This document shows positions 1 through 64,000 of a DNA stretch of 64,000 nt, in pieces; the first letter of the stretch is position 1, and the number at the start of each line of letters is the position of its first letter. Location: positions 2,577,111 through 2,641,110 of the forward strand of contig BCJC01000002.1 of NCBI GenBank assembly GCA_001600175.1, in the 5' to 3' direction. A program made the position numbers and the translations under genes. Origin of the DNA: Erythrobasidium yunnanense. Taxonomy: Eukaryota > Basidiomycota > Cystobasidiomycetes > Erythrobasidiales > Erythrobasidiaceae. Below the pieces are notes generated by a model, which ran no database searches, had not been told where the DNA came from, and worked only from the letters and a program-made list of their open reading frames with translations.

Positions 1-751
1 CAGAAAGGAAGTCTTCTATACCTCCAGTCATCCATCTGCCCTTCGACTGTAGATTCTGTCGGTCCAAGTTCTCTCAAAAGACCGCATCGAGGCCTCTTGA
101 CCTCTCTCGTAATTCCGGACTTCGAAGACGGGATGTATAGTCATCAGTGAAGCACCAACGTATACGGAAGCTACAACACAAAGAACAATCTTTGTCGATT
201 GCTGGGCCTCCGCAAAGCAGTTCAGACCTCGTTATAGCTTTACAAGAGCGTGGTAGATGAAGATACGGAGGGAGGCATTCAGAGCAATCAAGTATATCGT
301 AACACAGCAGTGACTCCTGAGCAGTACAGTCTCCAAGTTGCCGTACCGCAAGGCTTTCTTCCTGTCCTTCCTGGAGCTTCCCTGTCGACAAGAATAGGTT
401 TCGCTTCCTGGCCTGGCAGAGCAGCCTGAAGCAAAGCATCAGTGGAAGAGGTTGGATTGCCTTCGGCGATAAGGCTGGAGAAGCAGTACTATCTCCTTGA
501 ATTAAACGCGAGACAGGCGGAGTCAGGCAGTTCCGCTACCATCATCAGCCAAACAAGCCGTTACAACACAGCATCTGCGCAGTCGAGAGAGCGGTCAGGG
601 CTATATAGCCGTTACAGGATTTTTCGAAGGGAGGCAGAAGCCCATCTTCTCTCATCCTCACCCTTCAGCTGGAGATCCTTTCATCAAGATCATCGAAGAC
701 TCCGATCGACATATTGCAGAACCAAGACGACGCGAGGGAGCTCATCCATCG
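1..751. other. Upstream region without a supported gene
   Basis: I find no conserved protein in either strand here. It is probably the 5' flank of the Cys-rich gene starting at 752. A TATA-like ctatatag lies at 601-608, about 145 bp before that ATG. An open frame runs through 442-918 but overlaps the real start in another frame and has no recognisable features. Confidence 0.5.
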
Positions 752-3700
752 ATGAGCGAAGGCTTCTGGGTACCGCCGAATACTCAGTACAATCACAATA
801 CAGCCCTTCCCGAATGGGTACATCAACAGCGCCCGGAAGCGAACGATGCTTTGCAAAGCCAACCAGCGAGCGTCAGCTCGAGCGATACAACTCAGTTGAA
901 CAGTCCTCGGAGCTATAGCAACAGCCCACATATCGGTCATCCGTCTTATCCCGTACCATCAGTCATTCAGCAACCTGTCCTTCCATCTTCGGCCGTGCAA
1001 CCTTCGTCGCAGCCATCTTTCAATGGTTTACAGACAGCCTATCTCCCATCGCATCAACCCTCTCCTTCTCAATTCTTCGATGTCGCCAACCCCAGCCATC
1101 GCAGAGTGGGCTCCGTGCCAAACGCCAGCCCTGTCATTACCAACTCAGCAGGTCCACCTTACCTCTTTCAGCAGGCAACGCGCGAGTCTTTACCCCCGGC
1201 TAACCCGGGAATTCTCTCTTCACAACCATGGCCACCGCTCAACGAACAGCACGTTCCAGTAGCGCACGTCCAGCAAACAATACCTTCATCAATAGCAAGC
1301 TACGATGGAGGCTTTTTGCTTCAGCCAAGTCAATCAAGGCGGCGTCTGCCTGTACAAGGATATCCAGCCCACGCCCTCTCACAGCAGACATTGTACGATT
1401 CGCAGCATGGTCAACTCGCGGGACAGGTGACCTCCTATCCTCATGCGATCAGCAACCAACAACACGCTTCTTCCTCGAGTTGGCAACCTCTTCCGCAGGT
1501 TCGCCCGACATATCACCATGCACAACCGTCGATGGAGGAAAACGGCCAGCAGAACCCTCAGCCAATACTCTATGCAATACAAGCAGATAATTACCCACAC
1601 ATCGAGAGCGCTGGCCAGACTGTGCCTTTATACCCTCCATCGCACCTACAGCCTCCAGCCTCACACGATTTCGCCTCACGGAGCCAGACACATCTTCCCC
1701 CAGACACCATCTATCCGCCTTCTCTCGTTTCTACAAGCACGCCCGACACTTATGCAGAGGCTAGCGGTGCAACAGCTCTGTCATACCCTTCCGCTTCAAT
1801 ATCGCCTGTCGCAATTGCGATGTCGCACCTTTCGACAGACATCCCCCTACCATATCGTTATCATCAAGCCGAAGCGCAACCGGCAGTCTTCCACCCTTTA
1901 GGCGAAGATGATTCCCACATCCATTCGTCGACGACTTCACCCTATTCTGAAGCGCCTTCGATCGGCAACTACATACAGATGTCATACACTCCCAGTACAG
2001 GACAGCACTCCCCTGCAGTTGGACAGCTTCCTCAGTATCCGGCCAATGGCTATATCGCAGACTATCAGGTTGCGCCATATGAGCACGATGCCCGTCCTGC
2101 TTCGCAATTTCAGTCGACATCAGCTTCTGCCTCTGCGCTTCCGATGTCGGGACAGACGCCTTCAGAGAGTCTCAAAACGTCGCCAAAAGCAAGTAGTAAG
2201 GCGAAACGCCAAACTCGTCAATACGAAGGCACTTGCAACAACTGCCAAAAGCACTTTGCGACCGTCACATTGCGGGGCTTGGATGCCGACTTCGCTCATC
2301 CCTATCTACTCCAGTACTATTGCTTGACTTGCGCTCCGGAGATTTTGGCAATCAGCCTCCCGTCGGACACTGCAGCGTCTAAGGCCGATGGAAAGCAAAA
2401 AGGCAAGATCAACAAAAAGCGAATACGGCCAACAGATCCTTCAGCACCGGCCCTCTGTAAGTGCCGTCTGCCGTACCTATAGTGATTCAGCTAAGCCTGG
2501 CGATTTCAGGCGATGTCTGCCAGAAGCCACCCGCCTACGGTGGCCCTGTTCCGCTTGATCCGGAGGCAGAGTTGACTTTCCACACCGAGGTTGTATGTAA
2601 TCGATGCGCCTCTCGATATACAAGATGTTCAGATTGTGGAGGTAAGCCTGATACGCCTCTCCTGCCGTCATCGTGCTCACGCGTTGCTTTACTTTTCAGG
2701 CGGTGGAGGAGCTCGGTGAGTCTGTGCAACGTAGATGGCGAGCCCAGCTAAACGATTCCATCGTCTTCCCACAATGGTAGCGCTGGGTGAGACAGTCTGA
2801 TTGAAAGCTACTCTCGGACGCATACTGATTACTCGCCATGTTCTGCAGAGTCGGCAAATGGAGATGCAAGGAACTGTTCGAAAGTGGTCGCAAAACATGT
2901 AGCCTCAATCACTCGCGGCAGTCCAGCGTCTCGTCTATGCAGTATAGCATTATGCGGATCAAGGACATACCAAGCGAAGAGAGTAAGTCCGGTTCCAGTT
3001 CCCTCTTACTACATATTCAAACAGCTCTTACGACAGTGCCTGAGCTTTTGGACAGTTGTCGACGAGTGTTTCAGCTGGCGTTACTCGGCACGCTCGCTGT
3101 GCCAGAAGTCCTGGAACGGGGCACAGCCTTAGCAAGCACGTTCGCCGATGTCCAAGACAAAGTTGAAGCCGGCTGGGTAGAAGCTACCAGAGTCTTTCAG
3201 GACAATATAGAACAGACAGAAGGCATACGCCGATACCTTGGGGTGAGATGGTCCGCTCCCAAACCACGGAAATCCAACACGGCTTCGGCACGCAAAGCCT
3301 CCAAGGACAAAGCAGCACAGCTGCCGTCGCCTGATGTTCCTCGGGATCCCAATACGCCAGATCATATGATCATTCCAGGCATGAATGTAGCAGGATTCGT
3401 AAGTTGTGAGTGGGCGATGACGCAGGGCACCCTCTTGTGAGTACTGCTGGTGCATGTTTCGCTGAATATGCTAAAAAGTTGTCTGTACAGCATCTCTATT
3501 TCCGTTCCATACAGCACCGGGGAACAATACGAAGGCGCTGCTCATCTAATTAACATGCTAGAAAACCGAGCTCATCGAGAACGGGATGACCTGCTTGCCA
3601 ATCTTGATGCGGCGGGAAGGAGCTCAGAAGCGACTTCTATACCTCCTATCCAGCATTCTTTCACGATGATCTTCTTTACACGTGATTCGAAGGTAAGCTA

Positions 3701-3996
3701 TGTTCTGTAGGACGGCTGGCAGCGTGTCTGATAACTTTGCTTTCTAGTACCTGGCGTTTCTGGAGAGCAAGCGCCAGCTTCTGCCTCTGGATCGCTACCT
3801 CGAGAAATATCCCGAAACAGATCCTAAGATCTTTCCTCCCTATCGGCCAGTCTTTTTGAGCGATGAACGGAAAAAGGACTTGTCGTGTCTCGTTCGGCAT
3901 CTCCACCCTTCAACAGGCGATGTGAAGGGCAAATCCGCCAAAGCAACGTCAAGAAGTGTACAACAGCGAAAGAATAAGCAAAATCATGCAAGCTAG
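752..3996 (+). CDS. Cys-rich fungal protein of unknown function (951 aa, 8 exons)
   Basis: I assembled exons 752-2456, 2510-2641, 2700-2715, 2781-2786, 2849-2982, 3025-3436, 3491-3692 and 3748-3996, which give one 951-codon frame. Residues 1-460 are low complexity, rich in Ser, Pro, Gln and Tyr. From about 490 comes a cluster of Cys pairs (CNNC, CLTC, CDVC, CNRC, CSDCGG) that looks like a structural zinc-binding region. It is followed by GKWRCKELF and a TCSLNH motif, which I recall from a conserved but uncharacterised family of fungal proteins. The C-terminal third is helical and ends in basic residues. The 6-nt exon (CGCTGG) is optional, because skipping it keeps the frame. A nuclear regulatory role is a guess. 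The family resemblance is from memory; the exon chain is well supported by consistent phases. Confidence 0.75.
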
Positions 3997-4057
3997 TGCA
4001 CATCAAACACACTAATAAGTAGTTCTTCTGTATCTTATCGTTCGTCAAGACAGACAA

Positions 4058-4123
4058 AGGCAGGCAGGAGACAGGCAGCAGTACAGTTGCAGGCAGGCAG
4101 GAGACAGGCAGCAGTACAGTTGC
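4058..4123. repeat. Perfect 33-bp tandem duplication
   Basis: The unit aggcaggcaggagacaggca plus 13 further bases occurs at 4058-4090 and again, identical, at 4091-4123. It sits between the stop of the Cys-rich gene and the start of the Med20-like gene, so it is in a 3' UTR or short spacer. Identity of the copies suggests a recent slippage event. Confidence 0.95.
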
Positions 4124-4198
4124 AGTAACGCTGAAAGATCGCAGAACTGGCATTTTGTGTTCCTACCACTTCGAAGCAATGCCATCTTTTGCTGCAAT

Positions 4199-5158
4199 AT
4201 GACCATCGTTGCACCGGACTGCTATAGCACAGCGGTCTACAGCTATACTCCATCTGTCGCGAATAATGGAGATCCCCAAGCAGTGCAGAATGCCTTAGGA
4301 GCCGTCGTTCAGCGGATCCGGCAAGAAACAGAACGTCGAGGTCGAGAAGCAGTCCGTTACACTGCAGCTACATGAGACAGACTCTAAGTATTGGCCGCGA
4401 ACCTCCAGGACCTCCAACCCTCCTCGTCAAGATGGTTCGTTCAGATCAGGATGCTTCGTCTGGCTGTGCCCGGCGCTGGGGGCTCGACGACACGCTCTAT
4501 GTACATGCTCCGCAATCCTACTCTTCCAGACACCGTGACACTGGTTATCGAAGATCCTGCCCGTTCTGCAGTCAACATATCGACTGTCGCGGCTGCACCT
4601 TTCGACTACTTCCTGCAGACGAGCTTGCTGCAAGTAGCCAACAAGGCAGATCAACAACAAGGAGCAGGCTCGAATGCCCAACAGGAGCGGGCAGCTCAGC
4701 AGAACCAGGCCGCACAAGCTGGTAGATGGATCCCTCGGCCTAGCTATGTACAGATCGAAGGCATCACGGTGCATGACGCTAGTACAGACTTTCGGATAAG
4801 TGTGGGTATGCTCAATGCACGAGGAGGCGCGTCTGGCGCGAGCTCGTCGACTTCGAGCAACCTGATCGTTCAGGCAAGTCTTCACAAGTTTGCCCTACAT
4901 GCCAGCTAATTTGGGCTACAGGTCGAATACCTACCGACCACTACTCTACCATCAACATCTAGTCACATCCTACAGCAGTACCTGTCGCAATTGCTGCCCG
5001 AACACGGCTCTCTGTCGGATCTGTCAATGAACACGAGCCAGCTAGACTGGCGCGGCATTCTGGGTGTAGGACCAGACGAGCAGAATCTTCCAGAGTGGAG
5101 TATGCGCAACACGAGCTGGTGTATGATCAAGATGTGCAAGGAGGCCAACCTGATATAA
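4199..5158 (+). CDS. MED20: Mediator subunit Med20-like protein
   Basis: The start at 4199 gives a short N-terminal helix region. After an intron come a tract containing SRWFVQIRML, a stretch like the TRFP fold (SMYMLRNP, then about 150 aa), and SNLIVQVEYLP joined across an intron. Med20/TRFP proteins have the same order, ending in a VEYLP-like strand and a helix. The intron at 4874-4921 is GC-AG (CAG|gcaagt...ctacag). The first intron is less certain: an in-frame TGA at 4373 and TAA at 4385 require it, and 4352-4408 (57 nt) is my best choice, with 4341-4388 an alternative. With 4352-4408 the product is 284 aa. Med20 works in the Mediator head module in the nucleus. Assignment rests on motif order only, so a divergent unrelated protein remains possible. 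Confidence 0.55.
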
Positions 5159-5197
5159 GTCGAGAAAACTGTTGTTGTACTTAGCTTGACATGCGCG

Positions 5198-5773
5198 ATG
5201 GCCGATGATGGGAACTGCTCTGAGAAGCCCGAAGCAATCCGCATCTATATCTCCAATCCATCGCTGCTCCTGATTCCTGCTTGCGCTGCTTCTTTTGGCT
5301 TCGTATCTGGACTTCTTACAGCTGGCCAGCGGGCGTCGCTCCAGTTTTTGGCAGAGAATGCACATCGCCAGCCTACCACTCTACAAGGATGGTACTTTTA
5401 CAACAAGACGAAGAACTACCGCGTGGCTCTGGCCAGCGTCAAAGGAGCTCTAGCGACCGCTGGCAGAATGGGCGGATGGACAGGCGCTTTCGTTGGCTTG
5501 CAAGAAGGCTTTAAGCGCATTACTGGATGGCAAGAAGCTCAGAGTGGTGCTGCTAGCGGCACGGTCTTAGCCTTAGCCGCAACAACGATATGTAGGTCGC
5601 GAATCCTCTACTTGGAAGTTCCATCTGACTTTCTTTGATAAGACCGTTTGCCTAGGAGGGCTCTACCTAGATATTTATTCCTCGGATTATCGTTGGGCGC
5701 GCTGGCTGGAGGGTTGCAAGACATCCGCGACTGGGCCAAGCAGAAAAAGCAGGAAGCATTGCTGTCCGGCTAG
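5198..5773 (+). CDS. Small Tim17/22-like membrane protein (171 aa)
   Basis: Exons 5198-5595 and 5656-5773 give 171 codons. It starts only 39 bp after the Med20-like stop, on the same strand. The protein has an N-terminal hydrophobic segment, the phrase ENAHRQPTTLQGWYFYNKTK, and glycine-rich hydrophobic stretches (AGRMGGWTGAFVGLQEG, LGLSLGALAGGLQDI). These resemble the Gly-rich helices of Tim17/Tim22/Tim23-type mitochondrial membrane proteins, and I recall similar uncharacterised fungal proteins. The intron donor chosen (AG|gtcgcg) is weak; the better-looking gtaggt one base pair upstream does not keep the frame. Mitochondrial location is inferred, not seen. Confidence 0.6.
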
Positions 5774-6067
5774 GTGCCTGTTATGCACGATACGCAATTT
5801 CAACGAGGCTCCATGCATCGCATCCCATAGATAGCCGAGTCACGAATCCTGCCGGCTGGCCGTGAACCGGGCCAGCTCAAGCAGGCTCGCACTTCGAGAT
5901 GTGCAGTCACCGCTACTTCTCGATCTCGATGAACAGCGCTACGATGTGGATGCATGATTGCTCTGGTCTAGATACACTATGAGACAGGAGAATCTAGGGA
6001 AGAGTAAATTAGGCTAGGAACAGGAAGGATGCTATGGATAACGCGTACAAGCTATCTATTGCTACAG

Positions 6068-9000
6068 CTATATATCTACAAGCCTAGGGCTGGCAACACG
6101 GCGCCGACGGTAGTAGAGCATTATATCACCGCTCTTTCCGTATGAATATTTGGCACAAGCAGCGAGCGTGATGTTAAGCGGTACAATCTGTTCGTTACAG
6201 AGTATTTCGACCTCGTCTTCAGGTAGAAGAGTAGGTTTGGGTATATGTTCGTTGCTATTTGGAGACAGCGGGGTGGAGAAGGATGTATTGGAAGATAAAG
6301 AGGTTCGGGTAGTAGATCGTGCCAGAGCAGCTTGGCCGCTCGCAGGCGCCGCTTGACTGGACGCTTGCTGTGCGTCCAGCTTGTTGTGATAGGCTTCACG
6401 CTGCTTCCAGGAGTCCAGCTGCAGCTTCTCAGCAATGTAATGGCAAGCCTTGCGCATTCGCAGCATGCGAGTGGCAGATAAGCGGGCATTCCTGCGTGAT
6501 AATTCGATCAGAATACAGATACATCTCTGCGAACAATTCGGACATACCCGCTTGGAAGCTCTGGAAGGCCAGCTTTTTCGGCTCCACCCCAAGGCTCCAT
6601 GATGAAAGCGATCTTAGGCTGGTCCTTCTGCGGAATGACATTGTGCAGCGTAAATTCTAGCAGCCAAGCAGGCATGATCAATTCGAGAGTCGCAGCATCC
6701 TGTCCCGTGGTCTGGACGAGACCTCTGTATACAGTTGCCCACGCGCCGGCATCGTGTGATTCCTCGCCTATCATAATAGGCACATTGAATAGGAAAGGTA
6801 TACTTGGGATCTCGCTCGTCGGAGCAGGCTGTAAGGGATGTGTGAAGATAGCTCGGAGCAGTTGTTGCTGTGCCTTTTCGGCCGGAGAGAGGTGCGCCTC
6901 GGCATCCTCCTCTGCTGTTGGTGTCAGAGCTTTCTCTTCCTCTTGCACGGGCGCGGCTTCTGCAAAAGATTCCTTGCGCGATTCTCGCCTTGCAAAGCTC
7001 TTGAATCTGCTCATTTTGGAGGCGCGAGGCGCTGAATTGCCAGGAAGAGCAGCTGCATTTGCAGAAGGCGTAGGAGGTATAGTGGAGAAAGGTTTCGGTG
7101 TAGCAGCACCAGACGCACCCGCTTCTGACGAGCTCGACTTTGGCCGATTGAAGCTGAAATAATCGCCTTCTCTTTGGATTGCACTCATTGGTGTGCTTGG
7201 GACAGAGCCTGCTCCTTGAGGAGATTGTGGTATCGTAGGGAGGTTGCTTTGAGTGGTGGAGGTAGAAGCTAAGGAGGATGAGAACAGACGCGGTGAAGCC
7301 ATCTGAGCGGCTAGATCCGAAACGTCAGGCAAGACAGCGGGTGTCATTGCGGGTGTCGCCAAAGCGATAGAGAAGACTGCGGGCGTCTGACCGAACGAAG
7401 ATGATGGTGGTCCAGCAGCATCGGGTATCGAGATGTGCGACGGTCTTCTTTGAGTGATAAGGCCATTGCCAGTGGATGACGAAGATGACGATGCATTAGG
7501 TCGCATCTGAAGAGCTGCACCCGATGCAGATATCGAAGAATGCGTTGAGCTTGAGATGCTTGATGTCCTGCCTCTCGCCTGGTTCTTCAGTTCTGCTGCT
7601 ATGAATCCCTCGAAGAGATTCCTTATCACCCATTTCCCAATATTCAACCTCTGATCTACCCTGTATTCCGGCTTAGGAGGCACGCCAGCTTCATCGATGT
7701 AGACTTCGGCATCGAATGCTCTGTTCTGTTCCAAGTGCACGGTCAGCAGTCCTGTCTTGGTCTCTACAGAGCACCAAGAAGCGACAACTGCTTCTCCTTC
7801 TATCGTCATTCTTACGAAATTGAGGAGGTCGTCCGAATCTAGTGAGTTGTCGTCGTCATCTTCGTAATTTGAGTTGTTCTTGTCGTTGTTGCCATTGGTA
7901 TACATGGAAGATTTATATGCGTGTCGAAGATCAGATTTTAGGAACCTTCCTATACACCCTCCGAGAACGATGTCCCAGACAGCTACGTCTCCATACGTAT
8001 CGAGCGTAATGACCGTCCTCTTGTCATTCAGCATCTCGGAACGTACGAGTCCATGTCTTCCTCTAATAACGTCATCTGGTCCGTCTCTCAGCGGTACTCC
8101 ATCAGGAGCCGTTTCGCGATCCTCGTAGTCCTGCTTGGCGAGGATGAATGCTGCGCTGGGCTTCTGCTCCATAGGCGTAGCGACATTATAGTCATCGCCC
8201 TCTTCTTCCAGTATCGAGGAAGGCCGTTGATAGCCTAGATATGACGCACTCGGTAACGGGCTATTAGTACGCCCCGAAGCAGTATTACCAACTAGAGCTA
8301 GCGGCCCACGCGGTGCTGAAAGATTAGAAGTAGGTGGAGTGACAGTCGATGGCTGTCCGCCAAATGGCGATGAGGAAGTGAACGGTCTGCTCGGGATACG
8401 GTGTAGAGACAGGAGAGAAGCAGAATAACCATGTCCTGCAGCTGAGGAGTCTCCGCGAATATTGTATGGGATGCTCGTACCAACGTAGGGATCGTCTGGC
8501 GTACATAGTGGGACGAGACTTTCGAGAGGTATGCCATTAAGCTTTGGCGAAGATGAGGAAGATTCGAGCAGGGGAGATGCTACGGGATTATTGAATGGAT
8601 CTTCGTAGCTTCCGACAGGTGATGAAAGTATGGGCGGCAGAGTCGCACCGGGAGAAGAGGAATACGGAGCGTTTGTGTACTGGTGCTGAGCAAGACCAGA
8701 CGTATTTGTTCTTGTTCGAAGGGAAGACGGACGATGTGTCAAGATAGGAGATGAGTGCGCTGGGGAAGACCGCTGGTTCGGTGCGGGATGGGTAGCGAAA
8801 GCTACGGAATGCGAGAGGGAGGATTTCTCGGCTGAAGCTGTACGTTGTAGGGGTGGTCCTCCGCTGTATGCAGCTGAATTATACCCCAAAGAAGGCGAAC
8901 CAGATAAGAGACCTTGGTTCTCCCTTGTTGGATCTCGTTGCTGCTGCTGTTGTAATGCGAAGGAGGAAGCTAGACTAGCTGTATTCTGATCTGCCAGTGA

Positions 9001-10937
9001 GTTTCTTCTAGGCGTAGCAGTTGTGCTCTTGATCATTCTCTTCGACTTGTTCGGTATGTCCTTCCATCTGTAGATGCTCGACAGTCCACTCGCCGTCCAT
9101 ACGAATCCATCATCTATAGCTGCGATCCTCGTTATTCCCTCATTCAGGTTCCTACTACTATATCCATTACTCGATGCATCCAGATCTCGATTCCTGCCTA
9201 GTATGACGCATTCGCCCTCTGTAGCTATATCGCCGGCATCTTGGAAGTCTACTTTGCATAACATGCCTGCTCGATCGCCTGAGTAGAAGACTTCGAGATG
9301 CTCGTGATTCGAGTATAAAGACCAAATGGAGTCGGAGTGATATGTGAAGGTATGGAGACACCGCTGCATAGCCACAGACCATAGTTTGACAGTCGCGTCG
9401 CTTGATCCCGATAAGACGTGTTTACCATCTTTGCTGATAATGAGTGAGCGGACATTGTCTGCGTGTCCTACGAGTCTTGCTGCCGTAGATGATAGACTGC
9501 CATCTCCTGACCCGGTATTCGGAGAGCGCGGATCATACATCTTGATGACTTTATCTGGAGTTCCACAAGCCAATAAGGAGCCCCTTGCATTCGTAGCGAG
9601 CGCATAGATGGATGCTTCTACGGCTATATCGACTATCGGTTGATTCTGCTCACGAGACTCCATCACGTCCCACACTTTGATCTTCTTGTCCAAACCGCCA
9701 CTTGCAACCCACCCTTGCTCACGACAGAATGCAAGCGTCTTCACATAGTCATTATGGCTGCCCAGCGCAGCGGGTAAGAGGGAGCGATGCGGATCATGAG
9801 GATTCCACGCGCGTATCATCCGGTCGGAAGAAGCGGAGATGACGGTCTGGTTCAAGTTGCATAAGACAAGATCATTGATCCAGTCTGTATGCCCACGGTG
9901 CGCTTGCCGGAAGGTCGATTTGGGCGGGATCTGTAACTGACATCAGCGAGTGCCATGTGGGGACTCTCGTCAGAACCCACCTTATCGTCCAGCGCATCTG
10001 TATCCAGTCGCCATCGATCTTCGTACGGTAATGCAGTCTCGCTGTTCTTGCCATTCGCTGAAGCAGTCGCCGCTGGTTTGCCCACGTCCAAATGCAGTCC
10101 ATTGCTCGTCTTGCGTGACTGCTGCTGCTGCTGCTGGGGCTTGTAGAGGTGTTGGCTGTGCCGATGATGATTGCGGTTACTACTCTGGCGCGCCTGACTT
10201 GTCTCTTCATCGCTGCTGCTGCTTGCGTCGTCCTCGCGTGATGCTTCGTTACTCTCATTATCTTCTGCATCACTGCGCAGTATTCCATCTGCTTCGCCAT
10301 CCTCTTCATCCTCATCGCTATCGTATGGATCTTGGGACCACCTCGGCCTGTACTTCTTGCCGCCAGTTTCTCCTCCTCCCACTCGGTTGCTGCTTCCATC
10401 ATTCGTATAGTACTGAGGATGCTGTCTCTTGCGAAAGGGTAAGCCCAGTTCCCAAGCTGCGACGAGACCGTCTCTTCCGCCCGAGTATAGTATTCCGGCA
10501 GGTCTCTTCAAGCTGCTCTTGCTGGGTGATGCAGATGATGATTCTAGGATTGTAGATGTGTCTATTGCCAATGCTGTTACTCCGAGTGTATGCTGGGGAT
10601 GCCTCTGCGGAGGTTGCTGGTGGTGCTGCGAGCTATGATGATGCCTATTGCTCGTGCTACCGGGACGGGAGAAAGACGAGGATGTAGAGCTTGCTGTTGA
10701 CGAGGACAATCTCGGTGATGATACACTGTCAACATCTTGCTGCAAGATGATCCATGGATTTGGATTTCCCCGGCGTTCTTTTGCGGTACTCGCATTGCGT
10801 ACGGGGAGGGCCAAGTAGGGTGGAGGCTGCGATTCAGGCGGTGGAGGGACGAGGTAGCTGAGCCGGCGTCGAGGTGCGACGTAGCTGGCGCTGGCACTCT
10901 GACCGTTTCCTTGCCCATTTCCCGCAGCATTGGCCAT
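6068..10937 (-). CDS. WDR48/UAF1-type WD40 protein, expanded (1587 aa)
   Basis: Exons 10937-9981, 9930-6548 and 6491-6068 (complement) give 1587 aa with phases that close exactly. An N-terminal WD40 propeller spans roughly residues 110-590 (GHTDWINDLVL, SGSSDATVKLW, SGDRAGMLC). It is interrupted by a long acidic, Ser- and Gln-rich insert (about residues 190-300, including a polyglutamine run). Disordered Ser/Pro-rich segments follow. The C-terminal part carries the WDR48-specific region with MLRMRKACHYIAEKL and a ubiquitin-like end (VEILCNEQIVPLNITL). WDR48/UAF1 activates deubiquitinases of the USP1/USP12/USP46 group; fungal homologues (for example fission yeast Bun107) do the same. Human WDR48 is about 680 aa, so this copy is more than twice as long, mainly through low-complexity inserts. 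Function by homology is quite secure. Confidence 0.9.
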
Positions 10938-11263
10938 GATGGACGGGCAAGAAGCAACCAGTCAAGCCGAGCTTCAAGCTTTCACCTCAAACAATTCAAG
11001 GAAAGTGTTATGCAGAGTTTACATCAATGTATATACTGCTGTCAAACAAGCCTTGAAAAGCATTGAATCCATACAAGACCCTACCTTAAGAGCATGCATG
11101 CACGAGATCTGAATAGGGCTGAGATGAACGAGATGTCAGCGAAGTAGATCAGAGTAGATAGGAAGTTGATGCATCAACCATGGTTGTTGTTTCATACTGA
11201 AAAGCATCCAAAGATTCTTCGATTTCTTGCGCGCGCCCTGCCCTGACCTCTTGACGTATCTTG
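10938..11263. promoter_or_regulatory. Shared promoter region, WDR48-like / glucoamylase
   Basis: These 326 bp separate the divergent start codons of the WDR48-like gene (-) and the glucoamylase (+). No gene or clear motif is visible. It must hold both promoters. Confidence 0.6.
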
Positions 11264-13284
11264 ATGGCTCCCTTGGACATCAATCCCTTGAGTTCGACTG
11301 TCCACAGCATGGTCAACCTCGACAGCGCCATGAGTACGCGCCAGCTGCAGACTGCGGTGGTCGCTTCAGCTTCAGCGGTACTTCTAGCGAGCATAGTGAT
11401 CCCAGCAGTACTGCCCGCGCGGTATACCATCTGGGGTATACACAGTCTGCGCGACATCCTCAGCGGATTATGGACGAGCAAAGCACACCGTAAAGTCAGC
11501 AAACAGCATGCCCTTGAACGATGGATCAACGATGAGAAGAAGTATGCCTGGAAGAGACTCCTCATGAACATACAACCTACAGAAGAGTGCGACCCAGGAT
11601 GCGTGGTAGCTTCACCGTCAAAGAAGGACCCAAACTACTTCTATCAATGGTCAAGAGACTCTGCAATGGTCTTCAAAGTCGTCATTGAATACTGGAAGAG
11701 GGATCTCGATACAACAGGAACGGCGAAACAACTTATACTGGACTTCATCAATGAGACTAAAAAGATGCAGAGAATGGATACACCCTCGGGTGGATTCAAG
11801 ACGGGTGGACTGGGTGAGGTCAAGTTTGAGGTGGATGGAAGACCGTTCACTGGATCGTGAGTCGCCGTTACTCTCTTGCCTTTGGTAGGACATCACTGAT
11901 CATTGCATCCTTCTTTCATCCCGTTAGATGGGGACGCCCGCAGAAGTAAGTCCAAGGACGCGCCCCATTCCCATCGCAAGCTAATGACCTTTTCTGATTT
12001 CCAGCGACGGCCCTGCACTTCGAGCATCAGCTCTCATCAACTTTGCGACCGAGCTCTTGGATACAGCTTCTTCCGCAAACAGACAAGAAGTAGAGCGTTT
12101 CATCCGAAACGAGCTCTACGACAGCTTGCCATGGGAGGAGACGCAGTCTGTCATCAAAGCTGATCTGGACTATATCAGTCGGTGCGCGACTCTCACTTTT
12201 ATCCCCTTTTCCTGTTGACATGAAAGCTAAGAGGGTTATGCGATGCAGCGCATGGAACGAACTCAACTTTGAGCTCTGGGAAGAAGTCAAAGGCAAACAC
12301 CACTTCAACATGCTCGTGACCATCCGTGCTCTTCTAGACGGAGCAGCTTTTGCGAAACGTTTGGGAGATGATAAATCTGCACAAGGGTATGAAGAGACTG
12401 CGAAAGAAATCGAGGCTTCTTTGGGCAGATTCTGGGATAAAGAACGACAATACCTACTGTCGAGCGTAGAGGTCGTGAACGATCATGGGAAACATACGTG
12501 GTTGGACACCGGTGCCTACTTCTTGTTCACCTTGGATTTGTGGAAGTCTCGCTGATAAGTTGAATCGCAGCCAACGTCCTCGGCTTCAACCACGCCGGCG
12601 ATCTTTCGCACCGAGGCGACATGGACGACTATCTCGGGTCCGACAAATCTCTTCTCACAATCCACGCAATCGGCGAATCCATGCGATCCGGCTATTCCCT
12701 GAACCAAAAATACTATCCCAAACACTCATCAAAAGATCAATCTCACCAAGGCTATGCGCTCGGTCGATACGTCGAAGATGTCTATGATGGAGATGGGGTG
12801 GTCAAGACTGGAGTTGGAAATCCATGGTATTTGTGCACGCTTGCACATGCAGAATTCTACTATCGCCTCATTTACCACTTCAAGAACAAACCTATCGCTA
12901 TCAATAAAACGAATGCAGTTTTCTATATGCATCTAGACTACTTCAATGGAAAAGAAGACTTGGAACTCCTAAGTGTCGGACAGACATACAAGCCACAAAG
13001 TAAAGAACATGATGATTTATTGGAAGCGTTCAAGTTCAAAGGAGATTCATTTGTCAATGTCGTGAAGGATTGGGCGAAGTGGGATGGAGGGCTCTGGGAA
13101 CAGTTCGATAGAAATAATGGAAGACATCTCGGAGCACCGCACCTGACGTGAGTCAATTTTATTGTTTTGAGATTCAAGTCTGGAGGAGCAATGAATTGAT
13201 GCATTGGCTTGTCCACGCAGATGGTCATACGCTTCCTTCCTCTCATGCATGGCAGCAAGAGAGGGCAAGCCCATGTTCCACTAA
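11264..13284 (+). CDS. GH15 glucoamylase, membrane-anchored, no starch-binding domain
   Basis: Exons 11264-11856, 11928-11945, 12005-12181, 12249-12511, 12571-13147 and 13221-13284 give 563 aa. A single hydrophobic segment near residues 30-52 looks like a signal anchor. The catalytic domain shows FYQWSRDSA, the active-site stretch SWGRPQNDGPALRA, the general-acid motif ELWEEV (about residue 273) and the general-base motif GGLWEQF (about residue 525). It stops right after the (alpha/alpha)6 barrel, with no C-terminal starch-binding module, so it resembles the intracellular/sporulation type (yeast SGA1) more than secreted glucoamylases. The 18-nt second exon carries TGGGGACGCCCGCAGAA and is required for the active-site sequence. 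Likely substrate is glycogen or maltodextrin in a secretory compartment or at the cell surface. Confidence 0.92.
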
Positions 13285-14001
13285 ACGTTCTTAATGTTGG
13301 AGGAACAAGGTGAAAAACTCCATCACAACATTGGCGGGAGACGGAATATCCACAATGGTATTCAGATACCTGCCCTCTTTCCATTCTCCACTACCGGTAT
13401 TCTCAACTCTCCTCCAGCACAATAAATCTGCTCACCCTCTTTCGCTGCAATAGCAAAGCGCAAGATCATCGCAAAATTAGACAACTCTTCTAGCTCAAAG
13501 CCTTGATGGCCACAGGGGAGTCCGATCTGTTAGACTGTTCCTGCGCAGAATTTCTCCTTCTCTATGTTACCTAGGAATCCTATTATGTGCTAGAAAAGCG
13601 ATAGTGCTCAGTATCCTTGGCTTGAAGCCTAATACCTGGCTCATTGCGTCTTGCCCTTTGCCATTCGCTTAGACGGTGAACATGGTTAGGCGAGCCCTCT
13701 AGAAGAAAACGAGCGACTGTTGAGTAAGTAAGGTAGGTAGAACGGCTGAAAAGAAGCTTGGGCTTGTTCAGATCAGCAGGGATAAAGAGTAAAGCCTCTC
13801 GAAGACGTCAACGTCGCTGAATAAGATCAGAAAACCCGAGTGCATTGCAGCGAGAAGGTGTGGAATAGCGACAAGAGATAGTTCGGATGAAGAAGAAAGT
13901 CTACAACGGTCTTCGAGACCCCATCGAGGCTTTTCCGAATCTCCCTTCCACTCATCCAGCTTCCATTGCTGACTTTTGAAATAATGGTAGAATGAAGAGA
14001 A
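13285..14001. other. Convergent intergenic region
   Basis: This is the space between the ends of the glucoamylase (+) and eS17 (-) genes. I see no coding sequence with family motifs, no repeat and no tRNA-like fold that I could support. It presumably holds two 3' UTRs and terminators. Confidence 0.5.
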
Positions 14002-14770
14002 TTATGCCCTTCGTCCACCGGCGCCTGGAGGACCTCTTCTTCCAGTGTATGTAGACTGAGTAACGGGTGCTGCGACGGTGACGTTGATGCTGTCCATTCC
14101 GATGGAGCGGAGGAGGTCCTGCAAGTCCATACAAGCATTTTCATCAGTACCACTTTCTTGTGTGTAAGAGAAGGGGTATAGCGCACCTTCGTGTCGGGGT
14201 CGACTTCCAGGGGAGTCGCGGTGGTATCGAGAGCAGATACTTCCGGTACGTAGTTCTGCGAGAATCGCACATTCAATCATCAGCTTCTGTCCCTCTTCAT
14301 CCCCGCCTGTTCTTATCTCGCCCTAACGGGCTCGACGGGAGCAGGCGCTCGCCCTAACAGGCTTCGCGGCACTCACATCCTTCCTCTCACGCTCCTCCTC
14401 TTGCAGCTTGAACGAGATACCTCTAACAGGTCCCTTCTGGATTCTCTTCATCAGGTGCGTAGTGAAGCCTGCAATCTTGTTCCTCAATCGCTTCGAAGGG
14501 ATGATGGCGACCTCATCGCAGATTCGCTTGTTGGTCGAGAAATCGAGGGTGAGGCGGGGGTCTGTGCATTCATCAACAAGATATACTCCGTTAGATCTAT
14601 GCGTGTGAGGCTTGAGGTGGAGGGAAGAGCGACTTGCAGTACTTCTCGATGAGAACCTTTGAGGAACGCTTGACGGTCTTGGTACGAACTCGACCCTGGT
14701 AGCATCACATAGCGTAATTAGATGCCACTCCCTTTCTCTGTATCTCCTATGTTCTGCGCCAGCGTACCAT
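14002..14770 (-). CDS. RPS17: 40S ribosomal protein eS17
   Basis: Five exons on the complement (14770-14768, 14695-14638, 14561-14377, 14255-14187, 14118-14002) give 143 aa, the usual length. The first coding exon is the ATG alone, a common layout in ribosomal protein genes. The product has the eS17 signature: [37 protein letters not shown] and [14 protein letters not shown]. The intron at 14562-14637 is GC-AG (T|gcaagt...gcacag); using it restores the conserved YYPRLTLDF. Intron 3 (14256-14376, 121 nt) is the longest. It is part of the small ribosomal subunit and is head-to-head with uS8. Confidence 0.97.
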
Positions 14771-15524
14771 GATGTGCTGTTATCCGGGCAATGCAGTTGA
14801 TAGAAGGTCAAGCAATTGAGGTAGATTGGGCGTTCCAGCGAGTGCAGCGTTATTTATACAGTTGTAGTAGATCGTAGTATCGATGTATGCGCAGACAGTA
14901 TCGTTGGCGTCGTCGTTTGATGCGAGAATTGTCGATTCGTTCGTTCGTTCAAGGCCGGATTGAGGTCGTTCGAGTCGTATAAAGAGTAGATTGAAGCAGA
15001 GCATATCACAGTCAGCATCCTTGCATCTCATCCCCTCGTTCCTCCACCCTCCGCTCTCGCTTGATGGCTCGGTCTCTCAGCTTACCTAGAAATGCCTGGA
15101 TTTCGATGGGAGAAAGCGTGAGCCTGATTGCTACGATGTGACTATGTAGATGTAGACTCTATGCTACTCACCGTTTGTATGTGACTTGGATAGTCTCTAC
15201 GGTTGTTGCCCTTCTCTAAGCTGGCTGCCCCCTAAGTTGACTTCTTCCGAGAATTCCTTCCAAGGCCAATCCAAAATTTGGGAGAGGGGAGGGAGAGAAT
15301 CTCGAGGAAAACGGCTAAGTCGAATCGCAACAACAAGTTATACCACACCTTCAAGGTTTCTTTAATTTCGCAAGGTTAGATAGAGGCACCAACAGGTCAT
15401 CGCGCAGTGTCAAGAACAACGCGCGCAAGAAGCATCAAACGCTGACCTGATTGACCTCTGGGGTGGATTATTACAATAGAAAAGGATCAGATAACACTCT
15501 TAAACAACCCTATTTACATCCAAG
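14771..15524. promoter_or_regulatory. Divergent promoter of two ribosomal protein genes (eS17/uS8)
   Basis: This 754-bp region lies between the start codons of eS17 (-) and uS8 (+) and contains no gene I can support. Short direct repeats of gttc/gttcgttcgttc occur near 14937-14951. It probably contains a bidirectional ribosomal-protein promoter plus 5' UTRs. Confidence 0.55.
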
Positions 15525-16217
15525 ATGGTCAGAGTTAGCGTGTTGGCAGACTGGTGAGTGGGGGGAAGGCGCAGGATCATCCAGATTCATGCCGGAGGAG
15601 AATGGATGTAGATGGGCTGGGATATGCTGATACTGTATCCCATTGTGATACAGCCTCAACAACATCAACAACGCCGAGCGAACTGGAAAGCGTCAAGTTC
15701 TCATCCGCCCTTCGAGCAAAGTCATTGTACGCTTCTTGACCGTCATGCAGTCCAAGGGTGGGTCGCGCTCCTACTATCACATCAAGACAACAGTCTAATT
15801 CTTGATATGATGGCTGCCAGGCTACATCGGCGAATTCGAGGAGATTGACGACCACCGTTCAGGCAAGATTGTCGTCCAACTGAATGGAAGAATCAACAAA
15901 TGCGGTGTCATCTCGCCAAGATTCAACGTACAGCTCACGCAGATCGAGAACTGGGTAAACATCCTCCTCCCTGCGCGTTCGTTTGGATACATCATCCTCA
16001 CGACGTCGGCTGGAATCATGGACCATGAGGAGGCAAGAAGGAAACACGTCGCTGGAAAGGTGAGCATCAGCCCGTTAGGGCTGTTCTACCTGGCTTGGCG
16101 GAGGAAGTGGCAGCAATTCGTTAGAATTGTCGTCTTTTCTATGCCAGAGCCTGATTTCCGACAAGCCTTACTGACTCTACATGTGTTTGTTCACAGATCC
16201 TCGGATTCGTCTACTAG
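15525..16217 (+). CDS. RPS22: 40S ribosomal protein uS8
   Basis: Exons 15525-15553, 15654-15757, 15821-16059 and 16197-16217 give exactly 130 aa, the family's length. Motifs include MVRVSVLAD at the N-terminus, [35 protein letters not shown] and the C-terminal [20 protein letters not shown]. It sits in the small ribosomal subunit. All introns are GT-AG. Confidence 0.98.
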
Positions 16218-16447
16218 ATGTGCAGTCCACCCAAAAACACAGCAGCTTCTTATGCTGCTACAGTACGGCTCCGTTGTCTTTCGAGGTGATAGGGTTGTGT
16301 TTTTCTTTTTCTCCTTCTGAGGGTAATCCATATATCTATCGTTGGAAAGGGTAGCACCGGCTTGGTCTTTGTCTCTACTTGCACCCTCGCTCGGCAAAGT
16401 CGGTTCTAATCACGACCAATTGCTTGCTATTCTGCAACGAGGTTACG

Positions 16448-18220
16448 ATGCCTCACGTCACTGCGCAGCTGTACTGCAGCATCTGCATGATGCTCGAAGA
16501 CGGTTGCGGGTCGTGGGACTGGGTGAGCCTAATCGCGTGCGGTGAGTACTGAGTCGTGTCGTGTTGTTTACTTGGGCGTGGAAATACTGAAAACCATGCT
16601 CAATGTGCAGGCCACATGTACCACGATCTATGTGTACGCAAGTGGTGTGAACAGCGTATCCCCAACAGCCGTCGAAAACAAAACACCTGTCCAGATTGTC
16701 GTACAAAGATCCTTCGCGTACCCTCTCTCTCCCATGATGATCGTTCTTATTCACAACTGAGCAAGAACAATACACGCTTCAAGAAACTGATCTTGAATGT
16801 CAAAGAGGAGGTAGTCCATTCTTCGAGCCCTGTTAGAAGACCCAAGACTTCGAGCCCGCCTGCTGCTGCTCTTACGAGGAAGAACGTAGTCAAGAACAAT
16901 ATCATTGAATCTTCTGAAGAGAGTGAGCAGGAGGAAGAAGAAGAAGAGGATGAGAACGCTGGACCGGCTGGAAACGCGTCGGGCGCCGGTAATGCGCGTC
17001 AACAACGCGAGAACCAGCGTATCATAGGAGAGATGCGTGCTCTGATAACATCCAAGAACGCCGAACTGGAAGCGCAATCCGCACAACTGGCCGAGCATGT
17101 TACCCAACTAGCCGATCTGCGTGATGAACTTCATGCAAGTAAAGCCGAATTCGATGATGTGCTGAGACGGAGGGAGGTATACATGGCTGAGCTGAAAGAG
17201 GCGAAGAAGGAGAAAGCGCAGCTGGGTAGAAACTTGGAGAAGGAAGTTGCTAGGCATCAGAGTACCAGAACGCACCTGAATCAACTTACTAATGAGATCA
17301 GTACGCTGAAACAGTAAGTCATTCCTTACCTCCTTACTTTTCCTTCCTTTTATTGTATTAGACTGACATGATCTGGTCTCAGGGAGAAGCAGGACCTGCA
17401 GCGCCGGCACAAATCGCTTTCCGAATTATATGAAGAACATCTTTCAGGCTGTGAAGAACGCACAAAACACTTAGAAGCTGCTCGTGCCAAGTTTGAGAAA
17501 CTACATCGAGCAGCAGCTTCTGGGAATACGAATCTGAAGCTTCAGCATGACAAAGAACGTACGAGAAGGAAGGAAGCGGAGGCGAAGCTGGCACACTATA
17601 CGGCGAAGGAGAGTACAGCAGGACAGAGCGCTAAGAAGGTCGATAAGGGAAAGAAGAGGATGATCTACCAGGATGAAGATGAAGAAGAAGAGGATTCTCA
17701 ACGAGCTAAGAAGGAGGAAGAAGAAGATGAGGATGACTTTGAGATCCCCATGGCATCGACCTCGACTTCAATGTCTCGCTCGCGCATCGGCGTCAAAGAT
17801 TATGATGTCTCTGCTGAAGACTCCCTGCAAATCGATGATTATCCTCACTCTCGAAGAATGGATCTACAAGACGGATACGAGCAAGATAACTTCGATGATC
17901 TCGACTCCATCCATCCAATCTCCGCTAATACCAACGCTGCTAGGCAAAATGGTCGCCCTCCCAGACGAATTATAGTCGAGGTTTCTACTCGCCATAGTCG
18001 CGAAGCAAGCGAACAGAAAGAAAACATAGTAGTAACTAAGAAGCGGGGTAGAGAATTGGACATTCTTGTTGAAGTTCCTAATAAGATGGTGAAGAGTAGC
18101 GCCAAGGACAAGGACAAGGAGAAATCAAAATCGCAGGAATATATGAATCAGGTCCTGACGCAGAACAACAAGACTCTTGCTCTGGGAGATAAGAAGAGAT
18201 CGAAATACTTCCACAAATAA
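16448..18220 (+). CDS. RING-finger, coiled-coil protein (TRAIP-like E3 candidate, copy 1)
   Basis: Exons 16448-16541, 16611-17313 and 17383-18220 give 544 aa. The N-terminus is a complete RING: CSIC (residues 10-13), then CGHMYHDLC, then CPDC. Next come an acidic Glu/Ser stretch and a long coiled coil (about residues 180-330, Leu/Ala/Glu heptads). A low-complexity acidic region and a basic tail ending KKRSKYFHK follow. RING plus long coiled coil is the TRAIP layout (a replication-stress ubiquitin ligase), but the match is architectural only. The downstream gene is a diverged paralogue with the same start (MPH) and the same first intron position between CG and the following H. Confidence 0.75.
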
Positions 18221-18950
18221 GGATAGATACGCGCTATCGATGGTTCGTGGCATCAGTGAGAAGTGGAAGTATGTCAGAATAAGGAGGTGTATGTTCAGTC
18301 GTTGTAGACTAGGATCAGGCAGAAATAGTTTGTGCTCAAGTCTAGTCGGCCTTCTAACAGGAGCAGATATAGGCATGTAAGAATCGATACGTTGTTACAG
18401 AGTCATATCGAGATATATCGAGACCTTTCAAGTCGCTTGAGCGTCCGTCGAGACGTCTATTTCAAGGCTTGCGCTCGGCTCTTTAGTCTGCTTCAATCGC
18501 TCATTTCTACGCTGGCGCTAGATATACGCAAGCTACATCGAGCAATCATAGCAGTGATATGGATACCTCTACGTGTCTGCTCAGGCGCCTGGCAGCTGAC
18601 CCTTCCACTTCCGGCTCCCCGAGACTCGACGCCCAAGCAAGGCGATGATGTCGCATCCAGCCTCATCAACATGTCTATCGTTTCATGACCACTTGTTTTG
18701 AGTCTAGTCTCTCTACAAGCCTGACGTCTGCCGATGTTTTGCTTCAGCCAGCCTGAAATGCAATGCGAGTGCCTTGTGGTAAATAGCTTCACAGGGTTTC
18801 TTCCTCTTCTTTTGTCTCCAACTCGTTCTGCTCACATTCGTTCATAGCCTACGCTTCCTCAGCTCAGCAACGCTTCCTTTGACCTTTCGTACTTTCAGCC
18901 GTTCCTACTTCTCTTGACCGAGCTCTCCTCCCTTCCCACGACATAAGACC
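18221..18950. other. Spacer between the two RING paralogues
   Basis: 730 bp with no supported gene. It holds the 3' end of copy 1 and the promoter of copy 2. I see no repeat at its ends that would mark the duplication boundaries. Confidence 0.5.
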
Positions 18951-20345
18951 ATGCCTCATCTCGTAGCACATCTTGAATGCTTCTGCCTTCTTAAAGACGA
19001 AGACGTCGCTTCCTGGAACTGGATCTGTCTATCCCAATGCGGTGAGCCCTTATATTCGAATTGAACGTCTGAAACAAAGCTGAGCATAGTTCATCATCGA
19101 TCGCAGGCCATATTTTTCACGAGAAATGCATACGGGATTGGTGCGAAAGCTTCGTGCCTAGCACCCATACCAAGCAGAAGACTTGTCCGACGTGCAGGAC
19201 TCAGATCCTTCCGGTAACCTTCCAGCTTGGTAATCAAGATGTCTCGATTACCGTCCAGGGCGCTCGCTTTCCCAAACTCATATTGGAAATTCAAGAGGAA
19301 GTGCAGGAAAATGGGGCGAGGGAGCGGCCCTGCAGTACCGCCGACTGCTCTCGATGGCGTTGTCGCACCCACCCAGTGCGATCATGAGCACATCATAAGC
19401 GCGTTGCAGATGCAGCTCGACCATGAGACGGCGATGCGCGACCTCATGAAAGACCATATGGCGCTCTACACTTCAGACAATTCTCGTTTGCGAGCCGAGG
19501 TCATCAATATTCAAATAGAGCGCAATCGGGCAAGAGAACAGGTATGTGCCCGTTTCGTGGAGAATGAACTCAGCTCATAGTCAATTCTTGTGGCCTTATC
19601 AGTCGGAACAAGTTATCGCGACACTACAGTCTGCGCACAAGGTCATGGAGACAGGAGCCATCGCTCTCGACAACGAGTGCAGAATGGTCAAGACGTACGC
19701 AGATCTCCGTCGCAAGAGGTGTGAAGGTCATAACTGATTCAATTTTAACAAATACTCCCCAGAGCCTACAAAGATCTGCAGTCTCAGCACAAATACCTTG
19801 AGCTACTCCACACGCAGGTCATGACGTACAACAAAGAACGCATTGGGAACCTGCGAGTCTTGTGCGACCCCAATCAGTGGGCACATACGGATGCCGACTT
19901 GCGCACCAGACATGAAGTAGAGAAAGCCATCAGGCAAGAACTTGAGGCAGAGCTGGAACAATTCGATCCCGACTCGAGTTTCGCAAGCGACTATTCTAGC
20001 CGGATCGACGGTAACGAGACTATTCCTTGGCAAGATGCGACGTCCGACAGTCAACATCAACATGGAATGCAGAATCTTCTCCGCGGCCTTGCTGCCGATC
20101 CGACTATCGTATCCGGGCCTCGAGCATCCGCTGCGCATAATGATGTATACATCATCCGCAGACAATCTGCTTCTACTGGCTCCACGGAGAATCAAGAGGG
20201 ACCCGTGGCGACGCCTATCCTCGGCAGCAGCCAGGATGTCTTCCCGCCGGCGGCTCCCTATAAGCAGCGGAACAAGCGATCTTTTCCTGGCTTCGAAGCC
20301 TGGCACATGGAGCAGATGATTCGCGCTCGCGCCAGGTTGGACTGA
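18951..20345 (+). CDS. RING-finger, coiled-coil paralogue (copy 2, diverged)
   Basis: Exons 18951-19041, 19107-19300, 19377-19541, 19603-19694 and 19763-20345 give 374 aa. Its start parallels copy 1 (MPHLVAHLECFC versus MPHVTAQLYCSIC; SWNWICLSQCG versus SWDWVSLIACG; HIFHEKCIRDWCE versus HMYHDLCVRKWCE; CPTC versus CPDC). The first metal-binding pair is CFC, one residue shorter than CSIC, so this RING may not bind the first zinc normally. A shorter coiled coil follows, and the C-terminus is unlike copy 1. The second intron's donor (gtgcag) is weak, but phase and the loss of stops support it. It probably arose by tandem duplication and then changed quickly. Confidence 0.7.
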
Positions 20346-20996
20346 ATGGGCTTCGCGTATGTCCGGGCTTTGATAAAATAAGGCTTGAGGGGCAGTGAGG
20401 ATGTTGGCTTGACGGGCTTTGGGGGAAGATGTATGGTCTCCTTGTGTATTATAACCTGGAGTATGAGCTCAACCTCAGAGAGCTGCTTTATACCCTTTCT
20501 AACACTGCGATGAACCTCAACTGTTCCCAAACCTGCCTTCAACTCAAGCTAACCGGACCTGTAGGGTCCCTAGTGTGTGATATCTTGCAAAGCCGTCGAG
20601 CTGTAATGGAATAAGCATTGATTGGAATTGGCGCATCCTGACAAGACAGCGAAGAAAGCTATATAACATTTTAGTAGCCCTCTTTCTAGTCCTACACAAT
20701 GTACAAACAGAATACCCTCCTTGTACCATGTACAGCAAGGCACGCCATTTACAGAACATTCCGATTTCGATGTCGTTTAAGCACAAGAGCAGGTAAAGGG
20801 GAAGAGGAATGTAGGAGAATGGATCAAAATTGGGAGATGTAGAGAAGGACCAGTCGCGGAGAGCACAGTATAGTATATGAGGTCAAACATTGCAGTAGAA
20901 ACCTCTTGTGGCTAGCGCCTATGATACTTGTATTCCCCTAATTACTCTCTGTATTTAGAGGAGGTGCCGATTAGCATCGACCGATCGAGAAGCTTG
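20346..20996. other. Convergent intergenic region
   Basis: 651 bp between the ends of RING copy 2 (+) and the Lys-rich gene (-). No supported gene; probably 3' UTRs of both neighbours. Confidence 0.5.
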
Positions 20997-22165
20997 TCAC
21001 GCGCACCTGTTCGAGTTTCTGCTGGTTCGCGATCTAGGCTTGTCATCGGCCTTGGTATCGGCAGCCTTATTATCGGAAGCTGGCTTCTTGGCCTTGGCTG
21101 CGGGCTTGCGGGTCTTCTTGGGGAGAGGCCCTTCCTCCTCCTCTTCCTCCTCATCGTCATCAGCGGCGTCCTAAGGAAACAGTCAGTAAAAAGTAGAGCA
21201 GGGTGATGCGCTGACCCACCTCTGCGACCTTAGCCTGGTTGGCGCGGGCACCTCGGCCTGGGTTGACTCGAGCTGGTGCAGCGCTCTCCTTCTTCTCCTT
21301 GGGAGCAGCCTTCTTTCGCTTGTTGCCAGCGGCTTTGGCATCTTCCGCAGGGGCGGCCTCACCGTTCTCCTCTTTTTCAGCGACCTTCTCGGTGCTGGCT
21401 TCCTTGTTCTCTACCTCGATGTCATCCTTAGCATCGTCTTTCTTGTCATCGCCGTTCTTGTCAGCGTCTTTGCCGTTGGTCTCTTCTTTGTCGGCATCGG
21501 CGGCCTTCTTGTCGTCTGCAGCCTTCTTGTTGTTGGCTGCCTTGCTGGCAGGCTTAGCCTTGGATGTGGGCTTGCCCTTCGAAGCGGGCTTCTTTGATGC
21601 GGCCTCGCTCTTCTCCTCCTTTTCTTGAGGCTCACCTTGCTCGGCCTTGTTCTTGTTGTCGCCGGTGTCCTGGCGAGACGAAGAGTATGTCAGTGCGAAG
21701 TCCATATACGTTGAATATCTTGTTGTCCGCCGGTTAAGCGTTTATTGTTAGGAGGTGGCTCGAAGTCGGGGGCCGCATGATGGATGATAGGGGGAAGTCC
21801 GCTAGACAGGGAGGAAGAACTGCAACGAAGCCTACCTCGTATTCACCACCACGAGCTTCGTATTCTTTAGCCATTTGGGAAGCCTCTGCACAAAGGAAAG
21901 TGATACGAAAACGTCAGGAAAGCTGCTCCCGCCATTCATGGAAGGCCTCGATAGCGGAAAGCCGTACTGTTTGCGGTCCACTGGCCAGGAGCACCACCTT
22001 GATCCTTTGCTTTGATCTCTTCCTTTACCTCCTCAGCGAGCTGCGATGTAACGGCGGTAAATCAGCCTTTCTTCGACCTCGACGTCTCCGCTGACCTCTT
22101 TGGCCGCAGGAAAGTCGTCAACAACATACCTTTTCGTCGGTTCTCTTTCCTTTGCTTGATGGCAT
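20997..22165 (-). CDS. Highly charged Lys/Ala/Glu-rich protein with GQWTA...KEYEARGG motif (260 aa)
   Basis: Complement exons 22165-22130, 22040-21968, 21885-21836, 21669-21220 and 21170-20997 give 260 aa. Residues 1-53 hold a compact motif: LAEEVKEEIKAKDQGG, GQWTANKASQMAKEYEARGG. I recall this as a small domain seen in fungi and algae and in some large viruses (possibly DUF5872, not certain). The rest alternates Lys/Ala and Glu/Asp tracts, with KKAAPKEKKES and a poly-Glu run before basic PKKTRKPAAKAKK. That composition is typical of nuclear, chromatin-linked, disordered proteins. The role is unknown. Confidence 0.75.
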
Positions 22166-24080
22166 TATGTCTTCTCTATATGTTACTGGTGACTTTCCTC
22201 GATTCTGGTGAAAGTTGTTTGTGCAGAACCAAGCAGAAGCGAGCCTCATCCTGCCTCCATGTGGTGCACCTATCCTTTCCACTTTCGGACACTTCTCCCA
22301 AAGCTAGATGCACTACATCACACCACATCTTACATTCACAACAACAATAGTATGCGAAGCCTACCTGAGATCTTCCGTTCTGGGCCTACGCTTTGCATGG
22401 GCTCACGGATGAAGCGTTACTGGTTCGACGTAGAGAGCTTATGGTCTCGATGCTATGTACACATGCCGAGGCGTTTTGCTGACCTGTCCCAAATCAATCC
22501 CCTCCTCCTCGATCTGCCATCCTAATCGCTGTGAAAGCTGAACTATCATGCACCCGAATACCACGCCGTGGTCTTACACCGTAGAAAATTGGACTTTGAT
22601 GCTGATGCAACATCACGCTTCAGAATACAGACTCTGCAAAGCATCGCAGGCGGTGCCCGACATCTCCCACGCCTGCATAGATTACGAAGGAGCGGAGCAA
22701 ACAGCAGGTACTCTAAACGAAAGAGATCTCTGGTAGCCTGTAGTTTCTCATTCCAACTCTGTGCACTTCTGCAAGGTGAGGGACAACGTCTGTCTCTGAA
22801 AGACTCGGATGCAGCAATTGGACTTTCAACGCTCGACCTTCATGTCCTCGTCCTCCTGACCGCTTGAATGCACATTGGAGCCGAATCACTGGATGAGCTT
22901 TCTGACCGGCCTGGTATTCCTGCTGGACTCATCGCTCAGACAATGTCCCTATCTTGAGCCGTAACATCGAGCAGACTTGTCGCAGAAGGTGCCATCCAAC
23001 TTCTCTGCCTTGCCTTGCGAGATATCCGGTGCAAAGGTCTAAGCCTAATTCCCTTCCCATAACGGATCGTCTTTGATGCTACGAGAGCTATGCACGCATT
23101 GCAAGCTCGACTATGGTACTCCGGGGCATAGGACATGTGCTGTCTCGCTCTAAAGGCGACACCGGTCTTAGCCGCTTGCACAGAATCCCGAAAGCACAAA
23201 TGCACAGGCCCCGAGGAAGCAGCAATGACCTCAGCCAAGGAATCTGGATTTATCTATTCAGAGCTTAAGTAGTCTGGTATGCTTGTCAGACTCTGCCCAG
23301 GCAGCAGCAATGTAGCGATTGTTCAAGAAGGTATTGGACCCATGGGCCGTACAAACACATCTTCCGGACTTCTCTCATACTGAAAGACGTATATGGCATA
23401 GTATGGTGTAATAGACTTGCTGACTCCACCAGTCGTTACGAGACACAAAGTATGCCTTGGGGTCTGTAGCGGGTTTTAACAAATCATCGGAAGCCGAAAG
23501 ATGGTGACTTTATGGACCTTCGATTGTATCACCGGACGGTAGTCAGAGGGACAGGCGGGCTGAGGAGGGATATTCAGGATCCCCGACGATCTCAGAGGGG
23601 ACGTTCGGCCTTCAGGCACGACTGGCCTTCCGATCTGGCATTGCTCGTCTTTCCGGATGTCCTTGCGAATCAAGCAATGATCTTAGATAGACTACACATA
23701 TCTTTTACTTGACAGACGGCGTGCCGACTGCATCTTAGACAGGCACAAAAATGCGTGACGCTCGAGCCTCGGGCTTGGTTAGGGGTAACTACCTGTCACT
23801 CTCGTCCAACACAACAAGTCCAATGCCCAAGACTGCCAGCTCGGGCCGTAAGATGACCTCTTCTTCTTATTCATCAAGATCTACAGAATTACGTGGTCTT
23901 TTCGGTGTCCCTAGAGGAAGGGAATATCCAGATGAATCCTTCGCACCGAACACCGAAGTCCCGAAGAATGAACTTCAAAAGAGGACATTTGGCCTTCTTC
24001 TCTTCCCTTTCTTTCTCATACATATTCTACCACTCCGTTGAACTCATCACACCGCCTCTCACCATACACCTCTGGAACCT
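22166..24080. other. 1.9-kb region without a supported gene
   Basis: This is the longest gene-free stretch of the window, between divergent genes. Several frames of 60-100 codons exist on both strands but none shows conserved motifs, splice-linked extension or consistent coding character. It could hold long 5' UTRs, a non-coding RNA or a decayed gene. I see no terminal repeats. Confidence 0.5.
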
Positions 24081-26325
24081 ATGACTTCCTTGTCTGAACC
24101 CAAGGGTACACCGATGGCCGATAAACCTTCTATTGATACTGAGAGGCAAGGCCAAATGACCCCCTCCTCATCGGCAACCCTCACGCCAGAGGCTCCGACT
24201 GGAGCCGCACCACCTCGAAAAGATCTGGCTTTCTGGTGTAAGGTCCCTCTCCAGGGTCAGAAGAAACTCTGCTGATGTTTTGAACAGGCATAATGCTATC
24301 TTTGTGTATATCAACTTTCCTTAGCGCGTGAGTATGCTCTCATGGAATGTCTCGACGTTTTGCTGACTACATTACCGCAGACTTGATTTGACGGCCGTGA
24401 CAACCGCCCTTCCTACAATCGCAAACAATCTCCAGAGCCATCAGTTCAGCTGGATAGGTTCTGCCTATGCCCTCAGTGGTACTGCCTTCCTACCCGTCTT
24501 CGGTGGACTGGCCGATGCATTCGGAAGAAAGATCAACATGCAAGTCTCCATCGTCCTCTTCGCTATTGGGAGTGCAATCTGTGGTGCCGCACCCAACATG
24601 AGCGCCATGATTGCTGGACGTACTATTCAAGGCGTTGGTGTAAGCTGGAATTCGCCCAGATGATTGGGCCGGTTGCTGAGCAGGCTTCTAATACACAGGG
24701 TGGAGGCATCCTAGCTATGTCGGAGGTCGTAGTGGCAGACTTGGTAGCCCTAAGTGAAAGAGGACTATTCATGGGTGAGCTCTTTACCACAGCCCATCCA
24801 AGCTATCATTGACATGGTTTGGCAGGGATCTTCGGAACTGTGTGGGCTCTAGCATCTGCTATAGGACCGGTGACTGGAGGTGCTATCGCGGAGGGCAACT
24901 GGCGTGAGTAGCTTTCCTTTCCCTATCCATAATCATGCTGACGAAACATTTCCATATTACTAGGATGGCTCTTCTACATGAACAGTATGTCCACCTCTTT
25001 TGACTTACCTCAACTCTCATACTAACACCTTCTCTCTTGTACAGTTCCTATCTCAGCCCTCGCCTTCGCACTCGTCACATACTTTATGCAACTCCGCATT
25101 CCACCCGGCAAATTCACCCAGAAGCTCAGAAGCGTAGACTGGATCGGGAGCGTACTCTTCGTAATTTCCGCAACGCTCATCATCCTTGGCCTCACCTTCG
25201 GCGGCGATCAGTTCCCTTGGAAGTCGGCTGGAACTCTAGTCCCTCTAATTTTGGGCATAGCCTTCTTGCCGATCTTTGTCCTAGTAGAGAAGAGAGGTCA
25301 CCCACGTAAGGATCATCTCCTGTATAGCTTATATCGAAGCGACGCTGATCATGCTTCCAGATCCAATCCTTCCGTTCGAGGTCTTCAATCGGACGACTGT
25401 TATCGGATACTTCACCACTTTTATTCACGGAGTTGCCGTTATGGCCCTCGTCTACTTTCTCCCAGCCTGGTTCATCTCTACAAAAGGTCACTCTCCAGTC
25501 AAAGCGGGTATCGACCTGTTCCCTGTTTCATTCTTGATTGCACCATTCGCAATCGTAAGCATAACCCTCTCTCTTGTCGCCAGGGCGTATGTAAAATAGA
25601 CGCTGATTCCTTTTCGCAGATCTGCGGTATCTCCGTCACCATCCTGCAGAAGTACAAATGGCAAAATGTCATTGCATGGACATTCGTAGTAGCAGGCTTT
25701 GGGATACTATCAATCCTCGAGTCCACAACGTCAACCGGAACAGCAGCAGGCATACAAGTGCCAGTATCGATCGGTCTTGGTCTATTATACTCTGGAACGA
25801 CGTTCCCTGTCCTCGCCCCCCTCCCAATGTCCGCAAAGTGAGTGATCTCGTCCCTCTCCAGTAGTATGTAGAGCTGACATCGTTTCCAGTGCAAAAGCAA
25901 TGAGTTTCCACGCTTTCTCCCGAGCTTTCGGACAAGTCATTGGCATTACCGTTGGCACGGTGTGCCTCACGAATGGTCTCTCCGATAGGCTGCCTGCAGA
26001 GTTCATTGCGCGACTACCAGGAGGAGCTGGATCTGCTTACTCTGCCATCAACGAGATCGTGCACCTGTAAGTTGCTTTTTCTCCCTGGATGCCAACCAAA
26101 ATCACTGATAGTGTCTGTTATACTAGTCCTGAGCCACTACGATCTGCTGTCCGCACGGCTTTCAGCGATTCCATTCGCCTTATCTGGTATTGCATGATCG
26201 GCTTCGCAGGGCTGGGCTTCATCGCATCCTTCTTCATGAAGAGTCTGTCATTGAGTGCTACAACGGACGAGAGCTGGGGCTTGGAGCGAAAGGACAGTGA
26301 CAAGACGCAGACCAGTCCAGCCTGA
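24081..26325 (+). CDS. MFS transporter, 14-TM drug:H+ antiporter type (DHA2-like)
   Basis: Eleven exons (24081-24237, 24288-24327, 24381-24639, 24699-24774, 24826-24903, 24964-24984, 25045-25305, 25361-25554, 25620-25837, 25890-26066, 26127-26325) give 559 aa. After a polar N-terminus comes TM1 with LDLTAVTTALPTI, the DHA2 D1-type motif. Motif A is GGLADAFGRK and motif C is SAIGPVTGGAIAE. About 14 hydrophobic segments follow, with a large loop before the last one. It should be a plasma- or vacuolar-membrane proton-driven exporter; the substrate cannot be read from sequence. A downstream ATG at 24114 is an alternative start. The exon of 21 nt at 24964-24984 is short but has canonical sites. 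Confidence 0.93.
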
Positions 26326-26855
26326 TTTGAGTCGGGAGCGAAAGCTCTTCCGTTGTAACAGTAGTCTACTGAAGACTGGTATACTTATAACTAATTATCA
26401 TCACACGTTGTGAATGCAGAGATCTAAACTAAGTACCGCTGCTTTTGACACCTTTCCGTCACCGCATGAGATCCGAAGCTTTCGTTCTTGCGTGACTGCC
26501 TGTCAGCAGCAGCAAACAACACGACTCTGCGTTACTTGGCTCTGCTCAATCCAATCTGACCCTGCAAATCTGCCACTCGGGGCGATTCTATACACGCGCG
26601 CGTCTGTCCGCAGGTCTCGTGTCTGAATAGACTTCCTTGTACGCAAGCCAACAAGGTCAATTAGACGTTCTTTTCGAGGTATGCATCCAAGTGTTACGCT
26701 CAACCAACAGCCAATCTGACTGCCTTTGGCTTCAGTACAGCTTACCCCTATCGAATAGATAGGCTCGCTCCTGCAGGCCAGGAAGTCCAAAAGCAAGTCT
26801 GCCCAGAGTAGCCTCAACCCAAGAAGTCTGAATCCTCAAGTAATACGACCACGAT
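26326..26855. other. Intergenic region, MFS gene to membrane protein
   Basis: 530 bp with no supported gene. It presumably contains the MFS 3' UTR and the promoter of the following gene. Confidence 0.5.
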
Positions 26856-28574
26856 ATGCCCGCGATGTCCCCAATCCATGTGGTTCTAAGCTGCCTGCTC
26901 GCGCTGGCTTCGCGCACAGCCTGGGCTCAATCTGCTGGAAACGACAACACTCAGCCTAAACGCGTGAACATGACGATTATCATCGCTATAGCTGTCAGCG
27001 TGTCGGCCGCTCTGTCTCTACTTGCTGTGTTGCTGTAAGCTCGGTCAACCTTCTTGCCGGGCGTGCATAAATCCGACGAATCTGACCAAATGCCTTGGGA
27101 TGACACAGAGCATGCAGGAAGAGAATCTCAAAGTTCTTTGGGCGCTCATCCGCTGTATGTCATTCGTGTGCGAGCGAGACTCCAATTGTTTTAGACTGAC
27201 TGGTCATGCTTTGTCTACATCCTAGACACCCGCAGCTCGACCTGCTATGACGCAGACTGGTCCATCTGTCTCTACTACTGCTCGCACAGGTGCGAACGCT
27301 CGAAGGCCGCGTCGCGAACGCCAAACGAGCACTGTCACTGTGCCTGAATAGTAAGCCAATGTCGCAGTAGCCTCCCAATCATCTCTCTACTGACGCTCTG
27401 GTATTGTTGATTCAGCGCCGAGCAAGCTGCCGACGAGGAGATGGTTCTCGACAAGGCCATTCCCTTTGTTGTCCAAGTCGAGGACATCAACGAACCCGAC
27501 CGAGCGCAAATCGAGGGCAACTATTCTCGACCCAGCTTCAACTCATCTCGGGCACACTTGCTGGACATCGAGCCTGCTCCCGAGCTGCGCGTGGAGCGCT
27601 ATGATGCCATGTCGTCAGTCGCGAGCCTTTCCCTAAATTCAGACGACACGCAGCTTCTGCCTTTTCATCGACATGTGGCGAGCGATAGTACAGTCAGTCT
27701 TGACACGACACTGGAAAATGTCTCGCTAGACGAGACAAGCCTCGGATCGCGAAGAGCGAGCTCTGTTTCATTCTTTGCTTCTCCGGCATACACGACAAGA
27801 AGCCGCAGTAGATCTATCGACATAATGCGGACGGCATCCAACGATGATTCTGCTCCTACTGCAGACAGAGCAGGAACACCGCACTCTACAACAGGTCTCC
27901 TTGCTCCCTCCGCTGCAAACACGAGCAGTCGTAGGACATCTACACTTCGCACGCTCTTCTTGCGTCCTTCTGGACAGCCCACTTCTTCGGTCACACCTGC
28001 ACAAGCCGCCCTCGATGCAGCTCGAAGCGAAGCGCTTCGAAACAGGCAGATCTCAGCTCCCTTGGCCGACACGCTTGTACAGACTAGCTACCAACTTCCC
28101 AAAGCTGGTCTGAACACCGTACAAGCGGCATGGCTGGGATCGAGAGACGCTATCAAAAGAATGACTACGTATCTCGACACTACTCCGCCCTCTTTCGTGC
28201 CGGCCACGGAAGAAGTGCAGGAGGAGGAGGACAACACTGCTGTAGAGCCATCTGCTGCAGAAGACACCGCTCCAAGTGCAGGGAGCGAGCTGCCACGCAG
28301 CGTCAGCGTAAGATCTGCCCGGCTCTCAGCAGCTCATCGGTCAAGCACCATGGACCAGTTGGACGAAGAGTCCGCTCAACTCAGCGCACTTGTACAACGA
28401 GCAAGCCTCAGACGCATCAGTATCCCTCCTCATCTTGTAGCTTTACCACCGTCAGCAGCGAACTCGCCTACTTATGCTTCAGGCGTAGAATGGTCTCTTC
28501 CATTCTCCACTTCCATCGAAGGGCAACTACAATCTCCAACAAGAATCGAAAGTCCGACGACAATTGTAGAATAG
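26856..28574 (+). CDS. Predicted single-pass membrane protein, long Ser/Ala-rich tail (502 aa)
   Basis: Exons 26856-27034, 27109-27154, 27226-27350 and 27416-28574 close in frame at 502 aa. A signal peptide (VVLSCLLALASRTAWA) is followed by only about 15 residues and then a transmembrane segment (TIIIAIAVSVSAALSLLAVLL, about 39-59). A basic stop-transfer CRKR lies just inside. The remaining 430 aa are Ser/Thr/Ala-rich, with several acidic patches and no domain I know. The layout, a minute outside part, one TM and a long disordered cytosolic tail, is like fungal type I wall-stress or docking proteins, but no family is recognised. Confidence 0.7.
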
Positions 28575-28817
28575 ACACAAGGGAAGGACCGCCAGCGGAA
28601 GGCCGGAAAGGCCGGGGGATTACAGTGTCTAGGGGCTTAGGTGTTTTATCTCGTTTCTCGTTTCAATATAGATAGCTCTTGCTGTTCCTTCTTGTGTATC
28701 TTTAGTCTGGGTATGTAGCGTACATAGAATAGTCCGTACACATCGTCTTCGATCATTACAACAAGTGTCACCGACCTAAACATCTAACAGCGTGACAGCT
28801 GGGTTCTGCAGAGCAAA

Positions 28818-29798
28818 CTACGGTATCGTTCTCACGTCGAGCTCACCCGCCGCTTGCGCACGAAGGATCTTCAGAAGACAATCTTCCAGTATCTCGTTGT
28901 AGTCTGATAAGATGGTCTTCAGGTCCTCGCCACCATTGTAGCTCTTTTTGTCACCCTCGACTGCAAACTCGTGCATCCTGAGAGCGCCATCGGGCGTTGG
29001 TCGGTAGCGGGCCTCCCAGATTAAGGTGCCAGTCCAAGAGCGATATAGACGGACTACTCGCTCGCCCACCAAGGCATTCTTTGGAGAGATGGACGAGTTC
29101 CCTATCCACTTAATGATTCACGTCAGCTGCTGAAAGCAAGCGGGAAGCACGGTCTCTTACCCTGAAATCCATGCTGAAGCGATCTAGACCAATCCTGAGC
29201 AGACGATCATCTTGGGCCGACAGAAGGGTGAGATGTCCAGGAAGCTTTACGCCTGTCATGTTGAATCTCTTCGGCTTGCTGAAGCCATGTCTTTCATCCA
29301 TTGAAGGCGAGTACAGGAAAGGGCACATGTGGTAGTATTGCCTCTCGAGAGCTGCCTGCATACTTTCTACGGCTTTCTTGAAGTGTTCAAGATGTGCTAG
29401 AAGATCCTCCCCCGGCTTATCCATTTGATACGCAAGCTCGGTAAGCTTGCAAGGTGGGTCTGGCCCCTTCGAACCTTTCCTAGCTAATCTCGTGTATCTC
29501 CCTTCGTACATAAGCTGAGAGTCGGTATTGCGATAGAGTCTGATGACACATTGGCCATGGGAGGCGTTGGCAACAGAGTCGGCGAGGTTGCCGGAGTACT
29601 AAGCAGAAAGGCAGGCCTCAGTGCTGTATCGAGGCATGAGGGAATACACAAAAGTACTTTGTGCTCAGACGAAGCGCCGAGGCCGATCTTGAGGTACCCT
29701 TCTGTCTTGACGTCGATCAGGTGCTCAGGCAGAGACTTGACCACGCATCTCACAGGCTTGCTGAATGGCTTGTGTAGGGTAGGATCGTAAGTAAACAT
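28818..29798 (-). CDS. Hypothetical protein (261 aa)
   Basis: Complement exons 29798-29658, 29514-29161 and 29108-28818 are all phase 0 and give 261 codons. I do not recognise the family. The middle exon is helical (LLAHLEHFKKAVESMQAALERQ). The last exon has a beta-like stretch (ERVVRLYRSWTGTLIWEARY) then an acidic helix. There is no signal peptide or TM segment. It is head-to-head with ELP6, 226 bp apart. The start could lie further upstream if an exon was missed. Confidence 0.55.
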
Positions 29799-30024
29799 GT
29801 CCACAGAGATAGAGGTGGGAGGTCAAGGAGCAGAGAAATGGGCATTCTTCGGGTCGTGAGCTCAGCGTCAAACGGTGCATCGCGGGCGGCTGTGTCGCGC
29901 CTTGTATGCCAGGGCCAATCATGCAGAATGAGAGTTTCCTGAACAGAGGGGGGTGTCGTGACTGCATTGCTTGTATTGATCCCACAGGTCGCTTCGTCTT
30001 TATGCTTCAATCGATTCGCGGGCC

Positions 30025-30932
30025 ATGTCTTTATCGTTCAGGCAGGCTGATGGCTTGGATTCACCTCGTCTGCCTCTCGACCTTGCGCTGCTCATCTCAG
30101 ACTCGCTCGAAGCTCCCGCAACGTTTCTGCTCGTCCAGCAACTCAGCCTGGCCTTGAAAGCGAAACGGCGCTGTATCGTCGTTGGAGTCGCAAACAGCTT
30201 CGAATACTATGCTGCATTGCTGCGGAAACAGGTGCTTGGACTTTTGTACTGAGAAGTAAGCAGAGAAGTTGATGCTTTGTTTCGTGAAAAGAGCGTGCAG
30301 CTGGTCTCCGAACGAGAGAAGGGCAACTTCATCTACCTTGATGCAGCAAGACTACTGTCTTCAGATGCGAACGCATCTCATCGTATCTGCAGCCATCTAG
30401 CCTCCAACATCTCGCCAGACTGCCTGGTTATAATCGACGACTATGCCGCTTTGCTTTTTGCTGGAGAAGATCCCAAAGAACTTCTACGCGGCTTCCGAAA
30501 GATGCGGTCTATGGTTCGCAAGGTAAAGCCTGACCCGTTTGTCCAGACTTGAGCGAAGGCTGATCAGAAAGCAGCACACGGCCTCCCTCATCACCGTATA
30601 CCACGACGATGCCTTCTCTCCTGGCAAGAGCAACATAGAGAGGGAGCCTGACGATCTGTTTCTTCTGCGCAACCTTCTTCAGCTGTCTGATATTTGGATT
30701 CAGACAAGATCGCTGCGGGCCCAGATGACCGGGGAGGTAAGCAGTAGATCTACTATTGTTCAGCGGTATACTGAGGTTCTACTCGCTTCAGCTTGCAACC
30801 CATCGGGCTCCCGCCTTGTCGCACGATCAAGCTCTCGAGACTTACACGGTTAATAGGCCGCTACAGTATAAGCTTGAAGAAAGTACGCTGGCGAACTTCT
30901 TCGTTAAGGGCACAGGCAAAGGTTTCCTGTAG
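30025..30932 (+). CDS. ELP6: Elongator complex subunit Elp6
   Basis: Exons 30025-30231, 30301-30522, 30575-30736 and 30792-30932 give 243 aa. The protein has the RecA-like fold pattern of Elp4-Elp6: TFLLVQQLSLAL, RCIVVGVANSFEYYAALL, NFIYLDAARLL, a DCLVIIDDYAALL strand, and LITVYHDD. The C-terminus is LANFFVKGTGKGFL. Elp6 forms a hexameric ring with Elp4 and Elp5 needed for tRNA wobble-uridine modification. An in-frame TGA at 30250 falls inside the first intron (30232-30300, 69 nt), so the gene is not broken. Acceptor choice for exon 3 is 30572 or 30575. Confidence 0.85.
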
Positions 30933-31139
30933 TGAAAGATCCCCCTCCTGGCAATCCTTGACCTGTCCTCTGGGCTTTATGCGCTTTGCGACGATATGAA
31001 CAATTACACAATACAAGTCGCAGCGTAGTGTATCCAACGAAGGACAATCATAGCATATCTGGCAGAGACGACTAAATGGGAGGATGCATAGCGTTCATCA
31101 AAATTGTTAGACCTTTGATGCTTTCCACCAGGTCCGTTC

Positions 31140-32053
31140 TCAGGCCTTCCTACCAAGAACCACATATCGCTGGAAAGATCCTCCAACCTCACCAAGCTCG
31201 GCCTTGAGACGCTTGCCAAGACTGTCCTGACTGTCTGATCCGGCGACATCATGCTCTGCAGTTGCTAGCCATTAGCGTGATTAGCTAGACTTTCAGTAAG
31301 GGACTCACTATTGGCGTATTCCAATATTCTAGGAAGCCATGATGAGAAAGACCTCGATGGATTCTTCCTCAAACTTGGCTCCCTTTCCAACCTTGGTGTC
31401 ATGCTTTTTAACGGTGACATCATGTAGGCCCGCAGCCTTGAAGGCGCCCTCCAGCTTGTTGCAGCAGTCCGGGTCGCCTCCCATCTTTTCGACAAGGCCA
31501 TTGTACAAGACGATATACTCAGCAAGAGCGGCATCCTTGCCATTCTGTCCTGTTGTCATGTCCGGCTCATGAACTTGTAGCCAACCCCCTGGTACAAGAG
31601 CTTCACTGAGATGCTTGACGGTTGCCTCAAGATCCTTTCCGGCTCCATAGATCGAGTATCGAACGTGAACGATGTCGAATCTGCCCTTCAAGTCCTCGGG
31701 GAGAGGCTCTCGCATGTCGTGTTTCACGAATGTGATACCGGCAGCGTCCATCTCTTGAGGGAAGTAGGCAGCATTGTGGTCCAGGCCAACCAAGCTAGAG
31801 TCTGTTGCGATTTGAGCCTTGAGGCTACGCAGCAGGGCACCTGCGTTCGTCCACACTTGAGGGAAGCGCATATGCACAACGCTTATATGAAGCATTGCTC
31901 ACCATCTGCACAGCCAACATCTAGCACTTTCAAGGATCGCCCAGTGAGGTCGATGGGAGCGTAGATGATCTTTCCGTCGAATTCCTTCGAATACCACTCG
32001 TGCTGCTTTGTAAGCAGTCTCACCATCATGTCTAGCTGATCAGGTGTTGGCAT
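31140..32053 (-). pseudogene. SAM-dependent methyltransferase, copy A (frameshifted near the C-terminus)
   Basis: Exon pattern matches copy B: 32053-31903, 31840-31309 and 31255-31140. Motif I reads LDVGCADG, followed by SSLVGLD and VKHDMREPLP, all parallel to copy B. Near 31349 the frame shifts by one base: upstream reads EESIEVF, and in the next frame the homologous SSWLPRILEYAN continues to the same intron position and a final QRYVVLGRKA. Unspliced by frame, translation would end at 31329 with IMAS and lose about 55 residues. Either this copy is decaying, the shortened product is used, or the base is an assembly error. A TATA-like tatataaata lies at 32134-32143. An ATG at 32059 is an alternative start. 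Confidence 0.65.
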
Positions 32054-32535
32054 CGGCATGTCCCTGGGCAGTTCGAGAATCGAAAGGATTGTAATATGTG
32101 AGACCAAGGATGCAGAGAGGTGCTGAGTTCCGGTATATAAATAAGGCACCTCGCCGCGACCTACAAAGCTGAGTGAGATTCCCCTGACGTGTAAAAGCGG
32201 CTGGACTAGCAGGAGAGACGGCAAGCAAATTCCGCATGGCGAAAGCCGCAGAAGCCGTCCCTTGTCGGAAGCTGTCACCGCTTCAGTCACAGCGTGCTTT
32301 GCAGCTCGACCATCTAATTCGCGTAGATGAGTCGAGTTGCACTTTATGGGCGAATCATGTTTTGAAGCCATGGCAAAAGGCAGGAGAAGCAGGACAGCTG
32401 TTTCTTTGATTCTTCGACAGATCTGGCCGAGATTGTTACAGCGCATGCTAGCACTTCGCTCAGGAACCACGACTAGCTCGAAGGATACGCATGCATCTAC
32501 TGAGTCACTCGACTTGGTCTCGCCAGGCCATTGAA
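32054..32535. promoter_or_regulatory. Upstream region of methyltransferase copy A
   Basis: 482 bp between copies A and B. It contains a TATA-like element at 32134-32143, about 85 bp before the copy A start. It lacks the conserved block found upstream of copies B and C. Confidence 0.5.
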
Positions 32536-33449
32536 CTAAGGCTTTCTGCCAGTGACAATGTACCTTGTGAAGGAAGCCCCCTTGACGGCGAGTTCCGTTC
32601 TGAGCTTCTCGTACAAGTCTGGCGACTTGGGAGTCATTTGGAAAAGCTCTGAAATATTGTGTCAGAAAGTGCATGAGTATTCAAGTGGTTCACGACTCAC
32701 GCTCTCCAAACTGCTGCAGAACAGGAACCCATGCCGTAAAGATCTCGATCGACTCCGCATCGTCCGCCGTGCCTTTGCCAAAAGTGGGATCGTCCTTGGC
32801 TTCGGTCACGTCGATCAGGCCAGCGGCTTCGTATGCTGGCTTGAGTTCATCGCAGAAATCTGGCTTGATGCCCATCTTGCCAAGGAGGGTGTTGAAGTAC
32901 TCGACATATTCTTCGAAAGCTTCTCCGCCTTTGCCAGTCGCCATCTTGTGCTCTTGAATCTGAAGCCATCCGCCTGACTTGAGAGCCGAGGCAACGTTCT
33001 TGACGGTTGCTTCTATGCCCGATTTACCAGCTCCGTATATAGTGTAACGGACGTGGACAATGTCGAGCTTGTTCTTCAGGTCTTCAGGCAGAGGCTCATT
33101 GATGTCGTGCTGAATCAACTTGATTCCCTTGCTTGCAGCAGCGGCTTCGCCTTGTGCCAGAGCTGCCGGGTTCATGTCTAGGCCGACGAGCTCGGAGCCA
33201 GCCCCGACTTGCGAGTGGAGATCGTTGAGAACCAGCCCTACATAGAATGACATCTGCAGTGAGTACGAGGGCGTTGACACAGAGGATTGCAGACATACCG
33301 CTCCCGCAGCCAACATCGAGGATTTTCAGATCGCGACCAGCCAGCTCGATGGGTGCAAAGATGAGCTTGCCATTGAACTCCTTCTGGAGGTAATGATGCT
33401 GCCGGGTCAGGAGAGCGACCTCAGCTGCTGCCTGTTCTGGAGTCTGCAT
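32536..33449 (-). CDS. SAM-dependent methyltransferase, copy B (intact, 266 aa)
   Basis: Complement exons 33449-33299, 33237-32701 and 32648-32536 give 266 aa. SAM-binding motif I is LDVGCGSG (about residues 44-51), followed by SELVGLDMNP, a KLIQHDINEPLP acidic-loop segment and DIVHVRYTIYG. It is a class I, Rossmann-fold small-molecule methyltransferase similar in style to fungal LaeA/UMTA-type enzymes; the substrate is unknown. The neighbours A and C share intron positions and phases and about the same length. Only this copy reads through without a frame break. No secondary-metabolite synthase is visible nearby. Confidence 0.88.
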
Positions 33450-34190
33450 GATTTATAGTGGAAGTGTGAGGATGGTAAGTATGTGTCTGAGAAGGATATC
33501 GGATGAGAGACAAGAGAAGAGGTCCTCATGCTTGTACTGTGCATTTAGTCAGAGAAGGCCAAATACCTTCAGCCCGACCCCGAATGATTGGCACATCGGC
33601 ATTCGCACACGTAACCTAGGCATTGTGCTAGCTTACGAACCTGCTTTGGCTGTCGGCGGCGCAGCACGTCTGAGAGGCCGTAAGCCGACACCTTCTCGTT
33701 CTGCATCGCCAGAGGGACAGAGGAGGTAGCTGCTGTGCACGATGTTTGGACAGCGAGAGCATCGTATCTTATAAGATCCTGTCTTATTCCCTGCTGGCGA
33801 AGATTGCTTCGTCTAGGCTCCTCAGATGCAATCGCGAATGGCTGAGCTTGCGCTCAACAGCCTCAACTGTTCAGACTTGAGCGGAAAGAGATGTAGACAG
33901 GCAACGAGCGTTCTGAAGTCAGATTCTTAAGATCGGTCTCTTGAAGCCTGCTCGCTGTTTACGCTTTCAAGGTGTTGGCTAGCCGGAGAGCCTGGACCGA
34001 ATGCAAGGTTTGATGCAGTAAACCGCATACGCTTCCTTCAGTCGTGATCATTGGATGCAGTCTACGCTAGCAAGCAACTCATCTTGCATACAGATGTGAA
34101 GTACGTAAGACATGTATTGCTAATGCAACCTTTCTGCCAGGACAATGTGTCTGCAATATGCAGTGGGCACTGTCCTTCAGCAGACTAGTT
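33450..34190. other. Spacer between methyltransferase copies B and C
   Basis: 741 bp with no supported gene. It contains the conserved upstream block of copy B, listed separately. Confidence 0.5.
33573..33614 (-). promoter_or_regulatory. Conserved upstream block of methyltransferase copy B
   Basis: About 42 bp on the plus strand beginning cccgaccccgaatgattggc and ending cacacgtaa. A near copy lies at 35241-35283. Both are 120-165 bp upstream of their start codons, so this is either a shared regulatory site or a remnant of the duplication. Confidence 0.5.
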
Positions 34191-35121
34191 TTAGGCCTTC
34201 CTACCCGTCACGATATATCTTGGAAAGGTAGCACCCTTGACTGCAAGCTCTGCCTTGAGACGCTCGTGCAGGTCCGAGCTAGCTTTGGCGACACCGAGGT
34301 CTGCAGTGGAAAGAGGCGCGTCAGGGTCAGCAAGCCCTGCAACGTTATAAGACGTATGACTTACGCTGGAGATACTGTATAATCACGGGTATAGATTGCG
34401 TGAACACCTCGATGGATTCTCCCTCGTCAATGGCACCTTGGCCAAATCTTCCATTGTACGGAGTAGCATTGACCTCCGTGAGCCCAGCAGCTTCGAATGC
34501 AAGCTTCAGGTTGTGTACAAATTGACGTCGTTGCCCATCTTCTCGGTGAGAGTGGTGAACAAACCGACGTACTCAGCAAGAGCCTCGCCGTGTTCGGGAT
34601 TGCCGGCTTGAACATCGTATTCTTGGACTTGAAGCCAACCGCCAGACTTGAGCGCGGATGCTAGGTTCTTGATAACGGCTTCCACCCCTGATCGGCCTGC
34701 GCCGTACAGGGAAAGTCGGACATGAACCAGATCAAATCTGTTCTTGAGATCGTCGGGAAGAGGATCATTCATGTCGTGCTGGACCAGCTTGATTCCTTTC
34801 TTGCCAGCAGAGGCCCCTCCCTGCGCCAAAGTGGCCGGATTGACATCAAGACCAACCAAGTCGGATCCAGCTCCAACTTGCGCGTGGAGCTCTTCTAGTA
34901 CGAGACCTGTCACATTCTCCACACGTCAGAGAGAGCAAGTCTGTAAGCATGTAAGAGAGCAACATACCGCTGCCGCATCCGACATCGAGTATACTGAGAT
35001 CTCGGCCAGCTAGCTCAATAGGAGCGAAGACAAGCTTTCCGTCGAGCTCCTTCTGGAAGTATTTGTGCTGTCTCGTCATGAGGACGACTTCGGCGGCAGC
35101 CTGCTCAGGAGTCTGCTGCAT
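34191..35121 (-). pseudogene. SAM-dependent methyltransferase, copy C (frameshifted in the middle)
   Basis: Exons 35121-34968, 34906-34365 and 34300-34191 parallel copy B. The N-terminal part is very close to copy B (LDVGCGSG, GSDLVGLDVNP, KLVQHDMNDPLP). Around 34510-34516 one base is missing relative to the family: NDVNLYT is followed in the next frame by NLKLAFEAAGL, which aligns with copy B's ELKPAYEAAGL, and the frame then stays open through GESIEVFT and the final RYIVTGRKA. Without a repair the product would end at about 138 residues of exon 2. A TATA-like atatatag is at 35209-35216. It could be a recent pseudogene or an assembly error. Confidence 0.65.
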
Positions 35122-35878
35122 GATTGGTTAAGATTGTAATATTGGTGCGAGATGCAGGAAGAAGCAGTGATGGGAACAGAGGAAAGGAGAGAGGCGATTT
35201 AGAGCTGGATATATAGTACGGAGCGGCGGTGCCTATTCAATCCGACCCCGAATGATTTGCGAGGCGGCATTGGCAACACGTAAGTCCGTCACCATGCTAG
35301 GTCAGCTTGCCTGGACTACCTTAACACCTACTAACGCTAGCACTGCTTTGCACGTTCAGCCCGAGGAGGTTCGTCAGGCTTGCGATTATACCGCCGGTTG
35401 TCATGCGCAATGTTTGCATAGCGGGCGATGCTTCTATTTGGATTGCGGTATCGCCGATATGAGAGTAGTAAATCTGAAAGCAGCAAGTGGCCATTCTCAA
35501 GGCAGCGTATTGGCGCCAAAGACGGATTGTCAGTTTCTAAGCGTCAGGAGGACGGCATGGATTCGCTATGGATGGCGCCGAATTGTGAGGTGTGTGTTCT
35601 ATCTACTGCGCCTACGTCTGGAGAGCGTTACAGTATTGTGCCAGATATGTACGTCTTTCCGGCCGCCATGCACGATAGACGCGACCGAGCAGACTGGCTG
35701 AGGGCATCTTGGTATTGAGACAGTATGTCCCATGGGGCCGTCCGGCGAGCTAGTGCGAAGCTACCGCAAGAAGAAGATTGGATCTCCGGCGTAGGGCTGA
35801 TCTCCAGCCCTTGTGCGAAACAGAGGGATCCCCAGCGGTATCTTGTGGTACTGTTGTCTAGTCGATCTTACTGGGTGT
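35122..35878. other. Intergenic region, methyltransferase C to CIA1
   Basis: 757 bp. It holds the promoter of copy C (TATA-like at 35209-35216, conserved block 35241-35283) and the end of CIA1. Two overlapping frames of 90-150 codons at 35252-35718 show no conserved features. Confidence 0.5.
35241..35283 (-). promoter_or_regulatory. Conserved upstream block of methyltransferase copy C
   Basis: Plus-strand sequence starting tccgaccccgaatgatttgc and ending aacacgtaa, similar to 33573-33614. Position relative to the ATG is the same as for copy B. Confidence 0.5.
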
Positions 35879-37410
35879 TCAATCGATCTTGAGCCTCCAC
35901 ACTTTAACTATACCATCGTCTCCAGCTGTTGCAAATACGTTGCGAGCATCCTTCCACATCGCTGCTTGTCTAGCTGCTTTCTGTTCCGGGCCATCTTCCG
36001 TGTCCATCGCAGTATCCTCTTCTCCATCAGCATCTTCCTGCTTCGGAGGTGGCTGCCAGCGATTGCTGGGCTGTCCCTGCGAGCCTGATGGGGTAGGTTG
36101 CTGTCCAAGCCGGCACCAGGTAACGCTATTGACATCGTATACTCCGTGAGCTTGTTCGACGGTCGCCAACAGCGTATGTTGTATGCTGAAGCCGCTGCGC
36201 TGTGACTCGTCTGGATTAGCCATGATTCCGAATACGCAGATCTTGCCATCTCCTCCCGTGCTGACCAGGCGCCCTAGAATAACAGTCTTGTCGCTGGTAG
36301 CTTCCGGCGTCCAATTCCCTGCCTCTGTCCAGTCTATGCTGAAGATAGTTCTATCGTGATAGCCTTTAAGGACGCTCGCGCAGTACCAGCCTTCTTTCTC
36401 GGTTCTTCCGACCCTGAAGGCTCCTCCAGGCTCTCCTTCTACATCGCGTCGCTTAAAGCGTGCCCATATCCGTATCGTCAGATCATCCGAGCCGGAGGCA
36501 ATGTAGTTTCCGTCTGGGCTAAACGTTGAAGCCCAGACTGTATTAGTATGGCCTGTACCGCTCTCGTCCGCTTCAGGCTCGCGCGTGTCGTTCGGAAAAT
36601 GATAGTGTTTGGGAGGTGCAGGTGGGAGAGAGTGCGAAACCATCCATTCATCTGATGTATAGTCTGACGCGTACAGCTTTATGCTGTCATCGTACGAAGA
36701 GGAGGCGAGGATCTGAACAGAACATCAGTAGTGCATACTTCAGTGTGGACAAAAGAGAACCTACCTCCTCATTAGGAGAGAAAGTTACATGCTTGACATC
36801 TTGCGAGTGATCCATGAGCACTGCAAGACATTCGAAGTCTTCGTCCGGCGTATTTGCATCCCATATCCAGACACTCTTGTCTCTTCCGCATGTAGCTAAC
36901 AAGCCGCCATCGTGACTCCATGCGACGCTCTTCACTTCACTTTCATGGCCTATTCCATCTGATCAGCTCGGTTAGCTTTTCTCAGAGACAGAACATACCT
37001 TCCAGTGATCCTACATTCTCCCACTCTTCACCAGTCTCTTCGTCATCATCGTCAGAATCAGCAGCCGTTCCGGTTCCAGCAGCACTTCGTATTCTTTCCC
37101 AGATTCCGACCGTGCTGTCGAAGCTTGCGCTGGCCATACGTTTCCCATCTGGACTGAAAGCAAGCTGGCGAATGGTGCGACTGTGACTGCTGGGAAGCGT
37201 GCAGATATGCTGGAAACTCCGTTCTTCAAGCGCTTTCGTGAAACCATACATCCGGATAGACTTGTCGCCAGAACAGCTCGCTAGAATCGGATCATGAGGA
37301 TGAAATGCTACGCTCCATGCTGCGCTGCTATGTCCTGGAAGCGAGGCAATCTCTTCAATCTTCATGATGACGAGGTCGAGGTCGAGCGAAGTGCAAGCCG
37401 GTAGCTTCAT
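35879..37410 (-). CDS. CIA1: Cytosolic iron-sulfur assembly WD40 protein Cia1
   Basis: Complement exons 37410-36999, 36949-36765 and 36712-35879 give 476 aa. Seven WD40 blades can be followed: [69 protein letters not shown], a [11 protein letters not shown] blade, and [15 protein letters not shown] at the very end. The order and the short N-terminus match Cia1/CIAO1, which with Cia2 and Met18 hands Fe-S clusters to cytosolic and nuclear proteins. It is slightly longer than usual because of acidic loops ([12 protein letters not shown] and a [11 protein letters not shown] insert). A second in-frame ATG at 37365 (MKIEE) may be the true start. Confidence 0.9.
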
Positions 37411-37568
37411 TTTTGCAAGCTTCTATATGCTAAGACAGCTTCTAACAACAACGTACGCTGATACTGAAGCTCTACTACTCGCTGGGTGCACTCCTTTGAA
37501 TCACTCGCCCCACTAGCCGATGCCTGTCTGAAACGCATCATGGCTGGGGATATGATGATCCTCATCGT

Positions 37569-39033
37569 CTACACCTCCTGCAGCACCTCCCTGAGCTTGG
37601 CTATCACCGCCTCGCACTCAGGCTTGGTTCCAACCGTTATCCTCACACAGGCCTCGCAGCCGATCTCGTTGCCTCTATACCGGATGACGACGCCCTTCTC
37701 CTCGGCCAAGCGCTTATACAAAGCTGCTGAACGCGCATTGTCTAGAGTGGGCGGCCCAGACCGAGCATATATCGGGACAAGCACAAAGTTCGCATCGTTG
37801 GCACCGAGCGGAGGTCCGACTGAGTCTGGAAAGTCCTTCGCTAGAGCTTGGAGCAGCCATGTCCGATTCTCTATCAGATTATTCGCTGTCTGCTTCATTA
37901 AGCGTAGGTTCTGCGCAGAGACAGTCAGTTCCGATACCTCCAGGGTTCCTGTAGGCTAGGCTTACCTCTTTCGACAGAGCCCGTAAGGCAACACTAGCCG
38001 TCGGCGTGCCTATCGAGTATGGAGCTTTTGTATTTGCCAGTATCTGCGCTAGCTCAGGCGACTGGAAAGAGATGCCCATCCTGATACCAGCAAGACCGAA
38101 GCCTTTGCTGAGGGTCTGCATGACCACCAGATTCTGGTATCCCTCATCGAACGACGCCACTGCGCTAGTCTTGTCCGTAAAGTCGATGTATGCCTCGTCT
38201 AGCACAACCAGACCTCGCCATGTCGGGTGGTCTAGTATAGTCCGCACAATGTCGTTCGGGATACATGTCCCTGTGGGATTGCCTGGCGAAGTAAGGAAGA
38301 GCAGCTTGATTCTTGCAGCATTGGGGCCGGAAAGTATCGATATGATCTCCTCGGTCTTCGGCAGGAAGCGACCGTTCTTCACGTCGAGCGGGCATTTGAT
38401 GACTTCCACATCGTTGACTGCTGCACATACGGAGTACATGCCGTACGTTGGCGGGCAGACTGTAATGTCCGCAAAGAGTAAGCGCGTCATGATAGACCCA
38501 TTGCGGCGGGAAAGCGCACCTAGAATGGCATCGCCTGTCCCCTCTCCAGGTACACACGTAATACGGATCAAGAGGTCGATGATCTCATCGCTTCCTACAC
38601 CTAGGAAGGTACCCTTCTGGCCGTGCTTGAAACTCCGAAAGTCTGCAAACTTCTGTTTGATTTCTCCCTGAACAGGATCAGGATATCTATTCAACTGTAG
38701 AGCTGCATAATCGTCTTCGTCTATTGTGGTGTGATTCCCATTCGTGCTTGTTGACCCATTTGACTCGGTCGCCGATAACGAAGGTCCATAGGCGTTCTCG
38801 TTCGCATCAAGGAGAATACCTGCGCAATATGTAAGTCATATGTATTTGATATCTTGCGGGAATATGCGAGCCTAACCGGCAGAGTAATCGTCTCGAGCAC
38901 ATCGATACGGCTGAAGCTTGAGGATATTCCTGAATCAAAGATCTTCTGTTAGACTAGCCGTCATCGGTGCTTGATGAAGTTAAGATTACGGTCTGATAAG
39001 GTTCTCAAGGGAGAAGTCGCTGGGTCTTGACAT
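37569..39033 (-). CDS. HIS5: Histidinol-phosphate aminotransferase
   Basis: Complement exons 39033-38990, 38929-38877, 38819-37966 and 37910-37569 give 430 aa. Family features: ILKLQPY, LDANENAYGP, LNRYPDP, GVGSDEIIDLL, TSPGNPTG, VLDEAYIDF and the PLP lysine in TLSKGFGLAGIR. The C-terminal part carries VVIRYRGNEIGCEACVRITVG. It is a class II PLP enzyme for the seventh step of histidine synthesis, in the cytosol. A Ser/Asn/Thr-rich insert of about 25 residues sits before LNRYPDP. The 3' end is 158 bp from the start of CIA1 on the same strand. Confidence 0.97.
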
Positions 39034-39334
39034 TTTGATGATAATGGTGATGGTCGGATGCAATGCCGGACAACTTTGACTCCTTCAAAGTTCTGTTCTT
39101 CAACGTACTGCTAAGAACAAACTATTTGTAGGGATCAAGATAACGACAATGCTCTACGCGTGATTACTCTTAACTCCTGTTTATTGCGACAGCCGAGGGT
39201 ACCAGGATGTACAACGAATCAAGCTCTAATACTTGCGCTTCTCAATGACTTCTAAGTACCATATTCGTGAACTTCCCCACTTTCTGCTTCCCCAAAATGA
39301 TCACTGCATCAAAAGCATCTCCCCAGTCTCCTCA
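39034..39334. other. Intergenic region, serine dehydratase to HIS5
   Basis: 301 bp between two minus-strand genes. It holds the HIS5 promoter and the 3' end of the dehydratase. I see no clear element. Confidence 0.4.
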
Positions 39335-40618
39335 TCATGCATCTTTCCCACTGAGCAATGCTCTCCCCTTCCCTTCCATCGTCCCATATTCTTGCTTGTA
39401 TTCCTCCAAGGTTTGCAAGTCGATCTTGCTACCTCCGCACACCTCGATGACTATATTTGCTTTCCTACCGAGATTGGCTCTGCTTACGAGCGGTTGCAGT
39501 AAGCGCTCGTAGAAGTAGATGGGCGCCAGAGCAGCTCCACAGCTTATCTCCACGAGTAGATCGTGGTCTCGGTGAAATTGCCAAGTCGCTGATCCGGCTA
39601 ATGCGTCGTCCATGATGACCGTAGATAGATAGGGAGACTGTCCCAGCGTCGATGATGCTGCTCGCACTTCCGCAACTGAGCTGACGTCGCCTGACTGAGC
39701 ATAAAGCCTAGCATCCCGTAGTGCGGTAGGTGAACACCGCTTAGCGCCCATTGAGGTGGCCTTAGACGTGATGGCCGGCAGCGTCACATGGGCTTCTGCA
39801 TTCTCTTGCGGATTGCTGAAGAACATATTCATAGATTGGGAAAAGGAGTCTGCACCGAAGTCTTGTGTTGCAACGATGTGAGGCGGAGAGAAAAATGGGG
39901 AGCTTTTGGCCAATTGGGACAGGCCTCGCATGACACCTTGTATCAGACCACCACCTCCAACGGTGCATATGATGAAATCAGGTTTCGCTGAAGGGTCTGC
40001 TTCCTGCATTTGCTGATAGATCTCTTGTGGCAGTGTAGCATGGCCATCCACCAAGTCTTCGCCAACGAAGGGATGCACGTAGACTGCGCCGTTGTCTTTC
40101 TCTCTGTCCACTAGCTCCCTTGCAGCTTTATCGCATGCGTCCCAAGCATCTCCTCCTATCACTACTTTCGCTTGTAGGCCATCCCGCAGCAGGCGGACGA
40201 CGTATTCCTCGATATAACCAGGAACAAAGACTGTGCATTTGAGTCCTAGAGATTTGCAAGCTGTCGCAGCTGCCAAGCCTGCGTTCCCTCCGGAGCTTGT
40301 GACGAGATGAGCTTTTGACCCATATTTCTCGTACGCTAGAGAGCAGACACGCCCCACACCGCGTATCTTGAAGGATCCAGAAGGTTGTAATGCGTCAAGC
40401 TTGAGCCACACATTCTGACCGGTTCTTTCGGAAAGCACATCGGAGAAGATCAGAGGCGTGACATTGTACAGTGACACAAGGCCATCAATATGTCCACTTG
40501 TGCTTTCAGAAGTGGATAGTGCTGCATCGACGTGTTCCAGAGCAGATTGCACGCTGCCTGCTGCTGCAGGATCAAAGTTTGGATTCGCTATAGGCGTTCG
40601 CGCTGAGTCTTCGCCCAT
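39335..40618 (-). CDS. CHA1: L-serine/L-threonine dehydratase (PLP, CHA1 type)
   Basis: One uninterrupted exon of 427 aa, unusual among these intron-rich neighbours. The PLP lysine lies in SGSFKIRG. SSGGNAGLA binds the cofactor phosphate side and TVGGGGLIQG is the Gly-rich loop. VTPLIFSDVLSERTG matches the start of serine dehydratases. It deaminates serine (or threonine) to the oxo-acid and ammonia, probably for nitrogen use. The N-terminal 45 residues are Ala/Ser-rich and not conserved. Confidence 0.92.
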   Translation of the reverse strand: MGEDSARTPIANPNFDPAAAGSVQSALEHVDAALSTSESTSGHIDGLVSLYNVTPLIFSDVLSERTGQNVWLKLDALQPSGSFKIRGVGRVCSLAYEKYGSKAHLVTSSGGNAGLAAATACKSLGLKCTVFVPGYIEEYVVRLLRDGLQAKVVIGGDAWDACDKAARELVDREKDNGAVYVHPFVGEDLVDGHATLPQEIYQQMQEADPSAKPDFIICTVGGGGLIQGVMRGLSQLAKSSPFFSPPHIVATQDFGADSFSQSMNMFFSNPQENAEAHVTLPAITSKATSMGAKRCSPTALRDARLYAQSGDVSSVAEVRAASSTLGQSPYLSTVIMDDALAGSATWQFHRDHDLLVEISCGAALAPIYFYERLLQPLVSRANLGRKANIVIEVCGGSKIDLQTLEEYKQEYGTMEGKGRALLSGKDA

Positions 40619-40919
40619 CTCGACAACGCTTTGGTGTCTGTTGCAGGTCCTTCCAGAAGCACTGATGGCGAAGGTAAAATGTAGCTAATTCGGCGAAAGG
40701 GAACAGCAAGAAGGGGCGGCAAGAAGCCGAAGAAACACGTGTCTAAAGTAAGGCATAGGCAACGCTGCTTTAACCAGCAAGGCATGCACTTACGAAAGAG
40801 GCTATGTCTACAACGACGGTCACAAATACTGCCACTGACGACTACGGACTACGGTAAAGAAAAGCTAAGGTGAAGCCTGAAGTGCGTTCGATCTTCTTTA
40901 ACAAGCCAAGCATACGATT
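40619..40919. other. Intergenic region, lipid-kinase-like gene to dehydratase
   Basis: 301 bp between two minus-strand genes with no supported gene. It contains the dehydratase promoter and the 3' end of the lipid-kinase-like gene. Confidence 0.4.
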
Positions 40920-42073
40920 TCATACGTGAATGCGGAAGTTGAATGTAGCTGTATCGGCTACTTGACAAGCCAGATTCTGGCCCTGGTCAAGCCAGAGCGT
41001 GGTTCCATCAATGCAAACGAGTTTGGCATTTTCATCGAGCTGAAAGTACACGCATCAGTATGGAGAGATAAGAGCAGTTTATTAAAGCTCACCGGTGTCC
41101 ACTCGAAGCCAGAAGCCCTGTAGTACTCGACTACTTGCTCTCCCTCGCCTTCGGACTCCAGCTCACTTTGGCCTGCCGAAGGTTCCGTAAGCGCAAGATG
41201 CTGCCCCTCTTGGAAAGCAGAATTGAGGATCTGGAGCAGCCTAGCTGGATTATCTGCACCATCCTTTGCCCGGACAAGCAGGATGTCGACGGCTTCAGCC
41301 GGGCGTGTCCTTGCGCTTGACTGAGGTGTGATGAGGAAGGTAGCTTCCAGACGATCGACGAGTGAAGAAATGAAGTAGGTGAAATCCGCTTCGATCTTCA
41401 CATCTTTGTCGGAGACTCTGTCCCATGATTCGGTCTTGCTCGACCACTTCTGAACACCCAACTCAGGCTGAGCTTTCAGAGTAAGACTGGCTTTGTAAAG
41501 CGTCCCGAAGTGCTTTTCTGCCGCCTTTCTGAACCGCTCGGTGCCTGGATAAGTCTTTCTCCACTCTGGCAGAGAAGCCGTTTCCAGTATATGAGCATGA
41601 AGCGCCGTAGACGTCACGACGTGCGAGTAGAATGTCTTATCGCCAGCCTTTACCTCCATCACGGTGAATGGAATGGAAGATTTTTCGGATAAAGCTGCCT
41701 TGACAGCTAGCAAGCGATCGTAATTCTCCAGATCGCTAGCCGTCTCAGGGTAGAGAGAGTGATAGACTGCGTTTGCGGTGCCCGAAGGAACAATGACGAA
41801 GTGTACTGGTACTGCGACTGACTCCGCAAGCCCGTTGATCAGCTCGTGAAGTGTGCCGTCTCCGCCGATAACAGCAATAGTGATTGGCTCCCCGCTATCT
41901 TGTCTCTCTTTGCTGATAGTCTTGCCGATGCGAACGCCATCGCCCTCGCATTTGGTCTCGTGCAGAATATGCCGGACGTTCTTTTCCCGCAGGAGGCCAA
42001 GAATGCTCTCCAGAAGGCTAGCTGCGCGACCTTGACCAGCAGAACTGTTCGATACGATATACCAGGGTGTCAT
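40920..42073 (-). CDS. Diacylglycerol-kinase-domain protein (sphingoid/lipid kinase-like)
   Basis: Complement exons 42073-41093 and 41039-40920 give 366 aa. The N-terminal DAGK catalytic domain shows WYIVSNSSAGQGRA, the nucleotide-binding loop IAVIGGDGTLHELINGL and VPSGTANA. The C-terminal half has the beta-rich accessory part and ends with LVCIDGTTLWLDQGQ. This is the layout of sphingosine/diacylglycerol/YegS-type lipid kinases. The usual second intron-encoded end is needed, since unspliced translation adds a non-conserved tail. The lipid substrate is not determined. Confidence 0.85.
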
Positions 42074-42503
42074 GGCAGAAGAAGGACGGCGAAAGGAGTG
42101 GAGAGGTCAAATAGGGCGTTGAGACGGGAGTAGCGAGACGGGAGGAACTTCAGCTGGATGCGATTGTCAATAGTGTATCAGGAGTCAGAAAGGTTTGCGT
42201 TGCAGTGCGAGGCATGGTAGATGTACATTTAGCACGTTTGGGCACCAAGACGGTGGAGAGAAGCCGCGAGAAATCGCAGCTACGGCGAAGAAAGCAGAGT
42301 TAACGAGTTTGTAAGACTGCACAGATGCTGGTTGGTTTTGCTTCTTGCAACCCTGAATTCCTTTGACTTTCTTGCCCTTTCCTCTCTCCCTCTCTCCTGC
42401 GTGATCGAGAATTTTCCAACTTTGTGGTTTTTCCCATTTCGACTGCAAGGGGCCGAGAGAAGCTTGATCTCGCCAGACCGACAACAACACATCTACATCT
42501 ATC
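42074..42503. promoter_or_regulatory. Divergent promoter, lipid-kinase-like gene / uL14
   Basis: 430 bp between the two start codons. Pyrimidine-rich runs (cctctctccctctctcc) lie at about 42381-42398, near the uL14 start, as is common for highly expressed fungal genes. Confidence 0.5.
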
Positions 42504-43297
42504 ATGGGTAAACAAGGACGAGGTGGTGGTGCTGCACCAAAAGTAAGGAATCTCTGGCGTTTTGGAACGAGCTCGTTCTGCCGACTTTTCGCTGACACTG
42601 CGATTGTCCGTACTATAGTTCCGCATGACATTGGCTCTGGTGAGTAATTTGTACTAGATACTTGCAAGTACTGTATGCTGATGCTATGCCTGCTTTCAGC
42701 CCGTTGGTGCCGGTACGCTCAGTCACGAGAACGCACGAAGTAATGCAAGAATCCTGACACGATCCATCTACAGTCATGAACTGCTGCGACAACAGCGGTG
42801 GTAAAAACCTCTACGTAATCGCCGTTACTCGATCCGGATCCCGTCTCAACAGACTGCCTGCTGCCGCTGCTGGAGATATGGTGCTCGCAACAGTAAAGAA
42901 GGGAAAGCCCGACTTGAGAAAGAAGGGTCAGTTTGGAGATACACAGCATACAGTGACAAGACGAGCAGGATGCTGAAACTATCGCCTAATTCTGCGCTAC
43001 ACAGTCCACCCTGCGATCGTCGTTCGTCAACGCAAAGCATGGAGACGAAAGGATGGTGTTTTCCTTTACTTTGAGGACAATGCAGGTGTTATAGGTATGT
43101 CAGGATACTGCTGCAAGAGCTAAGCTCGATGCAAGTGCGGGCTGGCACCAGATATTATACTGATGCTACTGGTCCATCTTTTGCTTACAGTCAACCCCAA
43201 GGGAGAGATGAAGGGATCAGCCATCGCAGGACCAGTTGCAAAGGAGTGCGCAGATCTATGGCCGAGAATCGCATCAAACGCCGGTACCGTCGTCTAA
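42504..43297 (+). CDS. RPL23: 60S ribosomal protein uL14
   Basis: Exons 42504-42542, 42619-42639, 42700-42712, 42774-42926, 43005-43094 and 43191-43297 give 140 aa, the family's exact length. Motifs: [63 protein letters not shown], and the end IASNAGTVV. Exons 2 and 3 are only 21 and 13 nt; both are needed for FRMTLAL and PVGA. Confidence 0.98.
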
Positions 43298-43765
43298 GCG
43301 CGCTCTGTGTCCTCTTTCTACTCGCAAAACCTCTTTTATGTACCGAGACATCTTCGAGCCTTGTTGGACTGTATGAAACAAGACGAGATCGTATTGGGCA
43401 CCTCGATGTCTGTTTATGGCCTAACAGTCTATTCCTCCAAAGTCTATGCTCTGCGAGCGGGCTTCACAGAATGCCCCGTCTTCAGCATCAACTTCGTTAT
43501 TCGCCAGACACGAGTATATCCGCCCAATGTCCCAGACTGAAGCGTTGCCAGATCCTCGATCAATGAGAACTTTCAAGACCTTTTTCCCGCACACCTTTCA
43601 CTGCCATACTTATTTCGCACTACAGCATCGCCATGACTGTCTACAATAGCAGCGCCAACGCAGCCCGCCTACAAGTACAGGGCCATCGACTAGTATGCCT
43701 CTTAAGTCTACACCAGCTAGTCCTCGGAGCAAAAGACCTATACACACCGCATACTCTCTCAAACC
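43298..43765. other. Intergenic region after uL14
   Basis: 468 bp. It probably holds the uL14 3' UTR. A short frame beginning at 43633 might be an upstream exon of the next ORF, but I cannot link them with confidence. Confidence 0.4.
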
Positions 43766-44020
43766 ATGCAAGCCTACAACATCGACGGGAGGTCTATTAT
43801 TCGATCGCAAGACTGGAAGAACAAAGTCGCTACTGCAAAAGAGTCTGGCCTCGTTCATTGGGTCCGCCGATCTCAACCAAACAGCTTCTATTACATGTAT
43901 GCAAACGGAACCGTCCTATCAATAGATAACGCTGGCAACGAGCACACTGCTAGATACAATCTGAACAAAGATCCCAAGTCCTATACTCTCGAACAAATCA
44001 GGGCTCTCGGATGGGATTAG
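43766..44020 (+). CDS. Possible small protein (84 aa), unrecognised
   Basis: An open frame with ATG at 43766 and stop at 44018. The sequence is balanced and protein-like (QDWKNKVATAKESG, FYYMYANGTVLSIDNAGNEH, LEQIRALGWD), without signal peptide, TM or low complexity. It lies between uL14 and URA2. It could be the last exon of a small gene whose first exon is near 43633. No family is recognised, and chance remains possible. Confidence 0.35.
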   Translation: MQAYNIDGRSIIRSQDWKNKVATAKESGLVHWVRRSQPNSFYYMYANGTVLSIDNAGNEHTARYNLNKDPKSYTLEQIRALGWD

Positions 44021-44586
44021 TCTGCAGAGATCACCCTAAGAAGCGTTCATAGACATTATCTGCCTTAGTTTCACGAGGTCGTTATGTCCTGCTTCCTATG
44101 CTCTACGGTGGAGCCCTCCTGTATTTCATCAGTGTCTCTCCATCTGTTCCTCACTGAATTATCTGTTCTTTGCAAAGGGCACGCTCTACCTGATGCCTCC
44201 CAAGCACTTACACGTCCTTACAAGCGGACACTTTAACGTTTGTCGTTTGCAACCAAATTCATGTATGTAGTGGATATCTTCGACTTTCGAGAAGTGGAGA
44301 AAGATGTTGTGCATGAGATGTAGCAGTATTCTTGTGCAAGCATAAAGCGCCGCCGCCTGCTGCCTTCCGACAAATCTTGCATTCGTCATGTCTGCCAAAT
44401 TTCGCGACTAGGCTTTGCTTTCTATCTTTCGAGGTCAAAACCGGCGGAGCAAAGCTTGCTACCGCTTCCTTCTCTTTATATCACCTTCTTTGTCTTATAT
44501 TACTACTAAAAGGCAAGCTCTTGCGACTCAGAAGCGCATACGCTGGCTCACCCAAAAAATTTCAGCTCGAAAGCCAACGATTCACC
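44021..44586. promoter_or_regulatory. URA2 upstream region
   Basis: 566 bp before the URA2 ATG. The frame remains open for some distance upstream of the chosen ATG but has no earlier ATG that improves the match to the family. No motif stands out. Confidence 0.4.
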
Positions 44587-47500
44587 ATGTCTGGCCAGAG
44601 CAGCAAGAACAAGCTGAGCATTGGTCGCATGGAGATGGCACACGCCTCTCAAGCTCCTTCAGGCGATGCGACCTCGCTTCCTGCCGTCGTTTCTACGCCT
44701 TCCCTCGAACTCCCGTCTGCTTTTCCTGCGCAGCAAGTTGCTGTCAATGGCGCGCGTCCTGATGCATCAAGTAGCTCGAATGGCCTTCTAGATACCCCTT
44801 CCCAGAACGACGCTGCTCAAAACTCCGCCATGTCCCGCTCAAACTCTTTCTCGCGCTCGCCTGTTCGCGGCAAACACGCTCGCAAGTCGACAATGCGCGG
44901 TTCTCTAGCTCCTCCTGTATGTTTCCCAGCCTTTGACGAACCCTCAAGCGATGCGACCGGCTCCTCGACCGACCTCTTCTCGCAAGCGTCTTCTTCGAAA
45001 ATGGTGCTTGAATTGGCAGATGGCACAGCATACCAAGGTTTCTCATTCGGTGCACAAGGCAAAAGTATCTCCGGCGAATGCGTCTTTCAGACAGGTCAGT
45101 CAACTTTCCTTATTTCCCTTCTTTCCAACTATCCTCCCATTCTATGATGAGTGTTCTTGTTGGCACCAGTCTTTAACTTGGCTCTTGCCAAACGGGCGGA
45201 GCAAGTTATGAAGAGTCACAACCCCGGCCTGTTCTTTTTAATATACATATACGCTATGCAGTGCCCTGAATATCACCAAACTTCCTTTCGTTCCTCGTAC
45301 CCGAGATGTATGTGCAGACACTGACGTATGTTCGTGTGTTTCGTGTCGCTACAGGCATGGTTGGCTACCCAGAGTCTCTGAGCAAGTTTACGGTTCTTTC
45401 GCCTGCGTGACCGTTACTTACCGGTCAAATGCAGCCGATCCCTCCTATGAGGGTCAAATTCTAGTCCTCACCTACCCTCTTGTCGGCTCTTACGGTGTTC
45501 CTAAGCGGGAAGACTTCAAGGGACCTGGCCTTCCAGCTTTCTTCGAATCATCGCGAATCCACGTAGCTGGTCTCGTTGTCGGATCCTACTCTGGAGCTGG
45601 CAAAGATTACTCTCACTTCCTTGCCAACAGCGAACTTGGTCAATGGTTGCAGGAGGAGGGCATTCCTGCCATATACGGCGTGGACACGAGGGCAGTCACC
45701 AAGATGATCAGGGAGAAGGGTTCTCTCCTGTGTAAGATGCTTGCCAAAAAGCCTCAAGCCGAGTCGGGAACCCTTGCATCTCTCACAAAGGGCATTATGA
45801 ATACCCTATCCGCTCCTTCCGCCTCCTGGAGGGACGAGTATACCGATGTACCATACGATGATCCCAATGTCAAAAACCTCGTAGCCAAAGTCTCTCTGAA
45901 GGAGCCCAAACTCTACTCGCCTCGGACCTTCTCTGCGAACGTCACTCCTCCCAAAGAACTCTTGCATCCAACAGGCCGTCCATTGCGTGTCCTGGCGATC
46001 GATGTCGGTATGAAATACAACCAGATCCGATGCTTTGTTCTGCGAGGCATCGAGCTCAAGGTTGTTCCCTGGAACTACGACTTCCTGGCCTCAACGGAAG
46101 AGCCATTCGACGGACTCTTCATATCCAACGGACCCGGTGATCCTGTCACTGTATCAGATACGATCGAGAGACTGCGCAAAGCTATGGCGCTCGAGAAGTT
46201 TCCCATCTTCGGTATCTGTCTAGGAAACCAGCTCTTAGGTCTTGCAAGCGGGGCAAAGACGACCAAGCTAAAGTATGGTAACAGAGGACAGAACATCCCG
46301 TGCACAGACTTGATTAGCGGAAGATGCTATATAACCTCGCAGAATCATGGTTATGCTGTAGAAGCTGGTAGCTTGCAGGAAGGGTGGAAGGAATTGTTTG
46401 TCAACGCAAACGATGGCTCGAATGAGGGAATCTACTCTACCACCCATCCTTACTTCTCCGTGCAATTCCACCCTGAGAGCACACCCGGTCCCAGAGATAC
46501 CGAGTTCCTCTTCGATGTCTTTATCAACAATGTCGATGCATGCGCCAAGGCAGGCAAACTTGTACCCATCGTCATGCCAGGCGGTCTTCTAGAGGATAAT
46601 ATCAAGGCGTACCCAAGAGTGCAGGTCAAGAAGGTTCTCGTGCTGGGATCTGGAGGATTGTCAATCGGTCAGGCTGGCGAGTTCGACTATTCCGGTTCGC
46701 AAGCCATCAAGGCTCTGAAGCAAGAAGGCATCTACACCGTTCTCATCAATCCCAACATCGCAACTATTCAGACAAGCAAAGGCTTAGCAGACAAGGTCTA
46801 CTTTTTGCCTGTAACGCCAGAGTTTGTCCGCAAAGTGATCGAGCATGAGCGTCCAGATGGTATCTATGTTACTTTCGGAGGTCAGACTGCTCTGAGCGTT
46901 GGTATCAAGATGAAGGATGAGTTTGAAAAGCTCGGTGTCAAGGTGCTCGGTACACCTATCCAGACAATCATCACCACCGAGGACAGAGAACTGTTCGCAC
47001 AGGCGATGGAGGAGATTGGCGAGAAGTGCGCCGAGTCAGCTGCAGCTGTCAGCATCGAAGAGTCTCTTGTTGCAGCCAACAAGATCGGCTATCCAGTCAT
47101 CGTCAGAGCAGCATTTGCTCTTGGTGGTCTGGGTTCCGGGTTCGCAAAGAACGATCAGGAATTGACCGACTTGTGCACGAAAGCTTTCGCTATCAGCTCG
47201 CAAGTTCTGATCGAGCGAAGCATGAAGGGCTGGAAGGAAGTCGAGTACGAGGTTGTCCGTGATTGCCGCAACAACTGCATCACTGTCTGTAACATGGAGG
47301 TGTGTATCTGCATTCAAATGTCACGCTATCATACTAACTTTACTCGCAGAACTTCGATCCTCTTGGTATCCACACCGGAGACTCTATTGTTGTTGCACCA
47401 TCACAGACGCTCAGCGATGCAGACTACAACATGCTGCGAACAACAGCTGTCAACGTCATCCGTCATCTAGGAGTCGTAGGAGAGTGCAATATCCAGTATG

Positions 47501-50500
47501 CTCTCAACCCCGACTCGCAAGAGTACTGCATTATCGAAGTCAATGCTCGTCTATCGCGTTCTTCAGCTTTGGCCTCGAAAGCAACAGGTTATCCTCTAGC
47601 CTTCATCGCCGCCAAGCTTGGCCTGGGTATTCCGTTGAACGACATTAAGAACTCCGTTACTAAGAGCACTTCCGCATGCTTCGAGCCATCGCTCGACTAC
47701 TGTGTAGTCAAGTTCCCTCGGTGGGATCTAAAGAAGTTCAGCAGAGTAAGCACTGCTCTCGGCAGCAGCATGAAGAGTGTCGGTGAGGTCATGGCTATCG
47801 GACGCACTTTCGAAGAGACGATTCAGAAGGCTATCAGATCAATCGACTTTTCCTTTGCTGGATTTGGCCAGGTAAGGTCGCTGACTCTCGACGCGGACTC
47901 CACAATGTTGACATAGATTGTTTCATATCTCTCAGAACGAGTATACCGAGACCACGACCGAGGCTCTCGAGTACGAGCTCACCCATCCTTCGGACAAGCG
48001 CATGTTCGCCATCGCAAATGCTCTACACGCTGGTTATACTGTCGACAAGCTTCACGACTTGACCAAGATTGATCGATGGTTCTTGCGCAAGCTGGAACAC
48101 ATATCTCGAATGGAGAAAATGATGACGTGAGTTCTCTAGGCCTCTCGCAATTGTTGTTTGCTGACGGCTCTCTCGGATAGCGGCCTCGGCTCCTCATCTG
48201 CTCTATCAGCCGACATCGTTCGCTATGCGAAACAGATGGGCTTCTCCGACAGACAGTTGGCTACCTACACTGGCTCAAACGAGCTGGCTGTCCGTCGTCT
48301 TCGTCAGGAAATGGGCATCATTCCTTTTGTCAAGCAGATCGATACTGTCGCTGCCGAGTTCCCCGCCTTCACAAATTATCTTTACACTACATACTCCGCC
48401 GTCGAGAACGATGTCACCTTCGATGATAACGGTGTCATGGTTCTCGGATCCGGTGTCTATCGCATTGGTTCGTCAGTCGAATTCGATTGGTGTGCCGTCC
48501 GAGCTATCCGAACTCTGCGGGAGCGAGGCTTTAAGACTGTCATGGTCAACTATAACCCGGAGACTGTCAGTACAGATTACGACGAGGCCGACCGCCTATA
48601 CTTCGAAAACATCAGCATGGAGACCATTCTAGATATTTACGAATTGGAGACGTCTTCGGGAGTGATTATCTCCATGGGTGGTCAGACACCCAATAACATC
48701 GCGCTCCCACTGCACCGTCAAGGCGTCAAGATACTGGGTACTTCGCCAGAAATGATCGATACTGCCGAGAATCGTTACAAATTTTCGCGTATGCTGGATC
48801 AGATTGGTGTCGATCAGCCTCTGTGGAAGGAGCTCAGCACAATGGAGGAAGCGCATACCTTCTGCGACAAGGTTTCTTACCCAGTGCTAGTTAGACCTTC
48901 TTACGTGCTTTCGGGAGCGGCGATGAATGTGGTATACTCGAAGGACGATCTCGACAATTACCTCACACAAGCAGCCAATGTTTCTCGCGAGCATCCAGTC
49001 GTCATCACTAAGTACATCGAGGAAGCAAAGGAGATCGAGATGGACGCAGTCGCAAGGAACGGCAAGCTTATCATGCATTATATCTGCGAGCATGTTGAGA
49101 ACGCCGGTGTCCACTCTGGTGATGCTACGCTTATCCACCCTCCTCAAGATCTTGACCCTGAAACGGTTCGCCGTATCGAGGTAGCAACGCAAAAGATCGG
49201 AAATGCACTCAATGTTACTGGTCCGTTCAACATCCAGTTCATTGCCAAGAACAACGAGATCAAGGTCATCGAGTGCAATCTACGTGCCGCACGCTCGTGG
49301 CCCTTTGTCTCGAAAGTCACAGGCATCGATGCCATCGAGCTGGCTACCGATGTGATGCTTGGCCAGCCTGTTACCCCTTACCCCGATGTGCAGATGCCGA
49401 AGGACTACGTCGGTATCAAGGTTCCTCAATTCTCCTTCAGCAGACTGTCTGGTGCAGACCCCATTTCTGGAGTAGAGATGGCTTCTACCGGCGAAGTCGC
49501 TTGCTTTGGCAAAGACAAGTATGAGGCCTATATCAAGGCGCTTCTCTCTACCGGTATTCGCTTGCCTAACAAAAACATATTGTTCTCGATCGGATCCTAC
49601 AAGGAGAAGCTCGAGATGCTGCCCTCCGTCCAGAAACTACACCGAGCAGGCTTCAATATCTTCGCAACAGCTGGAACAGCAGACTTCATCCAGGAGCATG
49701 GTATTCCCGTCAAATATCTGGAGGCTTTGCCTGATGAAGAAGGTGTCACCAGCCAGAAATCGGAATACTCCCTTGATCAGCATCTGGCCAACAATCTCAT
49801 CGACTTCTACGTCAATCTTCCCTCTAAGAACCGATATCGTCGACCGGCCAGCTACATGAGTAAGGGATACCGCTCCCGTAGAATGGCTGTCGACTTTGCT
49901 GTTCCTCTCCTCACCAACGTCAAATGTGCCAAGCTTTTCATGGAAGCTTTGGTTAGACGCTCCTCCTTCCCCATCTCCAATGTCGACTTCAAGTCATCTC
50001 ATAGAACTGTCAATCTTCCCGGCTTCGTGGATATCGCAGCATACATTCCAGAACTCTCGCAAGCCAGCTCGTCGGAGATTGCTCGTGCTTTACGTGCCTC
50101 TGTGAAAGGCGGCTTCACAGCTCTACAATTATCGCCCTGTGCTACCCATACACAGTCACAAGATATACAAGCCAAGCTGGACAACTCTGCTGCATGCGAC
50201 TATGCACTCACAATCGCACCCAAAGAGGCATCCGAACTCACCGAAGATGGCATCTCCTCCTCCCGTTCCTTGTGCATCATGTTCAACGATGCAAGCATTC
50301 CCAAACCTGCCATCTCACAAATCGCAGCGCTGTTCTCTGCTTGGCCAGCAGACAAGCCGATCGTTACGGATGCAAAGCGCACCGATCTGGCATCAGTCTT
50401 GCTCCTAGCTTCTCTACATTCTCGCCAAATACATATCACGGGCGTCTCAAGCAAAGACGACATCGAGCTGATCGCTCTTAGCAAAGCGAAGAACCTCGAA

Positions 50501-52331
50501 GTCTCTTGCGATGTCCCTGTATATGCCCTCTTCTTCTCTCAGACCGACTACCCAGAGGCTGCATGCTTGCCCACCGCTGCAGATCAAGCCGCGCTTTGGC
50601 AAAACCTCGAACATCTCGATGCCTTCTCCACTGGCTCCCTCCCCTATCAACTCGCCAAAGCGCTGAACAAGCCATATGCTGTCGAAGCTGGCCGAGAAGA
50701 AGCCTTACTCCTCCTTCTTTCTGCAGTCAGTAAAGGCCGCCTCAGTCTAGAGGATGTCACCTCCCGACTCTCTACCAACCCTCAGACCCTCTTCCAACTA
50801 CCTTCACCAGCCGATACTTACATCGAAGTCGAAGTTGACAGGCCTTCACGCCTCTCTGAAAAGCCTTACTGGTCACCTTTGGCTGGCAAAGCTCTGTCAG
50901 GCTCTGTTGACAGAGTCGTTATCCGTGGGCGGGTTGCGCACCTGGAATCGCAAGACCTTACCAGGACAATGCCGCTGGGAGTCGACATCTCAGACAGCAG
51001 TAGTCCAGCTGCTGGCGCCCGCCGAAAGTCGACACGCTTCTCTGTCGTCGGACAGCGCCCATCCTTGGCATCTTTCAATTCACCTTCCTCGCAGTACACC
51101 GTGCAGCAACCGCAGCAGACAGCTGGACCCAGCGCTCACGACGCCACTCGCTCGCCGAGACCCGCTCAGGCTGCTCTTGCGCAGATAGCAGCACCTAGGG
51201 GACTTACAGAGGCTTTCTCGCAACCTTCGGCTGGCGCATCTGCTCTCGCTGCACCTTTCGCCTTCGCACCCACCGTCAGAGTGCCTCACGATGTCGCCTT
51301 CTTCCGGCGTCATATCCTGACTGTCCGACAATTCAGTCGAGAGAACTTGCACTGCCTGTTCCAGCTGGCAAACGAGTTCCGAGTGCAAGTTGAGCGAGGT
51401 GTGCCCATCCAAGTTCTGCAAGGCAAGGTCATCTGCACACTCTTCTTCGAGCCCTCGACGCGTACTTCAGCTTCATTCGAAGCAGCCATGAACCGTCTCG
51501 GCGGCAAAGTAGTCGCTGTCAACGTCGATAGATCATCAGTCACCAAAGGCGAGAGTTTGGCAGACTCTGTCAGGACGCTCGGCTGCTATGGTGACGCTAT
51601 CGTATTGAGGCATCCAGAAGTCGGGTCATCTCAGACTGCAGCCAAGTTCTCGCCTGTGCCTATCCTCAATGCAGGTGATGGTGCAGGAGAGCACCCTACT
51701 CAAGCACTTCTTGACGTCTTCTGCATTAGAGAAGGTAGGTTTACCGTCTATTTCGGATTTTAAGCACGCTGACTTCTAGGCCCACAGAACTTGGTACCGT
51801 CAATGGCCTGACCGTCACGATGGTCGGTGACCTGCGATATGGTCGGACTGTTCATTCTTTGGTCCGCCTCCTCTCGCTCTACTCTGTCCACCTCAACTTC
51901 GTTTCTCCTCCTTCACTCCCTATGCCAGACAACGTCAAGCAAGAGCTTCTTCGTGCCGGTGCAACATTCCACGAAACGACCAGCTTGGATAGCGTTATCA
52001 GCAAGACAGACGTTCTTTACGTGACTCGCGTCCAGCAAGAGCGCTTCAATAGCCAGACGGAATACGAGGCCGTGAAGGATGCTTATATCGTTGACAACCA
52101 CGTATGCCCTACTTACCTCCACATCTTAGGCTGTGTGCTGACTAGCTTGAATCTTCACAGCTCCTCTCGAAGGCGAAGAGCAGCATGATCGTCATGCATC
52201 CTCTGCCACGAAACGCCGAGATCGCTCCAGAAGTAGACTTTGATCTTCGAGCAAGCTACTTCCGACAGATGAGATATGGTCTCTTCGTCAGAATGGCCCT
52301 GCTTGCTTCCGTTCTGGGTGCCGCAAATTAG
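44587..52331 (+). CDS. URA2: Multifunctional pyrimidine enzyme: GATase-CPSase II-(inactive DHOase)-ATCase
   Basis: Eight exons (44587-45094, 45355-45381, 45435-47299, 47350-47871, 47936-48126, 48181-51734, 51788-52101, 52161-52331) give 2383 aa. Order: a 138-residue Ser-rich leader; class I glutamine amidotransferase with its nucleophile in GICLGNQ (about Cys440) and the QFHPES histidine; CPSase from about 573 ([18 protein letters not shown]) to about 1600; a DHOase-like part in which the metal-binding HxH of active enzymes reads [10 protein letters not shown]; and ATCase from about 2071 ([29 protein letters not shown]). It makes carbamoyl aspartate, the first steps of UMP synthesis, and is feedback-inhibited by UTP in fungi. 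Intron 2 (45382-45434) is GC-AG (CTGA|gcaagt) and joins PESL to TDPSYEGQ. Fungal URA2 is usually about 2210-2260 aa. Confidence 0.97.
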
Positions 52332-52531
52332 ATGAGCTCGTAGACGCACAGAGGATGTATGTATACGTAGAGATCTGTTCAGAGTAGCATTCTTAGAGTT
52401 CTTGCGAAATGCATGCATTTGACCTGCTCCAACAGTAATATCGCAGGGCATCGAGTCTAGTATTGACAACATCTATGAATTTCAGTTTGAGTGATCCCTC
52501 ACACTAGCCAGCTAATCCTCGCTTGATACGC

Positions 52532-53514
52532 CTAATCATAGTCCTCATCCTCTTCATTGGCTCGCACGGCTTGCGCCGGCTCCTCTGCTTTAACAGCCTG
52601 GTTCTTTGTGCTGACTGCGTCTGTCTCCATAGGTGTCGGCTCATTGACTTCTGCATCCTCTTCGTCATCTTGATAATCCGCATCATCGTCATCTCTATTC
52701 GAGAGCAAGCTGCTTATCGGGATACTGACTTTCGGGCCCGCCTGGGCTTCAGCAGCGGCAGCAGCAGGAGGAGCAGCACTACTCGTTGACGCTGTGTTGT
52801 TTTGCTGTTTCGCTTTTCCTTTCGATCCGCCAGCAGAAGCTCCTCCTTCAGTCTTGACAGCCTTCCCTTTCCCATTCTTACTCTCTCCAGAAGCTACTTT
52901 CGGAGCGCGTTTGCGTGGCTTCTTCTCTCCTCCTGCTCCTCCGAACTCGGCATCTTCGTCATCTGCGGCTGGATCTGGTATTGTTGCTACGAGGTCTTTC
53001 AGGAAATCGAGGGAAGGGGTGTTCTGAACGGCTCGTTTGCTTAAACTACACCGTAAGCATCTTATATCGAAGCCGCTGGGAAGTGTACTCACACATGATG
53101 CATGGAGACTTTCTTTGTATTTTTCTGACGAGCTTCTTTTTCAATATGCTGTAACATATCTTGCAGGAAGAGTTCGACTGCTTTAGCTGATAGGAAGTAT
53201 CAGCGAGAGAAGAGGGGAAGGAGATGGGCAGAAGTAGCTCACAGACGACGAGAGGTGATGCTCCGGCTACTTTTCCGACATCATCATCTTGTTGCATGAT
53301 ACGCTGGATGTTTGTCAAGCCTCACGCTCAGTTCGGTCCGATTCAGGGCATACAAGTGCAACTTACCTTGATTCTATACATGATTATAAGATGATGAGCA
53401 GGCGAATGAGTGTCAATATTATGAGGGAAAGTCAGCCCGCCCTCCAGTTTCTGGGATTGGCAAGACTGACCTTGCAGCCGGGAAACTTGAAGCCTTTGAG
53501 CGTTTGGGAGGCAT
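52532..53514 (-). CDS. BUR6: NC2 alpha (Dr1-associated corepressor, histone fold)
   Basis: Complement exons 53514-53471, 53373-53367, 53303-53243, 53186-53093 and 53045-52532 give 239 aa. The N-terminus reads MPPKRSKASSFPAARIKRIMQ when the 7-nt exon AATCAAG is used, exactly the NC2alpha histone-fold start, followed by DDDVGKVAGASPLVVSKAVELFLQDM. After a helix (SLDFLKDLVATIPDP) the tail is Lys-rich then acidic, ending EEDEDYD. NC2alpha pairs with NC2beta (Dr1), binds TBP on promoters and represses or tunes Pol II transcription. The yeast protein is about 140 aa, so the disordered tail here is longer. It is head-to-head with CFIm25. Confidence 0.92.
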
Positions 53515-53814
53515 AGTAGGATGTGTAGATGAAGGGAAAGTGTAGAAGACTGAAGGTTTAGGTGCTTTTGACGGTAAAAGGGCTGCCGGGCTTGCTCGAT
53601 AAACAGGGAGGACAAGGCAGAGTTGGGAAGAAGGGAGTGTCTTGAAGAGCCGTACAGATCTACTTTATAAAGTCTTGAAGCAGAATAGTAGATCCCTGAG
53701 TCCGATTCAAGCCAGAGTGTTATAGAAGTGTAAGGTCGAAGAAAGGCTTGCCTTTGAATTGCGGTAAAGGTAGCCTTAGACTTCTGCCTTACACTTTCCA
53801 AACTTGCTTCAAAC
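53515..53814. promoter_or_regulatory. Divergent promoter, NC2alpha / CFIm25
   Basis: 300 bp between two start codons. A TATA-like tttataaag lies at 53664-53672. There is no gene inside. Confidence 0.5.
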
Positions 53815-54917
<1,103 letters not shown>

Positions 54918-55232
54918 ACTGCGTCCTTTGTCTTTTGCAATAGAGCTTCAGTGCAGTGTCTGTACCATCAAAGTCTTAAATCAATATATGCTCGGACCCA
55001 CACAGCAAGATCGATTAAATGAAGCAGGAGAAAACGAATTACGTAGTTCGAGATACAACTACGACAATTGCAAAGGATCAGAACAATGATGCATAGTAGT
55101 CTAGTTCTAGATAGTCTCTGGTATGAGGTGGAACATAATGCTCGTTGCGCAAAGGTCTAGGTCTTGATCGAGATCTACCTGCTTCCTCAGGCGGGCGAGT
55201 CAACTGGAAGCAACGATTCGAAGTAGAACCGT
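54918..55232. other. Convergent intergenic region, CFIm25 / ERG25
   Basis: 315 bp between converging gene ends. No supported feature. Confidence 0.4.
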
Positions 55233-56533
55233 CTACTGCGTCTTGAAGCCCTCCTTCTTGAGCAGAGCAGCTTTCTGAGCCTCCTTCTTTGCCTCAGCCT
55301 GCTTTTGGCGCTTAGATCTGTAGCCAGCTTCTGTTCCAAAGATGTAGTCAAGGTGTCTGAACGACGTGCTATAGCATCCCATGAAGCTCTCATGATGGTA
55401 GTCGTGGTGGTCTGCTCCTGACCATAGAGGGAATATATGCTGGAGCGACCAAGGGAAGTCGTAACCACTGCAGAATCCGGTCAGCGAAGGTTCGCCGGTC
55501 GCACGAAATGGATGGAAGCTTACGAGTGTGCATCTACTGCTTGAAATAGTCTAAGGATGATCCAGATATACATCGTGATGATATGGAGGTTGCCGCCGGA
55601 CAGGATGCACCACAGCAGAGGTCCGCCAACGGTTCCAGTTCCGAGAATGAGTATCTCCAAAGGGTGTGCGTACTCTTTTATAAGACGTTTATTAGCTGTG
55701 CTTTCATGCCATTCAATCGCTGGCTTACCTGCAGCAAGTCCGAAGGGTGCGCTGAACTCGTGGTGAAGTTTGTGGATATTCTTGTAGAGCGGACCCCAGT
55801 GAAGAGCACGATGAGCCCAGTAGTGGAAGAAGTCTTCAAAGAAGAAGAAACCGATGATAGTAGGTACGATGGTCGTCCACTTGGGGAAGGGAACTTGGTG
55901 CGTGGCCATTCCAAAGTATTCAGCGAGTGGGTGAAATCCCCATATCTGAGGTAGTTCGATGGTGAAGTGTGTCAAGAGGACGTATTTCGTGCACTTCCAC
56001 ATCTCTGCCTTGGTAGGTACTTTCGCCTCTTGGATTTTGTACTTTCGGAAATAAGGGATAGAATCGACGATGATCCACGGTACGCAGCGCCCAAAGTAGA
56101 AGATCTCATGTAGCAGGAAAGACATGATTCCTGTTGCGAGAACGGGATCGCCAATGTACCTGAGACAAAGAAGATCGTTGAGCTCGGCCGTTCTTTCGGA
56201 CTTTCGCAGGTTCGTTCGTTGTATGCTTACATGTACTGTAGAGAAGTTACACATATAACAATCAGTATTGCGATTCTCTCGGTTCTTGCGCTCGAAGCCT
56301 CCCTCAACGCCCGCAGAGGTCGGACTTTTTCGCGCAACACGAAGACAACTTACCCATCTTGCCCATAGCTGTTCAGGGTATGAGAGTGCATCAAAGTTGT
56401 GTCCAGCGTATAGATCGTTTGGGATTGCATTGCTCTTAAGGGCGCTCGAGAAGGACGAGCTGTCTGTGTATGTGCTCGCTTGGAGCGTGGTGTTGACAAT
56501 GTTGCCTATCTGGCTGACTATCTGAGCCGCCAT
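55233..56533 (-). CDS. ERG25: C-4 methylsterol oxidase
   Basis: Complement exons 56533-56354, 56235-56231, 56159-55729, 55674-55524 and 55467-55233 give 333 aa. The di-iron histidine clusters are present: HYWAHRALH, HKLHHE and HHDYHHE. So is the membrane-helix lead YIGDPVLATGIMSFLLHE and [20 protein letters not shown], which is diagnostic for Erg25. It demethylates C-4 of sterol intermediates in the ER, with Erg26/Erg27. The second exon is only 5 nt (TACAT): it joins ARW to YMYIGDP and no other combination keeps the frame. The C-terminus is basic and Lys/Ala-rich. Confidence 0.95.
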
Positions 56534-56983
56534 CGTGGAATATTCTACTTTGTTGAAGTTGTCTTGAAGAAGAGAGAAATTGGGCACAATCCTGCAGAGT
56601 CCTCGCTCCTGCTCGTTCCTCTCAGGCCACTTTTTGAAGTTCGCCCGGCGCGCGTTTGAGCAAAGTGGCAAACGTCTGGCCTCGTTCGATGATGTTCGGT
56701 CAGCACAGGAACAACAAGGAACAGAACACAGAAGAGTCGCGTGGAAGAACAGCGAGGCACTGGATCTTGCGTGAGTTGTGCTTTGCAGGCGGTCATTGCC
56801 ATTCTATCGATCGATGGTAGTCGCGCACAATGTAATAGCTTCGCTACATTGCAGAAGGTGTTGTGATGCGTATACAGCTGTAGTGTACACCGTGATTTGA
56901 TCGGGGCTTGGGATATTTGACGCAGAGCCATGCGAGTGTATCATACCCGCTTAGGCCAAACTGGATGCGATATGGTGAATACC
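56534..56983. promoter_or_regulatory. ERG25 upstream region
   Basis: 450 bp between the isochorismatase end and the ERG25 start, both minus strand. An open frame in the same direction overlaps ERG25's start but has no conserved sequence. Confidence 0.4.
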
Positions 56984-57880
56984 CTACAATCTGGGCTGCA
57001 CCAGCTTCTGAAGGCTCTTGACCGTATTCTCCTTCTCTTCCTTGACGAGCTTTGAAATCGTCCTGAATTCAGGATGGGTAGAATCAGCTGCAATTTCCAA
57101 ATATTTACATTAGCATTCAGCCATCTGAAGAGTGAGAGAGTATCGGCGCACCCATCAGCTGGAAAAGAATACTCTCTGTTGTAGTGACTTTGGCGCCTGC
57201 TTGTTGCATCCGGTCGAGCGCTATTGGGATTTCTTGTGGGTTGCAGGAGGATACTCCGTCTGCTACGATATGGACATCGAGCCCTCGCTCTATACAGTCC
57301 AGTGCGGTCTGGAGGACACAGACGTGGGACTGAAACAATATTCAGCAAACATTTCCTAAATCTCAGCTTGTAGACCTATCCCTGACTCACTTCTATGCCG
57401 AATATAACAACACTTGACGTTCCCGCTTTTGTCAGGGACTCCACTACGCTCGGAATCATCATCGAAAAGAGTGTCTTTGGCTGAGCGCTCCCCAGGGGAT
57501 TGAGCTCTGTCGGAAGATCAGCCAGTCCAAGTTCAGAGACGGTAGCTCCCAGGGCGTAAGCATCATAAGGTGGGTAATTAGTACTGTTGGAAAGGCAGAG
57601 GAAGTAGCGTATGCCGCCTATCTTTGGATTTTGTTCAGTCGCATAGACGGGTATCTTCAAGATTCCAGCTGCTTGAATTAGTTTCTTACTAGCCAGAACC
57701 ATCTCGTTGAAGCCATAGATGGCATTGCGAAAGCGTTCTTGCTACATCATACCACAGGATGGAAGGTCAGCCGGATATGACCGGCCCATGTTGTGAAGCA
57801 AGGCATACGATGTCGCAAACGAGGAAAGCTGTCTTCTGCGGGTTGATCTTGATGCTTGAGACTGCCTTGCTTGAAGCCAT
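56984..57880 (-). CDS. Isochorismatase-family hydrolase, with a probable AT-AC intron
   Basis: Complement exons 57880-57809, 57741-57622, 57555-57391, 57329-57152 and 57087-56984 give 212 aa. The Asp-Lys-Cys triad of the family is visible: FLVCDIQERF (Asp23), QPKTLFSM, and ESHVCVLQTALD (Cys123). It resembles the ISOC1/yeast cysteine-hydrolase branch; substrate unknown. Between EQNPK and ALGATV lie 66 nt with no stop and no GT...AG ends. They begin ATAGGC, end GCTTAC and contain tactaat 19-25 nt before the end. Removing them restores the family's uninterrupted NPKALG. The alternative is a retained 22-residue insert (IGGIRYFL...). It is head-to-head with tafazzin. Confidence 0.88.
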
Positions 57881-57999
57881 GATTAATGACTGATTTCGCG
57901 TAAGATCAAGCCAAGAGCCGGGTTGCTCGTCATCCGAAACACCAAATATACATATCACTCTTTACAGGCCTTAAAGTGGAACAAGACACGAACCATGCC

Positions 58000-59108
58000 A
58001 TGCCCCTCCTGCCTTTTGCCGTCGCCGCCCTCGTCAAAGCTTCTCTGTACACTTTATGCGAAAGTGTGGACGTCCAAGGCCTCGACAACTTGCTGCGCGC
58101 CCTAAAGTCTGGAAAGGGCGTGTTGACTGGTGCCCTTTACTTACCCTCTCAGCTCTGCTACTTCGTCTTGAGCTGACATGAAGCCGGATGCCATGCAGTC
58201 TCAAATCACATCTCGATTATAGACGATCCCTGTGCGGTATCAGCTGCTCTGCCTTGGCGATATTTCCTTGATTCCAAGACTACTCGCTGGACATTGGGCG
58301 CAAGCGATATCTGCTTCATCAACGCGTGAGGCGGCCCCTATCTGCAAGTAGCCGAGACAGTCATTGACTTATAGCTGCATAGTCCAACGAGGTTCTTCTT
58401 CAATAATGGACAAGTCATAGAGACGTTCCGCTCATCCGCGAACATAGACAAAGCTGGAATATACCAGCCTGCGCTGGATCTGGCAATCAAGAAGGTGGGT
58501 TTCCGTATGTATGAAACGCTGTTCAAGCCTAATATGTGTTGCTACTACAGATAGACCAAGGTCAATGGCTGCACATCTTCCCTGAAGCCAAGGTACACCA
58601 GCATCCTCAGCATGAACTGCTGAGATTTCGATGGGGCACAAGTCGAATTCTAATGGAAGCGAAGAACGACTACGAAGTGATCCCAATCTGGCTAGAAGGT
58701 GCGTCCGTCTACCGACCCCTTCCACCCCCAAGGCTTACTAGCATAAATATACGCTACATTACAGGCTTCGACGATCTCATGCCTGCAGACCGTACTTTCC
58801 CACGCTTCATCCCTCGTTTCTTCGGCACTCGTATCCGAATAATAATCGGTCCTTCAATCTCTTCACGCATCAAACCAATCGTACAAGCCTATCGTGACCA
58901 AGGTGGGAAACCTACACCCTACTGCACGCTAGATGCGGATAGACCGCGTCCGAGAGACTATAAAGGAGATTCGGAGCTTGTGAGAAATACGAGGATCGAG
59001 ATCGCACGAGTGTTGAGGGAGGAAGTGGAGAAATTGGGAAAGAGGACAACGGATTTCGGCATCAAGAACAAAGATAGAGAACTGAAGGAAGTGGTGACGG
59101 AGTATTGA
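58000..59108 (+). CDS. TAZ1: Tafazzin (cardiolipin-remodelling acyltransferase)
   Basis: Exons 58000-58129, 58199-58325, 58383-58494, 58551-58698 and 58765-59108 give 286 aa. The acyltransferase motif HX4D is NHISIIDDP (His47, Asp52). Next come SDICFINAPTRFFFNNGQ, GIYQPALDLA and the FPEAKVH block, then RFRWGTSRILMEA. This order is tafazzin, not a general PlsC enzyme. It transfers acyl chains between phospholipids and lyso-cardiolipin in mitochondrial membranes. An out-of-frame ATG at 57995 overlaps the start and would give a 36-residue product, which may reduce initiation. Its start is 119 bp from the isochorismatase start. Confidence 0.95.
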
Positions 59109-59970
59109 AAATCCCAAGTATTCTCTGGCCCAAACACACCGATTCTGCCAATTCATGAGCTTTTCGGGCCTGAACGGATACGGACCATATTCTGGCAGTC
59201 TGTCTTCCGCTTATCTAGACTTCGGCCTTAGATCTACAGGAGGGAGCAGTTTCCCGAAGAAGCTGCACAGCGTGCCGCGATGGGCCACGCGTAACCGCCG
59301 AGCTGTGATTTGAGAAGGCACTCAGCATTCGGTCAGGGAGGAGCACGTTCGGGGTAGAGCTCACCTTCCATAGCTGGAATATGGACTGTCAAGATATCCG
59401 AGCCTATTCCTCTTCCTCCTGCATTGGTCTTTCGGATCCTTCACCATCGGAACTTCCATGAAGCTCTACTGGGCTTTCATCCGTCATACCGGCTGCGGCG
59501 TATGCATTGTACGCATAGTACATGTGGATTTTACGTGTTCTTGCAAGAGTCTGACCAGACTCTGACACCCTTTGAGCGGGCGTACGATCCGGGAATCTTG
59601 CTCTTGATCCAACCTAGGATACTATTGGAAGCCCTTGGCTCCTTCTTTCCTACTGTAGTAGCTACGTTACGCTCGTTTGAGCCGGCTTCTTTTGCGACTG
59701 AAGGCGACATGTCGGACAGAGAAAGACAGCAGACAGCCGTCTTTCATTCCGTGTCATTAGGATCGCATTGGCTTTTCAATAGCATTCAATGTTGTTCCTG
59801 TCTACTCCCTTCGGCCTTAATACATCGCTGGTCTGGCTGTGATCCATTCGGGCCGTCTCCCTTGGCTCTGACGATAGGGGTCCGCTGATTTCAGTCAATA
59901 CTCTGGATCAACCATTTCCAGGGTTGGCTCTGCTTCAACTCAGTCATAAAGTTTCAGCAAATCTGAAGCA
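59109..59970. other. Intergenic region before the eIF4E-like gene
   Basis: 862 bp. A 154-codon frame runs from 59424 to 59888, but it begins with a non-ATG codon, has no recognised motif and lies where a promoter and 5' UTR are expected, so I do not call it. Confidence 0.45.
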
Positions 59971-62068
59971 ATGACACCTAAAGACCCAGCATCAACAACA
60001 GCCAGCAAAAGCAACAATGGAAACGCGTCGACAACGCCAGCTGCCTCGAATTTGAGCGACAAAAAGGCGACAACTACAAGCGTAGATGGCCTGCTCAAAC
60101 CTGCTAGCAGCACTCTGAAACGCGCCCCATCCCTGTCTGAGCTCGTTGACAACTTCAGGTCAGTCGGTCGTTTACGCCTGCCCTTGGTCACGCCTCGTTC
60201 AATCACTCGCAACCCCCATTTCTTCGCTAAACTATGCCTATGGTACTAATGAGAATGTATACAACAACAGGACCCACCATCCAGACAAGTGGGAGAAGCT
60301 CAGCAGCACAACGACCACCTCGATCGGGCCAGAGATTATAGCCCCTAAAGATGTTCCAGCTCAGCCAGATGCAAGCAAGAGCGTTACGAATGATGCAAAC
60401 CCTGCTTCAAGCTTGGAGGGTGCGCCGTATCTTCCTGCATACAAGGACATGACTGACGTCGCGTTGTTCAGGACCGCGTCTCCGGCTACCAGCCAGACTG
60501 GGCAGCGCACCTATGATGGCCCGCTCCCAGTCCAGCAATGCTATCGTACAATCCACTACATCCACCGCTGCGGCTCTGGTCGCTACGGGCAATGCAGCTA
60601 CGAATGCTGGACCTACCATGATGGATCGAAGACCGTCTGTTCAAGCTGGTATGCCTACATTGGAAGAGCTCAACAAACGCTTTGCTCTCAAGCAGAAGGC
60701 AGCCGCTGCTTCGAAAGCTTCAGAACCAGCTGGCCAGACGTTGGCTGTAGCTCCCGCATCGACTGCCATGTCCCGCTCCAGATCAGATGGCTCTTCCTCC
60801 ACTACCACCACAACTATCTCAAGCGTTGATCTAGCTTCACGCTCTACCTCCTTCACCAGTGTTGGCTCCCAAGACTCGTACAAGGAGAATGTCAACCCTA
60901 GCATCTCAGCCAAGGTCGAGTCTAGTAAGCTAGCTGTGTCGGCCACTATTCCAGCTTCCAACAAGCAGCAGAAGCAAGCACCGCTTATCAGATCGCCTAC
61001 TACGCCTACCGACCACTCATCAAGTTCGCCTACTTCCATCTTATCCGAACAAGAGCATCCTCTTGAGCATTCCTGGACGATGTACTACGACAGTAAAGCC
61101 ACCGCTTTAGCAGCACGTGCGAAAGCCAAGTCCCAGCCTAACACATCTCAAAATGCATCATGGGAAGCATCCCTTTCTGAAATCGGAACATTCACGACTG
61201 TTCAGTCGTTCTGTAGACTGTTCAATTGGTTGAAGAAACCGTCGAAGATGGGCCAGCATGAGAATCTCCATTTCTTCAAGGATGGTATAAGACCAATGTG
61301 GGAGGATCAGGCGAATCTAAAAGGTGGAAAGTGGACCCTTACACTAGATTATGCTGCAAAGGACCAGATTGATAGAGTATGGATGTGGCTATGTCTGGCT
61401 TTGGTGAGCTCGGAACATCACGCTCGTCTGTGCGCGGTAAGCTAATTCGAAATCGACAGATCGGCGAAGACTTCGATGGCCGTGAAGACTCTATCTGCGG
61501 AGCTGTACTATCCACTCGTCCTCGAATCTACAGACTCCAAATCTGGGTACGGGACAAGGAGGACATTCTCTCCGTAAACAGTATCGGCAAGCGTCTCATC
61601 CAGCTCCTCGAGCTCGACCCAGACAGCGTTCCCACATCGCCTACGAGCGGAAGCATGAAGCAAGCAGGCGTAGCTCTCGAATTCGGCTATCACACCAAAG
61701 GCGCTCCTCCCGCAAACAAGTTTATCTCTATCATGTCCACGACGGCCGTAGCTTCTCCTGCACCTAACACAGGCAATGCATTTGGGTCATTCGGCTCTGT
61801 GCAATCGAAAATGAACCCGAATGGAGGGAACAAGCAGATTCTAGGCCCTACGCAGAACTCGTCGGCTTCGCACTTCAACAGACCAGGCACTTTCGGAGGA
61901 CAAGGAATGACGAGAGCAGCTACTATGGGATCCATTGCATCTTTCGCAAATGCGAATGGGAAAGAAAACGCGTTTGGAAAATCTATGGAGAAAGGCAATG
62001 GAGTGACCCCTAGTGTCAGCTGGAGAGAACGCCTCGGGCAGACTGGCGCAAAGAAGCAGGCTGTCTAG
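59971..62068 (+). CDS. Long eIF4E-family cap-binding protein (619 aa)
   Basis: Exons 59971-60158, 60271-60426, 60497-61403 and 61460-62068 give 619 aa. Residues 1-300 are Ser/Thr/Ala-rich and disordered, with two blocks (SLSELVDNFR and PTLEELNKRFALKQK). The cap-binding fold runs from about 305 to 540: HSWTMYYDSK, then VQSFCRLFNWLKKPS, FKDGIRPMWEDQANLKGGKWTL and ICGAVLSTRPRIYRLQIWVRD. The residue at human Trp73 (in DFWALYN) is Cys354, while the two cap-stacking Trp positions appear kept. Canonical eIF4E is about 215 aa. It may be a regulatory cap-binding protein rather than the main initiation factor. Intron 2 (60427-60496) is my best choice; a 28-nt intron is the less likely alternative. Confidence 0.85.
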
Positions 62069-62596
62069 CCTCTTTTCAGTAGGACTTCTTCAGCCTCTCT
62101 ACCACTCGCTATCCTATTTTACGCATCAACATACGACACTCTGCCCTCGCTTTCAGATACCAGCTCTCGGACCCATTCCTTCTCGAAGTAGTAGGAAGTC
62201 ATCAGTACCATCTTCGTTGTGCTACAACCCGCTATCAATCTCACAGGATATCGTACCCTTCACAATTGTGCATCACGCCGTTTTCTCCCTTCAGTACATA
62301 TCGTTACGTTCCTGTTTCGTCAATCCGTGTAGCTAGTCTCTCTTCGTCCCTAGACTCTGACTCTGTTGTTATGGAAGATCCGTATCTCCGCATGCCTCGG
62401 CCATATTCTACGCGTCTGCAGGCAGCTGACATGAGATGGCAGAAAACCTTCGGCATGGAAAACTCGAGAGAGCGAAACGACAGTTAATATTGACAGAACC
62501 CGAGATACTACAACACAAGCCCCAGTAGTACTACTTCTTGCTGCTATCTCTGGCGGTTTTTACTCTACCCTTTAGGAGAACTGCCGGGAGTTTATA
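62069..62596. other. Convergent intergenic region, eIF4E-like / TFIIS
   Basis: 528 bp between converging gene ends. No supported gene or repeat. Confidence 0.4.
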
Positions 62597-64000
62597 TTAG
62601 CTCGCGGATCGTCTGCAAAGTACGTAGAAACTTACCCTCCAGTTGTTGCCGCACTCTAAACACCTTACGAAGGTCGTCATAGGCTAACAGACGAATCGGC
62701 GTTAGTAGTAGACGAAGCTCTTCGACGAGAACGCTTACTTCGTCTGCACTTCTCGTCTGCATCTGATAATACGTTGTCCTCCTCTTCTTGCACTTTCCGC
62801 ACTCAAACATATCCGTCTCGCTCTTCTTTGGCGCCGCAGCTTGTGCGTTGAACAGAGCTTCTCTTCCGAGCGCAGCCAGCTCAGCCTTCTTTTCAGCAGA
62901 TGCCATATCTGCAGGAGACATCTTCCATAGATCCGAACTGTCGATCTCTCCTGATATAATAGATGCCCGAAGTTCGGGATTGTTCTTCTGCTTCAGATTT
63001 AGGTATAGAGAGCGCATTTTTGTACGATATTGAGAAGCGTCTGTGATATTGCGATATGTTGCTGCTTCAATTTCAGTCGCTCTGCTTAGGATAAGTTTGG
63101 ATTCTATAGCAAGTTCAGGTTAGATAGTGGTCCCTAATGCTGAGTACTGGACGTACCCGCTCCCGAGTCCATCGCTAACGAATCATATACAAGCTCCACG
63201 CATTTGTTTCTCGTCTTATCATCCGTGACTCTTGAGTCTATATTATCCGTCTTCGTAGTCCTTGGCTCGCCAGATATAGATGAAAGAGGTGGAGAGCCAG
63301 CAGGAGTCGGTTGAGAGGTCGAAGCTTTAGATGAACCAGCGTTTCCGTTCGTGGATATACTAGGCGTCGATGCTTTCGAGGTCAACGCTGGCTTGGAAGG
63401 TGCAGCGGCGGAAGCTGTAGCAGCTAGAGAGGGTGAAGGTGATGGCTTGGTGGATGGTAGAGGACCTGTACATGGACTTTCAGCTTGCATGCACGACAGC
63501 AACCCTCGGGCTAACGCACTTTGCGGTGATGCTGTATCTTTCGATTCGGACTTGCCTCGACCGCTGCCTACATCTTCTTTCCACTATGACACGTATCAAG
63601 AGAGTGAGAAAGAAGAATGTAGGACGAAAGAGCATGTCCGTCAGCACCCAGTACTTCATACTGGCCTGAATAGCCGGAGTGACTGACCTTCTTGACGAGC
63701 TCTTTGGCCAGACTTGCTATCTCAGAGTTCTCATTCTGTCTGAGCTTGCCAACAGTAAGGCCAATCTTGGTCTCCTGGTAGTTTGTGATGCCGGGAATAT
63801 TAGCATTTTCCAAACTTGCATGATATTCCGCTTGTATAGACCGACCCTAAGAAGCTCTTCTGTGGCCTTTACATCAGTCTTGAGTTGCAATAGGATGTTC
63901 TTGATCTCCTGTATGCCCAGCCGTCAGCGTCAACCTTTCTTCTCCTTCATCACGACTGCTTGATCACACCTCGGTCTTTCCAGCGCTCGTCGCGCCCGCC
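62597..64000 (-). CDS. DST1: Transcription elongation factor TFIIS (5' end outside the window)
   Basis: Complement exons 64000-63970 (partial), 63908-63846, 63774-63688, 63583-63157, 63103-62739 and 62683-62597. The N-terminal LW domain reads EIKNILLQLKTDVKATEELL and KIGLTVGKLRQ. A Ser/Pro/Thr-rich linker follows. The central domain has YRTKMRSLYLNLKQKNNPELR. The C-terminal zinc ribbon has CGKC...CLEC with the catalytic acidic pair in RSADEPMTTF. TFIIS rescues backtracked Pol II by stimulating transcript cleavage. The start codon is beyond position 64000. After GNNWR the frame continues 11 residues to the stop at 62597, unless a 23-nt stretch at the end is removed. Confidence 0.95.

Follow-up and report, generated by a model that had tools for sequence, protein, structure and literature searches.

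A putative U2-type AT-AC intron in an isochorismatase-fold gene of Erythrobasidium yunnanense, with ends apparently kept among close relatives

INTRODUCTION

Among fungal introns predicted with SnowyOwl, about 0.03% have AT-AC ends, compared to 1% with GC-AG ends (PMC4084796). One described case is human SCN4A intron 21, a U2-dependent AT-AC intron of type II that is removed by the major spliceosome and is possibly trapped. The need for both ends to change at the same time may be what traps introns of this kind (PMC2831892). Fungal AT-AC splicing in the absence of a minor spliceosome is exemplified by Saccharomyces, with the protointron of SUT635 and the alternative AT-AC junction of RPL30; among end pairs, only GT-AG surpasses AT-AC in efficiency in yeast (PMC6726248, citing Parker and Siliciano). 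U12 introns are reportedly missing from the Basidiomycota (PMC2846911; PMC10639083), although the table of PMC2846911 has the entry '-?' for Phakopsora. We found no report of the intron described here in the literature we searched on Cystobasidium introns and on basidiomycete AT-AC introns.

Here we analyze a 66-nt stretch in the genome of Erythrobasidium yunnanense (10 contigs, 20.9 Mb) that, as judged from sequence comparison, is almost certainly an intron removed by splicing, with the rare ends AT...AC. It shares these ends with SCN4A intron 21 but belongs to an enzyme gene of a basidiomycete, is 66 nt long, has ends that are apparently kept across a clade of yeasts, and is presumed to depend on the major spliceosome. 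Whereas the SUT635 protointron lies in a noncoding RNA and the RPL30 case is an alternative junction, the present stretch lies within a coding gene that is conserved, and relatives share its ends. A gene finder restricted to GT-AG and GC-AG introns would read this one as protein, and hence such genes can be misannotated. If our reading is true, a natural AT-AC intron kept throughout a basidiomycete clade would provide an in vivo instance of the A/C pair of ends described in yeast mutants.

RESULTS AND DISCUSSION

The host gene and its second intron

The window (i.e. the whole stretch of 64,000 nt that was analyzed) contains, on its minus strand, a gene of five exons whose anatomy can be read directly from the sequence (Table 1). 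Two of its exon ORFs score above the curated cut-off for PF00857, the isochorismatase domain, and its PDB relatives are 8rl0 and 2b34 (MAR1). By sequence, the gene thus belongs with the ISOC/MAR1-type isochorismatase-like hydrolases and, intron apart, the enzyme shows nothing unusual compared with them. Without its four introns, the gene has 639 coding nt, which corresponds to the 213 codons of the preliminary description, with the stop included, and to a protein of 212 amino acids. The nearest named relative, Cystobasidium minutum P0001, likewise has 212 amino acids; on the basis of this one gene, the yeast is most likely Cystobasidium-like (Pucciniomycotina). P0002, a fragment from a JGI source, matches more closely (93% over 45% of the query) and starts just inside exon 3, so the intron site is not visible in it. 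The motifs VCDI, PKTLFSM and SHVCVL occur in the exon ORFs and, going by the spacing in PMC4348438, may represent a putative Asp-Lys-Cys catalytic triad. We considered whether the insert adjoins the catalytic lysine and dropped this idea, as by spacing the triad lysine sits in PKTLFSM and not in NPK. Nothing marks the gene as one of the secreted isochorismatase effectors of plant pathogens, with which it was compared through the literature.

Table 1. Features of the host gene, in positions of the window (slashes mark splice borders)
Feature	Position	Strand	Basis
Isochorismatase-fold (ISOC/MAR1-type) gene, ATG to stop, five exons	56984..57880	minus	PF00857 and exon lengths
Exon 1, 72 nt	57809..57880	minus	sequence parse
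Intron 1, GTATGC...GTAG, 67 nt; CTGAC branch-like site, A 25 nt from end	57742..57808	minus	
Exon 2, 120 nt, last residues ...EQNPK	57622..57741	minus	
Putative AT-AC intron (second intron), 66 nt, phase 0	57556..57621	minus	sequence, protein gap, relatives' ends
Putative donor AAG/ATAGGC, G at +5, not U12 donor ATATCCTT	57616..57621	minus	sequence
Putative branch site TACTAAT, branch A = 57578, 22 nt before intron end	57577..57583	minus	sequence
Putative acceptor TAC/GCC	57556..57558	minus	sequence
Exon 3, 165 nt, first residues ALGATV	57391..57555	minus	
Intron 3, GTGAGT...TTTCAG, 61 nt	57330..57390	minus	
Exon 4, 178 nt	57152..57329	minus	PF00857 match on ORF 57117-57341
Intron 4, GTGCGC...TTGCAG, 64 nt; CTAAT branch-like site, A 22 nt from end	57088..57151	minus	
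Exon 5, 104 nt incl. stop	56984..57087	minus	

Most of what the preliminary description had said of the 66 nt holds. They start with ATAGGC and end with GCTTAC at the place given, their number is divisible by three, the reading frame across them (ORF 57376-57741, minus strand) contains no stop, and their excision joins EQNPK to ALGATV, as in relatives. The motif TACTAAT is also present but was misplaced: counted back from the end of the intron, it spans nt 28 to 22 and not 19-25, with 21 nt after it. The donor has A at +3 and G at +5, while G at +4 and C at +6 are off consensus. With a purine at +3 and G at +5, it fits pairing with U1 and U6, and ATATCCTT is absent. The branch site is of U2 type and at the usual distance, with the same 22 nt as the CTAAT of intron 4; in both length and branch spacing, the AT-AC intron matches the GT-AG introns of its host gene.

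As the stretch is open and in frame, an unspliced mRNA could still be translated. The same properties, together with a length divisible by three, would suit a reading in which the 66 nt are coding and specify a lineage-specific loop insertion of 22 residues in the enzyme. We consider this very unlikely, as both ends and the branch motif suit an intron. Among annotated fungal introns, an open frame together with a length divisible by three occurs in 10.7% of the AT-AC class and in 9.2% of the GT-AG class (PMC7072748, Table 2), and hence these properties do not tell the two readings apart. Codon usage provided no separation, with log-odds of 0.11 for the insert versus 0.18 and 0.09 for its exons.

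The insert is missing from related proteins

When the frame is read through, 22 extra residues stand between NPK and ALG. None of the 11 alignment rows that cover the site carries them, and PDB chain 8rl0 aligns in two pieces with the break at the insertion point. Protein homology thus fixes the insertion point independently, and the gap is seen to be exact. Among the best 120 of 5194 relatives, read at the site, not one has any piece of the insert. Relatives encoding the same 22 residues had been named in the preliminary description as the observation that would speak against an intron; we found none among the relatives read, an absence that rests on the matches listed (13, the best 120 of 5194, and 53) and that argues against the coding reading.

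Two proteins, P0003 and P0014, read NPKALG and show no traces of an intron. Both are 'merc' records, which we take to be RNA-based, and their sequences are thus probably RNA-derived, which gives indirect support to removal of the insert from the mRNA. The exon 3 piece of another protein, P0130, is identical to that of C. minutum P0001, and P0001 as annotated has no insert.

One observation that favors the coding reading is that the loop may tolerate extra residues. In 19 listed proteins of Rhodotorula, Rhodosporidiobolus and Sporobolomyces (P0025-P0033, P0035, P0039, P0040, P0042, P0043, P0046, P0049, P0096, P0098 and P0125), other and often proline-rich residues are found at the same point, 15-21 of them in the 17 proteins whose end could be set. 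These extras are missing from other records of the same species in two instances (P0019 versus P0025, and P0097 versus P0040), which suggests either alternative acceptors in tandem or a GT-AG intron that was misannotated. In a separate case, an annotated protein of Moesziomyces antarcticus (P0012) lacks ALGAT after EQNPK, while P0103, which bears the same label, has it; the gap in P0012 is probably due to a misplaced acceptor in the annotation.

Unspliced gene calls of close relatives reveal the intron borders

The strongest evidence for an AT-AC intron comes from gene calls of close relatives that appear to run, unspliced, into the same intron. Some metagenome-type calls (lgn, ena, jgi) were presumably made without intron models, on genomic rather than spliced sequence. 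Calls of this sort run from exon into intron and so reveal the amino acids at its border. We classified 62 distinct proteins at the site by regular expression, one of them (P0147, contiguous) by eye. Forty are contiguous across NPK-ALG, six stop short of the site, ten are acceptor-side calls, five are donor-side calls, and one (P0161) reads through.

P0012 was left out of the donor-side count, as this annotated protein of a smut fungus is missing part of the exon. Ile directly follows NPK in all four donor-side calls of close relatives (P0156, P0158, P0167 and P0172). The residues at this position are IGAI, ISLS, IGHI and IRIM in the four calls and IGGI in the window. On the acceptor side, Tyr or His directly precedes ALG in 5/5 calls of the clade (P0006, P0130, P0131, P0132 and P0133), compared to Tyr in the window. 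Ile after NPK places AT at +1/+2 of the intron in the close relatives, and Tyr or His before ALG means that the intron ends in A followed by C or T, to the exclusion of AG. Both borders can be read directly from the calls in this way. For the last intron base of the relatives, where amino acids alone are known, we infer C rather than T.

Before the site, the donor-side calls share 70-90% identity with the window. Mutual identities in the exon 3 piece are 65-74% for the window and the five acceptor-side carriers, which hence represent distinct species. Donor-side and acceptor-side calls cannot be paired by species, so some of them may share one. Past NPK, the four donor-side frames run on for 10, 11, 26 and 43 residues, and not one of them leads back to ALG. 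P0156 and P0167 end after 11 and 10 residues, respectively, within the length of such an intron, and the two longer frames could reflect a stop or frame change beyond the intron. Contig ends are another possible cause of these frame ends (the contig of P0167 has 143805 bases). The insert interiors of the close relatives show no mutual resemblance by eye. That the relatives differ in sequence here and that no donor-side frame comes back to ALG both argue against the coding reading.

Such calls could have revealed CAG acceptors and GT donors, and neither was seen in the close group. One caveat is that gene callers hide introns with in-frame stops, and thus an acceptor TAG would stay unseen. We also sought the DNA of the relatives, with no match among viral contigs and 22 loci among genome contigs, all with bacterial titles.

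These border residues bear on two further explanations. The sequence permits a different parse, namely a GC-AG intron of 72 nt, in frame, from ATAG/GCGGCA to GGGAG/CTACC, and GC-AG introns are the commoner class by the SnowyOwl figures given above. This parse is highly improbable. It would turn the conserved ALG into Ile, although P0003 and P0014 contain ALG; its donor GCGGCA and acceptor GGGAG are poor; and it leaves both the Ile after NPK and the Tyr or His before ALG in the relatives unexplained. That faulty assembly or sequencing altered an ordinary GT-AG intron at both of its ends, an explanation suggested by rarity alone, has a probability close to nil, as two separate errors would be required and the gene calls of other contigs share the AT start and an AC-compatible end.

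Other lineages and the history of the intron

It had been suggested that the same gene in related species be compared for a GT-AG intron at this spot. The close relatives do not bear this out, as they keep the start AT and an end in A plus C or T, while other lineages appear to have a GT-AG intron, but in phase 1 and one base further on. Outside the group, Pro, Thr, Ser or Ala (NCN codons) precedes ALG in 5/5 acceptor-side calls, and P0161 reads through as NPKGK...FCLALG. Together, these residues would fit AAGG/GTAAG...YAG/CN, that is, a phase-1 GT-AG intron located one base downstream. This putative intron (P0161, P0144, P0150, P0153, P0166 and P0171) occupies the same gene family and loop as the AT-AC intron. 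It differs by its GT-AG ends, its phase, and its acceptor, which from the amino acids would be CAG or TAG before CN. The one-base offset needs a length change at each end. In Cryptococcus, PMC2740785 reports no clear case of intron sliding. The offset could serve as a test of intron sliding and of the origin of trapped AT-AC introns.

We built a tree from the 55-residue exon 3 piece for 29 rows, without the donor-side calls; with so few columns, its resolution is weak. One set of 14 rows (support 86/85) takes in the window together with all five acceptor-side carriers. The other rows of this set are P0002, C. minutum, P0003, P0014, P0005 and P0129 (no intron), and P0137 and P0138 (uninformative). 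In P0005 and P0129, NPKALG is read without a gap, while the ends of both proteins resemble retained intron sequence, which suggests that they come from genomic DNA in which the AT-AC intron has been lost. The simplest history would be a single origin of the AT...AC ends in the clade, after which some lineages lost the entire intron, with no visible return to GT-AG.

Spliceosome type and proposed mechanism

We put the probability at about 0.92 that the 66 nt form a real AT-AC intron of U2 type, that the major spliceosome excises it, and that its ends were set in the ancestor of the Cystobasidium clade and have been kept. The preliminary description had likewise proposed a U2-type AT-AC intron, and the 22-residue gap, the ends of the relatives, the frames that fail to return to ALG and the U2-like signals all support this. 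In E. yunnanense, splicing would proceed with U1 and U6 reading the donor AAG/AUAGGC and U2 pairing with UACUAAU. In the second step, a pair of A(+1) and C(-1) would replace the usual G/G contact. Fixed in the ancestor of the Cystobasidium clade, the AT-AC ends would have remained unchanged since then, probably because splicing would fail if just one of them changed.

From the signals of the intron and the reported lack of U12 introns in Basidiomycota, we infer dependence on the major spliceosome. AT-AC ends are typical of the U12 class, and in P0158 the Ile-Ser-Leu after NPK could in principle be ATATCCTTA. Even so, a U12-type intron removed by the minor spliceosome is scarcely plausible, for several reasons. 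The donor reads ATAGGCGG, not ATATCCTT, and does not match RTATCCTT. The donors of the other three relatives, with IG or IR, are incompatible with ATATCC, and the branch site TACTAAT, 22 nt from the end, is not of the CCTTAAC type (consensus from PMC3033335). A search of the genome for spliceosomal RNAs gave no match to U12, but the U2 control likewise gave none. We also searched the genome for PF18036, presumably the U11/U12-25K domain, with no match, in a search that no control genome proves to work. The companion search with zf-U1 returned two partial matches and matched the E. coli control too, which makes it a weak control.

A variant that is less improbable, though still unlikely, treats the intron as a fossil. 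Here, an AT-AC intron of U12 type at the border NPK/ALG in an ancestor would have acquired both a +5 G and a branch site of U2 type, moved to the major spliceosome when the Basidiomycota lost U12 splicing, and become trapped in the Cystobasidium clade, with the GT-AG intron one base away elsewhere.

Rarity of the arrangement

To gauge chance, we counted 66-mers of the form AT...YAC on both strands of 264 kb of the genome (n = 771). Only two of these have TACTAAY with its branch A at a distance of 8-40 nt from the end. One of the two also starts with ATRNG. Since the 66-nt stretch shows all of these features, the sole 66-mer left is that stretch itself.

In a composition-based scan of the same 264 kb, AT-AC showed no excess, with 15 distinct donors, whereas the 253 end pairs that served as controls averaged 24.6; GT-AG gave 80 distinct donors. 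No other AT-AC intron was identified in this way. This AT-AC scan is a weak filter, too noisy for single cases, and by design omits stop-free in-frame introns such as the present one. With this proviso, the AT-AC intron described here looks like a rare individual and not one of a class. For comparison, the table of PMC2846911 gives Phakopsora 2 'other AT-AC' introns, 561 GT-AG introns and 10 GC-AG introns.

The AT-AC scan also pointed to a second stretch of the form ATAGGC...CTTGACA...TAC, 54 nt long, at 59354-59407 of the window (minus strand). The surrounding ORFs give no clear gene, and this stretch is probably due to chance. As for the neighbors of the host gene, a fatty acid hydroxylase (PF04116) is encoded at 55520-56803 on the minus strand, and a gene at 58533-59108 on the plus strand has a weak acyltransferase match (PF01553), just below the cut-off of that family.
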